A DNA stretch of 64,000 nt from Flammeovirgaceae bacterium. GTDB taxonomy: Bacteria > Bacteroidota > Bacteroidia > Cytophagales > Cyclobacteriaceae. Positions 1-64,000 of the stretch are shown in pieces (positions within the stretch are counted from its first letter, which is position 1; the number at the start of each line of letters is the position of its first letter). Both the position numbers and the translations under genes were made by a program. A model generated the notes under the pieces. The model was not told the origin of the DNA, ran no database searches, and worked only from the letters and a program-made list of their open reading frames with translations. The DNA lies in contig CP054185.1 of the NCBI GenBank assembly GCA_015180985.1, positions 868,001-932,000 on the forward strand, written 5' to 3'.

Positions 1-486
1 TAAAACACCCGGTCGAAGGAACTGAATGAAGGTAAAGTCATTCAGCCCTACATAGCATGTCAGAAACATGAAAAATCCCTGGAAGAAGCCGGTAATCAGC
101 CAACCGCCAACCGGATATTTCTTTAATCGGGTTACCGGATGGCTGTATGCTTTGGAGGCCAAACCGTAAATGAAAACCATTACGGCAAAAGCGGTGTTAA
201 TTTTTACAAAAGCCAGCAGGATGGCCGCACCATCAAACAGCAATGAAATAAAGTATAAACTTTTATTTACCGGTGGCGGATTTTTAAGTCCGCCAATGCT
301 TTTTTCATCACGGTCGAAGTAACTGTTGTACCCATTGCTTGCGGGATATAGAAAAAAATGAAGAATGATAAATACCCACAGCAGCCTGTCTTGATTAAGA
401 TTGGGAGCAAAACTGAGGCTGAATAAATAGATGGGAAGCAGAAAGTACGAAAACGGAATGCGCAAGTGTAAGAGAGACGACAACAT
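1..486 (-). CDS. UbiA-like prenyltransferase, C-terminus cut by window edge
   Basis: This is a reverse-strand reading frame with ATG at 486 and no stop before the window edge, so about 162 N-terminal residues are visible. They are strongly hydrophobic with several membrane segments. Residues 51-66 contain N-S-Y-F-D-R-D-E followed by SIGGL, which matches the first Asp-rich substrate-binding motif of UbiA prenyltransferases (N-x3-D). These enzymes move an isoprenyl chain from prenyl diphosphate to an aromatic acceptor in the membrane. The gene is divergent from the type III PKS at 538 with a 51 bp gap, so the polyketide product could be its acceptor; that link is inference. The second Asp motif lies outside the window, so the family call rests on one motif and membrane character. 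Confidence 0.75.
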   Translation of the reverse strand, partial: MLSSLLHLRIPFSYFLLPIYLFSLSFAPNLNQDRLLWVFIILHFFLYPASNGYNSYFDRDEKSIGGLKNPPPVNKSLYFISLLFDGAAILLAFVKINTAFAVMVFIYGLASKAYSHPVTRLKKYPVGGWLITGFFQGFFMFLTCYVGLNDFTFIQFLRPGVL

Positions 487-537
487 GGTAACCGGGTTGC
501 GAACCAAAATAGATTATTTTACGGTATTATTGAAAGC

Positions 538-1632
538 ATGAGTTTTATAACCGCCATTGGTACAGCTGTTCCGGAAAACCGGTTTAGCCAGGAGGTGATC
601 GCCAGTTTTATGATAAGGGCGATGGGCCTGAATCGCGAAGACAGCCGTAAACTACGCACCATTTTCAAAGCAAGTGGTATTGACTGGCGCCATTCGGTAT
701 TAAGTGATTATGGCAAAACAGAAAACTTTTCATTTTACCCCGAAACATTCGATCCGTTTCCTTCTACCGAAACACGCTTGGACGTATATCGCAAAAGCGC
801 CCTGGCACTAAGTGTACAGGCTATTACCGATTGTATACATGATGCATCATTTGATTATCAATCCGTCACACATCTCATCGTAGTAAGTTGTACCGGCATG
901 TATGCCCCCGGGCTGGATATCGACCTGGTAAAGCAAGTTGGATTACGCGAAAACATTAACCGGCTGTGCATCAACTTCATGGGTTGTTATGCAGCCTTTA
1001 ATGCCATTAAAGCAGCCCATGCATTTTGTACTGCCGAACCGCATGCGCGTGTGCTGGTTGTGTGCACCGAAACCTGCAGCCTGCACTTTCAAAAAAAACC
1101 AACCGAAGATAACCTGCTGGCCAATGCCCTGTTTGCCGATGGTGCCGCAGCGCTGCTGGTTGAGAGCAACCCGCGCTCCGGTATAAATTTTCAGCCCGAA
1201 GCCTTTCATAATGCACTTGCGTACAATGGAACTGAACACATGGCCTGGAGCATTGGTAATATGGGTTTTGAAATGAAACTATCAAGCTATGTGCCCGATA
1301 TCATTAAAAACGGAATCAGGAGTTTGACGGAGCACTTGCTTTCGCATTTGAAAAAGCGACTTTCGGATATAAATTACTTTGCCATTCACCCGGGCGGAAA
1401 ACGCATCCTTGAGGTAATTGAAGCCCAACTGAATATACCAACCAACCAGAACCACCATGCCTATCAGGTGCTGCAGAATTACGGAAACATGTCATCGCCA
1501 ACCGTGTTGTTCGTTTTAAAAAGAATTTACGATGAGCTGAACGATAAAGATGAAGGCGCCCGTGTTCTGAGTTTTGCCTTCGGTCCGGGCCTGACCATGG
1601 AAAGCATGCTATTGAAAACTGTTAAAGCATGA
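538..1632 (+). CDS. Type III polyketide synthase (chalcone/stilbene synthase family)
   Basis: This 364-residue protein has the normal length for a homodimeric type III PKS, a cytosolic enzyme that condenses acyl-CoA starters with malonyl-CoA to make alkylresorcinols, alkylpyrones or similar aromatics. The catalytic triad is visible: Cys150 in the context FMGCYAAFNAI, His284 in FAIHPGGKR and Asn317 in YGNMSSPTVLF. The C-terminal SFAFGPGLTMES loop is also typical. The stop overlaps the next gene's ATG (ATGA at 1629-1632), so the methyltransferase is translationally coupled. A UbiA-like prenyltransferase lies divergently upstream. The starter and product cannot be read from the sequence. The family call is very secure. 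Confidence 0.95.
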   Translation: MSFITAIGTAVPENRFSQEVIASFMIRAMGLNREDSRKLRTIFKASGIDWRHSVLSDYGKTENFSFYPETFDPFPSTETRLDVYRKSALALSVQAITDCIHDASFDYQSVTHLIVVSCTGMYAPGLDIDLVKQVGLRENINRLCINFMGCYAAFNAIKAAHAFCTAEPHARVLVVCTETCSLHFQKKPTEDNLLANALFADGAAALLVESNPRSGINFQPEAFHNALAYNGTEHMAWSIGNMGFEMKLSSYVPDIIKNGIRSLTEHLLSHLKKRLSDINYFAIHPGGKRILEVIEAQLNIPTNQNHHAYQVLQNYGNMSSPTVLFVLKRIYDELNDKDEGARVLSFAFGPGLTMESMLLKTVKA

Positions 1633-2333
1633 GCCGGTTTTTATTGCGGTCAGGGGCACCGGAAATCATGGACGATCTTGCCTGCTCAGGCGAAGTAGTT
1701 GATCAAACCCTGCGCGAACTGGAGTTTATAAACAAATGGCTGGGCGGCAATGCCATCACGTTTAGTGGTATTGATGCCTTGCTGAAAAACCGGGAGCATG
1801 CTTCCGTTTACATTGCCGACCTGGGCTGCGGAAGCGGGGAAATGCTGAAACGGATTTCGCACCGGCTGCAAGTAAAAGGAGTCAAAGCAATTTTAACCGG
1901 TATTGATGCCAACCCGAACATTATTGAGTACGCTAAGAAAAATTGTGCCGGCATCTCTGCCATACACCTGGTAACCGAAAATATTCTGACAGCCGATTTT
2001 CAGCAAAGGAAGTTTGATATTATTGTGGCCACTCTGTTCTTTCATCATTTTTCTTCGGCCCAACTCATCGATATTCTGAAACAAATAAAAAAGCAGGCTG
2101 ATGTCGGTATCGTTATCAATGATCTGCACCGGCACGCGCTGGCTTACTATTCAATTAAACTGTTAACCTGGTTGTTTTCCCGCTCCGATATGGTTAAGTA
2201 CGATGCGCCCCTTTCGGTATTGCGCGGTTTTACCCGTTCGGAGTTGACTCAGATTTTAAAGGAAGCCGGTATAACCAGGTTTACCATCCGCTGGAAGTGG
2301 GCCTTCCGCTGGCAGGTGGTTATACCGGCTTAA
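1629..2333 (+). CDS. Class I SAM-dependent methyltransferase coupled to the type III PKS
   Basis: This is a 234-residue class I methyltransferase. Motif I is ADLGCGSGE at residues 63-71, followed by an acidic motif II region (TGIDANP) and FDIIVATLFFHHF, as in UbiE/COQ5-like fold enzymes. Its start codon overlaps the PKS stop by four bases, so the two are almost certainly one operon. By context it probably O- or C-methylates the polyketide product. The C-terminal part (residues 150-234) carries aromatic and basic residues that could contact a lipid substrate. The acceptor is unknown. Confidence 0.9.
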   Translation: MSRFLLRSGAPEIMDDLACSGEVVDQTLRELEFINKWLGGNAITFSGIDALLKNREHASVYIADLGCGSGEMLKRISHRLQVKGVKAILTGIDANPNIIEYAKKNCAGISAIHLVTENILTADFQQRKFDIIVATLFFHHFSSAQLIDILKQIKKQADVGIVINDLHRHALAYYSIKLLTWLFSRSDMVKYDAPLSVLRGFTRSELTQILKEAGITRFTIRWKWAFRWQVVIPA

Positions 2334-2338
2334 TAAAT

Positions 2339-2824
2339 TTACCGTCCAAAATAAATTGATATGCCCAGGTTTAGTCCGAAGAGCGAGCCTTCTGCATCTC
2401 CGCCATATTTGGAATAAAACAAGGAGGGCTCCAGCGCAACAATATCGGCCAGGAATAATGCATAACCCACTTCGACTGGAATAACAGAATATGAGTAATC
2501 ATCTACACTGTAACTTGTAAAGCCAGCGCCCAGGAAGAAACGCCCGCCAACATAATAGCGCGCAAACGGACCGATACCAATAGTTTTTGTGTTGGTTCCA
2601 AAGGGTTTATCAACTGATGCATTTAAACCAACTGCAAGGTTATTGATAAGAAAATATCCTCCTTTAACAGAAAGATTAAATGTCACATCATCACCAGAGT
2701 CTTCATCCTGCTGGATGCCGTTCAGGCTTGATGAGCCTGCAAGAAATATTGTTCCTTTATCAATCTGAGCAAGTGCCTGACTGATAACAAAAAGGGATAG
2801 GATTACTAAAACATTTTTCTTCAT
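2339..2824 (-). CDS. Exported outer-membrane beta-barrel protein, small
   Basis: This 161-residue protein has a clear signal peptide (MKKNVLVILSLFVISQALAQ, cleavage after AQ). The rest alternates hydrophobic and polar residues in short strands and ends in the aromatic-rich segment LGISIYFGR, as in small OmpX/OmpW-like barrels of Bacteroidota. Repeated Gly/aromatic strands (GGYFLINNLAVGLNAS, YYVGGRFFLGAGF) support a barrel of about eight strands. It lies 19 bp downstream of the lipoprotein gene at 2844-3614 on the same strand and may be cotranscribed. It ends six bases from the convergent methyltransferase. Specific function is unknown. Confidence 0.75.
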   Translation of the reverse strand: MKKNVLVILSLFVISQALAQIDKGTIFLAGSSSLNGIQQDEDSGDDVTFNLSVKGGYFLINNLAVGLNASVDKPFGTNTKTIGIGPFARYYVGGRFFLGAGFTSYSVDDYSYSVIPVEVGYALFLADIVALEPSLFYSKYGGDAEGSLFGLNLGISIYFGR

Positions 2825-2843
2825 GGTAGTTAAAATTTAAAAG

Positions 2844-3614
2844 TTATTGTCTTGTATATATTGAGATGTGTTCGTTGGCGCCTACATTAACTTTAAACCA
2901 TATTTCAGTGAAATCGGTCTTGATGTAAATCCGGTAATTAACATCCGCCCAGTAAATGTATACATCATAAAATATTCGGCTGTGCATGCTTGCGATAGCC
3001 GTTTGGTTCACACTGTTGTGAATAAGGTCAAAGTCAGTTGTTGCCTCCTTGCCGGTACATACATCGGTCCCTTCACTGTAAAACACACCACCGTTTCTCT
3101 TTAATTTCAGGAAGTTGTCCTTACTGCAGTCGGCCACGCTTCCAAAAACGGTTGAGCCATTCACCCATACATCAGTTAATAAATAGATTTTGGTTTCATT
3201 GGCCAGGAAGTTCTGCATAAACGTTTCGTAAAGATTACTTCCCCCTGTACGCCTGTCAGGATAATTAGAGTCTTCTAATAACGGATTTCTAAGAAATTCT
3301 GGCCAGTTATTCAGTGAGCCGCTCTCAGCATAAGCAACTGAACCCTCCGGAAACTTGTCGTTTGCGCCAAGAATTTCACCCTGTGCATTCGTGGTAAATG
3401 TCTTTAACGGGGCTTGTCCATCAAGCCAGGCCTGGGCAGATTGGTAAACTTTAACCGTTGCATTGGGCGCACGTTGCATTTGCCCATCTATGGGCGGTGC
3501 CTCGCCATTGAAAACGGTGTAATCGAAATACCCTGGATGACCATCTCCGTCACCTCCGCAACTAAGTGCCAGGCCTGATAACAGGACGAATAAAAGGACT
3601 GAATTTTTCAGCAT
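2844..3614 (-). CDS. Lipoprotein of unknown function
   Basis: This 256-residue protein has a lipoprotein signal: a hydrophobic stretch ending in LALSC, with the lipidated Cys followed by GGDGDGH, a Gly/Asp linker. The mature part has several isolated Cys residues (VADCSKD, TDVCTGK) and many Tyr and Asn, but I recognise no domain. It resembles the many clade-restricted surface lipoproteins of Bacteroidota. It is followed by the small barrel protein on the same strand, which may be a partner. No function can be assigned. Confidence 0.7.
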   Translation of the reverse strand: MLKNSVLLFVLLSGLALSCGGDGDGHPGYFDYTVFNGEAPPIDGQMQRAPNATVKVYQSAQAWLDGQAPLKTFTTNAQGEILGANDKFPEGSVAYAESGSLNNWPEFLRNPLLEDSNYPDRRTGGSNLYETFMQNFLANETKIYLLTDVWVNGSTVFGSVADCSKDNFLKLKRNGGVFYSEGTDVCTGKEATTDFDLIHNSVNQTAIASMHSRIFYDVYIYWADVNYRIYIKTDFTEIWFKVNVGANEHISIYTRQ

Positions 3615-3724
3615 GGTTTGAGTTTTTTTGATTGAAAATGCAAACCTGCTGAAAGAAAAGAATGCTCGATTTTACAAAGCCCACGGATTTTTTTGTAAAA
3701 GCTGCACTCTGGTTTATTAACCTA

Positions 3725-4477
3725 TCAGATGCAGTGGATTCTGTTCATGAAATTCATCCGGTAGCTCTCGCCAATAGGGATACGCTGATTACCCACAAAT
3801 ACGTATGCTTCGTCAAACGAGTCTATTCGCTTGAGGTTAACAATGTAGGAGCGATGAATTCTGATCAAATCCGGTAAGGGTGTTTTTTGCATAAATTGAC
3901 TTAAATTCTGAGAAATTGTGTATTGTTCCGTATCGGTTTTCAGAATTGTGTAGCTCCCGCTTGCCTCAGCAAATCTTATTGATTCTGGTGCAATCTTTTT
4001 ATGCTTTCCGTTCACCCTGATAAATAAGCTTTGATGAATAAGGGTTTGAAAGTCGGGGCGGCCCGGTTCAATAGCTGTTTTAATTTGAGGGGGTACTTGA
4101 TTTTGTGAAAAATTGTAAAGGGCCAAATCAATTGATGCAAGTAAGTTGGCAGGTGTAAAGGGTTTGATCAAGAATGCATTGGGTTTGGTGCTTTTGGCCC
4201 GGTTATATGTTTCCGGATCTGAATTAGCGGTAATATAAATTACGGGTACTTCCATTCTCTCACTAATCTTTGATACGAGGTAAATCCCATTAAGGGCCCC
4301 GGCCAAGTTAATATCAACCAACATTAAATCAGGGGGTTGCTTTAATATTTCCGGTAAAGCTATCTCGGCCGATGGGTAAACCCCGGTAACATGATACCCG
4401 TGGTTGTGTAATAGGCTGGAGATGTCCTCGGCAATTACAAACTCATCCTCAACTATTGCTATCCGTATGTTGTTCAT
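3725..4477 (-). CDS. LytTR-family response regulator
   Basis: The 250-residue protein has an N-terminal receiver domain with the acidic pair ED at 10-11, the phospho-acceptor Asp55 in LMLVDINLAG, and the conserved Lys in FLIKPFTP near residue 104. The C-terminal half (about 145-250) is a LytTR DNA-binding domain with PESIRFAEASGSYT, IRIHRSYIVNLKRID and RIPIGESY. Its start lies inside the 3' end of the histidine kinase gene (29 bp overlap), so the pair is translationally linked and is very likely a cognate two-component system. Targets are unknown; LytTR regulators usually bind pairs of short direct repeats. Confidence 0.93.
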   Translation of the reverse strand: MNNIRIAIVEDEFVIAEDISSLLHNHGYHVTGVYPSAEIALPEILKQPPDLMLVDINLAGALNGIYLVSKISERMEVPVIYITANSDPETYNRAKSTKPNAFLIKPFTPANLLASIDLALYNFSQNQVPPQIKTAIEPGRPDFQTLIHQSLFIRVNGKHKKIAPESIRFAEASGSYTILKTDTEQYTISQNLSQFMQKTPLPDLIRIHRSYIVNLKRIDSFDEAYVFVGNQRIPIGESYRMNFMNRIHCI

Positions 4478-6638
4478 GCTTCATGGATTTTACGGGCTTC
4501 AGGCTCATGCAAACTGAAAGACCCTTGTTGTATGTAATTTCAATTGTTCCTCCAAGTTTTGTGGTAACAACCTGTTCAACAAATCGTAAGCCAAATGACG
4601 ATTTAATTTCTTTTTGAGACCTGAACAGACTCAATCCATTGTCAGAAATTTCAAACTTTATCGTACCATTTTGTCGGTATAAATAAATCTTCACTCTTCG
4701 ATCCGGTTGGTCGGTGGTAAAGGCATATTTCATTGCGTTAGTTATCAGTTCATTATTAATCAATCCAATATTCATCGCTGTATCAACATCCACCCAGATC
4801 GGCTCTATACTGATTTCCGGCTTTACTTCAACTGAAAAATTATTTAAGGTTTTGAATAATAACACAAATTGCTGGCTTAGGTACTCCTTCAGGTTGATAT
4901 TACTTAAATCGTCTGTATTGTAAAGCATTTCATAAATTAATCCTAATGCATAGATGCGATTGACTACATCATCTAAAACGACTTTACTGGACTCATCGGT
5001 CGTGCGCGCTTTAATGTTAATGAGGCTTGACATGACCTGAAGATTATTCTTAACCCGGTGGTGTACCTCCGCCAACAGCACTTCCTTCTCTTTATTTTGT
5101 TTTAGAAGGGATGTGTTCTGTTCTTCTATTAATCGATTCTTTTGCTCAAGCAGCTCAGACATTTTCTTTTTTTGCCGGAACCTTAAGAAATAAAAGCCAG
5201 CCCCTGAACCTACCAGGGCTACTAACGTTATTGCCAGCCCTATCTGAAGATTACGGGCGCGGATACGTGCATCTTTGATTTCGCTTTGCTGGGTTAACCG
5301 CTCTACCTCACGTTCCTTAATCGAGGTTTTAAAATCAACCTGAAGTCGTGCCAGATTCACGGCAGTTTCATTTCTATGTATGCTGTCCGACAGGGCTGAA
5401 TACAAGCCTTGGTATTGATATGCCCTTTTAAAATCGCCCATTTTTTCAAACAGGGCCCTTCCCGCATTATACAGGTTGCGAACATGGATTAAAGAAACCG
5501 GCCTGGCCAGTCCAAGACCCTGATCAAGGTGATATTGCGCCTTTTGAAAATCTCCTAACTGGGTATACGCACGTACATAATTGCGATGCTGACCGACTAC
5601 TGTAAGCCGATTATTAAGTTCTTTGTTACTGCGCATGGCAATATCATAGTAATAGATTGCTGAGTCCGGGCGGCCAAAATGTAAATGAGCATCGCCTATT
5701 AATTCAATTATCCAATCATTGTATAATCGTGTTGCCAGGTCTCTCACTTTTAAAGATTGACGATAATAATAAAAGGTAGAATCCTTATTTGCAGCATCCT
5801 GATAAGCCATGGCTACATATTGCCATTCAGGAATTTTACCTGCCTGAACCTGCGCCTCACACATTTTGATATAAAACCGTGCTGCCAATAGCGGATTTTT
5901 AAGCTGACTGTATGCCTTCCCCAGGTTGAAATAGGCTCTCGAAATCCCGTTTTTGTCTCCGCTTAATCTAAATCGATCTAATTCAATATGAGCCTTGTTT
6001 ATCTTTTCCAGATAATACAATGAATCGTTAAGCAAACTGCCCATTGCTCCATACGATTCAATTTCAGCTAAAACTTCAGGATGCTGAGCTTCCAGTTGTT
6101 CCTTTTTAAAGATATACTCGATTGTTTTTTTAAAATCGCCCTTTCGGTGAAACATTAAGGATATATCGTGCAAAATTCTTATCTGGCCGGCATAATCATC
6201 TGCCAACTCAAACGCCTTGAAAGCAATTTCGAAATACTGTAAAGCTGAATCGTAATAGGCCTGATAGTAATAGGTGTTACCAATTATGTTGGCGCAATCC
6301 GCAACAGTTTCGTAATCAGCCTGGCCCCTGGCGATTGCAAGTGCAGGAAATAAGTAATTAAGTCCATCCTGATAAAGCCCATCGGCCCATAAATATTTTC
6401 CATACATATAACCTGCACGGGCTATACAGGTTGCACAATTGGAAGCAACTGCCTTTTCGTACAACAACCGGGCCTTGGCAACCTCCAAACGGTATTTCAT
6501 CAGCATCCGCTCTTCCTGCTGCCTGATGGCTGACATTAACTCATTATCCGGGATCTGAGCAATAGTTGTTATGCTTGCTAAACCAACCAGAAGGATGAAA
6601 AGCCTCCTGTAATTTATTAACCAGCTCCTATTCCACAT
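4449..6638 (-). CDS. TPR-containing membrane sensor histidine kinase (HisKA_2 type)
   Basis: This 729-residue kinase starts with a signal anchor and has a periplasmic TPR array over about residues 60-430. A coiled region and one membrane helix (about 460-482, IGLAITLVALVGSGAGFYF) follow, then a second coiled coil and the kinase core. The HisKA_2 phospho-acceptor motif is EVHHRVKNNLQ with His526/527. The ATPase N-box reads NNELITNAMKYAF and the G-box DNGLS. It overlaps the LytTR regulator gene by 29 bp. The TPR region suggests sensing through a protein or peptide partner outside the inner membrane. The layout is common in Bacteroidota. Ligand unknown. Confidence 0.92.
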   Translation of the reverse strand: MWNRSWLINYRRLFILLVGLASITTIAQIPDNELMSAIRQQEERMLMKYRLEVAKARLLYEKAVASNCATCIARAGYMYGKYLWADGLYQDGLNYLFPALAIARGQADYETVADCANIIGNTYYYQAYYDSALQYFEIAFKAFELADDYAGQIRILHDISLMFHRKGDFKKTIEYIFKKEQLEAQHPEVLAEIESYGAMGSLLNDSLYYLEKINKAHIELDRFRLSGDKNGISRAYFNLGKAYSQLKNPLLAARFYIKMCEAQVQAGKIPEWQYVAMAYQDAANKDSTFYYYRQSLKVRDLATRLYNDWIIELIGDAHLHFGRPDSAIYYYDIAMRSNKELNNRLTVVGQHRNYVRAYTQLGDFQKAQYHLDQGLGLARPVSLIHVRNLYNAGRALFEKMGDFKRAYQYQGLYSALSDSIHRNETAVNLARLQVDFKTSIKEREVERLTQQSEIKDARIRARNLQIGLAITLVALVGSGAGFYFLRFRQKKKMSELLEQKNRLIEEQNTSLLKQNKEKEVLLAEVHHRVKNNLQVMSSLINIKARTTDESSKVVLDDVVNRIYALGLIYEMLYNTDDLSNINLKEYLSQQFVLLFKTLNNFSVEVKPEISIEPIWVDVDTAMNIGLINNELITNAMKYAFTTDQPDRRVKIYLYRQNGTIKFEISDNGLSLFRSQKEIKSSFGLRFVEQVVTTKLGGTIEITYNKGLSVCMSLKPVKSMKHEQHTDSNS

Positions 6639-6726
6639 TCTTTTTTAATATATAGGTTATTTAGGTGACCCCAATTTAGCTTGGCACAATTTTTCGTACT
6701 TTTCGAGCAGACCATCAACAAAATTT

Positions 6727-7281
6727 ATGAAATCGGTTAAAATCACTTTGTTCGCTATACTGACCCTCCTCATTGCCGCCTGTTCTTCTGGGATATTGGG
6801 GAAAAAAGTTAAAGAGCCCTTTCAGGGAAATGCCTATGAATCAAACAACCGCTTCTGGCGCGGAACAGGCAAAGGCTCCAGTTCGCAGGATAATATTGCA
6901 CGCAGCAAAGCCGACCTGGATGCCAAAGCCCAGTTGGCCGGACAGGTTAACACCACCATGAAACAGGTGGCCGACCAGTACCTTTCCGATACCGGAAATG
7001 AGCGCGCAGCCGATATAGCCGATAAATTTCAAAGCCTCGTCCGCCAGGTGATGAATACCGACATCTCCGACCTGCGCAAGATTGGCGAAGAGAAATACTA
7101 CAACGAAAAAACAAAAGAATACACCGTATTCATGGCGTATGAAATAAAGAAAAACGCCATGCTGCGGTTTATGAAAAAACAAGCGAAGGTTGACCAAACC
7201 ATTAACGAACGCCAACGTGACCTGATTGAAAAAATAATTGATGAGGAATTGAAGAAAGCTGACGCTGCCGATAAAGATTGA
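6727..7281 (+). CDS. LPP20-like lipoprotein
   Basis: This 184-residue protein has a lipoprotein signal with the lipobox LIAAC near residue 19 and Ser-Ser after the Cys, as expected for outer-membrane retention. The mature part begins with N-R-F-W-R-G-T-G-K-G and continues with an Ala/Lys-rich helical region (ARSKADLDAKAQLAG), which fits the LPP20/FlgO-like lipoprotein fold. The C-terminus is highly charged (KKQAKVDQTINERQRDLIEKII). The gene stands alone, divergent from the histidine kinase operon. A possible promoter with the -7 box TACTTTTC lies at 6697-6704. Its cellular role is not established. Confidence 0.75.
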   Translation: MKSVKITLFAILTLLIAACSSGILGKKVKEPFQGNAYESNNRFWRGTGKGSSSQDNIARSKADLDAKAQLAGQVNTTMKQVADQYLSDTGNERAADIADKFQSLVRQVMNTDISDLRKIGEEKYYNEKTKEYTVFMAYEIKKNAMLRFMKKQAKVDQTINERQRDLIEKIIDEELKKADAADKD

Positions 7282-7322
7282 TCAAAAAAACAAGTTGGCT
7301 GTAATCAGTGAAGTTTACCTGA

Positions 7323-8021
7323 TTAATTGTCTGCCAGTGATTTCATCATCCTGATTTGCTGCTCGGTATATTTTTTTCTACCAATCTCCTGTGAGGTTGT
7401 TTCTACCGATAGAAGATTGTGCGGCAGGCTATTGGCATCCATGCGGTAGAACATTACATCAAAGACTCCTTTTTTATCGGCTATTTCCGTATTGTTTACC
7501 ACTTCTTTGTACTGAATAATAATCGGAACAGAAAACCGTGTTATCTCGTGCCAGGTCCATGCCTTTTCGGGGTCAATAGCCACGGTACTCACTTCTGTAA
7601 TTGAATGTTCGCGTCCACTAAATACTTTCTTCAAATTCTGATTAACATAGTTTGTGAGTGCCTCTGCGGATGGTGTAGGAATGCCCTCGTATTCATTTGA
7701 AGTCGTATAAAACTTTTTAAACGTGTACTTACCTCCCAGCACATTGTACCGGGCAAGTCCTTTAACAACAACTACGGCATTTGGTGCACCGCTTATATTG
7801 GCTTTGCGTTTAATTACCACTCCGCGATCCCAATACCAGGCCTGGTCTCCGCTATGCCAATACTGCTCTCCTGTTTTGCCCTTTGTACAGGTCGCTTCAA
7901 TAAGGCCGTCCTTATTTTTCACACAATCGGTAATAACCTGGCTATCGCTAGGCTGTGCATGTACTGCTCCGGCCACAATCAAAATAACTGCGGTCAGCGG
8001 GTGGGTAATCAAACGTGTCAT
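7323..8021 (-). CDS. Exported protein of unknown function
   Basis: This 232-residue protein has a Sec signal peptide (hydrophobic core AVILIVAGAVHAQ). Two Cys residues near residues 32 and 45 (ITDCVKNKDGLIEATC) could form a disulfide. The C-terminal half has alternating strand-like sequences and a strongly charged end (EIGRKKYTEQQIRMMKSL). I recognise no family. It lies between the LPP20-like gene (convergent) and the amidohydrolase, with about 137 bp upstream that hold no other gene. No function assigned. Confidence 0.65.
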   Translation of the reverse strand: MTRLITHPLTAVILIVAGAVHAQPSDSQVITDCVKNKDGLIEATCTKGKTGEQYWHSGDQAWYWDRGVVIKRKANISGAPNAVVVVKGLARYNVLGGKYTFKKFYTTSNEYEGIPTPSAEALTNYVNQNLKKVFSGREHSITEVSTVAIDPEKAWTWHEITRFSVPIIIQYKEVVNNTEIADKKGVFDVMFYRMDANSLPHNLLSVETTSQEIGRKKYTEQQIRMMKSLADN

Positions 8022-8158
8022 ATTTCTGGGGTTTTGAATGCTTCAATGAACGACACATTGAAGTTAACCTGTATTCAATGAGAATGTCAACCCCTGATTA
8101 GAAATAAAATAAGTAAGAATCCAAAACCTAGTAACTTCTGCAAAATGGCTGTTCCGAT

Positions 8159-9409
8159 CTAACGATACCTTATGCCATCTTTCATCACAAACTCTGTTTT
8201 TCTCAATTCCGATATATTCTTTGACGGGTCGCCCTTAACCGCCACCAAATCGGCCAGCAGCCCGGCCCTTATACTGCCAATTTCATTTTCCATGTGAAGT
8301 GCTTTGGCATTTACCGAGGTTGCCGCTTTGAGTATTTCTATCGGCTTCATGCCGTACTCGGCCATCAGTTCCATTTCGTAAACATTTTCACCGTGATGAT
8401 AAACACCCACATCACCGCCCATGCCTATAGTAACTCCGGCATCGAGCGCAATTTTAAAACTTCGCTTCTTTTGTTGCACAAGTGACGGCTCCGGATCTTT
8501 TCCTTTCTTCCATCCGCGGTATTGCTGTATGGCGTCAACTGCACCCAGCGTGGCGTAATAGGTAACATTGTGTTGCTTCATCAACTGCGCAATCTCTTCA
8601 TCCAGGTAGTCGCCATGCTCTATGGTTTCGGCTCCGGCCAGGATGGCGCGTTTCATGGCCTCTTTTGATTTGGCGTGACACACCAGGTAGCGCCCGCTGC
8701 TGCGCGCCACTTCATTAACCAGTTTCAGCTCATCCAGTGTAAAGGAGGGGCGGTCCTCTCCTTTCGTTCCCCACCGGTAATCGGCATATACTTTTATAAA
8801 GTCAGCGCCCTTTCCAATCTGGTCGCGCACCACGCGGATCAGCTCGTTGCCATCGGCCGGTTCAGCGCCAAGCATGATCTTTGAATCATCATCGTAGCCT
8901 TTTGGTCCGTACGAACCCGTGGAGACGATCGCTCTTCCGGCCACAATCATCCGCGGACCGGGAATGATTCCTTCATTAATCGCACGCTTCAATGCCACAT
9001 CGGCATAGCCTGCGCCTTCAGTGCCCAAATCACGCACCGTAGTGAAGCCGGCCATGAGTGTATTCTTTGCGTGAACCGTTGCCCGTGCTGTACGATAGGC
9101 ATCGGTTTCTTTCAACACCTGCGTGTCCCAATCGGTAATGTTGTATGGATAAAGAAACAAATGGGAGTGCCCCTCAATTAACCCCGGCAACAGGGTGCAT
9201 CCGGTTAGTTTCAAAACCGTTGCCTCTTTTGGTGGCTTTACCTGCGAAGCAGGACCGGCCGCGGCAATTTTATTTCCGACCACCAGTACGGCCCAGCCTT
9301 CCTGCATCTGTGTGCCGTCAAACACCCGGTCGGGCTGCAGGTAATAGCTGCTCTGACTGAAAAGTTGCGTAGATGCGAACAGTACTAAAAGAAGCAGTGT
9401 GTTTTTCAT
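8159..9409 (-). CDS. Exported metal-dependent amidohydrolase (imidazolonepropionase/prolidase-like)
   Basis: The 416-residue protein has a signal peptide ending near FSQS and an amidohydrolase TIM barrel. Metal-site motifs are in order: GHSH at 80-83, FIKVYADY (candidate bridging Lys), LVCHAKSKEAM, ETIEHGDYLD and the Asp in GMGGDVGVYHH. The C-terminus (GSIRAGLLADLVAVKGDP) is the composite beta-sandwich seen in this superfamily. Exported relatives are often labelled Xaa-Pro dipeptidases or imidazolonepropionases, but substrate cannot be deduced. It is divergent (21 bp) from a PD40 protein. The same two domain types occur fused in the gene at 11042. Confidence 0.9.
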   Translation of the reverse strand: MKNTLLLLVLFASTQLFSQSSYYLQPDRVFDGTQMQEGWAVLVVGNKIAAAGPASQVKPPKEATVLKLTGCTLLPGLIEGHSHLFLYPYNITDWDTQVLKETDAYRTARATVHAKNTLMAGFTTVRDLGTEGAGYADVALKRAINEGIIPGPRMIVAGRAIVSTGSYGPKGYDDDSKIMLGAEPADGNELIRVVRDQIGKGADFIKVYADYRWGTKGEDRPSFTLDELKLVNEVARSSGRYLVCHAKSKEAMKRAILAGAETIEHGDYLDEEIAQLMKQHNVTYYATLGAVDAIQQYRGWKKGKDPEPSLVQQKKRSFKIALDAGVTIGMGGDVGVYHHGENVYEMELMAEYGMKPIEILKAATSVNAKALHMENEIGSIRAGLLADLVAVKGDPSKNISELRKTEFVMKDGIRYR

Positions 9410-9445
9410 GAAGAAAAGTTAGTTTTATTTATGATTAAATCCACC

Positions 9446-10312
9446 ATGAAAAATTTACTACTGCTTTCCCTTTGTCTGATTGCGCTTTCAGCACTTAGCC
9501 AGCAGCCGCCCGGTACCGATATTTACCTGTTTGATCTGAATAAGAAAAAAGGAGCCTTTGTGCTCAGTAATCCGAAGAACATTACGGCCCGGCCGGGTTA
9601 CGACAACCAGCCGTATTTCCATCCCGATAAACCGCTGCTCTACTACGCTTCGGCTGATGCTACCGGTCGTACGGATATTATGGAATATAATTATGAAACA
9701 GGTTCTACCAGAAAATTTACCCAAACACCTGAACGCGAGTACTCGCCTACTGTAACGCCCGATAAGAAATTTATTTCCTGCATTATTCAGCGCGACAACG
9801 GTGCGCAGGATCTGGGCAACTATCCCATTGAAGGCGGAGAGCCCGTTGTGTTAATCAACAACCTTACGGTTGGTTACCACGCATGGATGGATGAAAGGCG
9901 TGTACTGACATTTATTTTACCTCAGCCGTTTACGCTGCAGCTTGTAGATGTTGAAACAGGCAAGGCAACCTTACTGGCCGAAAACATTGGGCGGTCGTTA
10001 CACAACATTCCAAAGGAAAATGCCATGAGTTTTGTGCAGCAGCAAGCGGATAAAACATGGGTAATCAAAAAACTCAGATCCGACAACCTTTCCATTACAG
10101 ACCTGGCCGTGCTGACAACTGAAAAAGAACCTCTGCTAACCTGGACTCCCGATGGCACTTTGCTGCGCAGCATGGAACTGGAGATTTATTCGATGAAGCC
10201 CGGCAAGAATAAAACGTGGAATAAAGTTGAAATTCAAAAGGCTTTAACAGGTGTTTCAAGGATGGCAGTAAACTCACAGGGCAACAAAATCGCAATTGTG
10301 GTTAGTGAGTGA
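9446..10312 (+). CDS. Exported TolB/PD40-type beta-propeller protein
   Basis: The frame opens at 9431, but the ATG at 9446 is preferred: it gives MKNLLLLSLCLIALSALSQQ, a compact signal peptide with a cleavage site after SQ. The mature protein (about 270 residues) contains PD40 propeller repeats such as PYFHPDKPLLYYASADATG and YSPTVTPDKKFISCII, as in TolB-like sensor or scaffold proteins. It is divergent from the amidohydrolase at 8159-9409, with only a short shared upstream region. The dNK gene follows 27 bp downstream, but that has its own promoter. Ligand unknown. Confidence 0.82.
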   Translation: MKNLLLLSLCLIALSALSQQPPGTDIYLFDLNKKKGAFVLSNPKNITARPGYDNQPYFHPDKPLLYYASADATGRTDIMEYNYETGSTRKFTQTPEREYSPTVTPDKKFISCIIQRDNGAQDLGNYPIEGGEPVVLINNLTVGYHAWMDERRVLTFILPQPFTLQLVDVETGKATLLAENIGRSLHNIPKENAMSFVQQQADKTWVIKKLRSDNLSITDLAVLTTEKEPLLTWTPDGTLLRSMELEIYSMKPGKNKTWNKVEIQKALTGVSRMAVNSQGNKIAIVVSE

Positions 10313-10325
10313 TCGGCTATCTTTG
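10296..10325 (+). promoter_or_regulatory. Bacteroidota-type promoter for the deoxynucleoside kinase
   Basis: A TTG at 10296-10298 is followed after 19 bases by TATCTTTG at 10318-10325, an exact match to the TAnnTTTG -7 element of Bacteroidota housekeeping promoters. The expected start site near 10330 leaves a leader of only about 10 bases before the ATG at 10340. The -33 part lies inside the end of the preceding gene. Confidence 0.65.
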
Positions 10326-10339
10326 ACACCCTTAAAAAA

Positions 10340-10969
10340 ATGACCCAGCTAAAACACATTGCCATCTGCGGAAACATCGGGTGCGGCAAAACCAGCCTGG
10401 TTGAAAAACTGAGCAAACACTACGGGTGGACACCGCTGTACGAATCGGTTGACAAAAATCCGTACCTGCGCGATTTCTATAACGACATGACGCGCTGGGC
10501 CTTTCACCTGCAAATCTATTTTCTCAACAGCCGTTTCCGGCAGGTAAATGAAATCCGCGCCAACAAAAAAACCACCATTCAGGACCGCACCATTTACGAA
10601 GATGCTTACATTTTTGCGGCCAACCTGCATGCCAGCGGACATATTAACGAACGCGACTACCAGAGCTACCTCGATATTTTTAATTCGATGATCAACTTTG
10701 TGCCCCCGCCCGACCTGCTCATCTACCTGCGCTCCGACATCCCCAAGTTAGTGCGTCAAATTCAGAAACGCGGCCGCGATTTTGAATACGCCATGCGGCT
10801 CGATTACCTTAAAAACCTGAACGAATACTACGAGAAATGGATTAGCAGCTACAAACTCGGCAGGCTGCTCATCATCAATACCAACGACCTGGATTTTGTA
10901 GAACGCATTGACGACTTTGCTTTTATTGTAAGCCGGGTTGACCTTGAATTAAATAACCTGTTCACGTAA
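10340..10969 (+). CDS. Deoxynucleoside kinase (dNK/dGK-dAK family)
   Basis: The 209-residue protein is a salvage kinase that phosphorylates deoxynucleosides with ATP. The P-loop is GNIGCGKTSL at residues 11-20. The DR(S/T) substrate and catalytic motif is QDRTIYEDAYIFA. A later lid-type segment reads IQKRGRDFEYAMRLDYLKNLNEYYEKW with the conserved Arg and Glu residues of the family. The substrate preference (purine or pyrimidine) cannot be read directly. It is a single gene with its own promoter directly upstream and a 72 bp gap before the next gene. Confidence 0.93.
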   Translation: MTQLKHIAICGNIGCGKTSLVEKLSKHYGWTPLYESVDKNPYLRDFYNDMTRWAFHLQIYFLNSRFRQVNEIRANKKTTIQDRTIYEDAYIFAANLHASGHINERDYQSYLDIFNSMINFVPPPDLLIYLRSDIPKLVRQIQKRGRDFEYAMRLDYLKNLNEYYEKWISSYKLGRLLIINTNDLDFVERIDDFAFIVSRVDLELNNLFT

Positions 10970-11041
10970 CCTGACCACTCCTGTAACTTCCAAAAATTCA
11001 TTTCGTTTATTTCAGCATCTTCAAATTAAAATTCCAATCTC

Positions 11042-14000
11042 ATGAAATACGCTCTTCTCATCATCGTAAGCCTGCTTCTTTTTCAAAGTGCCAATGCCCA
11101 GGATGAAAAGAAAGATCCGAAACCGGATACCGTAAAAAAAGAAAAACCGAAAAAGAAAAAAGATCTGCCGCTGGAAGCAGCCCGAAAAATAAAAATCAAA
11201 ACCAACGAAGGCTCGTGGATGTCGCTGGATGTGAGCCCCGATGGAAAAACCATAGTGTTCGATTTGCTTGGCGATTTGTACTTGCTGCCGATAACTGGCG
11301 GCAAGGCGCAGCCCTTTATGAAAGGCATGGCCTTCGATTCGCACCCGCGTTTCAGCCCCGATGGCAAAAGCATACTCTTTATTTCTGATCGCAGCGGTGG
11401 CGAAAACGTGTGGCACTTCTCGCTCGACAAAAAGGATTCAACACAGGTAACCAAGGGCAACAACGACAACTACCAGTCGGCCGAGTGGACACCCGATGGC
11501 CAATACATCGTTGCCAGCAAAGGCCGGTTAAATCTGAAGTTATGGCTCTTCCACAAAGATGGTGGGGGTGGGGCACAACTGATCAGCCGGCCCGATAACC
11601 TGAAAGTGATTGAACCGGCCTTCGGAAAAGACGACCGGTACATTTGGTATGCCCAGCGTACTGGAGGCTGGAATTACAACGCCATGATGCCGCAAATCCA
11701 GCTTGGTGTTTACGATCGGGAGCGCGGTGAAACCGAGCTAAAAACTTCACGCTATGGTTCAGCATTTACCCCCACCTTATCGCCCGATGGTAAGTGGCTG
11801 GTTTATGGCAGCCGATACAACGAACACACTGGCCTGGTGCTTCGCAACCTGGAAAGCGGTGAAGAGCGCTGGCTGGCTTACCCGGTACAGCGCGATGAAC
11901 AGGAGTCCATCGGCACGCTGGGCATGTTGCCGGCCATGTCCTTCACACCCGACAGCAAAGAACTGGTGGCATCCTATGGCGGCCGGTTCTGGCGCATACC
12001 GATAGCCGGTGGCAATGCTGTTGAAATTCCTTTTGAAATGGATACGGAAGTGGAGGTGGGCCCGCTGCTGGATTTCAAATACCCTGTTACAGATGACCCA
12101 ACATTTGTGGTAACCCAAATCCGCGATCCGCAGGTTTCGCCCGATGGTAAGCGGGTTGCTTTTACTGCGCTGAACCGGCTTTACGTTATGGATTTACCCA
12201 GCGGCACGCCCAAACGGGTAAGTACTTTTAATTTCACCGAAGCACAACCGATATGGAGTCCGGATGGCAATCAACTGGCTTGGGTAAGCTGGGAAGGAAA
12301 CGGAGGACACATTTATAAATTTAACTACAAAGCCAAAGCCCCAACGGTTCAGAAATTAACATCAACACCGGCACTGTACAGCAATCCGGCATGGTCGTAC
12401 AAGAATAACCGTATAATTTTTGAGGCATCGCCTCCCCAATATTTTAAAGATCAGGACGGACCCGTTGGTTTTGCTGAGCGAAATATCGGTTGGATTTCAG
12501 CTGATGGCGGAACTGTAACGATTGTCGATAAAGCACGCGGAAGGCACACCCCGCACTTTACCAAAAGTGACGACCGTATCTACTTGTCGCACGGCCAAAA
12601 AGGGTTGGTATCCGTCCGGTGGGACGGCTCCGATGAAAAAGGACACGTTAAAGTTACCGGCATCACCACCTTTGGTATGTCGGCCAAACACCATTGCATG
12701 ATGGTGGAAAGTGAACAGGAGCCCACTCCGCAGCCCTCGCCAGCAGCCGTCATCCTGATGGCCCCGGAAGGCGATAAGGCGCTGGCACAAATTAACAATG
12801 AAGTTTATGTGGTAACTGTTCCGAAAACCGGTGGTGAAACGCCCACTATTGCAGTTGCCGATGCGGCTAATGCGCAGTTCCCGTCAAGAAAACTGACTAA
12901 ACTGGGTGGTGAATTCCCATCGTGGGGAAGTTCCGGTAACGTGGTGCACTGGTCGCTGGGTAACGCGTTGTTTTCGTTTAACCTCGATTCTGCCCAGGCC
13001 AAAGAACTTGAGTTGAAAAAGAAAAAGGCGGAAGAAGAAAAACTGAAAGAGCAGGGAAAAGGCGAAGAGAAAAAAGAAAATGAAAAGGCTGAACCCGAAA
13101 AGAATGGCAATAAAAAAGAGGAGAAAAAAGACGAAAGCTATAGGCCGACCGAAGTGCGCATTAAGGTAAACGTACCGCGCGATATTCCGAAATCGAAGGT
13201 GTTGTTACAAAATGCGCGCATCATTACCATGAAGGGTAATGAAATTATTGAAAGTGGCGATCTGCTTATCGAGAACAACCGGATAAAACAGGTTGGCGCT
13301 GCCGGTACCATCAGCGTGGATGGCAGTGTACAAAAAATGGATATGCGCGGGAAAACCATTATACCCGGTTTTGTTGATACACACTCGCACATGTGGCCGG
13401 CGTGGGGCATTCACAAGAGTGAAATCTGGATGTACCTGGCCAACCTCGCCTATGGGGTAACCACCACGCGCGATCCGCAAACGGCCACCACCGATGTGTT
13501 AACCTATGCCGATATGGTTGAGGCCGGCCAGATTATGGGGCCGCGTGTTTATTCCACCGGCCCGGGTGTTGGCTTCTGGGCATACAACATTAAGGATGCC
13601 GATCAGGCCAAAGATATTCTCAAGCAATACTCTGATTACTACAATACCAGGTACATTAAAATGTACCTGGTAGGAAATCGCCAGCAACGACAATGGGTTA
13701 TTCAGGCTGCCCGTGACCAAAAACTGATGCCCACTACCGAGGGCGGACTGAACATTAAACTGAACATGACGCAGATTATTGACGGCTACCCGGGCCACGA
13801 ACATGCGTTTCCGGTTTATCCGCTGTATAAAGATTTCACCACTTTCGTAGCCGAATCAGGAACTACCTACACGCCAACATTGCTGGTTGCCTATGGCGGC
13901 CCTTTTGCCGAAAACTATTACTGGGCAACCGAGAATCCGACAAAAGATGAAAAGCTGAACCGGTTTACACACAAAACCGAACTCGATTCCAAAACACGCA

Positions 14001-14443
14001 GGGTTGACAGCTGGTTTATTTACGAAGAGCACGTCTTTCCCGATCATGCAAAGTTTGTAAAGGATCTTGTAGAAGCTGGCGGTAAAGCAGGTGTTGGTTC
14101 GCATGGCGAAATGCAGGGCATCGGGTTCCACTGGGAGTTGTGGTCCATGGCGTCCGGAGGTTTATCAAACCACGATGCGTTAAAGGTGGCTACCATTCAT
14201 GGCGCAAAAGGATTGGGCTTGGATGGCGACCTGGGCAGCATTGAACCCGGCAAACTTGCCGACCTGATTATTCTCGATAAAAATCCGTTGGAGAATATCC
14301 GCAACACCAACACCATCAGTAAAGTGGTGAAGAACGGCCGGATATACGATGGCAACACCTTGGAAGAAACCGGTACCGGAAAGCAAAAGCCTACTTTCGA
14401 GTGGCAGCAGAAGAAACCGGAAAACGTTCCCGGCATCCGCTAA
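11042..14443 (+). CDS. Exported PD40 beta-propeller-amidohydrolase fusion protein
   Basis: This 1133-residue protein has a signal peptide (ending at SANAQ) and a Lys/Asp-rich linker. A long TolB-like region follows with many PD40 repeats (VSPDGKTIVFDLLGD, FSPDGKSILFISDRSGG, WSPDGNQLAWVS). Next is a Lys/Glu-rich low-complexity linker (about residues 655-700) and a C-terminal amidohydrolase barrel (about 720-1110). In the barrel GFVDTHSHMWP gives the HxH metal motif, and GHEHAFPVYP, GVGSHGEM and GSIEPGKLADLIILD follow. Proteins of this architecture are common in exported proteomes of Bacteroidota and are predicted hydrolases; substrate unknown. A terminator follows at once. Confidence 0.92.
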   Translation: MKYALLIIVSLLLFQSANAQDEKKDPKPDTVKKEKPKKKKDLPLEAARKIKIKTNEGSWMSLDVSPDGKTIVFDLLGDLYLLPITGGKAQPFMKGMAFDSHPRFSPDGKSILFISDRSGGENVWHFSLDKKDSTQVTKGNNDNYQSAEWTPDGQYIVASKGRLNLKLWLFHKDGGGGAQLISRPDNLKVIEPAFGKDDRYIWYAQRTGGWNYNAMMPQIQLGVYDRERGETELKTSRYGSAFTPTLSPDGKWLVYGSRYNEHTGLVLRNLESGEERWLAYPVQRDEQESIGTLGMLPAMSFTPDSKELVASYGGRFWRIPIAGGNAVEIPFEMDTEVEVGPLLDFKYPVTDDPTFVVTQIRDPQVSPDGKRVAFTALNRLYVMDLPSGTPKRVSTFNFTEAQPIWSPDGNQLAWVSWEGNGGHIYKFNYKAKAPTVQKLTSTPALYSNPAWSYKNNRIIFEASPPQYFKDQDGPVGFAERNIGWISADGGTVTIVDKARGRHTPHFTKSDDRIYLSHGQKGLVSVRWDGSDEKGHVKVTGITTFGMSAKHHCMMVESEQEPTPQPSPAAVILMAPEGDKALAQINNEVYVVTVPKTGGETPTIAVADAANAQFPSRKLTKLGGEFPSWGSSGNVVHWSLGNALFSFNLDSAQAKELELKKKKAEEEKLKEQGKGEEKKENEKAEPEKNGNKKEEKKDESYRPTEVRIKVNVPRDIPKSKVLLQNARIITMKGNEIIESGDLLIENNRIKQVGAAGTISVDGSVQKMDMRGKTIIPGFVDTHSHMWPAWGIHKSEIWMYLANLAYGVTTTRDPQTATTDVLTYADMVEAGQIMGPRVYSTGPGVGFWAYNIKDADQAKDILKQYSDYYNTRYIKMYLVGNRQQRQWVIQAARDQKLMPTTEGGLNIKLNMTQIIDGYPGHEHAFPVYPLYKDFTTFVAESGTTYTPTLLVAYGGPFAENYYWATENPTKDEKLNRFTHKTELDSKTRRVDSWFIYEEHVFPDHAKFVKDLVEAGGKAGVGSHGEMQGIGFHWELWSMASGGLSNHDALKVATIHGAKGLGLDGDLGSIEPGKLADLIILDKNPLENIRNTNTISKVVKNGRIYDGNTLEETGTGKQKPTFEWQQKKPENVPGIR

Positions 14444-14445
14444 TA

Positions 14446-14480
14446 AAAAACCCCTGCACTTACGTGGCGGGGGTTTTATT
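14446..14480 (+). terminator. Rho-independent terminator after the PD40-amidohydrolase gene
   Basis: AAAACCCC at about 14447-14454 pairs with GGGGTTTT at about 14470-14477 around a 15-base loop that can pair further. A T-rich run follows. It starts three bases after the stop codon. Confidence 0.75.
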
Positions 14481-14510
14481 TTCTGCTTGTAAGTTCGCTA
14501 CATTCGCCTT

Positions 14511-15017
14511 GTGAAGCGCTGGATTGCCATTCTGTTTCTTTCTCTCTTCGCATTAAACTTTGCGGGCATTTACCTGTACTTTGCCTTCAGGCTGATACGT
14601 ATAAAACAGGAAATGCGTTTTGCTTTGAAAACCCTGCCGGAAGAAAATCTGACAAAACTGGTGTTAACCGAAACTGAGTTTAAGCGCTCACGCGTTGAAG
14701 AACACGAAATAAAAGTGGATGACAGAATGTATGACATTGCCCGTGTTCAGTATGATGGCGAAAAGGTTACTGTTTGGTGCTTGCACGATGAGGCAGAAGA
14801 TAACCTGATGTCGTTCCTGGATGCTGTTTCAAACCGCGCTCATCAGGATTCAACCCCGTTGCCGTTATCAATACAGCAGTTTCTTTCGCTTACTTTTCTG
14901 GTGCCTGAATTTCAGCTACACTTTATTTATATGGCTGATGCAAAAGCAGAAACAGCCTATCACCTGCCGGTGTATTCGATTTTAATACCGGTTCAAAGCC
15001 CGCCACCACGTGTTTAG
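14511..15017 (+). CDS. Small membrane-anchored protein, GTG start
   Basis: The 168-residue protein is read from a GTG at 14511. It has one N-terminal membrane segment (WIAILFLSLFALNFAGIYLYFAF), then a charged, mixed alpha/beta region with no domain I know. One Cys (VWCLHDE) is the only notable residue. It lies 77 bp upstream of the TonB-dependent receptor and on the same strand as the receptor and the PepSY protein, so it may belong to the same uptake unit. The GTG start is chosen because no ATG precedes the membrane segment. Function unknown. Confidence 0.65.
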   Translation: MKRWIAILFLSLFALNFAGIYLYFAFRLIRIKQEMRFALKTLPEENLTKLVLTETEFKRSRVEEHEIKVDDRMYDIARVQYDGEKVTVWCLHDEAEDNLMSFLDAVSNRAHQDSTPLPLSIQQFLSLTFLVPEFQLHFIYMADAKAETAYHLPVYSILIPVQSPPPRV

Positions 15018-15094
15018 ATTTCTTTTCTTCTATTAGTAATGATCAGCAGCAGTTGTTGCTGAACAATATTCTTTATTCATTAATCTATTGTCGA

Positions 15095-17317
15095 ATGAAA
15101 CACATCATTACCGTATTGGTATTGATGTGGGTTTATTACTTTCCTGTTTATGCACAGGAACAAAAGGATACAACCTACATCAATCCGAAAAATTTTATTC
15201 TTGACGAAACGGTTGTTTCGGCAAGCCGGTGGGAGCAGAATATACGCGAAGTTCCCAACCGCATTACAAAGATCAGTGCGGCTACCATTCAGTTTCAAAA
15301 CCCGCAAACCGCAGCCGACTTGCTGGGAGTGTCCAACCAGGTATTCATTCAAAAGAGCCAACTTGGTGGCGGAAGCCCGATGATTCGCGGGTTTGCTACC
15401 AGCCGTGTGTTGCTGGTAATAGATGGCGTTCGGATGAACAACGCCATCTTCCGCAGCGGCAACGTGCAAAACATCATCTCGCTGGATGCCAGCACCATTG
15501 ACGAATCGGAAGTGATTTTCGGTCCGGGTTCGGTTATCTATGGCAGCGATGCCATTGGCGGGGTGATGGACTTTCACACGTTAACGCCCCGGTTTTCTGA
15601 AAACGGAAAACTCCGGTTCAACGCGAATGCATTCAGCCGGTATTCATCGGCCAATAACGAAGCAACCAATCACCTTAACTTTACCCTTGGTTCAAAGAGG
15701 TGGTCATGGGTGGCGGCTTATACCCACTCCAATTATGACGATTTACTGATAGGGAGCAAAGGACCTGATGAATATTTACGACCCGATTTCCAGCGAAGGG
15801 TTAACAATACCGATTCCGTTTTTGTAAACAGTAATCCACGGCTGCAGGTACCTACCGGTTACAGTCAGGAAAATATTTTGCAAAAACTGGCCTTTCGCCC
15901 GACTGAGAACATTACGCTGCTGTATGCCTTTCATTATTCCAGAACTTCGGATGTGCCCCGGTACGACCGGCTGATTCTGAAAAATTCAGGCGGCACCTTT
16001 ACCACTGCCGAGTGGTATTATGGCCCACAAAAATGGCAGATGCACCACCTGCAGGTAGCCGTGGATCAGCCTACGGCTATTTGGGATCATGCACGATTTA
16101 CGCTGGCTCACCAGGATTATAGCGAAAGCCGCCACACCCGAAACTTTGGTTCATCCAACCGCACCAACCGGTTTGAAAATGTAAAGGCGCTTTCGGTTAA
16201 TGCCGATATTGATAAAGACCTGTCGGACCGGACTAAACTTTTCTACGGCCTGGAGTATGTAAGCAATAAAGTGGGTTCAACAGCTTATCGGGAAAACATA
16301 AACAATGGCAACATCTCTACAGCAACTACCCGCTATCCCGATGGTTCAACCTGGGCATCCATTGCCGGATACGCCAGTGTTCGCCATAAACTGAGCGACC
16401 AGTTTTTACTGAACAGCAGTGCACGGATTACCAATGTGCAAACAGAAGCAACCTACGACACCGCTCTCTTTGATTTTCCATTTACATCAGCAAGCCTAAA
16501 CAACACCGCGCTTAACGGCAGCGTGGGACTGGTTTACAATCCAAATCCGAACTGGAAGTTGTACAACAATCTTTCCAGCGGCTTCCGTGCACCCAATGTT
16601 GACGACATCGGTAAAGTATTCGATTCACAGCCCGGTAGCGTGGTAGTTCCCAATCCGAACCTTGAGCCGGAACTGGCATATAATGCTGAGCTTGGAACAA
16701 CCGGTCGCATCGGGCCGGTAGAAGTGGACGTTGCCGCTTACTACACCCTTATTGATAATGCCATTGCCCGTGCACCGGATACGTTTAACGGGGCAGATAG
16801 CATTATTTATGATGGTGTGTTAAGTGCCGTGCTCTCTCAGCAGAATATCAGCTCGGTTAAGGTTGCCGGTTTCCAGCTGGGCTTGCGTTGGAATATTGCC
16901 CGATACTGGTTGCTAACCTCCCATCTCAACTATCAAAAAGGCAAAGAAACCTATCCGGGCAGCAGCGAAACCTATTCGCCTACGCACGTTGCACCCTTGT
17001 TTGGCGCTACTCATTTGGTTTTCTCCTGGAATGATTTACGGGTTGATTTATACTCGGTTTACAATGGCGAGATTAGCTACGATAACCTGGCATTATCCGA
17101 AAGAGCTGATGCACATTTGTATGCGAAGGATGCCAATGGCAATCCGTACGCACCTTCGTGGTGGACGTTGAATCTGAAAACATCGTTTCAGGCAGCAACG
17201 TATTTAACGGTTGATGCCGGTATTGAAAACATGCTTGATAAACGCTACCGCCCGTATTCTTCAGGCATATCGGCACCCGGCCGCAATGCAATTATTACCT
17301 TGCTGTTTAAAATTTAA
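15095..17317 (+). CDS. TonB-dependent outer-membrane receptor, heme-receptor-like
   Basis: The frame opens at 15053, but the ATG at 15095 gives a clean signal peptide (MKHIITVLVLMWVYYFPVYA), leaving 740 residues. The plug domain contains DETVVSASRWEQ and GGGSPMIRGFATSRVLLVIDGVRMN, and the protein ends as a barrel with RYRPYSSGISAPGRNAIITLLFKI. FRAP (about 497-500) and NPNL (about 520-523) boxes match those of hemoglobin/heme receptors of the HmuR/HemR type. The conserved His usually between them is absent (NVDDIGKVFDSQPGSVVVP). The substrate may therefore be heme, a hemophore or another metal complex. A PepSY protein follows. Confidence 0.9.
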   Translation: MKHIITVLVLMWVYYFPVYAQEQKDTTYINPKNFILDETVVSASRWEQNIREVPNRITKISAATIQFQNPQTAADLLGVSNQVFIQKSQLGGGSPMIRGFATSRVLLVIDGVRMNNAIFRSGNVQNIISLDASTIDESEVIFGPGSVIYGSDAIGGVMDFHTLTPRFSENGKLRFNANAFSRYSSANNEATNHLNFTLGSKRWSWVAAYTHSNYDDLLIGSKGPDEYLRPDFQRRVNNTDSVFVNSNPRLQVPTGYSQENILQKLAFRPTENITLLYAFHYSRTSDVPRYDRLILKNSGGTFTTAEWYYGPQKWQMHHLQVAVDQPTAIWDHARFTLAHQDYSESRHTRNFGSSNRTNRFENVKALSVNADIDKDLSDRTKLFYGLEYVSNKVGSTAYRENINNGNISTATTRYPDGSTWASIAGYASVRHKLSDQFLLNSSARITNVQTEATYDTALFDFPFTSASLNNTALNGSVGLVYNPNPNWKLYNNLSSGFRAPNVDDIGKVFDSQPGSVVVPNPNLEPELAYNAELGTTGRIGPVEVDVAAYYTLIDNAIARAPDTFNGADSIIYDGVLSAVLSQQNISSVKVAGFQLGLRWNIARYWLLTSHLNYQKGKETYPGSSETYSPTHVAPLFGATHLVFSWNDLRVDLYSVYNGEISYDNLALSERADAHLYAKDANGNPYAPSWWTLNLKTSFQAATYLTVDAGIENMLDKRYRPYSSGISAPGRNAIITLLFKI

Positions 17318-17323
17318 AAACCC

Positions 17324-17356
17324 AGACCTGTCAGGTTTAAGAAACCTGACAGGTCT
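17324..17356. repeat. Perfect 15 bp palindrome, terminator-like or REP-like
   Basis: AGACCTGTCAGGTTT at 17324-17338 is followed by AAG and its exact reverse complement AAACCTGACAGGTCT at 17342-17356. It fills most of the gap between the receptor stop (17317) and the PepSY gene start (17372). There is no strong T-run, so it may be a dispersed palindromic repeat rather than a terminator. Confidence 0.7.
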
Positions 17357-17371
17357 TAAGGTTTTAAAAAG

Positions 17372-17947
17372 ATGGACAATAATAAAAACATAGCCCGCGC
17401 CACCCGCTTCTACCGGAAAATCCATAATTGGATTGGCACCTTCCTGTTTGTGTTTTTCTTTTTCATTTCGGTTACCGGATTACTCTTGGGCTGGAAAAAA
17501 CATTCAGGCGGATTGATTCTTCCAAAAACCGAAAAAGGTGTTTCTTCAAATATGAAAGACTGGCTTTCGTACGATAGTCTGCACACCCTTGCCGTAAAAG
17601 CATTGCACGATTCTTTTCCTGAAAATCTTTCTCCGGCACTGGACCGTATTGATGCCCGGCCGGATAAGGGTGTTGTAAAATTTGTATTCAAAAATCATTA
17701 CACCGAAATACAATTGGATTGCACTACCGGCAACGTACTGGCAGTTAATACCCGCACTTCAGATATCATTGAACAAATTCATGACGGCTCCTTACTCGAT
17801 TTTGCTTTCAACACCAGCGATGGGCAAATTAAACTGGGCTACACAACTATTGCAGGGGTAAGCCTGCTGTTGCTGACAGTTACAGGATTTTTTTTATGGT
17901 ACAATCCTGTTCGGATACGGTCATCAAAGAAAAGTTCTCACACCTGA
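17372..17947 (+). CDS. PepSY-domain membrane protein
   Basis: The 191-residue protein has the usual PepSY-TM layout. An N-terminal segment RKIHNWIGTFLFVFFFFISVTGLLLGWKKH has the conserved H-x-W-x-G motif in the first helix. A periplasmic PepSY-like domain (GVVKFVFKNHYTEIQLDCTTGNVL) follows, and a second helix ends in LLLLTVTGFFLWYNP. Such proteins often accompany iron-complex TonB receptors and may reduce or process the imported ligand; here the receptor lies 54 bp upstream. The gene overlaps the convergent GH3 gene by 10 bp. Expected length for the short PepSY form. Confidence 0.88.
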   Translation: MDNNKNIARATRFYRKIHNWIGTFLFVFFFFISVTGLLLGWKKHSGGLILPKTEKGVSSNMKDWLSYDSLHTLAVKALHDSFPENLSPALDRIDARPDKGVVKFVFKNHYTEIQLDCTTGNVLAVNTRTSDIIEQIHDGSLLDFAFNTSDGQIKLGYTTIAGVSLLLLTVTGFFLWYNPVRIRSSKKSSHT

Positions 17948-19458
17948 ATCATTAACAGGATATCTTCCACATACTCGCGTGTATTGGAAAGCCGGGGTAC
18001 CTTATTTTGCCCGCCTAATTTACCGCGCTTCTTCATCCAGTTGTAAAACGTGCCCGGATCTACGCTGTGAACTTTTGGGGCCACCAATGCCAAATCGTGG
18101 GATCGCTTGGCATCATAATCACTGTTTATTTGACGCAGCGTTGTGTCAAGCACGTAGGTAAATTGGGCCAGGTCAGCGGGTTTAACTTTAAACTCAACTA
18201 TCCATTCATGCCCGCCCTTTTTGTTAGCATCCAGAAATATAGGAGCTGCCGTATAGTTATCAATAATAGCACCTGTAGCCTCGCACGCCTTTGTAATAGC
18301 CACTTCGGCATTGTCAACAATAACCTCTTCGCCAAAGGCATTGATGAAATGTTTGGTCCTTCCGGAGATTTTTATGCGGTAAGGCGATAGGGATGTGAAT
18401 TTAATGGTGTCGCCAATGTTGTAGCGCCACAGGCCTGCATTGGTGGTAATAACCATTGCATAGTTTTTCCCGATTTCAACTTCACGTAAGGGAATAACTT
18501 TTTGTTTGTTATCTCCCGCTTCATCCATTGGGATAAACTCATAATAAATGCCATAATCAAGCATCAGCAGCATTTCATCAGAGTTGCTCCGGTCCTGAAT
18601 GCCGAAAAAGCCCTCACTTGCATTATAGATCTCCCAGTATACCATATTTGGATTAGGTATGAGGTCTTGAAACAGTTTCCGATAGGGTTTGAATGAAACA
18701 GCTCCGTGAAAAAATGCTTCCAGGTTGGGCCACACTTCCATGATGTTTTTCTTTCCGGTTAATTCAACCACACGCTGAATGAGCAAAATGGTCCAGGTGG
18801 GTACACCGGCAATGTTGGTCACGTTTTCAACCGATGTTTCCTTAGCCAGTTTTTCAATTTTCTCTTCCCAGTTACTCATCAAGGCTGTTTCCAGCTTAGG
18901 CGTGCGAATGAACTCGGCCCATACCGGCAGGTTTTGCATGATCACAGCCGACACATCGCCATAGTAGGAAGAGGCCGTTGGATCATTTTCATTTACCTGG
19001 TGGCTTCCGCCAACAGCAAGCCCTTTGCCATCAAAAATTTTTGTATTCGGATTATTGTTCACGTAAATGGATAGCATATCCTTGCCTCCCTTAAAATGAC
19101 AATCCTCCAACGCTTCGTAAGAAACGGGGATAAACTTGCTTCGTGCGTTGGTGGTACCTGAAGATTTTGAGAACCATTTAATTTCGGTGGGCCAAAGCAG
19201 GTACTGCTCTCCGCGCATCAGCCGTTCGATATAGGGGTATAACTGTTCATACGTGTGAACCGGAACCCGCTGCCTGTACTGCTCATCATTTTCGATACCG
19301 GCAAAATCATAGGTTTTTCCAAACTCAGTTGCCTTGCCTGCGTGAACTAACTTTTTATAAAGTTCTTCCTGCACTTCATGCGGATATTTCATAAAAAGCT
19401 CCATCTGGTGGATGCGCTTTTTCATTACCCAGGTAAGGATGGAGTTGAGCAGGCCCAT
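17938..19458 (-). CDS. GH3-family acyl-adenylate (acyl-amido) synthetase homologue
   Basis: This 506-residue protein belongs to the family of plant GH3/JAR1 enzymes, which adenylate carboxylic acids and transfer them to amino acids; bacterial copies are common in Bacteroidota. ANL-type adenylation motifs are visible: SSGTTNARSKFIPVS (nucleotide loop), EIYNASEGFFGIQ and LMLDYGIYYEFIP. The C-terminal lid region contains RIKISGRTKHFINAFGEEV. Bacterial substrates are mostly unknown. The gene overlaps the convergent PepSY gene by 10 bp. A -7-like box TATATTTG on the minus strand (19475-19482) lies directly upstream. Confidence 0.9.
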   Translation of the reverse strand: MGLLNSILTWVMKKRIHQMELFMKYPHEVQEELYKKLVHAGKATEFGKTYDFAGIENDEQYRQRVPVHTYEQLYPYIERLMRGEQYLLWPTEIKWFSKSSGTTNARSKFIPVSYEALEDCHFKGGKDMLSIYVNNNPNTKIFDGKGLAVGGSHQVNENDPTASSYYGDVSAVIMQNLPVWAEFIRTPKLETALMSNWEEKIEKLAKETSVENVTNIAGVPTWTILLIQRVVELTGKKNIMEVWPNLEAFFHGAVSFKPYRKLFQDLIPNPNMVYWEIYNASEGFFGIQDRSNSDEMLLMLDYGIYYEFIPMDEAGDNKQKVIPLREVEIGKNYAMVITTNAGLWRYNIGDTIKFTSLSPYRIKISGRTKHFINAFGEEVIVDNAEVAITKACEATGAIIDNYTAAPIFLDANKKGGHEWIVEFKVKPADLAQFTYVLDTTLRQINSDYDAKRSHDLALVAPKVHSVDPGTFYNWMKKRGKLGGQNKVPRLSNTREYVEDILLMIQV

Positions 19459-19488
19459 AGGTTAAGAAGAACTCCAAATATACAGAAA

Positions 19489-19524
19489 GGCAATAAGGGT
19501 TGCGCGTAAGCAACACCTATTGCC
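19489..19524 (-). terminator. Imperfect hairpin at the 3' end of lptB
   Basis: Two 15-base arms (19489-19503 and 19510-19524) pair at 13 of 15 positions around a six-base loop. The structure includes the lptB stop codon. The T-tail is weak, so a terminator role is only possible. Confidence 0.4.
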
Positions 19525-20269
19525 CATCGGGCAATGTTACTTTTGCCCTGCGCAGTTCAAAGTTTTGTCCGAGATACACTTTGCGAACCTGTGGGTCGTT
19601 GGCGAGTTCTTGCGCTGTTCCCGACTTAAACAATTTGCCGTCAACCATCAGGTAGGCCCTGTCGGTAATCGACAAGGTTTCATCTACATTGTGATCGGTG
19701 ATGAGAATACCGATGTTTTTATTTTTGAGTTTTGCTACGATAGACTGAATTTCTTCAACGGCAATCGGGTCTACTCCGGCAAAAGGCTCGTCCAGTAATA
19801 CAAACTTCGGGTCAACAGCCAGCGCCCGGGCAATTTCGGTGCGCCTGCGTTCACCGCCCGAGAGTGACATGCCCAGGCTTTTGCGCACCTTATGTAAGCT
19901 GAATTCATTAATCAGTTCATCTACTTTTTCTTTTTGCTGTTGCCGTGTTGTGTTGCGCATCTCGAGCACGGCCATAATATTTTCTTCAACCGTTAGTTTT
20001 CTGAAAACGCTGGCCTCCTGAGCAAGGTAACCTATGCCCTTTCGGGCCCGTTGGTACATGGGCATGGGTGTGATCTCTTCTGAATCGAGAAAGATTTTTC
20101 CTTCATTGGGTTTGATGAGCCCCACTATCATATAGAACGAAGTGGTTTTGCCGGCACCATTGGGGCCAAGCAGACCAACAATTTCTCCCTGAGCAACCTC
20201 AACGGATACATGATCAACAACGGTGCGTGTTTTATATTTTTTAACAAGGCTTTCTGCTCGCAATACCAT
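19517..20269 (-). CDS. lptB: LPS export ABC transporter ATP-binding protein LptB
   Basis: The ATPase powers the LptB2FG transporter that lifts lipopolysaccharide from the inner membrane. Walker A is [11 protein letters not shown] (residues 35-45 from the chosen start), the signature is [15 protein letters not shown], Walker B is [13 protein letters not shown] and the H-loop is ITDHNVDET. Length (250 residues) and the sequence [18 protein letters not shown] are typical of LptB. The frame could open at a TTG at 20278, but the ATG at 20269 ([12 protein letters not shown]) fits the family start. It follows recJ by nine bases and is likely cotranscribed. Confidence 0.95.
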
Positions 20270-20278
20270 ATTTGCCAA

Positions 20279-21979
20279 TCAGTCAAATTTAATATCCTTT
20301 ACCCGCAATTGAATGCTGGTGTTTCCATTATATACGTTCTCTTCAAGGTTAAACACCATTCTGAATCGCTCGCCAATTGAAAGGCGGTTATAATGTTCGG
20401 CCAAATCAAACGCAACAACCTGCAAAACAGTGTCGCTCCCTTCTTGCATAGCCAAAAAGCGCAGATGCTTGTCTTTAAAACTTGTCAGCGCGTTGAATAC
20501 AAACACATTCCGTGCCTCAAATACCGGCTTGTGGTTTCCCGGTCCGAACGGTGCCATTTGCTTTATAATGCTCATGAAGCGGGGTGTAATCGCTTCAAAC
20601 TTAACAGGAACATCAATTTCGATTACCGGTGTTAGCTGCTCAGCGGTAATTTGGCTGCTAACCACTTCTTCAAAACGTTGCCGGAACGCTTCAAGGTTTT
20701 GCTTTTCCAGGGTGAGCCCGGCCGCATACTTGTGCCCTCCGAATTTCTCAAGCAAGTCGCTGCATTGTTCAATAGCTTCATATAAATCAAAACCGTTCAC
20801 GCTGCGGGCAGAGCCTGTTATCTTACCATTTGATTCGGTAAGGATAACCGTAGGCCGGTAAAATTTTTCAATGCAACGCGAAGCAACAATGCCGATGACA
20901 CCCTTGTGCCAGGAGTCTTTAAACAGAACCGTTGAACGTGCCGTTTTGAAAGATTCATTTTCTTCTATCATGGCCAGCGCTTCTTCGGTAATGCTTAGAT
21001 CAAACTCTCTGCGCAAATCATTCTTATCATCAACGTGTTGAGCAAGGTCTGCAGCCTGGCCTTCGGTTTTAGTAATAAGCAATTCAACGGCCGCACTTGC
21101 GTGAGCAACCCTACCGGCTGCATTAATGCGCGGACCGAGGGTAAACACAATTCCTGAAACATCCAGTTCTTGTTTTAATGCAGAAACTTCCTTCAACGCT
21201 TTTAGTCCCGGTAGTGGATCATCATTAAGTTTTTTAATTCCATAAAAAGACAGGATGCGGTTTTCTCCGATAATTGGAACGATGTCGGATGCTATGCTAA
21301 CCGCCACTAAATCCAGGTACCGATAAACATTCTTTTCAGTTCGATACCGCCTGGCAAAGGCCTGAATAAGCTTAAAGCCCAATCCGCACCCGCTCAGTTC
21401 TTTGAATGGATATGTACAATCGCTCCGTTTTGGATCGAGCACGGCTACGGCATGTGGAATTTTTTCATCCGGCAAATGGTGGTCGCAGATAATAAAATCA
21501 ATGCCTTTACTGTTGGCCAACACCACCATGTCCGATGCTTTGATGCCGCAATCCAGTGCAATTATCAGCGTAAAATTATTTTCACCGGCATATTCAATTC
21601 CTGCCTTAGAAACACCGTACCCTTCTTTGTTGCGATCGGGGATGTAAATTTCGCAGTGGGGATAGAATTCATTCAGGTAATTATATACCAGGGCTACCGC
21701 GGTAGTGCCATCCACATCGTAGTCACCATAGATAAGGATCTTTTCATTATTGTCTATTGCCCGCTTTAGCCGTTCAACAGCTTTATCCATGTCGCGCATT
21801 AAGAACGGGTCGTGCAATCCTTCCAGCGATGGACGAAAAAATTCTTTAGCTTTTTGTGTGTTGGTAATACCACGCTGTAGCAGAATGGCTGAGAGGTATG
21901 GATTAAGGTTTAAGGCCTTTCCAAGCGCCCGGATGTCCGCTGCCGGTGGAATTGTTTTATAAGCCCAACGCTTCTCCAC
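20279..21979 (-). CDS. recJ: Single-stranded-DNA-specific exonuclease RecJ
   Basis: The 566-residue protein is a 5'-3' ssDNA exonuclease used in recombination and mismatch repair. DHH-family motifs are present: IYGDYDVDGTTA at residues 84-95, ALDCGIKASD, ICDHHLPDEKIP (the DHH triplet) and GPRINAAGRVAHAS in DHHA1. GGHKYAAGLTLEKQN and the C-terminal OB-type domain complete the family layout. The start at 21979 (MEKRWAYKTIPPA) fits the family. It lies five bases after the Gly-rich gene and nine bases before the lptB ATG, so the three form a tight run on the minus strand. Confidence 0.96.
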   Translation of the reverse strand: MEKRWAYKTIPPAADIRALGKALNLNPYLSAILLQRGITNTQKAKEFFRPSLEGLHDPFLMRDMDKAVERLKRAIDNNEKILIYGDYDVDGTTAVALVYNYLNEFYPHCEIYIPDRNKEGYGVSKAGIEYAGENNFTLIIALDCGIKASDMVVLANSKGIDFIICDHHLPDEKIPHAVAVLDPKRSDCTYPFKELSGCGLGFKLIQAFARRYRTEKNVYRYLDLVAVSIASDIVPIIGENRILSFYGIKKLNDDPLPGLKALKEVSALKQELDVSGIVFTLGPRINAAGRVAHASAAVELLITKTEGQAADLAQHVDDKNDLRREFDLSITEEALAMIEENESFKTARSTVLFKDSWHKGVIGIVASRCIEKFYRPTVILTESNGKITGSARSVNGFDLYEAIEQCSDLLEKFGGHKYAAGLTLEKQNLEAFRQRFEEVVSSQITAEQLTPVIEIDVPVKFEAITPRFMSIIKQMAPFGPGNHKPVFEARNVFVFNALTSFKDKHLRFLAMQEGSDTVLQVVAFDLAEHYNRLSIGERFRMVFNLEENVYNGNTSIQLRVKDIKFD

Positions 21980-21984
21980 TTGTC

Positions 21985-22770
21985 TTAGTTGGTATGAAAT
22001 GTCACTACTCCATCTTTCCCCCGAACACCCCCTGTACCTTCGGCACCGGGCAGGCCGTCTTTTCCGTTTTTGCGTGACGGCCCCAACCCCGCTGAACCCT
22101 GATTACCACGTTTACCTGCCAAGCCGGGTATGCCTCCGTAATTTTTAATAATAAGTTTAGTGCCAACCCATTCTTTCACTGTCAGTGCCTGGGGAGACTG
22201 TATAAGTAAATTGCCTCCGTTGCCCCCGTCACCACCACGGCCGCCATTACCGCCATTGCCACCGTTGCCACCGTTGCAGTGAACCGTTCCGGCACTGCCG
22301 TCACCCCCGGCTCCGCCATGGCCACCGTTGCCTCCTCTTCCTCCGGTAAGAATTATGGTTAATTGACCATTGATGATGAGGCGATCGAAATACAAAAAGA
22401 GGTTTGTTCCATTAACACCGGTAAGCCCTGCGGTGCCCATCGTTCCGTCTGTTGCATTTTTGCACGGCCCCGAAGCAACTGTTCCGGGTCTGCCATTGCG
22501 TCCATTAGCTCCGTTGGCACCGTTACCCATAATGCTGGTGGCCTTTCCGGCAATAATAACTTTTGAACGAATATAATTTTCGGCCCGCAGGGGATTCAGC
22601 ATAATGGTGGATGAATCCATCAGGATGAGCGTATCGGCTACAATGATATCGGATTGGGAATCAATTTTGAATACTTCGCGAGGCTTGATAACAAGCTTGT
22701 CAACCCGGATTTGCGAAAGTGCTGCAGTGGTAGTAGCTATCAATCCAAGTAAAATCCCCCACTTTTTCAT
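21985..22770 (-). CDS. Exported collagen-like glycine-rich protein
   Basis: The frame opens at 22797, but the ATG at 22770 gives a normal signal peptide (MKKWGILLGLIATTTAALSQ), leaving 261 residues. The middle and C-terminal parts hold many G-x-x-G and G-N-G-G steps (GANGANGRNGRPG, GNGGNGGNGGRGG, GLAGKRGNQGSAG), like collagen-type or Gly-rich repeat proteins. A few Cys (GPCKNATDG, TVHCNGG) could crosslink. Part of the Gly-rich segment (GRGGNGGHGGAGG) may come from recent repeat expansion. It sits upstream of recJ and lptB on the same strand. Function unknown; a surface or matrix structural role is possible. Confidence 0.75.
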   Translation of the reverse strand: MKKWGILLGLIATTTAALSQIRVDKLVIKPREVFKIDSQSDIIVADTLILMDSSTIMLNPLRAENYIRSKVIIAGKATSIMGNGANGANGRNGRPGTVASGPCKNATDGTMGTAGLTGVNGTNLFLYFDRLIINGQLTIILTGGRGGNGGHGGAGGDGSAGTVHCNGGNGGNGGNGGRGGDGGNGGNLLIQSPQALTVKEWVGTKLIIKNYGGIPGLAGKRGNQGSAGLGPSRKNGKDGLPGAEGTGGVRGKDGVVTFHTN

Positions 22771-22799
22771 GTAGCAAACCTGCACAATAACCGGCATTC

Positions 22800-22836
22800 T
22801 TAAAAATAAAAAAGCAGCACCAACCGGTGCTGCTTT
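22800..22836 (-). terminator. Rho-independent terminator after the SPOR-like gene
   Basis: On the minus strand AAAGCAGCACC, loop GGTT and GGTGCTGCTTT form an 11 bp perfect stem (22811-22836), followed by TTTTATTTTTA. It lies just past the stop of the gene at 22857-23489 and before the Gly-rich gene, so it separates two transcription units. Confidence 0.85.
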
Positions 22837-22856
22837 GGTGTGTTGACAAAAACTGA

Positions 22857-23489
22857 CTATTCCGTTCCTTGCTTCTTTTCAGCAGTTACATTTTCAAGCA
22901 CTTCTTTGATTTCGGTGCGCTGTCCGTCCTTATACGGCACAATCCAGGCATCTTTAACGCCCATTTCGCGCATATACTTTTTAAACTGGTCGGCTTCCCA
23001 GTAATCACGGAAGATGCCTATGGTTACACGCTGTGGTTCATTTTCGCGCACCTCGCCTCCAAAATTCGGGTTGTTATCAAAGTACTTCGACAGATCTTTG
23101 TTCTTAAAAGCACCCACCTGCACTTTAAACACCACTCCTTTCGAAAAATCCATCGGGTTGATAACCGGAGATTCCTTTAACTGCGCAAGTTCGGCACGGG
23201 CAGCGGTTAACTGGCCGCGTATTTGCGACAGTTGATCTTCCAGTTCGGCAATGCGCGCATCTTTATTACTCATGGCACTTTGCATCTCCGAAATTCTGCG
23301 GTTTAATGCAGCAACCTGGTTATCGGCATTTTGCTTGTCTTCCGTTAACTGTTTCAGGTTAGCGGGCTGCTTGGCGTATTCTTTGGCTTTTTTCTTCCAC
23401 TCTTTCTTTTCCTGCTTGGAAAGCTGGGCGAAAGCTTGAGTGCCCGCAAAAAGTAAAGCCAGACAGAAAAGTAACGTTAATTTTTTCAT
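22857..23489 (-). CDS. Exported coiled-coil protein with C-terminal SPOR-like domain
   Basis: The frame opens at 23534, but the ATG at 23489 gives MKKLTLLFCLALLFAGTQAFAQ, a clear signal peptide; the product is 210 residues. A charged segment (KKEWKKKAKEYAKQP) is followed by a heptad-rich coiled coil (about residues 45-105). The C-terminal domain GVVFKVQVGAFKNKDLSKYF...RVTIGIFRDYWEADQFKKYM is SPOR-like, a fold that often binds denuded peptidoglycan. It probably acts in the envelope; the precise role is unknown. A terminator follows. Confidence 0.8.
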   Translation of the reverse strand: MKKLTLLFCLALLFAGTQAFAQLSKQEKKEWKKKAKEYAKQPANLKQLTEDKQNADNQVAALNRRISEMQSAMSNKDARIAELEDQLSQIRGQLTAARAELAQLKESPVINPMDFSKGVVFKVQVGAFKNKDLSKYFDNNPNFGGEVRENEPQRVTIGIFRDYWEADQFKKYMREMGVKDAWIVPYKDGQRTEIKEVLENVTAEKKQGTE

Positions 23490-23546
23490 TGTGAGGAGTT
23501 TAAAAAGTTTACTAAAAGTACGAAATATTTTCAATTTCCTATTTTT

Positions 23547-24941
23547 TCACAGGGTGCCTACCATTTTCTCGGGCCGTACCCACTGGTCAAACTGTTCGGA
23601 TGTAACAAGGCCCAGTTCAATGGCAGCCTCACGAAGTGTTTTATTTTCTTTGTGGGCCTTCTTGGCAATTTTGGCGGCATTTTCATAACCAATATGCGTA
23701 TTCAATGCGGTAACGAGCATCAGGGAGTTCTCCATATGGCGTTTAATAATATCATGGTTCGGCTCAATACCTTCAGCGCATTTATCATTAAATGATATAC
23801 ATGCATCTCCAATGAGTCGTGCGGACTGCAGCACATTGGCAGCAATAACGGGCTTAAAAACATTCAGTTCAAAATGTCCGGTGGCCCCACCTACCGATAC
23901 GGCTACATCATTGCCGATAACTTGTGCGCACACCATGGTTAATGCTTCGGGCTGCGTTGGGTTTACCTTGCCCGGCATGATTGATGAGCCGGGCTCATTA
24001 TCAGGAATGATGATTTCGCCAATACCTGAGCGCGGGCCGGAGCTGAGCATGCGGATGTCGTTGGCAATTTTCATTAGCGCAACGGATGCCCGTTTTAGCG
24101 CGCCCGATAATTCCACCATGGCATCGTGCGCAGCCAGTGCTTCAAATTTATTAGGTGCGGTTACGAACGGATAGCCTGTCAGTTCAGCAATTTTTTTTGC
24201 TACCAGCACATCGTATCCTTTTGGTGCATTGAGCCCGGTACCCACGGCTGTGCCCCCCAACGCAAGTTCCCTTACCATTTCCAACGCATTTTTAATTGCC
24301 CTGACGCTGTTTTCCAATTGTTGAACATACCCTGAAAACTCCTGCCCAAGTGTTAGCGGTGTGGCATCCATGAAATGCGTGCGGCCGGTTTTAACAATGT
24401 TATTATACTCCTTTGATTTTCGCGCGAGCGTTTCCTTGAGTTTTTGCATTCCCGGAAGCGTAATCTCAACTACCTGCTTATAAGCCGCAATGTGCATGGC
24501 TGTGGGAAATGTGTCGTTGGAGGACTGGGATTTGTTTACGTCATCGTTAGGATGAAGCACTTTTTTCTCATCGGTTAGTTTTCCTCCGCTGAGAACATGC
24601 GCCCGGTAGGCAATGACCTCGTTCACATTCATGTTGCTTTGTGTGCCCGAGCCGGTTTGCCAGATTACCAATGGAAACTCGCCATCCAGTTTTCCGGCCA
24701 GTATTTCATCGCAGACGTTCGCAATCAGATCTTTTTTCTCAGCCGGCAGCACACCCAGTTCATGGTTGGCCAAGGCGGCTGCCTTTTTCAGGTAAGCAAA
24801 AGCATAAATGATTTCCTTGGGCATGCTGCCTTCAGGGCCGATTCTAAAATTATTGCGCGAGCGCTCGGTTTGTGCTCCCCAGTATTTATCGGCCGGCACC
24901 TGTACTTCGCCCATCGTGTCCTTTTCAATGCGGTAGTTCAT
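23547..24941 (-). CDS. fumC: Fumarate hydratase class II
   Basis: The 464-residue protein interconverts fumarate and malate in the TCA cycle as an iron-independent homotetramer. The fumarase/aspartase signature [16 protein letters not shown] is intact with its catalytic Ser loop. [34 protein letters not shown]-type sequence (here [19 protein letters not shown]) and [19 protein letters not shown] are also typical. Length fits FumC. A -7 box (TACCTTTG on the minus strand) lies 17 bases upstream of the ATG, directly after the terminator of the preceding gene. Confidence 0.97.
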
Positions 24942-24957
24942 TTTATACAGTTTTTTT

Positions 24958-24965
24958 CAAAGGTA
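24958..24965 (-). promoter_or_regulatory. -7 promoter element of fumC
   Basis: TACCTTTG on the minus strand matches the Bacteroidota TAnnTTTG element. The T-run of the upstream terminator supplies TTTTTG sequences about 15 bases further upstream as a possible -33 element. Confidence 0.5.
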
Positions 24966-24980
24966 GGAAAACATCAAAAA

Positions 24981-25007
24981 CAAAAATGCCGGAGCAGACC
25001 CGGCATT
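24981..25007 (-). terminator. Rho-independent terminator after the PorE-like gene
   Basis: AATGCCGG and CCGGCATT form a perfect 8 bp stem (arms 25000-25007 and 24985-24992) around a seven-base loop, followed on the minus strand by TTTGTTTTTG. It lies five bases past the stop of the PorE-like gene. Confidence 0.85.
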
Positions 25008-25011
25008 CAGC

Positions 25012-27012
25012 TTAATATCCGTCCTTTTTCCTGAAATATTTGTCCTCATCAAATTCATCTTCAAGCGACTTGGGGATAACACCAATCTCCAGAATTTTAA
25101 ATTCCGTTCTGCGGTTTTTTTGACGACCGGCCGGATTATCCGAACCGTCCGGATTGGTGTTGCGGGCAATCGGGCGCGATTCTCCGTACCCTTTTGCCAC
25201 GAGACGGTCGTTGGCTATACCCCGCTTTACCAGGTAGTTCACGGCCGACTCTGCACGTTTTTGCGACAGCCACATGTTGTATTCTTCGGTATCAACACTA
25301 TCAGTATGTGAGCTTAACTCTATCTTGATCTCCGGATTATCCACCAACAATTGCACAAGTTTATCCAACTCGCGTGCGGCATCCGGCCGGATATCGTATT
25401 TGTTGAAATCGTAATAGATGTTTTCGAGCACAAAAATTTTATTGATCTCAATCTTATCGAGTACCACAATTGTATCGAACGTGATGTTGGTAACCAGTTC
25501 GGTAAGTGTTTTCGGATCAACCGATTTTCCTTTTGTAGTGTACTCCTGGCGCTTTACCAGGTAGCCTTCGGTTTCACCCACCAGGTTGTAATCTTCATTA
25601 TCGTATACTCTGAACAAAAACTTACCGTCATTGCCGGTAACATAATCCTGCATCAAATCACCTTTTGCATCAAGCAGGCTTACTTTGGTGTTTGGAAGAA
25701 TCTGAAGTTTCCCTTCTTTATCCGGTGTATAGGTTACTCCGGCCAGGTAGTAGTTGATAACCCGCAAGTCAGGATCTTCATTGACGAAGGTGTAAATATC
25801 ATCATCGCCTTTGCCGCCCTCCCGATTGGAAGTGAAGAACCCGCGGTCAGGTCGGAACAGGAATAACCCAAAATCATCGCCAGTTGAGTTAACGGGTTCA
25901 CCCAGATTCTCTACTGTAGTAACACCTGACGATCGTTTTATCACAAACAGATCAAGGCCTCCATAGCCCGGGTGGCCGTCCGAAGCAAGATACAGTTTAC
26001 CATCATCAGCAACATAGGGAAACATTTCGTTACCGGGGGTATTGATTTCGGGGCCCAGGTTGCGCACCCGCGAAAACCGACCGCGCGAATCAATTTGTGC
26101 GGCATATAAATCGGTACCGCCATAACCGCCTTTTCGGTTTGAAGCAAAATACAAGGTGCGCCCATCCGGACTGAATGCGGGAGTTGAATCCCAAAATTCC
26201 GGAGTGTTAACCCCTCCGGTAATGACCTGCGGCTCCGACCAACTACCGTTTCTAAAACGCGAAATGTACAGGTCAACGTCTTCCGCTCCTTTTTTCTTCC
26301 CGGTGTTACCTTTAGCAAATACCATGGTACGGCCATCGGGCGTAAAGGCTATGCATCCGTCATTCACATTTTCGGAGTTGATTCCTGCGGGCAAGGGCGC
26401 CAGGGTGGACACATCCACATTGGCTCCGCGACTGGCCACTTTATACAAATTGGTAAATGGCGTTCCCGTAGCTGCATAAAGTTTTCCGTTACCGCGCGAT
26501 GAAGTAAAGTAAAGCTCATTGTTCAGATACACCGGGTTGTACTCGCTGTGTTGCGTGTTGAGCGATTCGAGATTCTTTACCCGGTAATAGTTGGGTTTAT
26601 CCCGCAATTTTTCCAAGTAGCCCAAGCCGTTTAATTCAATGGTTGCCCTGTCTTTAAGTTTTTCATTCGAGGTACGGGCTATCAATTCTTCCAGTTGCTT
26701 GCGGGCATCATTGTATTTTGAGTTAGCCTTGAGTGCCTGAGCATAATAAAACTGAACGGAGTCTTTGTCTATACCACGCCCGCCTGCTTTGGCATAATAG
26801 GGCTCGGACTCTTTTAACCGGTTGGAAAGCCTGTATGACTCTGCAATGAAATAATTTGCCTTTCCCTGATCTTTCGGCTTTGCCGATTTGAGGGTGTTGA
26901 TGGTATATTGATACTCTCCGCGCTGAAAAGATTTAATGGCTTTCCTTTCAGGGCTGCAGGAGGCCGCCAGGCCAGCAATACTTAGTAGAATAAAAAACCG
27001 CATCTGTTTCAA
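25012..27012 (-). CDS. PorE-like TPR/PD40/OmpA outer-membrane lipoprotein
   Basis: This 666-residue lipoprotein (lipobox LAASC, residues 15-19) has, in order, TPR helices (about 25-140), a PD40 beta-propeller (about 150-420), a carboxypeptidase-regulatory-like domain (about 430-500) and an OmpA_C peptidoglycan-binding domain (about 540-650). Propeller repeats include FTPDGRTMVFAKGN and FSPDGRTLYFASNRKGGYGG; the third domain has GNDGKFLFRVYDNEDYNLVGETEGY. The OmpA part has HTDSVDTEEYNMWLSQKRAESAVNYL and the C-terminal NRRTEF. The same order is known for PorE of the type IX secretion system, which anchors it to the cell wall. Paralogues exist, so PorE itself is inferred. Confidence 0.85.
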   Translation of the reverse strand: MKQMRFFILLSIAGLAASCSPERKAIKSFQRGEYQYTINTLKSAKPKDQGKANYFIAESYRLSNRLKESEPYYAKAGGRGIDKDSVQFYYAQALKANSKYNDARKQLEELIARTSNEKLKDRATIELNGLGYLEKLRDKPNYYRVKNLESLNTQHSEYNPVYLNNELYFTSSRGNGKLYAATGTPFTNLYKVASRGANVDVSTLAPLPAGINSENVNDGCIAFTPDGRTMVFAKGNTGKKKGAEDVDLYISRFRNGSWSEPQVITGGVNTPEFWDSTPAFSPDGRTLYFASNRKGGYGGTDLYAAQIDSRGRFSRVRNLGPEINTPGNEMFPYVADDGKLYLASDGHPGYGGLDLFVIKRSSGVTTVENLGEPVNSTGDDFGLFLFRPDRGFFTSNREGGKGDDDIYTFVNEDPDLRVINYYLAGVTYTPDKEGKLQILPNTKVSLLDAKGDLMQDYVTGNDGKFLFRVYDNEDYNLVGETEGYLVKRQEYTTKGKSVDPKTLTELVTNITFDTIVVLDKIEINKIFVLENIYYDFNKYDIRPDAARELDKLVQLLVDNPEIKIELSSHTDSVDTEEYNMWLSQKRAESAVNYLVKRGIANDRLVAKGYGESRPIARNTNPDGSDNPAGRQKNRRTEFKILEIGVIPKSLEDEFDEDKYFRKKDGY

Positions 27013-27053
27013 TCAATCACTAAAACTACAAAAGAAACCGGTTTTTACTGACA

Positions 27054-27551
27054 TCAGGCCGGTACCCTGTTCAGGTATTTTTTAAGCCACGTTTTACCGG
27101 CAGGTGCAATAAACCGATCTCTAAAACCGGCCATCGTGTTTACGGTTATATCAAAAACCAACGTATCTGCATTCCATTTATTTTCTGCCAATAAAGATTG
27201 AAGTTCTTTAACCGGAACAGTATGGGGTGTTTCGTTCTGCAAAAAAGTTAATACCATCCTGTTAAAAAGCCCTAAAGAAAAAAACTCATCCAGTTGCCGG
27301 ATTAGGCGAGTTGACTCATCGATAGAACACCCGCTGGGCGCCTGTACAAGCTCATCTGCAGCCAGCACAATAAACTGGTTGTGTAAAACTTTAAACGATC
27401 CCTGCACAGGATTGCCGTGCGTGCTCCAGCCTTCAATGAATGTGTGAAGCCTGCTGCTAATCGTGGCTATTTCCTGGGCACTTAATTGTCTTTCGGCCTG
27501 GTAAATCCACAGCCTGGCGGTTTCCGGCAGTTGATCAAAAGGGATGAACAT
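27054..27551 (-). CDS. Conserved Bacteroidota protein often mislabelled ABC transporter ATPase
   Basis: The 165-residue protein has no Walker motifs and no membrane helix. It begins MFIPFDQLPETARLWIYQAERQLSAQE and contains FIVLAADELVQAPSGCSIDESTRLIRQLD, both features of a family found widely in Bacteroidota. Genome annotations often call these ABC transporter ATPases, a label the sequence does not support. It lies 15 bases downstream of the CCG-domain protein and is probably cotranscribed with both Fe-S genes. Function unknown. Confidence 0.8.
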   Translation of the reverse strand: MFIPFDQLPETARLWIYQAERQLSAQEIATISSRLHTFIEGWSTHGNPVQGSFKVLHNQFIVLAADELVQAPSGCSIDESTRLIRQLDEFFSLGLFNRMVLTFLQNETPHTVPVKELQSLLAENKWNADTLVFDITVNTMAGFRDRFIAPAGKTWLKKYLNRVPA

Positions 27552-27566
27552 TTTCTATCCGATATC

Positions 27567-28352
27567 TTAAGTTAAACCCTGCGCTTCGGCAATTAGTTCG
27601 GCCAAATCTTTAACGCGCACCTCGTCTTCTTTCTCCTTCGCTTTAACACCATCGGTAAGCATGGTCATACAGAATGGACAGGCAACGGCAATGGTACCGG
27701 CACCGGTTTGCAGGGCCTCTTCTGCTCGCTCAAGGTTGATTTCCTTTTTACCCTTTTCAGCATCTTTAAACATTTGCGCCCCTCCTGCTCCGCAACACAG
27801 GCCGGTTGCACGACAATGTTTCATTTCAACCAAATCTGCATCGAGTGCCTCGAGCACTGCACGCGGAGCTTCATAAATGGTATTTGCCCTACCCAGGTAG
27901 CAGGAGTCGTGGTAAGTGATTTTTTTTCCTTTGAAGGGACCTCCGCCAGCCACTTTAATCCGGCCTTCATTAATCAACTGCTGCAGAAAGGTGGCGTGGT
28001 GAATTACTTCGTACGTGCCACCCAATTCGGGATATTCATTCTTCAGGGTGTTAAAACAGTGCGGACAAGCTGTTACAATCTTTTTAATTCCGTAACCGTT
28101 CAGCACCTGGATGTTATTCATGGCCTGCATCTGAAAAAGAAATTCGTTGCCAGCCCTGCGGGCCGGATCGCCCGTGCAGGTTTCTTCTGTGCCCAGCACA
28201 GCGAACTTCACGCCAACGGCATTCAAAATTTTTACAAAGGCTTTGGTAACCCGTTTATACCGATCGTCATACGATCCGGCACAACCAACCCAAAAAAGAA
28301 TTTCGGGTATCTCGCCTTTTGCTGTTAACTCGGCCAATGTGGGTACGTTCAT
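27567..28352 (-). CDS. CCG-domain Fe-S oxidoreductase subunit (HdrB/GlcF/LutA-like)
   Basis: The 261-residue protein has two Cys-rich CCG-type domains that bind a noncubane or 4Fe-4S cluster: CPHCFNTLKNEYPELGG with DSCYLGRANTIYEAP, and CRATGLCCGAGGAQMF with ACPFCMTMLTDG. Such subunits move electrons to or from disulfide- or lactate-type substrates. It lies 18 bases downstream of a membrane 4Fe-4S protein, and the pair is a conserved two-subunit module in Bacteroidota. The electron acceptor cannot be read from the sequence. Confidence 0.9.
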   Translation of the reverse strand: MNVPTLAELTAKGEIPEILFWVGCAGSYDDRYKRVTKAFVKILNAVGVKFAVLGTEETCTGDPARRAGNEFLFQMQAMNNIQVLNGYGIKKIVTACPHCFNTLKNEYPELGGTYEVIHHATFLQQLINEGRIKVAGGGPFKGKKITYHDSCYLGRANTIYEAPRAVLEALDADLVEMKHCRATGLCCGAGGAQMFKDAEKGKKEINLERAEEALQTGAGTIAVACPFCMTMLTDGVKAKEKEDEVRVKDLAELIAEAQGLT

Positions 28353-28370
28353 CTTCCTTTAAATTTTAAG

Positions 28371-29672
28371 TTAGGCATCTTTAGCCCAGTTAAACCGGTC
28401 GGCCGCTGAAAACTTCCACGGAGCAAAGTTGGTTTCGATGTTTTGAAACATGGCGTTCCATGCGGGCGGTGAGCCAGACTCTTCCATAGCTACGTACCGC
28501 CTGAGCTCAACAATAATTTCGAGCGGATTGATTAGTACCGGGCAGGACTCCACACACGCATTGCAACTGGTGCAGGCGTTGATTTCTTCCTTTGTAATAT
28601 AATCGCCTAAAAGCGATTTACCGTCATTCAATCCGGGGCCGCCTTTCGCCAAACTGTGTCCAACCTCTTCCATACGGTCGCGCGTGTCCATCATGATCTT
28701 ACGAGGTGATAATTTTTTACCGGTTAGGTTGGCCGGGCACTCCGAGGTACAGCGTCCGCATTCGGTACACGCATAGGCAGCAATAAGGTTTGCTTGTGAC
28801 AGATCATTAACATCTTTCGCACCAAATCGGCCAGGCTCAGCCGGAGGTGTTACGCCTTGCGTAAGTCCAAGCATGGATTTCACTTCGTTGGTAACCACCG
28901 GCATGTTATTGATATGACCTTTCGGTTCAAGCTTAGCATAGTACGTATTAAGAAAAGCCATGAAAATGTGGAGGTGCTTGGAGTACGTAATGTAAACTGC
29001 AAAGCCCAGAATGCCGATAATGTGAAACCACCACGCGCAGCGCTCAATGAGTAGCAAAGCAGGAGTACCTGCATTTTGAAAAAGTGGCATCAAAAAACCA
29101 CTGAAATAAAGTGAACCGGTTATTGTGTAGTGTTCATCGCGGGTTTGCAAAATCTGGTCTGCGGCATTCATGGTGAGGATAGCGAGCATCAACACAATCT
29201 CGGTAACCAAAATTAGATTGGCATCCAGCCGGGGCCAGCTTGTCATTTCGGCTGACCAGAACCGCGGAAGCTTGAGCACATTTCTGCGGATAAGGAAAAA
29301 CACGCAGGCGAGCAGTACGGCAACCGCAAGAAACTCAAAAATGTTTATCAGCCCGGTATAAAAACTGCCCAGGTATGGAGCAAAGATGCGGTGGGTGCCG
29401 GTCAATCCGTCAATAATAAATTCCAACACCTCCAGGTTAATTACCAGAAAGCCTACATAAATGAAAAGGTGAAGTATGGCCGGAATAAATCGCTTGAACA
29501 TTTTCTTCTGACCGAATGCTACCAGCAACACATTTCTAAACCGTTCAGGCTCCCGATTGGTTTTTCCGATCGGCTTTCCCAATCGGACGTTATTGCGTAG
29601 CTGCAGCACCCGCTTTCGGATAACAAATCCGAAGAAGGCCAAGGCAAAAATGAAAAGCACCTGCTGGATCAT
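28371..29672 (-). CDS. Membrane-bound 4Fe-4S dicluster oxidoreductase subunit (HdrC/HdrE-like fusion)
   Basis: The 433-residue protein has about six N-terminal membrane helices, like a heme-b NarI/HdrE subunit (residues 5-250). A ferredoxin-like part follows with ACTECGRCTSECPANLTGKK and ACTSCNACVESCPVLINP, two CxxCxxCxxxCP motifs. It would pass electrons between the quinone pool and the downstream CCG subunit. It is the first gene of the operon running through the CCG protein to the gene at 27054. The tRNA-Phe gene lies about 110 bp upstream in the opposite orientation. His ligands in the membrane part suggest a heme, but this is not certain. Confidence 0.9.
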   Translation of the reverse strand: MIQQVLFIFALAFFGFVIRKRVLQLRNNVRLGKPIGKTNREPERFRNVLLVAFGQKKMFKRFIPAILHLFIYVGFLVINLEVLEFIIDGLTGTHRIFAPYLGSFYTGLINIFEFLAVAVLLACVFFLIRRNVLKLPRFWSAEMTSWPRLDANLILVTEIVLMLAILTMNAADQILQTRDEHYTITGSLYFSGFLMPLFQNAGTPALLLIERCAWWFHIIGILGFAVYITYSKHLHIFMAFLNTYYAKLEPKGHINNMPVVTNEVKSMLGLTQGVTPPAEPGRFGAKDVNDLSQANLIAAYACTECGRCTSECPANLTGKKLSPRKIMMDTRDRMEEVGHSLAKGGPGLNDGKSLLGDYITKEEINACTSCNACVESCPVLINPLEIIVELRRYVAMEESGSPPAWNAMFQNIETNFAPWKFSAADRFNWAKDA

Positions 29673-29719
29673 GACGTAAATAAATGATTATGGCGGCAAT
29701 CTCAAAAAGCAACGTCTTC

Positions 29720-29750
29720 TTGGCACCGATTATAAATTTACATACTTTTG
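29720..29750 (+). promoter_or_regulatory. Bacteroidota-type promoter for tRNA-Phe
   Basis: TTGG at 29720-29723 and TACTTTTG at 29743-29750 are 19 bases apart, an exact fit to the TTTG/TAnnTTTG pattern in the -33 and -7 positions. The start site should fall near 29756, just at the leader hairpin. Confidence 0.75.
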
Positions 29751-29755
29751 TGCCC

Positions 29756-29778
29756 CTCTTGCCGGATTTCGGCAAGAG
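29756..29778 (+). other. Hairpin in the 5' leader of the tRNA-Phe precursor
   Basis: CTCTTGCCG at 29756-29764 and CGGCAAGAG at 29770-29778 form a perfect nine-pair stem with loop GATTT, between the promoter and the mature tRNA start at 29785. It would fold at the very 5' end of the precursor. Confidence 0.6.
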
Positions 29779-29784
29779 TCTTCC

Positions 29785-29857
29785 GGTGACGTAGCTCAGT
29801 TGGTAGAGCAAAGGACTGAAAATCCTTGTGTCGGGGGTTCAATTCCCTCCGTCACCA
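29785..29857 (+). tRNA. tRNA-Phe (GAA)
   Basis: The 73-base gene folds as a full cloverleaf. GGTGACG pairs with CGTCACC in the acceptor stem, and GCTC/GAGC form the D-stem. AAGGA/TCCTT form the anticodon stem around loop CTGAAAA (anticodon GAA), and the T-arm loop is TTCAATT. The discriminator is A, followed by CGG, so the CCA end is not encoded and must be added. A good promoter and a leader hairpin lie directly upstream. Its 3' end is repeated downstream. Confidence 0.95.
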
Positions 29858-29949
29858 CGGTTAAAATTCTTGGGTCAGGAGTTCAACCCTGACGTGGCCC
29901 TGGCCAGTCAGGGTGCTGACCGGAGCGTCAGCATTCCCTCCGTCACCAC
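29842..29949. repeat. tRNA-Phe 3' end direct repeat and decayed tRNA-like segment
   Basis: The 17 bases ATTCCCTCCGTCACCAC at 29842-29858 (T-arm to discriminator plus one base) occur again exactly at 29933-29949, 91 bp later. Between them, 29861-29901 is a diverged copy of the tRNA from the anticodon loop on, with a T-arm-like GTCAGGAGTTCAACCCTGAC. The 74 bp in between also fold into short hairpins. This looks like repeated tRNA-end duplication or an integration scar; no integrase is present here. Confidence 0.7.
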
Positions 29950-30083
29950 AAGCTAAATGCTGGTCTGTGGCCGGCATTTTCGTATTTCCGTGGAGTACTA
30001 CGTTTACATCCTCCAAAGTCAGTTTAACTCATCTTTCTACAAAGTGCATACTGATAATCTTATCCGCAGAGTAGCTGAACACA

Positions 30084-31520
30084 ATGCCGGTACCATCGTT
30101 TAAAAATTGTTTACTTTGGTTCCGCATGCGGTTTGAAGGCCTTGAAAATGAAATTATTGCGCGCACAGGTGCCACTTATTTTGCAGAAATGCTGATTGGG
30201 ATTATCCTGGCGGCAACGTTTTATTATTTCAGCAAACTATATAATCGCCATTACCTTTCTACCTGGGCCATCAGTTGGGTATTTTTTTCGCTGGCAGCAT
30301 TTTCGTTGGGCTTTGGATCATGGTATGGGTACTCCCGCATGGACTCCGTCAGGCTAGCAAGCACCTACATTACCCAAGTGGGTAATTTTCTTCATGTTAT
30401 CTTTCTTTTAGCCGGCCTGATAGAATACAGGCGCGGAAAAAAAATAAGCGTAACTTACTTGTTATTCATCTCCACTATAACACTTGTTGCGAGCTTTGTT
30501 TTGGTTTGGGCTTACCGGGATTCGACTAACGATAACGAAGTTCTGCTCCGCTATTTTCTACGGGTAGGGGTACGGTACTTTGTAGTGGCGGCCGGATTTC
30601 TTGCAGCCGGCATTCTGGCGCTTCGCAGCAAACTCTTTTTACAAGGCATTGGCCGCAGAATTTTTACTGTTTCATTCTTTCTTTATGCCTTAACCTATAG
30701 TTACTATTTTTCAGTAGCCTTGGCCAATTTCATGGGGAAGAATTTTGTATTCCCATTCTTCTTTGGCATGATCGAAATGGTCATTATCAGCGCAACCGGC
30801 CTGGGTATGGTTATCTGGTTGCTTGAAGATGAGCGCGAACGCCTCAATAAAATAAACAAGGAACTCGACAGTTTTCTTTATAGTACCTCTCACGACTTAC
30901 GCTCACCCATCGCCTCCATTCTCGGTATCACCAACATCGCCAGGCTGGAACTGAAAGACGAGATCACCAAACGATACATGGAAATGATTGATGACCGGGT
31001 GAAGCGACTTGACCTGGTCATCAGCGATATCCTCAAACTTTCGCGCAGCAAAAAAATTGAATTAAAAATTGAACCAATTGACTTTAACGCCTTGCTAAAA
31101 GATGTTATTGCCGATGTAAAATTCAATGAAAATGCCCCGGCTATCCGCCTCGACTACACTGAAAACACGGCCAACGTATTTCAATCGGATTACCAGCAGA
31201 TGAAGATTGTTCTCGGCAACCTCATTGCCAACGCAGTAAAGTATCATGATATAAGCAAACCCGATCCGCTGATACGTGTTCAATTTCTACGCAACGGCAG
31301 CAGGGTTGAAGTAAGCGTTGAGGATAACGGACAAGGCATCAGGCCCGAGGCCCTTCCAAAAATCTTTGATATGTTTTATCGTGCAACTACAACTTCCGAA
31401 GGCACCGGGCTTGGCCTTTATATTGTGCAGGAAGCTCTTTCGAAGGTTGGCGGAACCATTACCGTTAAATCGGAACATGGAAAAGGAAGTACGTTTACCA
31501 TTGTGCTTAATGATGCCTGA
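30084..31520 (+). CDS. Membrane histidine kinase, HisKA type
   Basis: The 478-residue protein has about seven N-terminal hydrophobic segments (residues 25-240), a short coiled linker and a kinase core. The phospho-acceptor box is FLYSTSHDLRSPIASI (His near residue 270). N-box VLGNLIANAVKYHD, G1 EDNGQGI and F/G2 MFYRATTTSEGTGLGLYIVQEAL are intact. No receiver or regulator gene is adjacent, so it may be an orphan kinase. An internal ATG at 30126 (MRFEGLENEI) is an alternative start. The stop abuts the stop of the convergent rluB gene. Confidence 0.9.
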   Translation: MPVPSFKNCLLWFRMRFEGLENEIIARTGATYFAEMLIGIILAATFYYFSKLYNRHYLSTWAISWVFFSLAAFSLGFGSWYGYSRMDSVRLASTYITQVGNFLHVIFLLAGLIEYRRGKKISVTYLLFISTITLVASFVLVWAYRDSTNDNEVLLRYFLRVGVRYFVVAAGFLAAGILALRSKLFLQGIGRRIFTVSFFLYALTYSYYFSVALANFMGKNFVFPFFFGMIEMVIISATGLGMVIWLLEDERERLNKINKELDSFLYSTSHDLRSPIASILGITNIARLELKDEITKRYMEMIDDRVKRLDLVISDILKLSRSKKIELKIEPIDFNALLKDVIADVKFNENAPAIRLDYTENTANVFQSDYQQMKIVLGNLIANAVKYHDISKPDPLIRVQFLRNGSRVEVSVEDNGQGIRPEALPKIFDMFYRATTTSEGTGLGLYIVQEALSKVGGTITVKSEHGKGSTFTIVLNDA

Positions 31521-32585
31521 TTACTTAAAATGTTTCAGGCGAAGAATTTCATCGGGCCTCAGAAACCTCCACTCCCCTCGTGGTAAATCTTTTTTATCAA
31601 GCCCGGCATAAACGGTTCGGTCCAGTTTAACCACCTGGTAGCCCAGCGCTTCAAAAATCCTACGCACTACACGGTTCCATCCGATGTGAAGTTCCAGGCC
31701 AATGGTTTTGGCATCTGGCGAAACAATGGCCAGATCATCAACCATTGCCCGGCCCTCTTCTAACGGAATTCCTTCCAGAATTTTCTGAAAGTCGGCTTTG
31801 GTCAGCGGCTTATCCAATTCAACCTTATAAATCTTTTTAACATTATAGGATGGATGGGATAACTTCTCGGCCAGGTCGCCATCATTGGTCAGCAACAATA
31901 AACCGGTGGTGTTCCGGTCAAGCCGGCCAACCGGGTACACCCGCTCTTTCACAGCATTACCAATGATGTGCAATACGGTATTTCGCTCCTGCGGATCGCG
32001 GGTGGTGGTTAAATATCCCTTCGGCTTATTCAATAATATATAAACAGGTTTCTCCGCACGCAGCACCTTGTCTTCGTACCGCACTTCGTCACCGGGGTTT
32101 ACCTTGTAGCCCATTTCGGTTATTACTTTTCCGTTTACCGAAATCAGCCCCATGGCTATCAGGTTATCGGCCTCACGCCTGGAGCATACTCCGCTGTTGG
32201 CAATAAATCTGTTGAGCCTTATTTTTTCTGATTGCCCTTGCGGCTGTGTTTTCTTTTCCCTGAAATCTTTTACAGCTTTTTTATTATCAAACTTTCTGCT
32301 TTTGAAAAAACCGCGCCTTTCCTTATCAACCTCCTCATTACGTTTGCTTCGCCTGGCATGGGTTTCATTACCCGGTTGGGTGTAGCGGGTTCTGGCAGAT
32401 GCTTTTTCTTCCCGCTTATCGCTTGCTCTTTCAGAGCCTTGCGATGATTTAGCAGCTGACTTGCGCCAGGGTTTGCCTGTTTGTGCAACAGCACCTTTAA
32501 AATTTTTCAGTGGTTTAACGCGGCCGCCTGTGCTGCGTCCGGCTTTTCCTTTACGGGTGTGGCCGGATGATTTAGGCCTGGGCAT
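31521..32585 (-). CDS. 23S/16S rRNA pseudouridine synthase of the RsuA/RluB family with basic N-terminal extension
   Basis: The 354-residue protein isomerises uridine in rRNA. Residues 1-120 form a low-complexity Lys/Arg/Ser/Gly-rich extension, longer than in E. coli RluB. The S4 RNA-binding domain starts at 121 (KIRLNRFIANSGVCSRREAD). The catalytic motif VGRLDRNTTGLLLLTNDG has Asp223, and KIYKVELD is conserved. The 5' end overlaps scpB by 14 bp, so it is probably translated with it. The stop codon touches that of the convergent kinase. RluB is more likely than RsuA or RluE, but not proven. Confidence 0.9.
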   Translation of the reverse strand: MPRPKSSGHTRKGKAGRSTGGRVKPLKNFKGAVAQTGKPWRKSAAKSSQGSERASDKREEKASARTRYTQPGNETHARRSKRNEEVDKERRGFFKSRKFDNKKAVKDFREKKTQPQGQSEKIRLNRFIANSGVCSRREADNLIAMGLISVNGKVITEMGYKVNPGDEVRYEDKVLRAEKPVYILLNKPKGYLTTTRDPQERNTVLHIIGNAVKERVYPVGRLDRNTTGLLLLTNDGDLAEKLSHPSYNVKKIYKVELDKPLTKADFQKILEGIPLEEGRAMVDDLAIVSPDAKTIGLELHIGWNRVVRRIFEALGYQVVKLDRTVYAGLDKKDLPRGEWRFLRPDEILRLKHFK

Positions 32586-33156
32586 CGGGCTCTTTTAAAT
32601 CGGGTTCTTCGCCAATGGTATTGATCTCACCGGAGAAATCTTTTGGTGTTGGCAGATCGGATAAGTCGTTAATACCAAAGTACTCCATAAATTTCGGTGT
32701 CGTGCCGTACAGCAACGGCCGGCCAACTGTATCGGCTTTGCCGGTAATCTCCACCAAACCTTTATCCAGCAATTTCTGGATGGCATAATCGCAGTTAACA
32801 CCGCGGATGGTTTCAACTTCCGGTTTTGAAATAGGCTGCCGATAAGCAATAATGGCCAATGTTTCCATGGCTGATACCGACAACCGTTTTTTGGATTGTT
32901 GCTTGAGTAAGATGCCGATACTGGCCTGGTAAGCCGGCTTGGTAAGAAACTGGTAGCCACCGGCACTCCGGTTCAGTTGAAAGGAAAACTCATCCGACTG
33001 GAATTTTTCATCAAGCCTTTTTATGGCATTAACTATATCCTCTTCCGGAACATCAGCATTAAACATTTCGGAAAGACACGCCCGGATATCCGCCAGTTTG
33101 ATTGGCGTGGGCGAACAGAAAATCAATGCTTCAATATGGTTTTGCAGAAAATCCAC
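32572..33156 (-). CDS. scpB: Chromosome segregation and condensation protein ScpB
   Basis: The 194-residue protein is the winged-helix subunit that joins ScpA and SMC in the bacterial condensin complex. It begins MDFLQNHIEALIFCSPTPIK and contains LSVSAMETLAIIAYRQPISKPEVETIRGVNCDYAIQKLLDKGLVEI, the ScpB signature. Tandem winged-helix domains span about residues 5-165; the tail is acidic. It overlaps the start of the pseudouridine synthase gene by 14 bp, a common arrangement. scpA is not in the window. Confidence 0.95.
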   Translation of the reverse strand: MDFLQNHIEALIFCSPTPIKLADIRACLSEMFNADVPEEDIVNAIKRLDEKFQSDEFSFQLNRSAGGYQFLTKPAYQASIGILLKQQSKKRLSVSAMETLAIIAYRQPISKPEVETIRGVNCDYAIQKLLDKGLVEITGKADTVGRPLLYGTTPKFMEYFGINDLSDLPTPKDFSGEINTIGEEPDLKEPDAQA

Positions 33157-33169
33157 CGTTGTTTGATGC

Positions 33170-33799
33170 TTATTCTGTTTGCATCATTTTCGCTTCAATG
33201 GATTGCGTGGTGTGAGGCACGGCAATCAATCGCTCTTTCGGAATCAGCTTACCGGTAACGGAACAGATACCATACGTTCCGTTCTTAATCCGCACCAGGG
33301 CATTCTCCAGATTGGTAATGTATTTCTGCTGACGGGCGGCCAGTTGGCTTAGATTTTCCTTTTCAGCAGTTTCGGCACCATCTTCAAGAACCTTGGTGTT
33401 CCCTCCCGATGTCGCATCCGTACCCTCATCATTATTTCGGTTAAGGGTTTCTTTCAGAATACGGTACTCGCTTCGCGCCTTTTCCAGTTTCTCGTTAATC
33501 AGGTTTTCAAATTCCTTTAGCTCCTCATCCGAATATCGAGTCTTGTCTTCCGGGGTTAAACTTTTAGCCGGCTTGTGTGCGATGGGGCGCTGGGTTAAAG
33601 CCGGAAAAATAGTGAGATGAGGCCCGGTTGTTTTAACCTGACTTTTTTCTGTTTTGCGCGCAGCAACCGGCTTAGCCGCTACTTTCTTAGGTGCAGATTT
33701 GGCGACCGCCTTTTTGGCTTTTGGTGCTGCTTTTTTCGCTTTGGGCTTTGCCTTACCAGTTTTTTTGGCTGCTTTGGCGGTTTTCTTTGTTTTTGCCAT
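33170..33799 (-). CDS. DksA/TraR-like protein with histone-H1-like basic tail
   Basis: The frame can extend to 33913, but the ATG at 33799 is correct: it is preceded by AGGAGGGGATT, a strong Shine-Dalgarno, and begins MAKTKKTAKAAKKTG. Residues 1-60 are a Lys/Ala/Pro-rich tail like histone H1. A coiled-coil region follows, then a DksA C-terminal segment YGICSVTGKLIPKERLIAVPHTTQSIEAK. Only one of the four zinc-finger Cys is kept, so zinc is probably not bound. DksA-type proteins act in the RNA polymerase secondary channel; the tail suggests added nucleic acid contact. About 209 residues. Confidence 0.88.
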   Translation of the reverse strand: MAKTKKTAKAAKKTGKAKPKAKKAAPKAKKAVAKSAPKKVAAKPVAARKTEKSQVKTTGPHLTIFPALTQRPIAHKPAKSLTPEDKTRYSDEELKEFENLINEKLEKARSEYRILKETLNRNNDEGTDATSGGNTKVLEDGAETAEKENLSQLAARQQKYITNLENALVRIKNGTYGICSVTGKLIPKERLIAVPHTTQSIEAKMMQTE

Positions 33800-33821
33800 A
33801 ATCCCCTCCTTTAAAGTTGCG

Positions 33822-33850
33822 CAAAAATACGTGGACGGTACTGAAACAAA
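33822..33850 (-). promoter_or_regulatory. Bacteroidota-type promoter of the DksA-like gene
   Basis: On the minus strand TTTG (33847-33850) is followed after 17 bases by TATTTTTG (33822-33829), an exact TAnnTTTG -7 box. The ATG is 23 bases further on with a strong SD between. Confidence 0.55.
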
Positions 33851-33903
33851 AAATAAAGCGATATTAATTGCCATAAACTCCCCGGCCTTAAACGTTAAGA
33901 CGC

Positions 33904-36060
33904 ATGCGCACACTTGGTGTTGTTTCGCTCTTCTTTATTACCATTTCCTGTTCCGTTTCTACTACCGAACTTGATCGCTGGAAAGAACAGGCAGCGCGGG
34001 TTACGATTATCCGCGATGATTTTGGTGTACCGCATATTTATGGTAAAACCGATGCCGATGCAGTCTTCGGCTTATTATACGCACAATGCGAGGATGATTT
34101 TAAACGCATCGAACGTAACTACACCTGGGCCATTGGCCGGCTTGCCGAAGTGGAGGGCGAGGCTGCATTGTACAGCGATTTACGCGCCAACCTTTTTATG
34201 ACCAACGCGGAAGCCGTTAAACAGTTTAATGAAAGTCCGGAGTGGTTAAAGAAATTATGCCTGGCTTTTGCTGATGGCATTAACTACTATCTGTACACCC
34301 ATCCTGAAGTAAAACCAAAACTGCTTACCCGCTTTGAACCCTGGATGCCTTTTTACTTCAGCGAGGGTTCTATTGGCGGGAATATCGAATCCATTTCTGC
34401 CGCAGCTATCAGTGCCTTTTATGAAAAACAGTCACTTGCCTATATGCCTGCTGTTACAATGGCCGATGAGCCGCAAGGCTCCAACGGCTTTGCTATTTCC
34501 GGTAACCTTACCGAATCCGGAAAGGCCATGCTGCTTATCAATCCGCATACGTCATTTTATTTCCGTGGCGAAGTACACATGGTGAGCGAAGAAGGATTGA
34601 ACGCGTATGGCGCGGTAACCTGGGGACAGTTTTTTATTTACCAGGGATTTAATGATAAAGCCGGCTGGATGCATACCAGCTCAGCCACTGATGTAATGGA
34701 TGAGTTCATTCAAACCATTGTTGAAGAAAACGGAAAAAAGTTCTATAAATATGGAGATGAACTTCGCCCGGTGGTTGAAAAGGAAATCACATTGAAATAT
34801 GCTTCAGGCGACTCGCTTAAGGAAAGAACATTTACCGTCTATCGTACACACCACGGCCCTATTACACACACCATTGATGGCAAGTGGGCAGCCACCGCCA
34901 TGAACTGGCAGCCGGCCAAAGCACTTGAACAATCCTTCATGCGGACAAAAACAAAGTCGTTGGAAGAATTTAAGCAGGTATTGGACTTGCGCACCAATTC
35001 ATCAAACAATACGGTGTATGCCGATGCGGATGGAAACATCGCATTCTTCCAGGGCAACTTTATACCTAAACGCGACACAACCTTTGATTATTCTAAACCC
35101 GTGGATGGAAGCAACCCCGCAACCGACTGGCAGGGACTGCACGAAGTAAGCGAAACCATCCAGGTGATAAATCCCGGTAACGGATGGATACAAAATTGCA
35201 ACTCCACGCCATTCACCTCAGCCGCAGAGTATAGTCCGAAGCCGAAGGATTATCCTTATTACATGGCCACCGAGCCTGAAAACTTCCGGGGTTTACATGC
35301 CATTAAAGTGTTAACGGGCCGCTCAGGTTACACATTAGACAAGTTGGTTGAAACGGCTTACGATCCCTACTTACCCGCATTCGAAAAACTTATTCCGGGT
35401 TTGGTCGAGGCGTTCGATAAATCAGGAAAAAAATATGCCTCACTAAAACCAGCTATCCATGTACTGCGCTTGTGGGATAAAACCGTGTCGAAAGAATCGG
35501 TGGGCATGACACTGGCTCATTTTTACATAACCTTCTATCTTCAAAAGGGGCCCCGCCCGGAAGGCCTGAATTTCATGGAGCGGATAAACTATTTCGGAAC
35601 AGGAACACCGCACGAAGAACGTTTACAGATCTTTGCGGAAGTTATTCAAAAGCTTACCGATGATTTCGGTACCTGGAATATTGCATGGGGTGCGGTAAAT
35701 CGTTTTCAACGGTTAACCGGTGACATCCAGCAGCAATTTGATGATGCTAAGCCCAGCATCCCGGTAGGTCTTGCTTCGGGCAATTGGGGTGCATTGGCGT
35801 CTTATGGTGCACGGGGTACATCCAATACCAAAAAAATCTATGGCTCGTACGGAAACAGTTTTGTTGCCGTAGTGGAGTTTGGCGATAGGGTTCGTGCTAA
35901 AAGTATTCTGGCTGGAGGGCAAAACGGAGACCCGGCTTCACCGCATTTTATCGATCAGGCGCAACGCTATGCTGATGTACATTTTAAAGACGTTGCTTTT
36001 TATAAAGAAGATGTTGAACAACGGGCCGTACAAACCTATCAACCCGGAAAAAAACAATAA
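33904..36060 (+). CDS. Penicillin acylase-family Ntn hydrolase, lipoprotein
   Basis: The 718-residue protein is made as a precursor that cuts itself to expose an N-terminal Ser nucleophile. The lipobox ITISC near residue 16 suggests an outer-membrane lipoprotein. The alpha-subunit part (ARVTIIRDDFGVPHIYGKTDADAVFGLLYAQCEDDF) is typical. The nucleophile is Ser193 in EPQGSNGFAISG, the autoproteolysis site. Conserved Asn sites (HTSFYFRGE region, NPH) and a beta-subunit ending in GQNGDPASPHFIDQ follow. Members cleave penicillins, acyl-homoserine lactones or N-acyl amino acids; substrate unknown. A DUF885 gene follows by five bases. Confidence 0.93.
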   Translation: MRTLGVVSLFFITISCSVSTTELDRWKEQAARVTIIRDDFGVPHIYGKTDADAVFGLLYAQCEDDFKRIERNYTWAIGRLAEVEGEAALYSDLRANLFMTNAEAVKQFNESPEWLKKLCLAFADGINYYLYTHPEVKPKLLTRFEPWMPFYFSEGSIGGNIESISAAAISAFYEKQSLAYMPAVTMADEPQGSNGFAISGNLTESGKAMLLINPHTSFYFRGEVHMVSEEGLNAYGAVTWGQFFIYQGFNDKAGWMHTSSATDVMDEFIQTIVEENGKKFYKYGDELRPVVEKEITLKYASGDSLKERTFTVYRTHHGPITHTIDGKWAATAMNWQPAKALEQSFMRTKTKSLEEFKQVLDLRTNSSNNTVYADADGNIAFFQGNFIPKRDTTFDYSKPVDGSNPATDWQGLHEVSETIQVINPGNGWIQNCNSTPFTSAAEYSPKPKDYPYYMATEPENFRGLHAIKVLTGRSGYTLDKLVETAYDPYLPAFEKLIPGLVEAFDKSGKKYASLKPAIHVLRLWDKTVSKESVGMTLAHFYITFYLQKGPRPEGLNFMERINYFGTGTPHEERLQIFAEVIQKLTDDFGTWNIAWGAVNRFQRLTGDIQQQFDDAKPSIPVGLASGNWGALASYGARGTSNTKKIYGSYGNSFVAVVEFGDRVRAKSILAGGQNGDPASPHFIDQAQRYADVHFKDVAFYKEDVEQRAVQTYQPGKKQ

Positions 36061-36065
36061 CGAGT

Positions 36066-37781
36066 ATGAAAAAGATTTGCTGCCTTATCTCGCTGTTGGT
36101 TGTTGCTGTTAACATAACTGCACAATCCAACCTGCTGCTTCAAACCAGCGAAGTGCACAACCTGATGGTGAACTACGAAGCCGATCGCGGAAGCCTGTAC
36201 CGGTTTTACACCATCACCAACTCGCCTGAACGCAGGGAGCGTCTCAAAACATTTTACACCGACTACCTGAACCGGCTGCAGCAACTTCCATTCGAAAATC
36301 TTTCGCAAGGAGGCAAAGTAGATTACGTGCTTTTTAAACGCGACCTGCAGGAGGCGCTTTACCAATTGGCGGTTGAAGAACGGGAATACAACCAGATTAA
36401 GCGGTATGTAACCATGGCCGACCCATTGTACGACATTGAAAAGAAACGCAGGCGTGGTGTGAGTCTGAACAGTGAAGAAGTTGCCGGACAACTGAACGAG
36501 ATCCAAAAGAAAGTAAACGAGGCCATCAAAAAACTTCCTCAGGAACCGAGCTTCACACCCGAACTGGCCGAGCGTGCCGAACAAACCGTGCGTGGGCAAA
36601 AAGCAGCCTTGCGCAGCGTGTATAATTTTTACAACGGCTACGATCCGCTGTTTACCTGGTGGGTTGAAAAGCCCTACCAGTTGCTTGATACCGCGTTGGG
36701 CACTTATGCCGCACAGCTTAAAAAGAAAATCGATCCGACCAAACTACCCAAGGATGACGGCAGCGGCATCATCGGCAACCCCATTGGCCGGGATGAAATC
36801 ATCCGCCAATTAAAATACGAGATGATGCCCTACACCCCCGAAGAACTGATTGACATTGCCAATAAAGAGTTTGCCTGGTGTGATCGTGAAATGCTGAAGG
36901 CCAGCAACGAAATGGGTTTTGGCAACGACTGGAAAAAGGCGCTGGAAAAGGTGAAACAAAGTTTTGTACCTCCGGGGAAACAGCCCGAAGCCATGGTTGA
37001 TTTGTACAACCAGTCGATGGATTTCATCCGCAAGAATGACCTGATTACAATACCGCCTTTGGCGGAAGAAACCTGGCGTACGCGCATGATTCCGCCCCAA
37101 CAACAATTGGTGAGTCCGTTCTTTTTGGGTGGCGAATTATTTCAAATCTCCTACCCAACCAACACCATGAACCACGAGGATAAGCTGATGAGTATGCGTG
37201 GTAACAACCCGCACTTCTCGCGGGCCACCGTCCATCATGAACTCATTGCCGGGCACCACCTGCAACAGTTTATGAACAACCGCAACAAAGCGTACCGGAA
37301 TTTCCGCACGGCCTTCTGGACGGAGGGCTGGGCCCTTTACTGGGAAATGATTTTGTGGGACATGAACTTTCCGCGCAATGCCGAAGATCGGATCGGCATG
37401 CTGTTCTGGCGTATGCACCGATGTGCGCGCATTATCTTTTCCCTCAACTACCACATGGGCAAGTGGACTCCGCAACAATGCATTGATTTTTTAGTTGACC
37501 GCGTAGGCCACGAGCGCGCCAATGCCGAAGGCGAAGTGCGCAGGTCATTCACCGGGCGGTATGGTCCGCTCTATCAACTGGCCTACATGATGGGTGCATT
37601 GCAATTTTATTCGCTCAAGAAAGAACTGGTTGACAGCGGCAAGATGACCTACAAACAATTTCATGATGCCGTGATGAGCGAAAACAGCATGCCAGTAGAA
37701 ATGGTGCGCGCAATTTTAACCAATCAAAACCTTACAAAAGACTTTATCACACAGTGGCGGTTTTATGGAAGTAGAAACTAG
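36066..37781 (+). CDS. Exported DUF885 metallopeptidase-like protein
   Basis: The 571-residue protein has a signal peptide (MKKICCLISLLVVAVNITAQ). The DUF885 domain shows the hallmark HHELIAGHHLQQFM, a variant of the HExxPGHH metal motif, and WTEGWALYWEMILW with the second-shell Glu. Members are exported zinc-type peptidases of unclear specificity. It lies five bases after the penicillin acylase gene and is probably cotranscribed. Its TAG stop is formed by the outer end of the palindromic element at 37779-37930. Confidence 0.9.
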   Translation: MKKICCLISLLVVAVNITAQSNLLLQTSEVHNLMVNYEADRGSLYRFYTITNSPERRERLKTFYTDYLNRLQQLPFENLSQGGKVDYVLFKRDLQEALYQLAVEEREYNQIKRYVTMADPLYDIEKKRRRGVSLNSEEVAGQLNEIQKKVNEAIKKLPQEPSFTPELAERAEQTVRGQKAALRSVYNFYNGYDPLFTWWVEKPYQLLDTALGTYAAQLKKKIDPTKLPKDDGSGIIGNPIGRDEIIRQLKYEMMPYTPEELIDIANKEFAWCDREMLKASNEMGFGNDWKKALEKVKQSFVPPGKQPEAMVDLYNQSMDFIRKNDLITIPPLAEETWRTRMIPPQQQLVSPFFLGGELFQISYPTNTMNHEDKLMSMRGNNPHFSRATVHHELIAGHHLQQFMNNRNKAYRNFRTAFWTEGWALYWEMILWDMNFPRNAEDRIGMLFWRMHRCARIIFSLNYHMGKWTPQQCIDFLVDRVGHERANAEGEVRRSFTGRYGPLYQLAYMMGALQFYSLKKELVDSGKMTYKQFHDAVMSENSMPVEMVRAILTNQNLTKDFITQWRFYGSRN

Positions 37782-37930
37782 AAGCCATCTCAAAAATCAG
37801 GCTAACCACAAAGTAGCACAGAGAAAGCACAAAGGTCACAAAGAAAGAGGTCAGTATATTGTGTTTCTCCGTATTCTTTGTGTGTACTTAGTGGCCTTTG
37901 TGGTTAAGTTTATTTTTGAGATGGCTTCTA
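37779..37930. repeat. 152 bp palindromic (MITE-like) element supplying both flanking stop codons
   Basis: The outer 18 bases TAGAAGCCATCTCAAAAA at 37779-37796 return in perfect inverted form at 37913-37930. Further inside, TAACCACAAAG and CTTTGTGGTTA pair, followed by CACAAAG-rich arms; the rest pairs imperfectly. The arms cover the gap between the two convergent genes and would form one large hairpin in RNA or DNA. The terminal TAG on each side is the stop of the gene reading into it. It may also end transcription from both sides. Confidence 0.8.
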
Positions 37931-40222
37931 ATAACGTGCGGCAACCACAACCCGTTTTCTGAAAGTCTCTACTGCGCCAGACGAATCAAAAACCTCAAAC
38001 CACACCACGTAATATCCGGGGCGTGCTTTGATGCCGTCATTGCGGTCGCCATCCCACCGGTAAAAACCTTCGGTTGCCAGGGTTTCGTTGTTGGCAATTT
38101 GTTTGATTTCTCTTCCCTGCTGATCAAGAATTTTGATGTTGGCCACTTTGCCTCCCTGATCAAACCGATACCGGATCTCGGTAAAATCGGGTTGGCCGTA
38201 AAGCGGAATAAACAACTCGGGTTCTATTTTAACCTCACCTGAAATAACCGGTGTAGTTACTGAATTTGAGTTTGGCAAACCGGGTGTGGCAAAGCCTGCT
38301 ACCGATGCAGCCGATTTCCAGTTGTTCGCATCGTTGGTAGGACTGTTCATGTGTATACGTTCGAGCGAAACACCCTCCTTATCGCGAAGAAACACTGAAT
38401 GGTAATCGCGTGAGTACCTGAAATTATCAAGCACAATGCCACCTTCATTAACGATACATGATGTACCTTCATTATCAGGAAATGATGGAAGTGAACTTAC
38501 TTTTATAATCATCCCTGATTGTGCCTTCGGGTAATGTGAAAGAATGGTAAACGGATCGGTAGTAAACGCCATTATCTCACCAGGCGCTAAAAGTAAATCA
38601 TCAGTGGTAAGAACTTTGGGGTTAGCCGGCACTCCATTATCAAAATTGCCGACAGAAAAATTTTTAAGATTAATGTACTTCTGTGAGCGGTTTAACACCT
38701 CCAAAAAATCAACTCCGAATGGCTTTGGATTAAACAGTATTTCATTGATAACTATATCAAAAGGGTTTGCTTGCTCAGGTAAGCCAAAATTTACGGTGGT
38801 AAAGTCTGGCTGAATCTGGTTGCCTGCGCAGTCATAAATGTTATTTACTGTAATCGAATAGGATTGCTGCGGCTGAAAGGCGGTTGTCACATCCAACCAT
38901 ACTTCCCGAAGCGATGATGATGCAAACGAAACAGCCGTAACTGTGTTGGGTGGTGTGATCAAGAAGCTTCCAGCTGCGGGCAGTGTATTTTCCAATCGCT
39001 CATCAAAGCGAAGTTTCAACTGTGTTGCCGTTACCGGAATAGCGGATAGCAATTTCGGGCCGGTCAGATCGGGTTTGTTTGCTTGAACGGAATTTTGTTG
39101 CCCGGGCGTTCCCCCGGAAGGATGTTCCGAAGCCACCCAGTTATCTTCTTCAGCACAAATATTTTCAGGATCAATAAGTTCTAGTGTCCAGCCTCCCTGT
39201 TTCTTATCATCATTTTTATACCAGGCATCGGTGTAATTAACCTCATCAATAAGTTGCAAACCGGCATCCTGGAGTTTAATGTTATCGCCACTGTTGTTGA
39301 GTGTTGGAAAATTAGAAACGCCCAATGTAGCTCCAAAAGCAGCGTAAGCTGCTGCTGATGTAGTGGTCGTTATAACTACGTAAGCGCCAGGAGCAAGAAC
39401 ATAGTTTGGCAGTGTAGCCGTTGATGACAGATCGGCAAGCTTCCAACCTGCCAGGTTAACCGGGCTGCTGCTGCGGTTGAACAACTCTACAAACTCGGCT
39501 TCGGGCAAACCGATTACCGGGTTGGGATCAGGAAAAAGTTCTGTAATAATAACGTCTTTGAAATTTGATGGCGGAGGAGGGGCGTACGGATCGCCTGTAA
39601 CAATGAAGTCATCGAAATAAAAGTGCGAAGAGCGGGTTGAGGTGTAGCTGCAATAGACACCGAAGTAAGCGGAGGTCGGATGCACCACATCATTCACGGT
39701 GCCTTCCGAAATAAAGGTGCCCGTTATTCCGGCATCCGAAAACAGTTCCCAGTTGCCGTTGTCATCCCGTATTACTTTTATCCGAATTATCACCGGATCG
39801 GCATTTACCCTTCCATCAAGGCCGTCAATAATTTTTGTGCGCGTGGTTCCGGTTTGCCGGTACAGGCTCACCTCATCGGGTGTATCGCCTATAAGAACAA
39901 AATACCCGTTAAATGCTGCAGAAAGATCGCTTTGACTGGACGAAAGATATACCCGTGCAAAGTTGCTGGAAGACGGATTAAAATTGAGCTGTACGGAAAA
40001 CTCCCACACTGCATTATTAATTGCCGTGCTGGCAGTTGACAGATACGCCATGTCGGCCACGGCCGGGGCCTGGAGCCGAAGCCGCCCGGCATCTACAATA
40101 AATTTTGAGTCAGTGCCTGCCCAAACTGGATTGGCTGTAAAATCCCCATCCGAAAAATTGTCGGTAAACTGGGCAATACAGGATGGAGAGCACAAACTAA
40201 AAATCAATACACCTATTACCAT
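37928..40222 (-). CDS. Exported lamin-tail-domain protein with FlgD-like C-terminus
   Basis: The open frame reaches 40579, but the ATG at 40222 gives a signal peptide (MVIGVLIFSLCSPSCIAQ) and 764 residues; the extra 119 codons overlap the asd gene and look non-coding. After a laminin-G-like region (residues about 20-200), lamin-tail domains appear at VIITELFPDPNPVIGLPEAEFVELFNRS and VINEILFNPKPFGVDFLEVLNRS. An Ig-like segment lies between them. The C-terminus (GYYVVWFEVFDSSGAVETFRKRVVV) resembles the FlgD-Ig/T9SS-type end. It is probably secreted or surface-bound; function unknown. Confidence 0.85.
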   Translation of the reverse strand: MVIGVLIFSLCSPSCIAQFTDNFSDGDFTANPVWAGTDSKFIVDAGRLRLQAPAVADMAYLSTASTAINNAVWEFSVQLNFNPSSSNFARVYLSSSQSDLSAAFNGYFVLIGDTPDEVSLYRQTGTTRTKIIDGLDGRVNADPVIIRIKVIRDDNGNWELFSDAGITGTFISEGTVNDVVHPTSAYFGVYCSYTSTRSSHFYFDDFIVTGDPYAPPPPSNFKDVIITELFPDPNPVIGLPEAEFVELFNRSSSPVNLAGWKLADLSSTATLPNYVLAPGAYVVITTTTSAAAYAAFGATLGVSNFPTLNNSGDNIKLQDAGLQLIDEVNYTDAWYKNDDKKQGGWTLELIDPENICAEEDNWVASEHPSGGTPGQQNSVQANKPDLTGPKLLSAIPVTATQLKLRFDERLENTLPAAGSFLITPPNTVTAVSFASSSLREVWLDVTTAFQPQQSYSITVNNIYDCAGNQIQPDFTTVNFGLPEQANPFDIVINEILFNPKPFGVDFLEVLNRSQKYINLKNFSVGNFDNGVPANPKVLTTDDLLLAPGEIMAFTTDPFTILSHYPKAQSGMIIKVSSLPSFPDNEGTSCIVNEGGIVLDNFRYSRDYHSVFLRDKEGVSLERIHMNSPTNDANNWKSAASVAGFATPGLPNSNSVTTPVISGEVKIEPELFIPLYGQPDFTEIRYRFDQGGKVANIKILDQQGREIKQIANNETLATEGFYRWDGDRNDGIKARPGYYVVWFEVFDSSGAVETFRKRVVVAARY

Positions 40223-40288
40223 ACCCCTCAGAGGGGACAACGGGGGGTGTTGATTATTATCATGAACAATGGATATCACCACTATTAC

Positions 40289-40305
40289 CAAAAATACTAT
40301 TTTTG
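40289..40305. promoter_or_regulatory. Back-to-back -7 elements of the lamin-tail gene and asd
   Basis: The 17 bases CAAAAATACTATTTTTG are a palindrome made of two TATTTTTG -7 boxes in opposite directions, one for the minus-strand gene (start 40222) and one for asd (start 40380). No clear TTTG -33 element is seen on either side. Confidence 0.4.
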
Positions 40306-40379
40306 CGCGGCCGTTCGGGAAACCGGCCGGCTCTGCAGTTGAGTTGCCCGTCAGGGCTTTAATCAGAATGCCAAGAGAA

Positions 40380-41372
40380 ATGAAATTAGCCGTTGTGGGG
40401 GCCACCGGTTTGGTTGGCCAGGAAATCCTGAAAGTACTTGAAGAACGAAACTTTCCTTTTGACGAGTTGTACCTGGTAGCCTCCGATAAATCGGTAGGCC
40501 AATCCGTTACCTTCAAAGGAAAACCGTACGAAATCAAAAGCATTGATGAGGTTTGCAAACTCGCACCCGACATCGCCATTTTTTCGGCAGGCGGAAGTAC
40601 CTCGCTGGAATGGGCGCCCCGTTATGCCGAGATGGGCACCATTGTTATTGATAACTCCTCGGCCTGGCGGATGGATCCGACCAAGAAATTAATCGTGCCC
40701 GAAATCAACGGCCATGAATTAACCATTGATGACCGCATCATTGCCAACCCGAACTGCTCCACCATTCAAATGGTAATGGTGCTGGCCCCACTGCACGTAA
40801 AATATAAGTTGAAGCGCGTGGTGGTTTCAACGTATCAATCCGTTACCGGCACAGGCAAAGATGCTGTACAGCAACTGATGGACGAACGTGCACAAATAAA
40901 AGGAGCCAAAGTTTATCCGCACAACATTGATATGAATGCGCTGCCGCATATCGATGTGTTTCTCGACAACGGGTACACCAAGGAAGAAATGAAAATGGTT
41001 AACGAAACCCGCAAGATTCTGGGCGATCAGACCATTGGCGTTACGTCAACCACCGTGCGCGTTCCTACCATTGGTGGGCATGCCGAAGCCGTAAATGCCG
41101 AATTCTATCACGACTTTGCCTGCAGCGAAATCCGGTCCATTTTGGCCAACACCCCGGGCGTTATCGTGCAGGACGATCCGAAAAATAACATCTACCCGAT
41201 GCCCATCAACGCCAAGGGCCGCGATGAAGTGTTTGTAGGGCGCATCCGCAGGGATGAATCACAGCCTAATACTGTTAACCTCTGGATTGTTGCCGATAAC
41301 CTGCGCAAAGGCGCAGCAACCAATGCGGTGCAGATAGCCGAGTTTATGTTGGAAAAGAGTTTAGTGTATTAA
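40380..41372 (+). CDS. asd: Aspartate-semialdehyde dehydrogenase
   Basis: The frame opens at 40269, but the ATG at 40380 (MKLAVVGATGLVGQEIL) fits the family and gives 330 residues. The enzyme makes aspartate semialdehyde in lysine, threonine and diaminopimelate synthesis, and thus feeds cell-wall precursors. The nucleotide-binding motif is GATGLVGQE, and the catalytic Cys126 lies in NPNCSTIQMV. Substrate-binding VPTIGGHAEAVN and the C-terminal NLWIVADNLRKGAATNAVQIAE are intact. A terminator follows. Confidence 0.96.
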   Translation: MKLAVVGATGLVGQEILKVLEERNFPFDELYLVASDKSVGQSVTFKGKPYEIKSIDEVCKLAPDIAIFSAGGSTSLEWAPRYAEMGTIVIDNSSAWRMDPTKKLIVPEINGHELTIDDRIIANPNCSTIQMVMVLAPLHVKYKLKRVVVSTYQSVTGTGKDAVQQLMDERAQIKGAKVYPHNIDMNALPHIDVFLDNGYTKEEMKMVNETRKILGDQTIGVTSTTVRVPTIGGHAEAVNAEFYHDFACSEIRSILANTPGVIVQDDPKNNIYPMPINAKGRDEVFVGRIRRDESQPNTVNLWIVADNLRKGAATNAVQIAEFMLEKSLVY

Positions 41373-41395
41373 TTTCCATCTCAATCTTACAATAT

Positions 41396-41419
41396 AAAGC
41401 CGGAGCCAACCGGCTTTTT
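41396..41419 (+). terminator. Rho-independent terminator after asd
   Basis: AAAGCCGG (41396-41403) and CCGGCTTT (41410-41417) form a perfect 8 bp stem with a six-base loop, followed by TTGCTTTT. Confidence 0.85.
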
Positions 41420-41461
41420 GCTTTTCATACAAACGAAAAAGTTTTGCAACTTCCGGCAGTC

Positions 41462-42670
41462 ATGATACATGATTTAGCCCAGTCGAATATTCAGCAATTT
41501 ATCCGCGACCATGAAAATGATGATGTGCGGGAGTTGGTTCTAAAAAAAGCTTTTATTGAAGGAACACCTTCATCCGTAATTGCCAACCAGATTGCCTGCC
41601 GCAGAAAAGCAAAAGAGAAACTACCGTTATGGTACAATACAGCCGGAATTATTTACCCCCCCATGGTAAATCTTGAGCAGGCCTCATCAGAAATAACGGC
41701 TCAGTTCAAATATGAGGTGCTGACCAACAGAATAAACCCTCCGTTCCCCCGGATTAAGGGGGGTGTCGGAGTTGACTTAACCGGAGGCTTTGGGGTTGAT
41801 TCTTTTTTTATTAGTCAGTCATTCGGACAATTCCACTATGTGGAATCAAATGCCGAACTGGTTGAAATTGCCCGGCACAACCACCGGCAGCTTGGAAGTA
41901 CAAACATTACTCATCACTGTACTGCTGCTGAAGAATTCTTGCAGGCCTTTCCGGGTACAATTGATTTTATTTACCTCGATCCCTCGCGCAGAACAACCGG
42001 CAGCAAAAAAGTAGTACAGCTTAGTGATTGCCTGCCCGATGTACCTGCATTATTGCCCGCACTGCTTGAAAGGTCATCGCTGGTTTTGATAAAAACCTCG
42101 CCCCTGCTGGATATTCAACGCGGATTGAACGGTTTGAGATCCGTACGCAATGTATTTGTTGTTTCCGTAGCCAACGATTGCAAGGAGGTTTTATACTTGT
42201 GTCAATCAGGTTTTTCGGGGGAGCCGGTCATCCATGCTGTAAACCTGCAGTCGCCCGATGATGAATTTACCTTCTGTATAAGCGAAGAGAAAAAAGCAGC
42301 AGTAGAATTTTCATATCCCCTCGCCTATTTGTTCGAGCCAAATTCTTCACTGATGAAGGCAGGAGCATTTAAAGTTACGGCTGAGCGTTACGGGTTGTTC
42401 AAACTTCATAAGAATACTCATATCTATACTTCTGACAAATTAAGTTATGAATTTCCAGGACGGATTTTCAAAATAAAATCGCTGGTTACGCCTTCGGAGA
42501 TTAAAACAGTATTTGCGACAAAACAGGCTAACATCATCAGCCGTAATTATCCGCTAACAGCCGAACAACTGAAAAAGAAACTCCATCTTCGTGATGGCGG
42601 ATCTGATTACCTTATTGCGGTTGCCGGTCTAAAGAAAAAATACTTAGTCGCAGCCGGCAGGATAAAGTGA
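41462..42670 (+). CDS. THUMP-like class I SAM-dependent methyltransferase
   Basis: The ATG at 41462 is preferred over the in-frame TTG at 41444. The 402-residue protein has an N-terminal helical region, a methyltransferase domain with GVGVDLTGGFGVDSFF (motif I), and the family-specific YLDPSRRTTGSKKVVQLSDCLPD. A THUMP-like C-terminal part (LTAEQLKKKLHLRDGGSDYLIAV) suggests an RNA substrate. A stretch of about ten residues before motif I (NPPFPRIKGG) is encoded by a C/G-run palindrome and looks like an in-frame repeat insertion. The stop abuts that of the small convergent gene. Confidence 0.88.
   Translation: MIHDLAQSNIQQFIRDHENDDVRELVLKKAFIEGTPSSVIANQIACRRKAKEKLPLWYNTAGIIYPPMVNLEQASSEITAQFKYEVLTNRINPPFPRIKGGVGVDLTGGFGVDSFFISQSFGQFHYVESNAELVEIARHNHRQLGSTNITHHCTAAEEFLQAFPGTIDFIYLDPSRRTTGSKKVVQLSDCLPDVPALLPALLERSSLVLIKTSPLLDIQRGLNGLRSVRNVFVVSVANDCKEVLYLCQSGFSGEPVIHAVNLQSPDDEFTFCISEEKKAAVEFSYPLAYLFEPNSSLMKAGAFKVTAERYGLFKLHKNTHIYTSDKLSYEFPGRIFKIKSLVTPSEIKTVFATKQANIISRNYPLTAEQLKKKLHLRDGGSDYLIAVAGLKKKYLVAAGRIK
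41738..41770. repeat. In-frame C/G-run palindromic repeat within the THUMP-like methyltransferase gene
   Basis: CCCTCCGTTCCCCC, a short AT-containing centre and GGGGGGTGTCGG form a hairpin-capable block inside the coding region. The minus strand shares ACACCCCCC with the leader of the lamin-tail gene (near 40241-40250). It encodes NPPFPRIKGGVG just before motif I. Confidence 0.5.
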
Positions 42671-42877
42671 TTAGGGTATCCACGCCATAATCCAGTAAAG
42701 TGCATAGCAAATAAGGGCCGCCAAACCATACACCTTAATAATCTTTCTGCGGTTCTGCACATCCTCCCACCAAAGCATGAGCCAGGGTTTAAAAAGACCG
42801 ATGGTCAGGAAAAGCAAACAGGCCATCGTAAGCAGTAAGAAGAAAAAGCGAACTTGTTCCATCGCCTCAATGTACAA
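42671..42877 (-). CDS. Small two-helix membrane protein
   Basis: The 68-residue protein has two hydrophobic segments (FFLLLTMACLLFLTIGLF and VYGLAALICYALYWIMAW) split by a charged loop with WWEDVQNRRKII. The start may be M1 or M6 (ATG at 42862). The stop codon touches the stop of the convergent methyltransferase, with no gap. I recognise no family, but the coding potential and tight packing argue that it is real. About 230 bp of non-coding sequence lie upstream, before mfd. Confidence 0.65.
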   Translation of the reverse strand: MYIEAMEQVRFFFLLLTMACLLFLTIGLFKPWLMLWWEDVQNRRKIIKVYGLAALICYALYWIMAWIP

Positions 42878-43108
42878 CTACCTTAAGTATTAAGCATGCG
42901 GATTTATAACAGGCTTATCTGAAATCCGAAAAAAGATAGCCCGGAACAGAGCGCCTTCAGCATAACATTGCCTCCTTGTTGTCCTGAGCCAGCGAAGGAC
43001 CTCTTATCATTGATAATTATCCACTACGAATATGGGAACTATTGAAGAATCTTAACATTCAATTTTACAAACATCATTTATCTTTGCAGCCCGCAATAAG
43101 CGGATCGA
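42878..43108. other. Intergenic region upstream of mfd
   Basis: No gene is visible in these 231 bases. There is a fragment of a dispersed-repeat type (GTCCTGAG followed by GCGAAGGACCTC near 42981-43003). A -7 box TATCTTTG at 43079-43086 is the likely mfd promoter, with no convincing -33 element. Confidence 0.5.
43079..43086 (+). promoter_or_regulatory. -7 promoter element of mfd
   Basis: TATCTTTG matches the TAnnTTTG consensus exactly and lies 22 bases before the TTG start of mfd. The leader would be short. Confidence 0.5.
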
Positions 43109-46100
43109 TTGAGGGCGAGTGAGTTTTTAAACCAGTATTGCGCGGATAGTCTTGTACAGACCGTAGCCGCAGGAATTACTGCGCCCGATACTCAGAATAT
43201 CCTCATAAAAAATCTTGCCGGAAGTCTGGATGCGGTGCTTGTCGCTGCGTGTTTCCGCTTACATCCCTGCGATTACTTTATTGTACTGCACGACCGGGAA
43301 GAAGCAGCCTATTTCCAGAATGACCTTCAGCAGCTATTAGAACGTGAAATTTATCTGTTTCCGATGTCGTACAAACGGCCGTATGAGTATGAAGAAACAG
43401 AAAATGCCAATGTGCTTATGCGCACCGAAGTACTAAACCTTATCGCAACAAAGAATCAACCTCAAATCATCGTATCGTACCCTGAAGCACTCTCAGAAAA
43501 GGTTATCAGCAAGCGCTCGCTCACCTCAAACACGTTTCAGGTAATCACCGGTTCCAATCTGGATATCGGTTTTCTTGAGGAGTTTCTTCACACGTACGAT
43601 TTTGAGAAAACCGATTTTGTTTACGAAGCCGGGCAGTTTGCCGTGCGGGGTGGCATTATTGATGTATTCTCCTACGCGCACGAACTTCCTTACCGGATTG
43701 AACTAATTGGCAATGAAGTGGAGAGTATCCGTTCGTTCGATCCGGGAACGCAGTTATCCATTGAACTACTCAATCAGGTTAACCTGATTCCCGATGTACA
43801 AACCCGGCTGGTAAAAGAGCAGCGGCAATCGGTTTTTGAATTTCTGCCGAACGATACCGTATTGTGGTTTAAAGATTACCAGCTCACCCGGGATGCGGTT
43901 CAGCAAAATTTTAATAAGGTAGCAGATTCCTTCCAGAAAATCCTCGCTGCGGCCGGAGGGGCATCCGTGGCGCTCAAACCTGTTGAACTATTTGAATGTG
44001 CTGACGATTTTCTTATCCACACCGGGGCTTTGCGGAAAATTGAATTTGGCAACCGGTTTTCATTAACCCCTGCAAAGACGTTCGAGTGGTCGGCCGGTGC
44101 GCAGCCGGCCTTTAGCAAAAATTTTGAATTGCTGTGTACTAACCTCCTCGATTTGCAGCAAAAAGGATACACCAATTGTATAGCGGCCGAAATGCCCCGC
44201 CAACTCGAACGGCTCACCGGCATTTTTGAAGAAATCCGCCCGGAACTTCGTTTTACCCCGCTGGAGTTTCCGCTTCGGCAAGGTTTTGTTGACCAAACCC
44301 TGAAACTTGCCTGTTATACCGACCACCAGATTTTCGAACGCTTTCATCGTTATCATGCGCGCGAAAAGTTCAGCAAATCAAAAGCGCTTACGTTGCGCGA
44401 ACTGCACACCCTTCAACCGGGCGATTTTGTTACCCATATCGACCACGGCATTGGCAAGTTTGCAGGCCTGGAAAAAAAAGAAGTGAATGGCCACGAGCAG
44501 GAAGCCATCCGCCTGGTGTATCGCGATGACGATGTACTGTACTTAAGCATTCATTCTCTTCATAAAATTTCACGGTATACCGGCAAAGAAGGTTCACCAC
44601 CGGTAATCAGTAAGCTTGGTTCGCAGGAATGGGAGAGTAAAAAGGCCAAAGTAAAAAAGAAGGTAAAAGACATCGCCAAGGAACTGATTGAACTTTACGC
44701 CAAACGCAAATCGGCCCCGGGGTTTTCGTTCTCGCCCGACAGCTACCTGCAGGCTGAACTGGAGTCATCCTTTATTTATGAAGACACACCCGATCAGGCC
44801 AAGGCAACTGAAGACGTTAAACGCGACATGGAGGCCCCTCACCCGATGGACCGGCTCATCTGTGGTGATGTGGGTTTTGGTAAAACGGAGGTGGCCGTTC
44901 GGGCAGCCTTTAAAGCCGCCACCGATGGCCGGCAGGTGGCTGTGCTGGTGCCCACTACCATCCTGGCCATGCAGCATTTCCGCACGTTCAGCGAACGATT
45001 AAATGGTCTTCCGGTAAAGGTTGATTACATCTCGCGCTTTCGTACCCATCAGGAAATAAAAAAGATTCTTGATAATGTTCGCGAAGGCAAAACCGATATC
45101 CTTATTGGCACCCACCGAATTGTAAGCAATGATGTACATTTCAAAAACCTGGGCCTGCTCATTGTTGACGAAGAGCAAAAGTTTGGCGTTAAGGTAAAAG
45201 ACCGCTTGAAGGAATTGAAGGTGAATGTTGATGTGTTAACACTAACGGCTACGCCCATACCACGCACCCTGCATTTTTCCTTAATGGGCGCCCGCGACTT
45301 AAGTATTATTTCCACGCCTCCGCCCAACCGCCAACCGGTAACCACCGAACTGCACACCTTTCACGAAACGATTATTCGCGATGCTGTTAGCTTTGAATTG
45401 CGCAGGGGCGGACAGGTTTTCTTCGTACACAACCGCATCAACGATATCGAAGAAGTTGCCAACATTATTTTCAAACTGGTTCCTGATGCGCGCATTGCTG
45501 TTGCGCATGGCCAGATGGAGGGCGACCGGCTGGAGAAAACAATGCTGAAATTTATTAATGGCGAATGTGATGTGTTGGTTTCAACCAACATTATTGAATC
45601 GGGGCTGGATATACCTAACGCCAACACCATCATCATTAACCAGGCCCACCTTTTTGGATTATCCGATCTGCATCAGATGCGCGGCCGTGTTGGTCGTTCC
45701 AACAAAAAAGCATTTTGTTACCTGCTTACCCCGCCTGCCTCTCTGCTCACGTCCGATTCACGAAAACGATTAGCCGCCTTGGAAGAATTTTCAGAATTGG
45801 GCGATGGGTTTAAAGTAGCCCTGCGCGATCTGGACATTCGCGGGGCCGGTAATTTGCTCGGTGCCGAACAGAGTGGTTTTATCAATGATCTTGGCTTTGA
45901 AACCTATCATAAAATTCTTGACGATGCCGTTCAGGAACTCAAGGAAACCGATTTCAAAGATCTGTTTGCCGCAGAACTTGCCGAAAAGGTCAAGCTTATC
46001 GTTCAGGATTGTACTATCGAAACCGATCTCGAAATTCTTATTCCCGAAAATTACGTTAGCAACACCAGTGAGCGCCTCCAACTGTATGCACGATTGGATA

Positions 46101-46486
46101 ATATCCGGGATGAAACCGAGTTAAGTCGCTTCGTTACCGAATTGCGCGATCGGTTTGGTGAACTCCCGCAATCGGTGGAGGCGCTTATCAATACCGTGCG
46201 GCTGCGTTGGCTTGCCGAACAACTTGGCTTTGAAAAACTATCGTTAAAGAAAGGCGTGTTAAAAGGATACTTCGTAAGTACAAATGATGCGTACTTCAAT
46301 TCTGAAACATTCGGAAAAATTCTCCGGTATATTCAAAATCATCCCCGGCAGTGCCGGTTACGCGACCACCAGGGCAAAGCCATGGTTACTATTGAAAACA
46401 TCGGGGATGTAGCGTCTGCCATGTCCATTATGGTTCAACTGACAGGTCTTGAACATAAACCGGCCAGCGAAATGATTTCAGGATAA
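43109..46486 (+). CDS. mfd: Transcription-repair coupling factor Mfd
   Basis: The 1125-residue ATP-dependent translocase removes RNA polymerase stalled at DNA lesions and recruits UvrA. The start is a TTG at 43109; no ATG lies near it. UvrB-like N-terminal domains occupy about 1-350. An RNA-polymerase-interacting CarD-like domain (LQPGDFVTHIDHGIGKFAGLEKKEV) starts near 430. The motor has Walker A GDVGFGKTEVA, box II LLIVDEEQKFGV and motif III TATPIPRTLHFSLMGARDLS. Motif VI is QMRGRVGRSNKKAFCYLL, and the TRCF domain ends the protein. Confidence 0.97.
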   Translation: MRASEFLNQYCADSLVQTVAAGITAPDTQNILIKNLAGSLDAVLVAACFRLHPCDYFIVLHDREEAAYFQNDLQQLLEREIYLFPMSYKRPYEYEETENANVLMRTEVLNLIATKNQPQIIVSYPEALSEKVISKRSLTSNTFQVITGSNLDIGFLEEFLHTYDFEKTDFVYEAGQFAVRGGIIDVFSYAHELPYRIELIGNEVESIRSFDPGTQLSIELLNQVNLIPDVQTRLVKEQRQSVFEFLPNDTVLWFKDYQLTRDAVQQNFNKVADSFQKILAAAGGASVALKPVELFECADDFLIHTGALRKIEFGNRFSLTPAKTFEWSAGAQPAFSKNFELLCTNLLDLQQKGYTNCIAAEMPRQLERLTGIFEEIRPELRFTPLEFPLRQGFVDQTLKLACYTDHQIFERFHRYHAREKFSKSKALTLRELHTLQPGDFVTHIDHGIGKFAGLEKKEVNGHEQEAIRLVYRDDDVLYLSIHSLHKISRYTGKEGSPPVISKLGSQEWESKKAKVKKKVKDIAKELIELYAKRKSAPGFSFSPDSYLQAELESSFIYEDTPDQAKATEDVKRDMEAPHPMDRLICGDVGFGKTEVAVRAAFKAATDGRQVAVLVPTTILAMQHFRTFSERLNGLPVKVDYISRFRTHQEIKKILDNVREGKTDILIGTHRIVSNDVHFKNLGLLIVDEEQKFGVKVKDRLKELKVNVDVLTLTATPIPRTLHFSLMGARDLSIISTPPPNRQPVTTELHTFHETIIRDAVSFELRRGGQVFFVHNRINDIEEVANIIFKLVPDARIAVAHGQMEGDRLEKTMLKFINGECDVLVSTNIIESGLDIPNANTIIINQAHLFGLSDLHQMRGRVGRSNKKAFCYLLTPPASLLTSDSRKRLAALEEFSELGDGFKVALRDLDIRGAGNLLGAEQSGFINDLGFETYHKILDDAVQELKETDFKDLFAAELAEKVKLIVQDCTIETDLEILIPENYVSNTSERLQLYARLDNIRDETELSRFVTELRDRFGELPQSVEALINTVRLRWLAEQLGFEKLSLKKGVLKGYFVSTNDAYFNSETFGKILRYIQNHPRQCRLRDHQGKAMVTIENIGDVASAMSIMVQLTGLEHKPASEMISG

Positions 46487-46693
46487 GGCCGGTTCAAGCA
46501 GGCAATCAAGCGCAAACAATACGATGCCCCACCTGTCGGACCCCTGCATTTTATCTTTTATCTTCACTTATGGCAAACCACCGGAGAACGCCTTCTCCTA
46601 TTGGGATTAGGCCATCTTAAAACAATACTTACTGCCATGTGGGCGTTATCAGTTTGGATTGTATTAAAGATTTATCAATAAAAAGTCTTCTGC

Positions 46694-46725
46694 TTGGAAA
46701 ACACGCGTTTATCTCTTTATATTAG
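46694..46725 (+). promoter_or_regulatory. Bacteroidota-type promoter of gldJ
   Basis: TTGG at 46694-46697 is followed after 20 bases by TATATTAG at 46718-46725, one mismatch from TAnnTTTG. The ATG lies 25 bases further on. The preceding 200 bases of the intergenic region after mfd hold nothing else I can recognise. Confidence 0.5.
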
Positions 46726-46750
46726 CAGTTGCTTTAAAAACTAAAGTAAA

Positions 46751-47989
46751 ATGAGGAATTACATTAAGGTTCTTTTACTGCTTGCCGGAGCCTCTGCCGT
46801 TATATCAGGGTGCTCACTTTTTGGTAGGGGAGGCGGCAAACCCACAGCCCAAAACCCCGGATCGGTAAGTTCGGCAACAGGTCTGGCTTATAACGATGAA
46901 GACGAAGGCGGATTTATGGTAAATCCCTACGAAGGCCAACCCGATGCCCCCAACATGGTGTTTATTGAAGGAGGGCGGGCAGTTATGGGTTCGTTCGAAG
47001 AAGATGTGATGTCCTATCGCGATAACATCGAAAGAACGGTTTCGGTAGCCTCATTTTATATGGATGAAACCGAGATTGCCAACATTCATTGGCTCGAATA
47101 CCTGCACTACCTGGCCCGCGATTCTTCACAAGAGGTATATCAGGCTGCAAAACCCGATACAACCGTGTGGGTAGGCAAACTCGCTTTTAATGATCCGTAC
47201 GTTGAGCACTACCTGCGTTATCCGGGATTTCGTTATTTCCCTGTTGTTGGTGTAACCTGGAACCAGGCCAGCGCTTATGCCGTATGGCGTACGAAGGCCG
47301 TGAATATGGACCTTGCTAAAAAAGCCGGTGAAGAATATGCTGAAACTGACGGGCGCATTCCGCTTGAATCAGGGTTTGTAGTGCCCGCGTATCGATTACC
47401 TACTGAAGCCGAGTGGGAGTATGCCGCCCAAGCCATGATCGGAACACAGTGGCTTGAAGAAATGCAAACCCATCAACGAATCTATCCGTGGGATGGCCAC
47501 GCTTTACGAAATCCGTACGGTAAGCAAATGGGCTTTATGCTGGCCAACTTTAAACGGGGCCGTGGTGACTACGCTGGTATTGCCGGTCGTTTAAACGATG
47601 GTGCACTTATCACTACCTACATATACGAATTCCCTCCGAACGATTATGGCTTATACAACATGGCCGGTAATGTTAGCGAATGGGTGCAGGATGTTTATCG
47701 TCCGCTATCATTTCAGGATTTTGATGACCTGAACCCGATACGCAGAGATGGTTTCCTCGATAAAGCCTCTGGTACCGAACAGGAGGGCAACGTGTATAAC
47801 AACGTTGACCGCAACCCCGAAAGCTTTACCTCACTTATTACTGACAGAGCCCGGGTTTACAAAGGCGGAAGTTGGAAAGATGTTGCCTACTGGATGTCCC
47901 CCGGTACGCGCAGGTTCCTCGATCAGGACAGCGCCACCGCTACAATTGGTTTCCGCTGCGCTATGATTCGGGCCGGCTCAAATTACTAG
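46751..47989 (+). CDS. gldJ: Gliding motility/type IX secretion lipoprotein GldJ
   Basis: The 412-residue lipoprotein (lipobox ISGC near residue 21) has an FGE-sulfatase-type (SUMF1) fold. The GldJ N-terminal block SSATGLAYNDEDEGGFMVNPYEGQ separates it from GldK. The fold motifs are MVFIEGGRAVMGSFEEDVM, YMDETEIANIHWLEYL, YRLPTEAEWEYAA, NMAGNVSEWVQDVYRPLS and YKGGSWKDVAYWMSPGTRRF, ending in GFRCAM. GldJ is an outer-membrane lipoprotein required for gliding and the type IX machinery. The catalytic Cys pair of true FGE enzymes is absent, as expected for a structural role. A terminator follows. Confidence 0.88.
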   Translation: MRNYIKVLLLLAGASAVISGCSLFGRGGGKPTAQNPGSVSSATGLAYNDEDEGGFMVNPYEGQPDAPNMVFIEGGRAVMGSFEEDVMSYRDNIERTVSVASFYMDETEIANIHWLEYLHYLARDSSQEVYQAAKPDTTVWVGKLAFNDPYVEHYLRYPGFRYFPVVGVTWNQASAYAVWRTKAVNMDLAKKAGEEYAETDGRIPLESGFVVPAYRLPTEAEWEYAAQAMIGTQWLEEMQTHQRIYPWDGHALRNPYGKQMGFMLANFKRGRGDYAGIAGRLNDGALITTYIYEFPPNDYGLYNMAGNVSEWVQDVYRPLSFQDFDDLNPIRRDGFLDKASGTEQEGNVYNNVDRNPESFTSLITDRARVYKGGSWKDVAYWMSPGTRRFLDQDSATATIGFRCAMIRAGSNY

Positions 47990-48010
47990 CAATTAATTAG
48001 CTCCTTCCAT

Positions 48011-48043
48011 AAAAGCCTCCGGTAAATACCGGGGGCTTTTTTA
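48011..48043. terminator. Bidirectional terminator between gldJ and comF
   Basis: AAAAGCCTCCGGTA (48011-48024) pairs with TACCGGGGGCTTTT (48027-48040) with one G-U pair, and T-rich sequence follows on the plus strand and A-rich precedes. Both genes end within 30 bp. Confidence 0.85.
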
Positions 48044-48745
48044 TTCGCCCGCATAGGCAACGCTTACCGCGCTTAACGTTGCGCAGCCCGCCTGTAATAA
48101 CACGCTGCCACAGGCTTCTATGGTTGCCCCGGTGGTGATAACATCGTCTGCAATAAGCACGCGCTTGCCTTCAATAGCCCGCGGGTTTGCTACAACAAAA
48201 ACTTCGCTCACATTTTCCCAGCGCTTAAGCCGGCTTTTTCGTGTTTGAGTTTCCGTGTTAACCGCGCGTTTTACAACCGTTGTTTCAACCGCTACATTTA
48301 AAGCAGCCGCCAGGCCAATGGCAAATTCTTCGCTTTGGTTGTAGCCCCTTCGCTTTCTTTTCCATTCGTGAAGGGGAATCGGAATAATTACATCGAGTTG
48401 CCGGTCATACCCTGCCTGTGCCAATTCATTTCCGTAAACGCGCCCAAGCGTCTGGCCTATTTCAGGCCGGTTATTGTATTTTAATTCGTGGAGTAACTCC
48501 TGCACAAGGCTGCCTTTACGGAATAAAAGGAATGCGCCCGCAAATTGTAACGGCAACCTGCTGCCAAGCCTCAGGCGTAGTGGGTTATTATTAACCCGGT
48601 GATAATCAGTGCGCGGCAGATGATGAATGCAGCGGGTGCATAATATCTCCTCTCCCTTTGCCAGGCCCGATTTACAAGCCGCGCAGTAATTTGGATAAAC
48701 TAGTGATACCAGGTCAGAAACAATATCGGCCAGTGCAGATTTCAG
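48041..48745 (-). CDS. ComF-family phosphoribosyltransferase-like protein with non-standard start
   Basis: A standard-start ORF covers only 48041-48556 from a TTG, but the frame stays open to 48772, and the extra part encodes the ComF N-terminal zinc finger (YCAACKSGLAKGEEILCTRC) and LPRTDYHRVNNNP. The body has the PRT motif VLIADDVITTGATIEAC and PIPLHEWKRKRRGYNQSE. ComF is linked to DNA uptake or recombination. Within the extension there is no ATG, GTG or TTG; CTG at 48745 or 48733 is possible. An ATG at 48765 lies one base out of frame. A non-AUG start or a one-base indel is likely. Confidence 0.8.
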   Translation of the reverse strand: MKSALADIVSDLVSLVYPNYCAACKSGLAKGEEILCTRCIHHLPRTDYHRVNNNPLRLRLGSRLPLQFAGAFLLFRKGSLVQELLHELKYNNRPEIGQTLGRVYGNELAQAGYDRQLDVIIPIPLHEWKRKRRGYNQSEEFAIGLAAALNVAVETTVVKRAVNTETQTRKSRLKRWENVSEVFVVANPRAIEGKRVLIADDVITTGATIEACGSVLLQAGCATLSAVSVAYAGE

Positions 48746-48794
48746 TTTGGTATATTTACGCCCATTAAGGTATTAAAAATTAAAATCAGCAGAA

Positions 48795-49136
48795 ATGGGA
48801 CTGGTTACCGACTTCAACAATTATCGAAGCAAAATGAATGAAAAGATTCTGGCTTCTGATAATCTGATCATCAAACGCATCTTCAACCTGGACACAAACG
48901 CTTACGCTGCGGGTGTACTCGATTTGAAGACCAAAGAACTTATTGGCCTGACCTGCTCGCTGGTTTTGCGGTGTGATGACTGTGTAAAGTACCATCTTGG
49001 CAAGTGTAAAGAGGTTGGCCTTGCCACCGAACAGGTAAACGAAGCCATGGGTATAGCTACCTTAATTGGCGGAACAATTGTTATTCCTCATTTGCGCAGG
49101 GCATACGAATACTGGGAAGAGTTAGCTAATGTATAA
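48795..49136 (+). CDS. Carboxymuconolactone decarboxylase-family protein (AhpD-like)
   Basis: The 113-residue protein is a small all-helical CMD protein with the redox motif RCDDCVKYHLGKC (CxxC with a nearby His, as in AhpD). Members act as thiol peroxidase partners or decarboxylases; the CxxC-His arrangement favours a redox role. It is divergent from comF and overlaps the next gene by eight bases, so it is translationally coupled with that gene. Confidence 0.9.
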   Translation: MGLVTDFNNYRSKMNEKILASDNLIIKRIFNLDTNAYAAGVLDLKTKELIGLTCSLVLRCDDCVKYHLGKCKEVGLATEQVNEAMGIATLIGGTIVIPHLRRAYEYWEELANV

Positions 49137-49506
49137 GCGCGATCTCGATCTGGAACGAAGGTGGCAGAAACTGCTTGACAAACTCACGGATGCTATTGGC
49201 AAAAAACCGAAAGATTTAAATGCCGTGTTGTTCCTCATCGGTGTACAGGAACTGGGTCAGGGACAAAAGTCCTTCTCAAAAGAAGAAAAACAGGATTTGA
49301 TGCACATTGCCATTTGCCGGGTACTCAGCAGTTCAGGATACTACAGTTTGCTTGGGCTGGATGAACAAGGATGGCCACATTGGAAACTGGAAAAAAAACT
49401 GCCCAATTTCGATCTGCTTGAGCAAGAAAAGCTGCTGAAAATGCACATCATCGACTATTTTGAAGAAGAATACAACTGGTCGTTTGATGCCCGTTCAGCC
49501 GAGTAG
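49129..49506 (+). CDS. Conserved small cytosolic protein of unknown function
   Basis: The 125-residue protein begins MYKRDLDLERRWQKLLDKL and has mostly helical, charged sequence with FLIGVQELGQGQKSFSKEEKQDLMHIAICRVLS as its best conserved-looking part. No signal peptide or membrane segment is seen. It overlaps the CMD gene by eight bases. I recognise it only as a type of hypothetical protein found in Bacteroidota next to CMD genes; function unknown. Confidence 0.7.
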   Translation: MYKRDLDLERRWQKLLDKLTDAIGKKPKDLNAVLFLIGVQELGQGQKSFSKEEKQDLMHIAICRVLSSSGYYSLLGLDEQGWPHWKLEKKLPNFDLLEQEKLLKMHIIDYFEEEYNWSFDARSAE

Positions 49507-49522
49507 CTCAAATACAAAACCG

Positions 49523-49554
49523 TTTGCTCCCTGCCGGCAGAGCATTTATCTTTA
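49523..49554 (+). promoter_or_regulatory. Bacteroidota-type promoter of the DUF4175 gene
   Basis: TTTG at 49523-49526 and TATCTTTA at 49547-49554 are 20 bases apart, one base off the consensus -7 box. The expected start leaves a leader of about 50 bases before the ATG at 49615. The promoter lies right after the preceding stop codon. Confidence 0.6.
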
Positions 49555-49614
49555 GGATACTTCCAAAAACTTTGGGGTTACTGTTAACGTTTCCATCTGT
49601 ATACTGTTAAGCGC

Positions 49615-52600
49615 ATGGGCCGCATTGATCAGATTGAAGAGAAGATAAATACATTCCGCAAGAAGTATTACATCAACTTGTTGGTAAGAGGCCTTATCCT
49701 CACGCTAACGGTGTTGCTTGCTTATTTTATTCTGGCGGCCTTATTTGAATTTGCTTTCTGGTTAAATGGTTCACTGCGTTTTTTTATCCTTCTATCCTTT
49801 TTTGTGCTGGCCGGGTATTGTTTTTGGCGGTTTCTGAGCCAGGCTGTTTTGTTTTTGTTCTCCGGTAAGGGCATCGATAATGAACAAAGCGCCCGCCTGA
49901 TCGGTGAGCGACTGCCAACCATCAGCGATAAACTCCTTAACCTGGTGCAGCTTTTAAAGGTATCGGGCAATTCAAGCCTGGCTTACGCCAGCGTTACACA
50001 AAAAGCTGGTTTGTTTGAACCCATTCGATTTGACACCGTTATTGACCTTCGCGAGAATCTCAGGTACCTGCGTTATCTGGTTATTCCGGTAATAGTTGTT
50101 GTTCTGCTGCTCGTGCTGAACAGCAACATGCTTACACAAAGTGCTCACCGGATACTACACTATAATCAGGCCTTTACTCCAACGGCCCCCTTTCAATTTA
50201 TTGTTACCAATAAATCGTTTACCGCTTATCGAAACGAAGATTTTACCGTATCGGTAACACTGGAAGGTACTGCTTTACCCGAAAGCGTCTATCTGACCTA
50301 CGGCACACACCGTTTAAAAATGGAAACAGTGGATGGAAGCCACTTTGTCTATACGTTCGAAAAAATTCAGGAACCAAAAACAATCCGGTTTGAAGCAGCC
50401 GGATTTTATTCAACTCCGTTTGAAATAATTTTAGCTGAACGGCCTGAATTAACCCGGTTAACGGTAACGCTGGAATATCCCCCTTACCTCCATCGCAAAA
50501 ATGATGTGTTTGCCAATGCCGGAAACCTTGAGGTGCCTGATGGTACAGTGATTACCTGGCAGGTGCAGACAGCGAACGCCAACAGCGCCTCCATTCAATT
50601 TGGCGAACAAGCACCCGACCCTATGCAGTTGATTGATAATCAAAGCTTTACGTTAAAAAAACAACTGCGTGAATCGGTGGGTTATGAAGTTAAGCTGGAA
50701 AACAAGTTCAGTACGAATAAAGACCGCATTGCATATTCTATCGGGATCATTACTGACCAGTTTCCGCAAATCAATGTGAACAATTTCAACGATTCCGTTT
50801 TCTACCGGCAAATTGTTCTGGGCGGCATGGTTTCAGACGACTACGGGCTAAGTGAATTACGATTACATTTTTCTGTAAAAGATGCAAGGCGCGAAGAGGT
50901 TGCTAAGAAAAGTCTATCCATACCTATTTATAAAAATCAGCAGCAACAGAGTTTTCTTTTCAACTGGCGGCTTGACTCGCTTCAGTTAAAGCCTGGTGAG
51001 CACCTTGAATATTACTTACAGGTTTGGGATAACGATGGGGTTAATGGTCGAAAATCAACCCGCTCAGCCTCCTATTCCTTATTTATACCCGATAGGGATC
51101 AGATTACTGCCGATATATCACGATCGCAATCCAAAGCGGAACAGGCCCTTCATGAAAGTGCTGAGCAAGCCGAGCAACTTCGAAAAGATATTGAAGACGC
51201 TAACCAAAAACTTAAAGGCAAACAAACACTTGACTGGCAAGAGAAGAAGCGCCTGGAAGAACTTATTGAACAACGTAAAAACCTGGATCAGCTAATTCGG
51301 GATTTAAATGAAGCCAACAAACTGTTGGAGAAAAAGAAGGAATCATTCACTGAACAGGACGAACGCATCAGGCAGAAAGCCGAGCAGATACAAAAACTGA
51401 TGGATGAGCTGCTTGACGAGGAAACAAAAAAGTTGCTTGAAGAACTTCAAAAACTTCTTCGTGAAAACGCCAATGTGTCCGAAATCCAGAAGTTAATGGA
51501 TAAACTGAACAGGAACTCCAAAAACCTGGAGAACGAACTGGAGCGCACCCTTGAACTTTTTAAACAACTGCAGTTCGAATACAAGATGGACCAGGTGATT
51601 AAAGACTTGCAAAAGGATGCCGATGGGCAAAAAGAGCTGTTAGAAAAAACCAAACAACTGGAAGAGGAGGGTAAAGAAAAGGGGAATATAAAAAACGAAG
51701 AAAAGACCGCTAAAGCGCAGGAGTTGGCAAAAGAACAGCAGGCATTAAGCGAAGAATTCAGGAAAACCGCTGAAAAAATTGAAGAGCTCAATCAGCTTGC
51801 CGAAGAATTGGATAATAATCAAGACCTTCCTGATCAAGTTGATGTTGACCAGATTGATGAACTTCAGCATCAAAGTAAAGAAAACCTGCAACAAAATGCG
51901 CCTGACAAATCCCGGCAACAGCAGCAGAAGGCCATCCAGAAAATGAGCGAAATGCAGCAAAAGATGGAGGAGATGCAAAATGCCATGGAAATGGATATGC
52001 AAAACATAGAATCCCTCCGCCAGATAATACACGGCCTGGTTAAGCTCTCATTTGATCAGGAGTCACTTCTAAACCAGTTTAACGAACTGCAGGTTAACGA
52101 TCCGCGTTTCAACAGCCTGGCCCAAAAGCAATTAAAACTTAAAGATGATGTTAAAGTGCTGGAAGACAGCCTGTTAGCGCTTTCAAAACGAGATGAAATG
52201 ATGGGCTCTTTCATCACACGCGAGATAAACGAACTTAACGACCACCTTACTAAAGCAATTGATGCTAACCGCGAACGAAGAAGGCAGCCGGCTTTAAGTG
52301 AAATGCAGTTTAGCATGACATCCATCAATAATCTGGCATTAATGCTCGACAGCCATTTTGATATGATGATGCAGATGTTGGCCAACGCAAAGCCTTCAAT
52401 GAAATCGAAAAAGAAAGGAAAAGAACCCAACCTCTCGCAACTTCAACAGCAACTTAATAACCGCATTGAGCAACTTAAAAACAGTGGAAAGCAGGGGCGC
52501 CAACTCTCCGAAGAATTAGCACAAATGGCTGCCGAGCAAGAAAGGATACGCAGGGCCCTGCAGGAAATGCAGGAAAAAATGCAACAAAAGGGAACAGACG

Positions 52601-52926
52601 TGCCCGGAAGCGACATTCCTGATAAAATGGAAGAATCTGAACTTGATTTGGTTAATAAGCAACTGACCGATCAACTGATCCAGCGCCAGCGAGAAATACT
52701 GACCCGACTATTAGAAGCCGAGCGATCAATGCGTGAACAGGATTTTGATGAAGAAAGAAAAGGTGAAACGGCCAAAGACTATCAAAATGAGATTCCGAAA
52801 GCCATTGAGGATTATTTGAAATTAAAAGAAAGGGAAGTAGAACTGCTTAAAACCATGCCGCCTAAACTTTATCCGTTTTACAGAAAAGAGGTTAGTGAAT
52901 ATTTTAAGCGATTGCGCGAAAACTAA
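49615..52926 (+). CDS. DUF4175 protein: three-helix membrane anchor with giant Gln/Glu-rich coiled coil
   Basis: The 1103-residue protein has two N-terminal helices (about residues 20-70) and a third (about 145-165), then an Ig-like or beta-rich extracytoplasmic part (about 190-500). From about 510 to 1090 it is an almost unbroken coiled coil rich in Gln, Glu, Lys and Leu. It matches the DUF4175 family of Bacteroidota. The length suggests an envelope-spanning or tethering role, but this is inferred. It has its own promoter and is followed within 15 bases by an anti-sigma-type ATPase, ybeY and mnmG, all on the same strand. Confidence 0.85.
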   Translation: MGRIDQIEEKINTFRKKYYINLLVRGLILTLTVLLAYFILAALFEFAFWLNGSLRFFILLSFFVLAGYCFWRFLSQAVLFLFSGKGIDNEQSARLIGERLPTISDKLLNLVQLLKVSGNSSLAYASVTQKAGLFEPIRFDTVIDLRENLRYLRYLVIPVIVVVLLLVLNSNMLTQSAHRILHYNQAFTPTAPFQFIVTNKSFTAYRNEDFTVSVTLEGTALPESVYLTYGTHRLKMETVDGSHFVYTFEKIQEPKTIRFEAAGFYSTPFEIILAERPELTRLTVTLEYPPYLHRKNDVFANAGNLEVPDGTVITWQVQTANANSASIQFGEQAPDPMQLIDNQSFTLKKQLRESVGYEVKLENKFSTNKDRIAYSIGIITDQFPQINVNNFNDSVFYRQIVLGGMVSDDYGLSELRLHFSVKDARREEVAKKSLSIPIYKNQQQQSFLFNWRLDSLQLKPGEHLEYYLQVWDNDGVNGRKSTRSASYSLFIPDRDQITADISRSQSKAEQALHESAEQAEQLRKDIEDANQKLKGKQTLDWQEKKRLEELIEQRKNLDQLIRDLNEANKLLEKKKESFTEQDERIRQKAEQIQKLMDELLDEETKKLLEELQKLLRENANVSEIQKLMDKLNRNSKNLENELERTLELFKQLQFEYKMDQVIKDLQKDADGQKELLEKTKQLEEEGKEKGNIKNEEKTAKAQELAKEQQALSEEFRKTAEKIEELNQLAEELDNNQDLPDQVDVDQIDELQHQSKENLQQNAPDKSRQQQQKAIQKMSEMQQKMEEMQNAMEMDMQNIESLRQIIHGLVKLSFDQESLLNQFNELQVNDPRFNSLAQKQLKLKDDVKVLEDSLLALSKRDEMMGSFITREINELNDHLTKAIDANRERRRQPALSEMQFSMTSINNLALMLDSHFDMMMQMLANAKPSMKSKKKGKEPNLSQLQQQLNNRIEQLKNSGKQGRQLSEELAQMAAEQERIRRALQEMQEKMQQKGTDVPGSDIPDKMEESELDLVNKQLTDQLIQRQREILTRLLEAERSMREQDFDEERKGETAKDYQNEIPKAIEDYLKLKEREVELLKTMPPKLYPFYRKEVSEYFKRLREN

Positions 52927-52941
52927 GCGATATTGCGAAGA

Positions 52942-53346
52942 ATGAACACAATCAGTATTCACATTCCATCTATACTCGATAATATCCGGATTATTGAAAG
53001 CTTTATTGATAACGCCAAGGAGCGATTTCAGTTAAATGACGACCTGTATGGCAATATTATGATTGCCGTAACTGAAGCAGTAAACAATGCCATTAAGCAC
53101 GGAAATGCAGGGGATAAGCAGAAGAATGTTCACCTGAGCCTTTCTCTTGATTCATCATTACTTCGATTCACCATAAAAGACGAGGGAAGCGGCTTTAACT
53201 TTCAAGACCTTCCGGACCCAACTTCTCCCGAAAATCTGAATAAGCCTGGGGGAAGAGGCATATTTCTGATGAAGCACCTGTCTGACGAAGTGGAATTTAT
53301 GGATGGTGGCCGGGTTGTCGTGCTTAGTTTTTATATGAATTCCTGA
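52942..53346 (+). CDS. RsbW/SpoIIAB-like ATP-binding protein
   Basis: The ATG at 52942 is chosen over the in-frame TTG at 52933, giving 134 residues. The HATPase_c fold is clear: N-box AVTEAVNNAIKHGNAG, G1 DEGSGFNF and G2 GGRGIFLMKHLSDEV. This is the RsbW-type serine kinase/anti-sigma factor family. No anti-anti-sigma factor or sigma gene is nearby in the window, so it may be an orphan. It lies 15 bases after the DUF4175 gene. Confidence 0.88.
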   Translation: MNTISIHIPSILDNIRIIESFIDNAKERFQLNDDLYGNIMIAVTEAVNNAIKHGNAGDKQKNVHLSLSLDSSLLRFTIKDEGSGFNFQDLPDPTSPENLNKPGGRGIFLMKHLSDEVEFMDGGRVVVLSFYMNS

Positions 53347-53348
53347 TA

Positions 53349-53765
53349 ATGCCTATCCGCTATTTCTGCGAAGGGGTACAGTTTCAGGTATTACAGCCCC
53401 GAAAAAAATCGAAATGGCTGAACGCGGTGGTTAACAAGGAGGGCCATTCAGTTTCCTTAATCAATATTATTTTTTGCTCCGATTCATACCTGGCCAAACT
53501 AAACCGCAGGTATTTAGGGCATAAAACCTTAACCGATACTATTACATTTCAATATTCAGCACCACAAGAATCCATCGAGGGCGATATTTTCATCAGCATT
53601 CCTCGTGTTAAAGAGAATTCAAAAAAATTTAAAGTTGATTTTGACATTGAATTAAGCCGGGTCATGGTTCATGGCGTTCTTCATCTTTTAGGCTATTCCG
53701 ATAAATCATCCTCAGATAAGGCCATAATGCGCCTTAAAGAAGACACTTACTTATCTTTGCGATAG
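53349..53765 (+). CDS. ybeY: Endoribonuclease YbeY (rRNA maturation)
   Basis: The 138-residue protein is the metal-dependent RNase for 16S rRNA 3' processing. The active site is VHGVLHLLGYSDKSSSDKAIM. The usual third His of HGxLHLxGYDH is Asp here (GYSD), which I recall as usual in Bacteroidota. ITFQYSAPQESIEGDIFISI is also typical. It starts two bases after the ATPase stop. The first parS site begins at the last base of its stop codon. Confidence 0.94.
   Translation: MPIRYFCEGVQFQVLQPRKKSKWLNAVVNKEGHSVSLINIIFCSDSYLAKLNRRYLGHKTLTDTITFQYSAPQESIEGDIFISIPRVKENSKKFKVDFDIELSRVMVHGVLHLLGYSDKSSSDKAIMRLKEDTYLSLR
53752..53759 (+). promoter_or_regulatory. -7-like promoter box before mnmG
   Basis: TATCTTTG in the 3' end of ybeY matches TAnnTTTG, but no good -33 element is seen at the right distance. 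It lies 92 bases before the mnmG start, so a transcript from here would carry both parS sites in its leader. Confidence 0.35.
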
Positions 53766-53778
53766 TTTCACGTGAAAC
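53765..53778. promoter_or_regulatory. parS site 1 (ParB binding)
   Basis: GTTTCACGTGAAAC is a perfect 14 bp palindrome and matches the core of the bacterial parS consensus (TGTTTCACGTGAAACA). It begins at the last base of the ybeY stop codon. Confidence 0.85.
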
Positions 53779-53787
53779 CACAAGGGT

Positions 53788-53796
53788 TGTGGATAA
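53788..53796 (-). promoter_or_regulatory. DnaA box between the two parS sites
   Basis: TGTGGATAA on the plus strand is TTATCCACA on the minus strand, an exact match to the DnaA box consensus. A weaker copy (TGTGGAATT) follows at 53801-53809. Confidence 0.65.
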
Positions 53797-53826
53797 TGTT
53801 TGTGGAATTGTTAATAAAAATTAACG

Positions 53827-53840
53827 GTTCCACGTGAAAC
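53827..53840. promoter_or_regulatory. parS site 2 (ParB binding)
   Basis: GTTCCACGTGAAAC followed by A matches the classical parS form (TGTTCCACGTGAAACA) in 15 of 16 bases. It is 62 bp from site 1, centre to centre, and 11 bases before the mnmG ATG. Confidence 0.85.
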
Positions 53841-53851
53841 AATAAAAAACC

Positions 53852-55714
53852 ATGTTTCCAGAGTACGATATTATAGTTGTGGGGGCGGGCCATGCCGGGT
53901 GCGAAGCCTCTGCCGCGGCCGCCAAAATGGGGTCAAGGGTTTTGCTTGTAACCATGAACATGCAGACAATCGGCCAAATGTCGTGTAACCCGGCTATGGG
54001 TGGTGTAGCAAAAGGGCAAATTGTACGAGAAATTGATGCGCTGGGGGGGCTTTCCGGGATAGTCTCCGATAAATCAATGATTCAATTCCGCATGCTTAAT
54101 CGGTCAAAGGGGCCGGCAATGTGGAGTCCACGTACCCAAAACGACAGAATGAGGTTCTCAGAAGAGTGGCGTTTGGCCCTTGAAAAAACGCCCAATATCG
54201 ATTTCTGGCAGGAAATGGTTACTGGAATCCTGGTCGATCAAAACAGGGTCTGCGGAGTTAAAACATCCCTTGGAATTGAAATTAAGGCAAAAGCAGTAAT
54301 ACTTACCAATGGCACTTTCCTGAACGGGAAAATTCACATCGGTGAAAAGAGTTTTGGCGGTGGCCGAACCGCTGAAAAGGCTGCGGTTGGAATAACGGAG
54401 CAATTAATACAATTGGGTTTTGAATCAGGACGGATGAAAACCGGTACGCCACCACGGATAGATGGCCGTAGCCTTGATTATAGCCGAATGGAAGAACAAA
54501 AGGGAGATGAAGCACCCGGCAAGTTTTCATTTACCGATACACCACCTCTTAAACGCCAATTAAGCTGCTGGATCACGTATACCAACAATCAGGTTCATGA
54601 CCAACTGAAACGCGGCTTTGAGAAGTCACCAATGTTTAATGGCCGGATTGAAGGGTTGGGGCCTCGCTATTGCCCTTCAATAGAAGATAAAATTAACCGG
54701 TTTGCTGAGCGTGAACGGCATCAGATATTTGTTGAACCGGAGGGATGGAACACTGTTGAAATCTATGTTAATGGATTTTCCACATCTCTTCCTGAAGATA
54801 TTCAGTATCAGGCACTTACAAAAATACCTGGCTTTGAAAACGCCCGAATGTTCCGGCCGGGCTATGCTATTGAGTACGATTATTTTCCGCCCACACAACT
54901 AAAACCTACTCTTGAAACACAACTAATTGATAATCTGTACTTTGCTGGGCAAATTAACGGCACCACCGGCTATGAAGAAGCGGCATGCCAGGGTCTTGTT
55001 GCCGGCATAAATGCCCATAATAAACTAAACCAAAAAGAACCATTCGTTTTAAAGCGTTCTGATGCATACATCGGAGTTCTTATCGATGACCTGGTTACGA
55101 AAGGCACGCAGGAACCATACCGTATGTTTACCTCCCGCGCAGAGTACAGAATACTCCTGCGACAAGATAATGCAGACCTGCGGCTTACCGAAAAAGGGTA
55201 TGAACTAGGGCTTGCCAGTTCGGAAAGGATAACCGCATTATTGAGCAAGAGAAAAGAAATAGAAGAAGTACTCACTTACCTTAATACGATTAAGGTGGAC
55301 CCTGACATGGTTAACTCAAAGCTTGCAGGCCTAAATACCGCCTCCTTGCGAGAAAAGACTACGCTAAGCGCACTGTTAAAGCGGCCGGAAATCGGAGTAA
55401 ATCACTTGTCAGTTTTGCATCACGATATTGAAAAACTTCTCCAAAAATTTTCAGCTGAAGCGCGTGAACAAGCTGAAATTGCTGTGAAATATCAAACCTA
55501 TATCGAGCGTGAGGAAAAACTTGTTCAAAAAATTTCAGGCCTTGAGGATTATTCCATCCGGCCTGATTTTGATTACGACAGGGTAAAGGCCCTATCTGCC
55601 GAAGGTCGCGAAAAACTTAAAAGAATCAGGCCGTTAACAATAGGGCAGGCCTCGCGAATTAGCGGAGTAAGCCCGGCTGATGTGTCAATCCTTACCATTT
55701 ACATGGGCCGGTAA
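53852..55714 (+). CDS. mnmG: tRNA uridine-5-carboxymethylaminomethyl synthase subunit MnmG (GidA)
   Basis: The 620-residue FAD enzyme works with MnmE to modify the wobble uridine of tRNAs. The FAD motif is [12 protein letters not shown] (residues 10-21). Family motifs are [40 protein letters not shown] and [43 protein letters not shown] follows. The C-terminal [18 protein letters not shown] is conserved. The TAATG at 55712-55716 couples it to the methyltransferase. In many bacteria the gene is close to oriC and parAB, which fits the two parS sites directly upstream. Confidence 0.97.
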
Positions 55715-56607
55715 TGGAAGAGGTGCTTTCTTGTCCGGTATGCAACTCAGTTAAATTTGAGCACCATCTCGAGTGTATGGACCATGCACTGACCAAAGAA
55801 AAGTTTACACTAAAGCGGTGCATTCAGTGCGCGCTGGTAATTACTTCGCCCAGGCCCATTTCAGATAATCTAGCCCGGTATTACAATTTTTCTGCTTACA
55901 TATCGCACACAGGCAAAACAGATTCACTGCTCACAAGCTGGCTTTATAAATCAGCACGCGGCATTATGCTGCAACGTAAATATTCAATCATTAAAAAATT
56001 ATGTACAACTGGCCGGATTCTTGATGTTGGCTGCGGAACCGGGGAGTTCCTGAACACCATGCAAAACAGGGGTTGGGATGTAACCGGGGTGGAACCCTCG
56101 TCAGCAGCGAAAGCAAGGGCAGAAAAGTTGCTACAGAAACAATTATTTACCACGGTAGACGAGCTTTCTGAAAACGGGTATGATGTCATTACAATGTGGC
56201 ATGTGCTCGAACATATAGGTGGGCTTAATGAAGTTATCACTAAGCTGCGGAGTTTATTAAAGCCTGGTGGGCTATTGTGTGTTGCGGTTCCCAATTATCA
56301 TGCTTATGACGCTCAAAAATATGGCAGCGGCTGGGCCGGATATGATGTTCCGCGGCATCTTTGGCATTTTACAATAAATAGTATGACGGGCTTTCTTGAA
56401 AACAACCGATTCAACCTATTGCAAACAATTCCAATGAAACTTGATGCATACTATGTTAGCCTGCTGAGCGAAAAATTGATTAATCCTGATAAACCAATTA
56501 CAAACTACCTGCGGGCATTATATTCAGGCATATTATCAAACCTTAAAGCACGCAAAACATCAAATTATTCAAGTCTTATATTCCTTGCCAGGTTAAAACC
56601 GAACTGA
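55714..56607 (+). CDS. Class I SAM methyltransferase with N-terminal zinc-ribbon-like segment
   Basis: The 297-residue protein starts with two CxxC pairs (VLSCPVCNS and LKRCIQCALV) that may bind zinc, followed by a UbiG-like methyltransferase: ILDVGCGTGEFLNTM (motif I), VTGVEPSS and VITMWHVLEHI. A C-terminal segment (SLLSEKLINPDKPITNYLRALYSGILSN) is conserved in Bacteroidota homologues near glycan loci. It overlaps mnmG (TAATG) and the next gene (TGATG), so all three are coupled. Acceptor unknown; lipids or sugars are more likely than RNA. Confidence 0.9.
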   Translation: MEEVLSCPVCNSVKFEHHLECMDHALTKEKFTLKRCIQCALVITSPRPISDNLARYYNFSAYISHTGKTDSLLTSWLYKSARGIMLQRKYSIIKKLCTTGRILDVGCGTGEFLNTMQNRGWDVTGVEPSSAAKARAEKLLQKQLFTTVDELSENGYDVITMWHVLEHIGGLNEVITKLRSLLKPGGLLCVAVPNYHAYDAQKYGSGWAGYDVPRHLWHFTINSMTGFLENNRFNLLQTIPMKLDAYYVSLLSEKLINPDKPITNYLRALYSGILSNLKARKTSNYSSLIFLARLKPN

Positions 56608-58328
56608 TGCGGGTTCTGCTGGCTGTCTGTTTGGCGCAACTCAGTTTTAGTTGTGCCAAACAGACAACACCTACTGGGGGCCCCAAAGATGAGGGTGCGC
56701 CACAGTTAATTCGTTCGGTTCCGGCAAATCGGCAAACCAATTTTAAAGGCGACCAGATTGAATTGGTGTTCGATGAATATGTTCAGGTAAACAATGCACG
56801 TGAGCAAATTGTAATCGTCCCAACAGTCGGCAAAAAGTTCGAGGCGATAGCCAGGAAAAACAAAGTAACAATAAAACTTAACAGCACACTTCTTGATACC
56901 ACAACCTATACCATTAACTTCAGGGAATCCATCCAGGATTTAACCGAGAAAAATCCTGCAAAAAATTTAAAACTTGCTTTCAGTACAGGGCCTCACATTG
57001 ACTCGCTGTTTATAAAAGGAACCGTTAAGGATTTGCTGAAAGGAGTGCCTGCAGAAAATTTTACAGTAGCTATTGCTCCGCTCAACGACACGTTTAACAT
57101 CTTCAACCACACAGCCCAATTTTTTACGTTAACCGATAAAGAAGGTGAGTTCGCCATAGAAAATATTAAAAGGGGAAATTACCGCCTTTACGCCTTCGAG
57201 GATAAAAACAAAAATCTGAAGGTCGACAGTCGCAGTGAATCATTCGCATTTGTTTCTGATACACTGAGCTTAACACAATCAATTAACAGTCAGGTGTTGT
57301 ATGCCATTCGCCTCGACATGCGGCCCATCCGGTTAATTTCTGCCAAGCCAATTGCCAATCACTTTTTAGTCAGGCTCAATAAAGGATATTCAACCAGTAC
57401 TATCCAAAGTGTTTTAAAGGAATACAAGGTGCAATACGATATCCCTGAATTTTCAAGTTTACGCTTTTACAATACACTGACCGGACTTGACAGTTTGCCG
57501 GTTCGCCTCGTTTTAACTGATAGCCTTTTAAACACACTGGATACCACTTTATATATATCATTTAACAAAACCAGTCTGCAAAAAGATCGCTTTGAATTAA
57601 AGCCTCAGAACATGAGTTATGTGGAAAACAAACAATTGGTTAAAGGCGAACTCGTATTCACCAAACCGGTGGCTCATCTTGTGTATGACAGCATTTATAT
57701 CCGTGCAGATTCATTAACTACAGTAAAATTTACCAGCGAGGATTTTACCTGGGATGCAACCAATACAATTGCCAAAATCAACAAGCCGCTAACAAAAGCA
57801 CTCGATTTGACCGCGATCAAAGTGTCCAGAAACAACCCTAACCAACAAAGCCCGCGACTACCCGGGCAAGATACCAGGCGAGCCACTTCAGGAGCTAAAC
57901 CGGCTATAAAACCCACGGCCTCTAAACCCTACAATCAACTAATTATTGCAAAGGGCGCATTTATATCTGTCGAAGGCGACACAGTGGGTCATACCAGTCA
58001 GCCCTTTTCGGTAACAAAACCAGAAAATACCGCAACACTGTTAGTTGAAGCAGTTGGTGCCGGTAACATTATCGTGCAGCTACTAAATGCGGACTATAAG
58101 GTTGTTACTGAATCAACCCTAAAAAAACCGCGTTTTGATAATCTTCTGCCGGGAGAATACCAAATCCGTGTTGTACTAGATAAAAATGACAACGGAAAGT
58201 GGGATCCGGGAAATTACCATCTGAATATAGAGCCAGAAATGATTACCTTTTATACAGACGATACCGGCAGCAAAAAACTAAACCTAAAAGCAAACTGGGA
58301 GCTAGGACCCTTGTTAATTCGATATTGA
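56607..58328 (+). CDS. Big_5/Ig-like domain lipoprotein
   Basis: The 573-residue lipoprotein (lipobox LSFSC near residue 16, then AKQTTPTGGPKD) is a well-known Bacteroidota type. A bacterial Ig-like Big_5 domain follows (PQLIRSVPANRQTNFKGDQIELVFDEYVQV). The mature part also has SpaA/CNA-type insert sequences (KRGNYRLYAFEDKNKNLKVDSRSE and GEYQIRVVLDKNDNGKWDPGNYHLNIEPE). The start overlaps the methyltransferase stop. It is likely exposed in the periplasm or at the surface; function unknown. The AT-rich candidate oriC gap begins right after its stop. Confidence 0.85.
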   Translation: MRVLLAVCLAQLSFSCAKQTTPTGGPKDEGAPQLIRSVPANRQTNFKGDQIELVFDEYVQVNNAREQIVIVPTVGKKFEAIARKNKVTIKLNSTLLDTTTYTINFRESIQDLTEKNPAKNLKLAFSTGPHIDSLFIKGTVKDLLKGVPAENFTVAIAPLNDTFNIFNHTAQFFTLTDKEGEFAIENIKRGNYRLYAFEDKNKNLKVDSRSESFAFVSDTLSLTQSINSQVLYAIRLDMRPIRLISAKPIANHFLVRLNKGYSTSTIQSVLKEYKVQYDIPEFSSLRFYNTLTGLDSLPVRLVLTDSLLNTLDTTLYISFNKTSLQKDRFELKPQNMSYVENKQLVKGELVFTKPVAHLVYDSIYIRADSLTTVKFTSEDFTWDATNTIAKINKPLTKALDLTAIKVSRNNPNQQSPRLPGQDTRRATSGAKPAIKPTASKPYNQLIIAKGAFISVEGDTVGHTSQPFSVTKPENTATLLVEAVGAGNIIVQLLNADYKVVTESTLKKPRFDNLLPGEYQIRVVLDKNDNGKWDPGNYHLNIEPEMITFYTDDTGSKKLNLKANWELGPLLIRY

Positions 58329-58583
58329 TAACATGTGGAAAACTATCAGTAAAAGAGTACTTGCCTGCCTCCTTAAGTAAAAACGACTATTGCACAGAAA
58401 ATATGTTTACTAAATCAAGGTTAACCACATCCATTCACAAACCGTTTAATCAACAAAAGATTGCTATGCATAAATACCCATGCTGTTCATTACTATACTA
58501 AGCTGTTATAAACTAACCGGTTAAAACTCACAATAAATCCACAGGAAATAAAAAGTAACTTAGAGGTTTGAATCTATCCACAA
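58329..58583. other. AT-rich intergenic gap with DnaA-box-like cluster, candidate oriC
   Basis: The 255 bp carry no gene. Against TTWTNCACA, TTTTCCACA (minus strand, 58334-58342) matches fully. TATTGCACA (58388-58396), TTAACCACA (58421-58429) and CTATCCACA (58574-58582) each have one mismatch. CCATTCACA (58431-58439) and AAATCCACA (58535-58543) have two. AT-rich stretches between them could serve as an unwinding element. The parS pair is 4.6 kb away. No direct evidence of replication start. Confidence 0.45.
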
Positions 58584-60527
58584 ATGCCCACCGCTAATTA
58601 TAACAATACTATTATTAAATACGTTTTAATAATAAGCCATTTGACCTTGTGGTTAGAAACAGGACGAGCACAAAATCAAAATGAAATTCAGTTAGCAAAC
58701 GAGTATTTATTAAAAGGAGAGAAATCAAAAGCACTGGATATTTACCGCGATCTTGCCAAGAACGAGGTGAATGTTCCGTTTATTCATAATAACTATATCA
58801 ACTTACTTGTTGATGTCGGTGCCGCTGAGGAAGCACAAAATTACCTTAAACGGGTATTGCGCAGAGATGCGGATAATTTGCAGTACCGTGCTGATGTGGG
58901 TATAGTTTATGTTCGTTCTGGTGATCTTACCAGGGCTGATAAAGTTTTTAAAGAACTGATTGCAGAGAATAAAACCAATGTATCCCGGATTAAAATGCTT
59001 TCGGATTACCTGGCCAGCCGATCGTTGGCGGAATATGCCATCGTTGCGTTAACAGAAGGACGGGATGCCCTTGGCAATCCGTATTTATTTTGCCTAGAAC
59101 TGGCTTCGCTGTACCGGATTAAAGGGCAGAAGGATAAGATGGTACAGGAGTACCTTACCTACGTTATGCAAAGTTCGGCCAATACTCAGTATGTAAAGAA
59201 TGTAATGCAGGTATTGCTTACTCAGCCCGAAGAACTTGAAAGCCTTGAGAAAATCTTGTACGAACGTGTGCAGAAGTACCCGGATATGGAAGTGTATTCC
59301 GACCTGTTGGTTTGGGTTACTATGCAACAGAAAAATTTTAGCGCTGCCTTTATTCAGGCTCGTGCGTATGACAGGCGAAACAAAAAGTTTGGTGAAAAGT
59401 GCCTGGAGGTGGCGCGGGTCGCGCTGGATAATGAAGATTACAACAACGCCCTGTCCGCCTATGCCTATGTGGCGCGCGAATACCCCGATGGACCGTTTTA
59501 TCTCCAGGCACGGTTGGGGCTTATACGAACGCGCGAAACACGGGTACGCAACACCTTTCCGGTGCAAGCCGATTCGGTGCGGGCACTAATAACAGAATAC
59601 AAAAAGTTTATTAGTGAAAACCCCGACAATACCAATTCATACGAAGCGCAACGAAGCGAAGCACTGTTGTGGGCATATTACCTTGATGATAAAAGCAAAG
59701 CCGTTCAGTTACTTAACCAGTTAATAGGCAATTCCAGAGCTTCCTTGCAGTTAAAATCAAAAGCAAAGCTGGATTTAGGGGATATTTATTTACTCAATGG
59801 CGAACCCTGGGAATCGGCATTGCTGTATGCGCAGGTGGAAAAGTCATTAAAAGAAAACCCGCTGGGATATGAAGCCAAACTGAAAAATGCCAAACTCTCA
59901 TACTATAAAGGCGACTTCCGGTTAGCGCAGGAGCACCTGGATATATTGAAAGAGGCTACCACCCGCGAGATAGCCAACGATGCCATGGAATTGAGTATGC
60001 GCATAAAGGAAAATATTGCACTTGATTCAGCCGGACTGGCTTTGCAGGCATATGCAGTTGTTGAGTTGTTGTTGTATCAGAACAAAACCGATCAGGCACT
60101 GGAAGCAATAAAACAATTGAAAGAGGGAAGGTCAAAATTTTCAAAAGAAGATGCTTTCTTAAATAACTTTTCATTCGATGCTGCAACACAAGGCGATTCA
60201 GTTTGGGTAACCTTCAGCAACCACACTATTCTTGATGATGTGTACTGGCTGGAAGCAACCCTGCGGATGAAACGTGGAGAATTCGACAAATCGCTGGCCT
60301 TGCTTCAAAAAATTCTGGATGACTATTCGGAGGACGTCCTGGCTGATGATGCCTTTTTTATGCAGGCCGAAATCTACGATCGTCAACTAAACAACAAGGA
60401 TAAGGCTATTGAAATGTACAGGGAATTTCTGAACCGCTACCCGGGCAGTGTTTATGTAGCCGAAGCCCGCATGCGGTACCGGGTGCTGCGGGGGGATTTT
60501 GCCAATCCGCAGATAATAAACCCGTAG
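58584..60527 (+). CDS. Exported tetratricopeptide repeat protein
   Basis: The 647-residue protein has an N-terminal hydrophobic segment (TIIKYVLIISHLTLWLETGRAQ), probably a signal peptide, then TPR-like helices over the whole length (LLKGEKSKALDIYRDLAKNEV, RADVGIVYVRSGDLTRADKVF, LNGEPWESALLYAQVEKSL). The last repeats (FLNRYPGSVYVAEARMRY) resemble YbgF/BamD-type TPRs. It may scaffold an envelope complex. It follows the candidate oriC gap, and one DnaA-box-like 9-mer ends one base before its ATG. Confidence 0.85.
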   Translation: MPTANYNNTIIKYVLIISHLTLWLETGRAQNQNEIQLANEYLLKGEKSKALDIYRDLAKNEVNVPFIHNNYINLLVDVGAAEEAQNYLKRVLRRDADNLQYRADVGIVYVRSGDLTRADKVFKELIAENKTNVSRIKMLSDYLASRSLAEYAIVALTEGRDALGNPYLFCLELASLYRIKGQKDKMVQEYLTYVMQSSANTQYVKNVMQVLLTQPEELESLEKILYERVQKYPDMEVYSDLLVWVTMQQKNFSAAFIQARAYDRRNKKFGEKCLEVARVALDNEDYNNALSAYAYVAREYPDGPFYLQARLGLIRTRETRVRNTFPVQADSVRALITEYKKFISENPDNTNSYEAQRSEALLWAYYLDDKSKAVQLLNQLIGNSRASLQLKSKAKLDLGDIYLLNGEPWESALLYAQVEKSLKENPLGYEAKLKNAKLSYYKGDFRLAQEHLDILKEATTREIANDAMELSMRIKENIALDSAGLALQAYAVVELLLYQNKTDQALEAIKQLKEGRSKFSKEDAFLNNFSFDAATQGDSVWVTFSNHTILDDVYWLEATLRMKRGEFDKSLALLQKILDDYSEDVLADDAFFMQAEIYDRQLNNKDKAIEMYREFLNRYPGSVYVAEARMRYRVLRGDFANPQIINP

Positions 60528-60542
60528 AGATTTCGTTTACGA

Positions 60543-60574
60543 TTTGCAAAAACTCCCGGAGTTGATTACTTTTC
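60543..60574 (+). promoter_or_regulatory. Bacteroidota-type promoter of the di-heme peroxidase gene
   Basis: TTTG at 60543-60546 and TACTTTTC at 60567-60574 are 20 bases apart, one base off TAnnTTTG. The ATG is 20 bases further on. Confidence 0.55.
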
Positions 60575-60594
60575 TTTAAGTAACCATTGGGTTT

Positions 60595-61737
60595 ATGTGT
60601 CTGCTGAAAAATTTTGCTGCTTTTTTTTCGCTGGTTATAATACTTAGCGCATGCGAGCCCTTTGAATCAGGGCCCTCAGTTACAAGCCTGGAGCTGCCCC
60701 GCACCCCCTTTCAATACAACGTTCCCGGGGCTTCTGATAACCTGGTAACCCTGGGTCGGGTGTTGTTTTATGATACGCGCCTCTCTGTCAACAACGCTAT
60801 TTCGTGTGCGAGTTGTCACAAGCAGGTGTTGGCTTTCTCCGACAACGTTGCCTTTAGCCGGGGCTTTCAAAACAAACTCACCTTGCGCAACTCCATGCCC
60901 ATCCAGAACATTATATCCGATGTTTTTGCCGACAACGTGATTATTGAAGAAGATTCCACACCCGTAGTACTACCCGATACTGTTTTTGGATATTTGCCAG
61001 GTGTAGTGCCCCCTCCTGCATTTTTCCGTACAGATACACGACTTTTCTGGGACGGCCGCGAAACATCTCTTGAAAGCATGGTAACGCGCCCCATTATGGA
61101 TCATATTGAAATGGGTATGCACGATTTGCCCACCCTGGCAAAAAAATTGAAAACAATATGGGAGTATCAGCATCTTTTTACCAAGGCCTTTCCTGATGAA
61201 GATAATGTTACCCCGGATAAAATTTCCCTCGGGCTAAGCGCCTTCCTGTTAAGCATCCGTTCCAGCAATTCAAAAGTAGATAGGGCATCTCGTGGCGAAG
61301 CCAAACTCAGTGCCAGCGAAGAATTTGGCCAATTTCTGTTTACTCAAAAATTTGGTTGCGATGGCTGCCACGCGCTTGGCGGGTTTGCCAACATCGGGCT
61401 TGATGCACTTTCATCCGACCCGGGCCTTAGTTCGTTTACGGGCAATCCGAACGATGCCGGCAAATTTAAAATACCGGCTCTGCGTAATGTTCAATTAACA
61501 GCACCGTACATGCACGATGGCCGGTTTAAAACACTTGAGCAAGTGCTCGATCACTACAGCAGCGGCATAAAAAATAATCCAACATTAGATGGACTACTCC
61601 GTACGGAGGATGGTAAGCCCGTTCGTATGAACATGACTGCGGCAGAGAAGGCAGCGCTGATAAGTTTTTTAAATGCGCTTACAGACCACACGATGATCAC
61701 AGACCCCCGCTTTTCAAATCCGTTTAAACAATATTAA
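60595..61737 (+). CDS. Di-heme cytochrome c peroxidase/MauG-family lipoprotein
   Basis: The 380-residue lipoprotein (lipobox LSAC near residue 20) has two c-type heme motifs, CASCH at residues 71-75 and CDGCH at 255-259. MauG/CcpA features include FYDTRLSVNNAISCASCHKQ, FWDGRETSLESMVTRPIMDHIEMGM and ALRNVQLTAPYMHDGRFKTLEQVLDHY. The fold is that of bacterial cytochrome c peroxidase, which reduces H2O2 using a partner cytochrome, or MauG-type oxidase. It lies 12 bases before the next gene. Confidence 0.93.
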   Translation: MCLLKNFAAFFSLVIILSACEPFESGPSVTSLELPRTPFQYNVPGASDNLVTLGRVLFYDTRLSVNNAISCASCHKQVLAFSDNVAFSRGFQNKLTLRNSMPIQNIISDVFADNVIIEEDSTPVVLPDTVFGYLPGVVPPPAFFRTDTRLFWDGRETSLESMVTRPIMDHIEMGMHDLPTLAKKLKTIWEYQHLFTKAFPDEDNVTPDKISLGLSAFLLSIRSSNSKVDRASRGEAKLSASEEFGQFLFTQKFGCDGCHALGGFANIGLDALSSDPGLSSFTGNPNDAGKFKIPALRNVQLTAPYMHDGRFKTLEQVLDHYSSGIKNNPTLDGLLRTEDGKPVRMNMTAAEKAALISFLNALTDHTMITDPRFSNPFKQY

Positions 61738-61749
61738 CATCGTAGCACT

Positions 61750-63060
61750 TTGTTTTATAAGCTGGTTGCCTTTTTAGCTTTTTCAGTTGCAGCAAACGCC
61801 CAAGCAGTTTTTTTAAAGGGATACTTCATTGACCACACCGGTTACCGAAGCGAGTGCTTTATACGGCCCGAAAACTGGCGACAGGATTCTTACCTGAATT
61901 TCCGTCTTCACCTTTTGGACACACTCCATCAAAAGCCCGTAGTTGAGTTACGGGAGTTCGCTATTTACGGCAAGGTAAAGTACATTATTTCGAATGTGTA
62001 TGTTGATCGCCCGGAGGATAGTCCGCAGAACCCCGAATGGCTTGAACAAAAAGTCTTGTTGAATGTGCTGGTAGAAGGTAAAAGCAGCCTGTACTTTACA
62101 CAGGTTGAAAATAAAAGATACTTTTTTTGCCGTGAAGCAGCCGGTCTTATCATCCTGCTTTCACCAACACCTGCGGTAACCGATACAACAGCAAAATCAT
62201 TTCACCTGCTTTTAAGAAACAGGTTTAATTGCCAGGGTAATCCTGACAGCTATTTTAGGTCACTTAAGTACGAAACGGCAAATCTGTCGGAATACTTCGT
62301 TTTCAACAATCGCTGTCTCGGCCTGGAGGCCATAACTTACCCCGGCCTTGGTTCGCTGGTATGGGTGGGTGAAGCACAAAAAGTTCCGAAACAAGCGGCT
62401 CGACCGGTTTCGGAAGGAAAGCCTGAATCACAAAGCATAATCACCGATAAACAAGAAAGTCCTGAGCAGAACACAGTACAAACCAGCACGAAGCGTAACT
62501 GGCATTACATAAATGTGGAAATCAACCCGCTCATCAGGCAGGTCTTAAATTTCAGCGATGAATCCACGCCCACCAATAATCCGTTTCAGTTGCAATACGC
62601 AGCCAACAACAAAACAACAGGGGTTGGATTTGCCGGGGCATTTAGCTATGCCCGCGAAAAATTTTCAGACAACAGTAACGGAAATGATTTTGAAACAATA
62701 ACGAGAGATTTTGTACTCCGGCTTGGCTATGAACACAAACAGCAGGCAGGCACCCGGTGGATATATCTTTATGGCTACGACCTGTTGATTATAGGAGGCA
62801 AGGAAGAAACCACGTTAGACAATTTTGGGGGAGGCATAACCATAACCACCAAACGAAGTGGCTGGGGTATGGGTCCCCGGGGCGGTATTATGTTTCAGTT
62901 GGCCACCCAGGTGTTTATCGGAACTGAAGTAAGTCTTTATTACTCCTCGGTGGTCCGAACGGAAGAATTTCCAGATGTACCCGAAACTAAACAGCGGACT
63001 CAAAAAATAGAAGTAAACCTGCCGGTAGCTATTTTCCTCGGAATCCGACTGGGTAAGTAA
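61750..63060 (+). CDS. Exported protein of unknown function with C-terminal barrel-like half, TTG start
   Basis: The 436-residue protein is read from a TTG at 61750, which gives a signal peptide (FYKLVAFLAFSVAANAQA). The N-terminal half (about 20-200) is mixed and shows no domain I know. A low-complexity Lys/Gln/Ser linker (about 210-255) follows. The rest has alternating strands (VGFAGAFSYAREKF, FVLRLGYEHKQQ, FIGTEVSLYYSSV) and ends in VAIFLGIRLGK, like an outer-membrane barrel. It follows the di-heme peroxidase gene closely and could share its transcript. Confidence 0.7.
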   Translation: MFYKLVAFLAFSVAANAQAVFLKGYFIDHTGYRSECFIRPENWRQDSYLNFRLHLLDTLHQKPVVELREFAIYGKVKYIISNVYVDRPEDSPQNPEWLEQKVLLNVLVEGKSSLYFTQVENKRYFFCREAAGLIILLSPTPAVTDTTAKSFHLLLRNRFNCQGNPDSYFRSLKYETANLSEYFVFNNRCLGLEAITYPGLGSLVWVGEAQKVPKQAARPVSEGKPESQSIITDKQESPEQNTVQTSTKRNWHYINVEINPLIRQVLNFSDESTPTNNPFQLQYAANNKTTGVGFAGAFSYAREKFSDNSNGNDFETITRDFVLRLGYEHKQQAGTRWIYLYGYDLLIIGGKEETTLDNFGGGITITTKRSGWGMGPRGGIMFQLATQVFIGTEVSLYYSSVVRTEEFPDVPETKQRTQKIEVNLPVAIFLGIRLGK

Positions 63061-63189
63061 CTATTTCGCACGATCGTATCAGGTCAATTAGCGCAAGGAC
63101 CCTCAATTATTTTTCCTTTTTTCTGATCAACATCAGTGCAATGATTACCCGTCTGGTGTAAAATTTTACCCTCATAAAAAGGAAGATGT

Positions 63190-63858
63190 ATGAAATTTGA
63201 AAAAATTCATAACAAAGGTCAGGCCCGGTTGTTTGAAAATCCATTTCTGGAAATGCTTACCAAAGCCCACCCGCTGGTAATCTGGGGTATGTATTTACCT
63301 GTAATTTTTTACCTGCTGTATTACAGCCTCACCATGCTGCAATTTTCAGGAATACGCATTACCGTAACATTTTTTGCCGGTATGTTTTTCTGGACATTTT
63401 TTGAATACCTGGCGCACCGGTTTATTTTTCATCTGGTTCCAAAATCAGAAACGGCCAGAAGAATGGTTTACATTCTGCATGGAAACCACCATGAATTTCC
63501 ACGCGATAAACAGCGCCTGTTTATGCCACCTGTGCCCAGCCTGATCATCGCTTCTATAATTTTTGGAGTAATGTTTCTGATTATGGGTAATTATGCCACC
63601 ATGTTCTTTCCCGGTTTTATGCTGGGCTACCTGCTTTACGGAAGCATGCATTACGCTATTCATGCATGGAGCCCTCCCTTCCGCTGGATGAAAGGCCTGT
63701 GGCGAAACCACCACCTGCATCATTATAAAAATGAACACATGGGTTTTGGCGTCAGCTCTACCCTCTGGGATCACGTGTTCGGCACGATGTTCGACTTAAA
63801 AAATGAGAAGGAGGACAAAGAAAAGGTAATGGAGCTGATGTATGGGCCGCGCAGTTAA
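63190..63858 (+). CDS. Sterol desaturase/fatty acid hydroxylase superfamily protein
   Basis: The 222-residue membrane protein carries the His clusters of the FA2H/sterol desaturase diiron family: EYLAHRFIFH, HGNHHEFP, HYAIHAW and NHHLHHYKNE. The membrane segments span about residues 28-65 and 115-155. FA2H-type members 2-hydroxylate fatty acids of sphingolipids, which some Bacteroidota make; that substrate is inferred. It is probably a single gene; its stop touches that of the convergent gene at the window edge. Confidence 0.9.
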   Translation: MKFEKIHNKGQARLFENPFLEMLTKAHPLVIWGMYLPVIFYLLYYSLTMLQFSGIRITVTFFAGMFFWTFFEYLAHRFIFHLVPKSETARRMVYILHGNHHEFPRDKQRLFMPPVPSLIIASIIFGVMFLIMGNYATMFFPGFMLGYLLYGSMHYAIHAWSPPFRWMKGLWRNHHLHHYKNEHMGFGVSSTLWDHVFGTMFDLKNEKEDKEKVMELMYGPRS

Positions 63859-64000
63859 TGATTCTCCTTCGCTTCACGCACCATTAAAAATTCAGCAACA
63901 TTTTCGGTATCAAGCATCCCGATAAGCGTGCTGGTTTTCAAAACCGGGGCTGCCGATTTTTTGGCGTTACGCAGATTAACCCAGGCTTGCTCAAGCGGCA
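63855..64000 (-). CDS. C-terminus of a CBS-domain protein, probably a site-2 protease, cut by window edge
   Basis: The minus-strand frame with stop TTA at 63855-63857 stays open to the window edge; the last 47 residues are visible. They read like the end of a CBS domain (APVLKTSTLIGMLDTENVAEFLMVREAKEN), with the typical V-L-x-G-hydrophobic strand and final helix. Such tails end M50 site-2 metalloproteases in Bacteroidota. The stop overlaps the hydroxylase stop by two bases. Only the CBS end is supported directly. Confidence 0.6.
   Translation of the reverse strand, partial: PLEQAWVNLRNAKKSAAPVLKTSTLIGMLDTENVAEFLMVREAKENH

Follow-up and report, generated by a model that had tools for sequence, protein, structure and literature searches.

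Origins of bacterial chromosomes usually lie adjacent to dnaA, and the genes that indicate them differ among species, as Ori-Finder 2022 has it. For the Bacteroidetes, PMC4755523, citing DoriC, reports that oriC is commonly found far from dnaA; such a location is therefore expected for the locus described here, and not new. The DoriC prediction for Prevotella intermedia in the same paper resembles our locus, with a DnaA-box cluster at the skew switch and a distant dnaA. Prevotella intermedia, however, represents another order of the Bacteroidota, and in the present case the mnmG block, the TPR gene, the parS sites and an architecture conserved in the clade have been worked out. In E. coli and Y. 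pestis, according to PMC10225481, the origins lie between gidA and mioC. As in the E. coli-type oriC, mnmG (gidA) is a near neighbour also here, although it stands 2.6 kb off with two genes between.

PMC8287927 searched for the basal unwinding system as a DnaA box, a spacer no longer than 16 bp and three or more.A. triplets; spacer lengths there peak at 10–13 bp. Our locus shares with it a box with one mismatch, a 13-bp spacer and four.A. triplets. It differs in that the triplets stand in the coding frame inside a protein gene, and its box-proximal triplet is AAT, whereas 3'-GAT-5' is given there as the most frequent type. In the open-licence papers listed by our searches we found no precedent for a chromosomal unwinding element in coding sequence, nor did we find an open-licence paper on a Cytophagales oriC with a DnaA box. 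Precedents outside chromosomes are the lambda ori, which lies within gene O, and oriL of P1, postulated within repL. Cytophaga hutchinsonii also belongs to the Cytophagales; its chromosomal oriC was reportedly used on plasmids in the 2012 work of Xu et al.

The stretch of DNA analysed here, the window, comprises 64,000 nucleotides (positions 868,001–932,000) of a single contig of 3,379,405 bp. It contains a 255-bp intergenic gap at 58329–58583 (926,329–926,583 on the chromosome), flanked by the open reading frames 56607–58328 and 58584–60527. The original prediction had proposed that this gap may be the replication origin, and the skew switch together with a box cluster conserved in relatives supports this view. 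We hence consider it very probable that the gap and the adjoining tract form the chromosomal oriC, as predicted by computation. The features computed for the locus are the skew switch, the box cluster, the uniqueness of the parS sites, conservation by place and the instability of the tract.

That the gap is gene-free and AT-rich was borne out by the list of open reading frames and by an AT content of 67.5%, compared with 54.3% for the window. It contains three one-mismatch matches to TTATCCACA (58334 on the minus strand, 58421 and 58574 on the plus strand) and three two-mismatch 9-mers (58447 plus, 58465 minus, 58535 plus). The original prediction had counted one full box besides three one-mismatch boxes; only the latter were found, as a perfect TTATCCACA is absent from the gap and its nearest copy is at 53788. 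A full box in the gap would presumably need the looser consensus TTWTNCACA. Only 1 of 2000 dinucleotide shuffles of the gap produced at least three boxes this close to the consensus (one mismatch at most; shuffle mean 0.084), so that the cluster stands above chance. The box count of the whole window is ordinary, with 23 observed and 15.7 expected (8 of 100 shuffles equal or exceed the observed count); only the local box cluster is unusual, and this cluster is real. Features of the box region, with mean mismatches from an alignment of 34 sequences unless stated otherwise, are as follows.

58329–58583, no strand: predicted oriC box region between the Big_5-domain gene and the TPR gene, from the box cluster and the sequence model
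58312–58320, minus strand: box site where the upstream gene ends, conserved but with a degenerate copy in the window (mean 2.00 mismatches)
58334–58342, minus strand: predicted DnaA box TTTTCCACA, one mismatch (mean 1.62)
58404–58412, minus strand: weak conserved DnaA-box site (mean 2.59)
58421–58429, plus strand: predicted DnaA box TTAACCACA, one mismatch (mean 2.47)
58447–58455, plus strand: weak DnaA box TAATCAACA, two mismatches (mean 2.79, 33 sequences)
58464–58472, plus strand: weak conserved DnaA-box site (mean 3.00)
58484–58492, minus strand: weak conserved DnaA-box site (mean 2.41)
58535–58543, plus strand: weak DnaA box AAATCCACA, two mismatches (mean 3.79)
58574–58582, plus strand: predicted DnaA box CTATCCACA, one mismatch, the best-conserved site, adjoining the unwinding tract (mean 1.03)
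58582–58590, plus strand: tandem weak box site 8 bp past the 58574 box, overlapping the TPR start codon (mean 2.91)

In this alignment, nine box sites had a mean mismatch of at most 3.0, compared with a background of 6.5. Within 104 kb around the skew minimum, the gap is the sole place with at least three boxes (at most one mismatch) in 300 bp, and the 674 kb sampled across the chromosome held two such clusters, the gap and 2,715,801–2,716,075. The latter (G000:C1:2715801-2716075), about 0.1 Mb from the opposite, terminus skew switch, was set aside; it is possibly a DnaA-titration site or a chance occurrence. The whole genome has 47 perfect DnaA boxes, with no tight cluster among them.

We also built a sequence-only model of 333 positions from 22 sequences, with the window but not L109 in the training set. 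Its match in the own genome, at 926,313–926,643, scored 5.3e-41, and the next best 0.17 among the best 150 of 723 candidates scored; because the window was in the training set, only the uniqueness of this match counts. Searched against 60 genomes of the family under stricter filters, the model matched 14, the own genome included, at 0.01 or better and missed 46. Six genomes drawn from the 13 non-self matches were placed (G018, G025, G030, G031, G033 and G035), and in all six the model match is at the TPR match or immediately upstream.

To the right of the box region, the following features adjoin it.

58584–60527, plus strand: TPR-repeat protein gene (open reading frame; Pfam TPR families) whose signal-peptide-like N-terminus is encoded by the tract
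58594–58643, plus strand: predicted DNA unwinding element within the start of the TPR coding sequence, less stable than any other 50-bp stretch in 104 kb
58596–58607, plus strand: DnaA-trio-like triplets AAT TAT AAC AAT in codon frame, 13 bp past the box, by the criteria of PMC8287927

By nearest-neighbour stability, 58594–58643 comes out as less stable than any other 50 bp in the 104 kb (−51.8; next −53.5). It starts 11 bp after the 58574 box, and a similar AT tract stands beside the box in relatives, after the weak tandem site. An AT-rich element of low predicted stability hence adjoins the box cluster, yet it is not inside the gap, where an unwinding region had been supposed, but just to its right; the interval first proposed is about 60 bp short on that side, where the predicted unwinding tract lies. 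Allowing up to two mismatches in the DnaA box and a spacer of 0–16 bp, we found the sequence pattern of a basal unwinding system, composed of CTATCCACA, 13 bp and the triplets AAT TAT AAC AAT. Among 42 close loci (the window and 41 relatives), at least three triplets occur at exactly 13 bp in 27, and likewise in 27 at 16 bp, which is the same phase as 13 bp. At other spacings the numbers were 7 for 10 bp, 0 for 11 bp, 12 for 12 bp, 1 for 14 bp and 6 for 15 bp; some spacing between 0 and 16 bp gave at least three triplets in 36 of the 42 loci, and none did in 6. The triplets are in codon frame (phase 0) in 34 of 42, but as a coding frame excludes stop codons, the contrast between spacings is expected in part and is weaker evidence for a DnaA-trio than the counts suggest. 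The box used for the triplet and tract measurements was chosen automatically, and the choice seems wrong in L089 and L109 and probably in L088.

The ATG of the TPR gene is at 58584, and the last box ends one base before this start codon. Since the tract also encodes the start of the signal-peptide-like N-terminus of the TPR protein, the same bases appear to serve both roles. The ATG follows the box by 1 bp in 10 and by 7 bp in 21 of the 42 close loci (31 of 42), in the same frame, and whichever position the ATG takes, the distance from box to AT tract is similar. In 40 of these loci the TPR frame stays open across the 50 bp of lowest stability within 1.5 kb, whereas over those bases frame +1 is open in 3 and frame +2 in 1. 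Alternatively, the tract might be noncoding within a real origin, with the TPR gene really starting downstream. TTG codons do occur further in, and the TPR start codon is itself predicted. Furthermore, in two exceptional Chryseolinea loci (L089 and L109) boxes and AT tract are kept while the TPR frame is closed and the first start is found downstream. We nevertheless regard an untranslated tract as unlikely, given how rarely the other two frames stay open and how regularly the ATG is placed behind the box; in the window, a downstream TTG start would also remove most of the signal-peptide-like N-terminus. In all 10 of the more distant loci with boxes (L114, L116–L122, L127 and L128), frame 0 is interrupted. 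Of the 5 loci without boxes described below, 3 keep it open across their least stable stretch, which in one of these three (L112) is inside the ORF, and an open frame alone therefore proves little.

Within the genus of the window, the tract lies inside the ORF in 17 of 17 loci, one from the own genome and 16 from relatives, although the place of L060 among these is doubtful because no box is near its least stable stretch. In other genera of the family this holds for 1 of 13 loci, one of which (L062) has only 29 bp upstream. There the tract is mostly found upstream of the first ATG, with an adjoining box pair in 9 of 13. At least three boxes are present in 15 of the 17 same-genus and 12 of the 13 other-genus loci. 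These counts and those from the 42 loci are not additive because the sets overlap and several genomes are shared. In 40 loci, codons ending in A or T make up 85% of the tract and 53% of the rest of the gene, and codons for Asn, Tyr, Ile or Lys 67% and 26%, respectively.

We take this arrangement to be derived, the start codon and the signal peptide having moved over the unwinding element. That the unwinding element of oriC is protein-coding is the reading we favour, with fair confidence. In more specific terms, we think it rather likely that in a genus-level clade the unwinding element and DnaA-trio tract turned protein-coding, with the TPR start codon between the last strong box and the tract. 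The triplets for DnaA would then be Asn and Tyr codons of the signal peptide. A single stretch of DNA would serve both origin melting and the expression of an exported TPR protein, two processes that DnaA bound at the start codon could couple.

A search for the TPR protein in contigs of relatives yielded 58 loci, of which 56 were profiled for boxes together with the window; L124 and L125, whose matches start at the edge of the locus, were excluded. Per 150 bp, the density of boxes was 1.2 and 1.6 in two bins between −400 and −100, and mostly 0–0.13 further upstream. Among the 51 loci with more than 5 kb of upstream sequence, the gene order ybeY, mnmG, methyltransferase, Big_5 is kept in 46, the last of these genes being the left neighbour of the gap.

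56607–58328, plus strand: gene for a protein with a Big_5 (bacterial Ig-like) domain, adjacent in 46 of the 51 loci of relatives

On the other side, a di-haem cytochrome c peroxidase gene (60595–61737) downstream of the TPR gene was seen in only 1 of 51 loci of relatives; synteny is therefore kept on the mnmG side and not on the other. In the remaining five loci (L110–L113 and L115), from two Adhaeribacter, a Microscillaceae MAG and two Pontibacter, no ybeY, mnmG, methyltransferase or Big_5 gene was found in the locus. Also, no exact parS was seen near the TPR gene in these five.

DnaA is also a transcription factor, and the boxes might merely belong to a DnaA-regulated promoter of the TPR gene, with the origin elsewhere nearby; the end of the last box one base before the TPR start codon would suit such a promoter. 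The relatives, however, argue against it. All 47 block-bearing loci, the window included, have boxes near the TPR start, at least three of them in 40 loci, and the mean upstream of the TPR gene is 4.06 per locus (n = 47). By contrast, the 600 bp before the TPR gene are free of boxes (one mismatch at most) in exactly the five loci lacking the block. Boxes thus accompany the mnmG block (47 of 47 loci) and are missing without it (0 of 5), so that they follow the chromosomal place and not the TPR gene. TPR genes that are located elsewhere and boxless (5 of 5) thus provide a clean control for an origin predicted in silico, and the origin of these five genomes is probably elsewhere. As the skew switch is also found at this locus, along with the genome's only exact parS sites, we reject a mere TPR promoter as very improbable and retain oriC as the predicted function of the box region.

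A genome scan for exact matches to GTTYCACGTGRAAC found two, both in the gap between ybeY and mnmG about 4.5 kb to the left, in agreement with the original prediction of two parS sites close by. Exact sites are hence confined to the origin region.

53765–53778, no strand: parS site GTTTCACGTGAAAC, one of the two exact matches in the genome
53788–53796, minus strand: perfect DnaA box TTATCCACA between both parS sites, in the ybeY–mnmG gap
53827–53840, no strand: parS site GTTCCACGTGAAAC, the other exact match in the genome
53852–55714, plus strand: mnmG (gidA) of the conserved block left of the origin (Pfam GIDA, 5.3e-166)

In 42 of the 47 block-bearing loci, an exact parS lies at most 700 bp from the mnmG start. 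Among 10 relatives picked for few contigs, 9 have one to three exact sites, 3.9–5.1 kb from the TPR gene, and one (G056) has none. Boxes at places like 53788 were seen in the relatives L072, L083, L085 and L123, and not in L076, L114 and L118. The perfect box between two parS sites might suggest that the ybeY–mnmG gap itself is the origin, and the raw skew fit described below does lie to the left of both gaps. Nevertheless, this intergenic interval measures only 86 bp here, and the 500 bp upstream of mnmG hold a mean of 0.79 boxes, with at least one in 29 of 47 loci and none in 18. Three or more boxes occur there in 0 of 47 loci, as against 40 of 47 upstream of the TPR gene. An origin in the parS gap was therefore rejected, and we give it even less credit than the promoter. 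The gap before the TPR gene remains the predicted oriC, with the parS sites as its neighbours.

GC skew was measured on 40 spaced stretches and the window, 674 kb in total (674 bins of 1 kb). Stretch skew is negative up to 916 kb with one exception (+0.002), positive from 932 kb to 2.55 Mb with one exception (−0.009), and negative again past 2.6 Mb with one exception at 3.04 Mb. A two-arc fit placed the origin at 917 kb (residual bootstrap 911–923 kb) and the opposite switch at 2,620 kb, with an arc of 0.504; its SS was 0.72, whereas 100 permutations reached 0.10 at most. When coding strand was added as a covariate and the other switch fixed at 2.55 Mb, the origin came to 932 kb (95% set 930–938 kb, 99% set 926–938 kb). 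The gap, at 926.4 kb, is found between the two estimates, 9 kb from the former and 6 kb from the latter. It is outside the raw bootstrap interval and the adjusted 95% set and just inside the adjusted 99% set, and the real precision of the placement is about 15 kb. The sign switch that the original prediction called for thus falls around the gap, and it is paired with an opposite terminus switch, though the skew locates the origin only to about 15 kb.

For relatives, skew was measured in five single-contig genomes on 20 stretches each, and in three of them the two-arc fit did better than any of 100 permutations. G004 changes sign between 160 and 270 kb, an interval that brackets the homologous gap at 214 kb. 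In G028 the change at 1.758–1.850 Mb is 8–100 kb off the gap at 1.750 Mb, although the fit put the switch 355 kb off. For G001, the sign change comes after 3.905 Mb, at least 0.13 Mb off the gap at 3.772 Mb. The other two (G040:C1 and G045:C1) gave no significant two-arm fit on their 20 stretches and hence no support. In all five single-contig relatives, dnaA lies at least 0.76 Mb from the TPR gene.

In the own genome, dnaA has a single match, at 125,572–126,945, about 800 kb from the gap, which confirms the statement that the window has no dnaA. The 15 kb around it contain six boxes with at most one mismatch, two of which, one perfect and one with one mismatch, lie about 0.7 kb upstream of the gene and may be autoregulatory. 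An origin beside dnaA, as in many bacteria, could draw on these two boxes, but dnaA sits inside the negative arm about 790 kb from the fitted skew switch, and no three boxes within 300 bp, the better cluster that would have spoken against the gap, occur in the 15 kb around it, so that we reject this location as virtually excluded.

For the predicted oriC at the gap, we infer DnaA binding, melting, initiation and ParB action along the following lines. DnaA would bind an array of three moderate and at least six weak boxes between 58312 and 58590. From the 58574 box, with the weak tandem site 8 bp on, it might extend onto the single-stranded triplets, and the AT-rich tract 58594–58643 would melt. 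The helicase could then be loaded at the melted tract and bidirectional replication would start, while ParB bound to the pair of parS sites, some 4.5 kb off, may segregate the new origins.

A predicted melting stretch inside the first codons of a neighbouring gene is unusual, and the protein-coding unwinding tract is the part that would be new, as we did not find it described in our searches of open-licence papers. The locus provides a concrete, conserved and testable predicted oriC for a group of Cytophagales that includes the culturable Chryseolinea serpens and Ohtaekwangia koreensis, with uses in oriC plasmids and in estimating growth rates from sequencing depth. Provided that the coding overlap is real, the start codons 1 or 7 bp past the box, with the tract similarly placed, represent a natural experiment on spacing. 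It would also mean that the unwinding element of an origin can evolve under two constraints at once.
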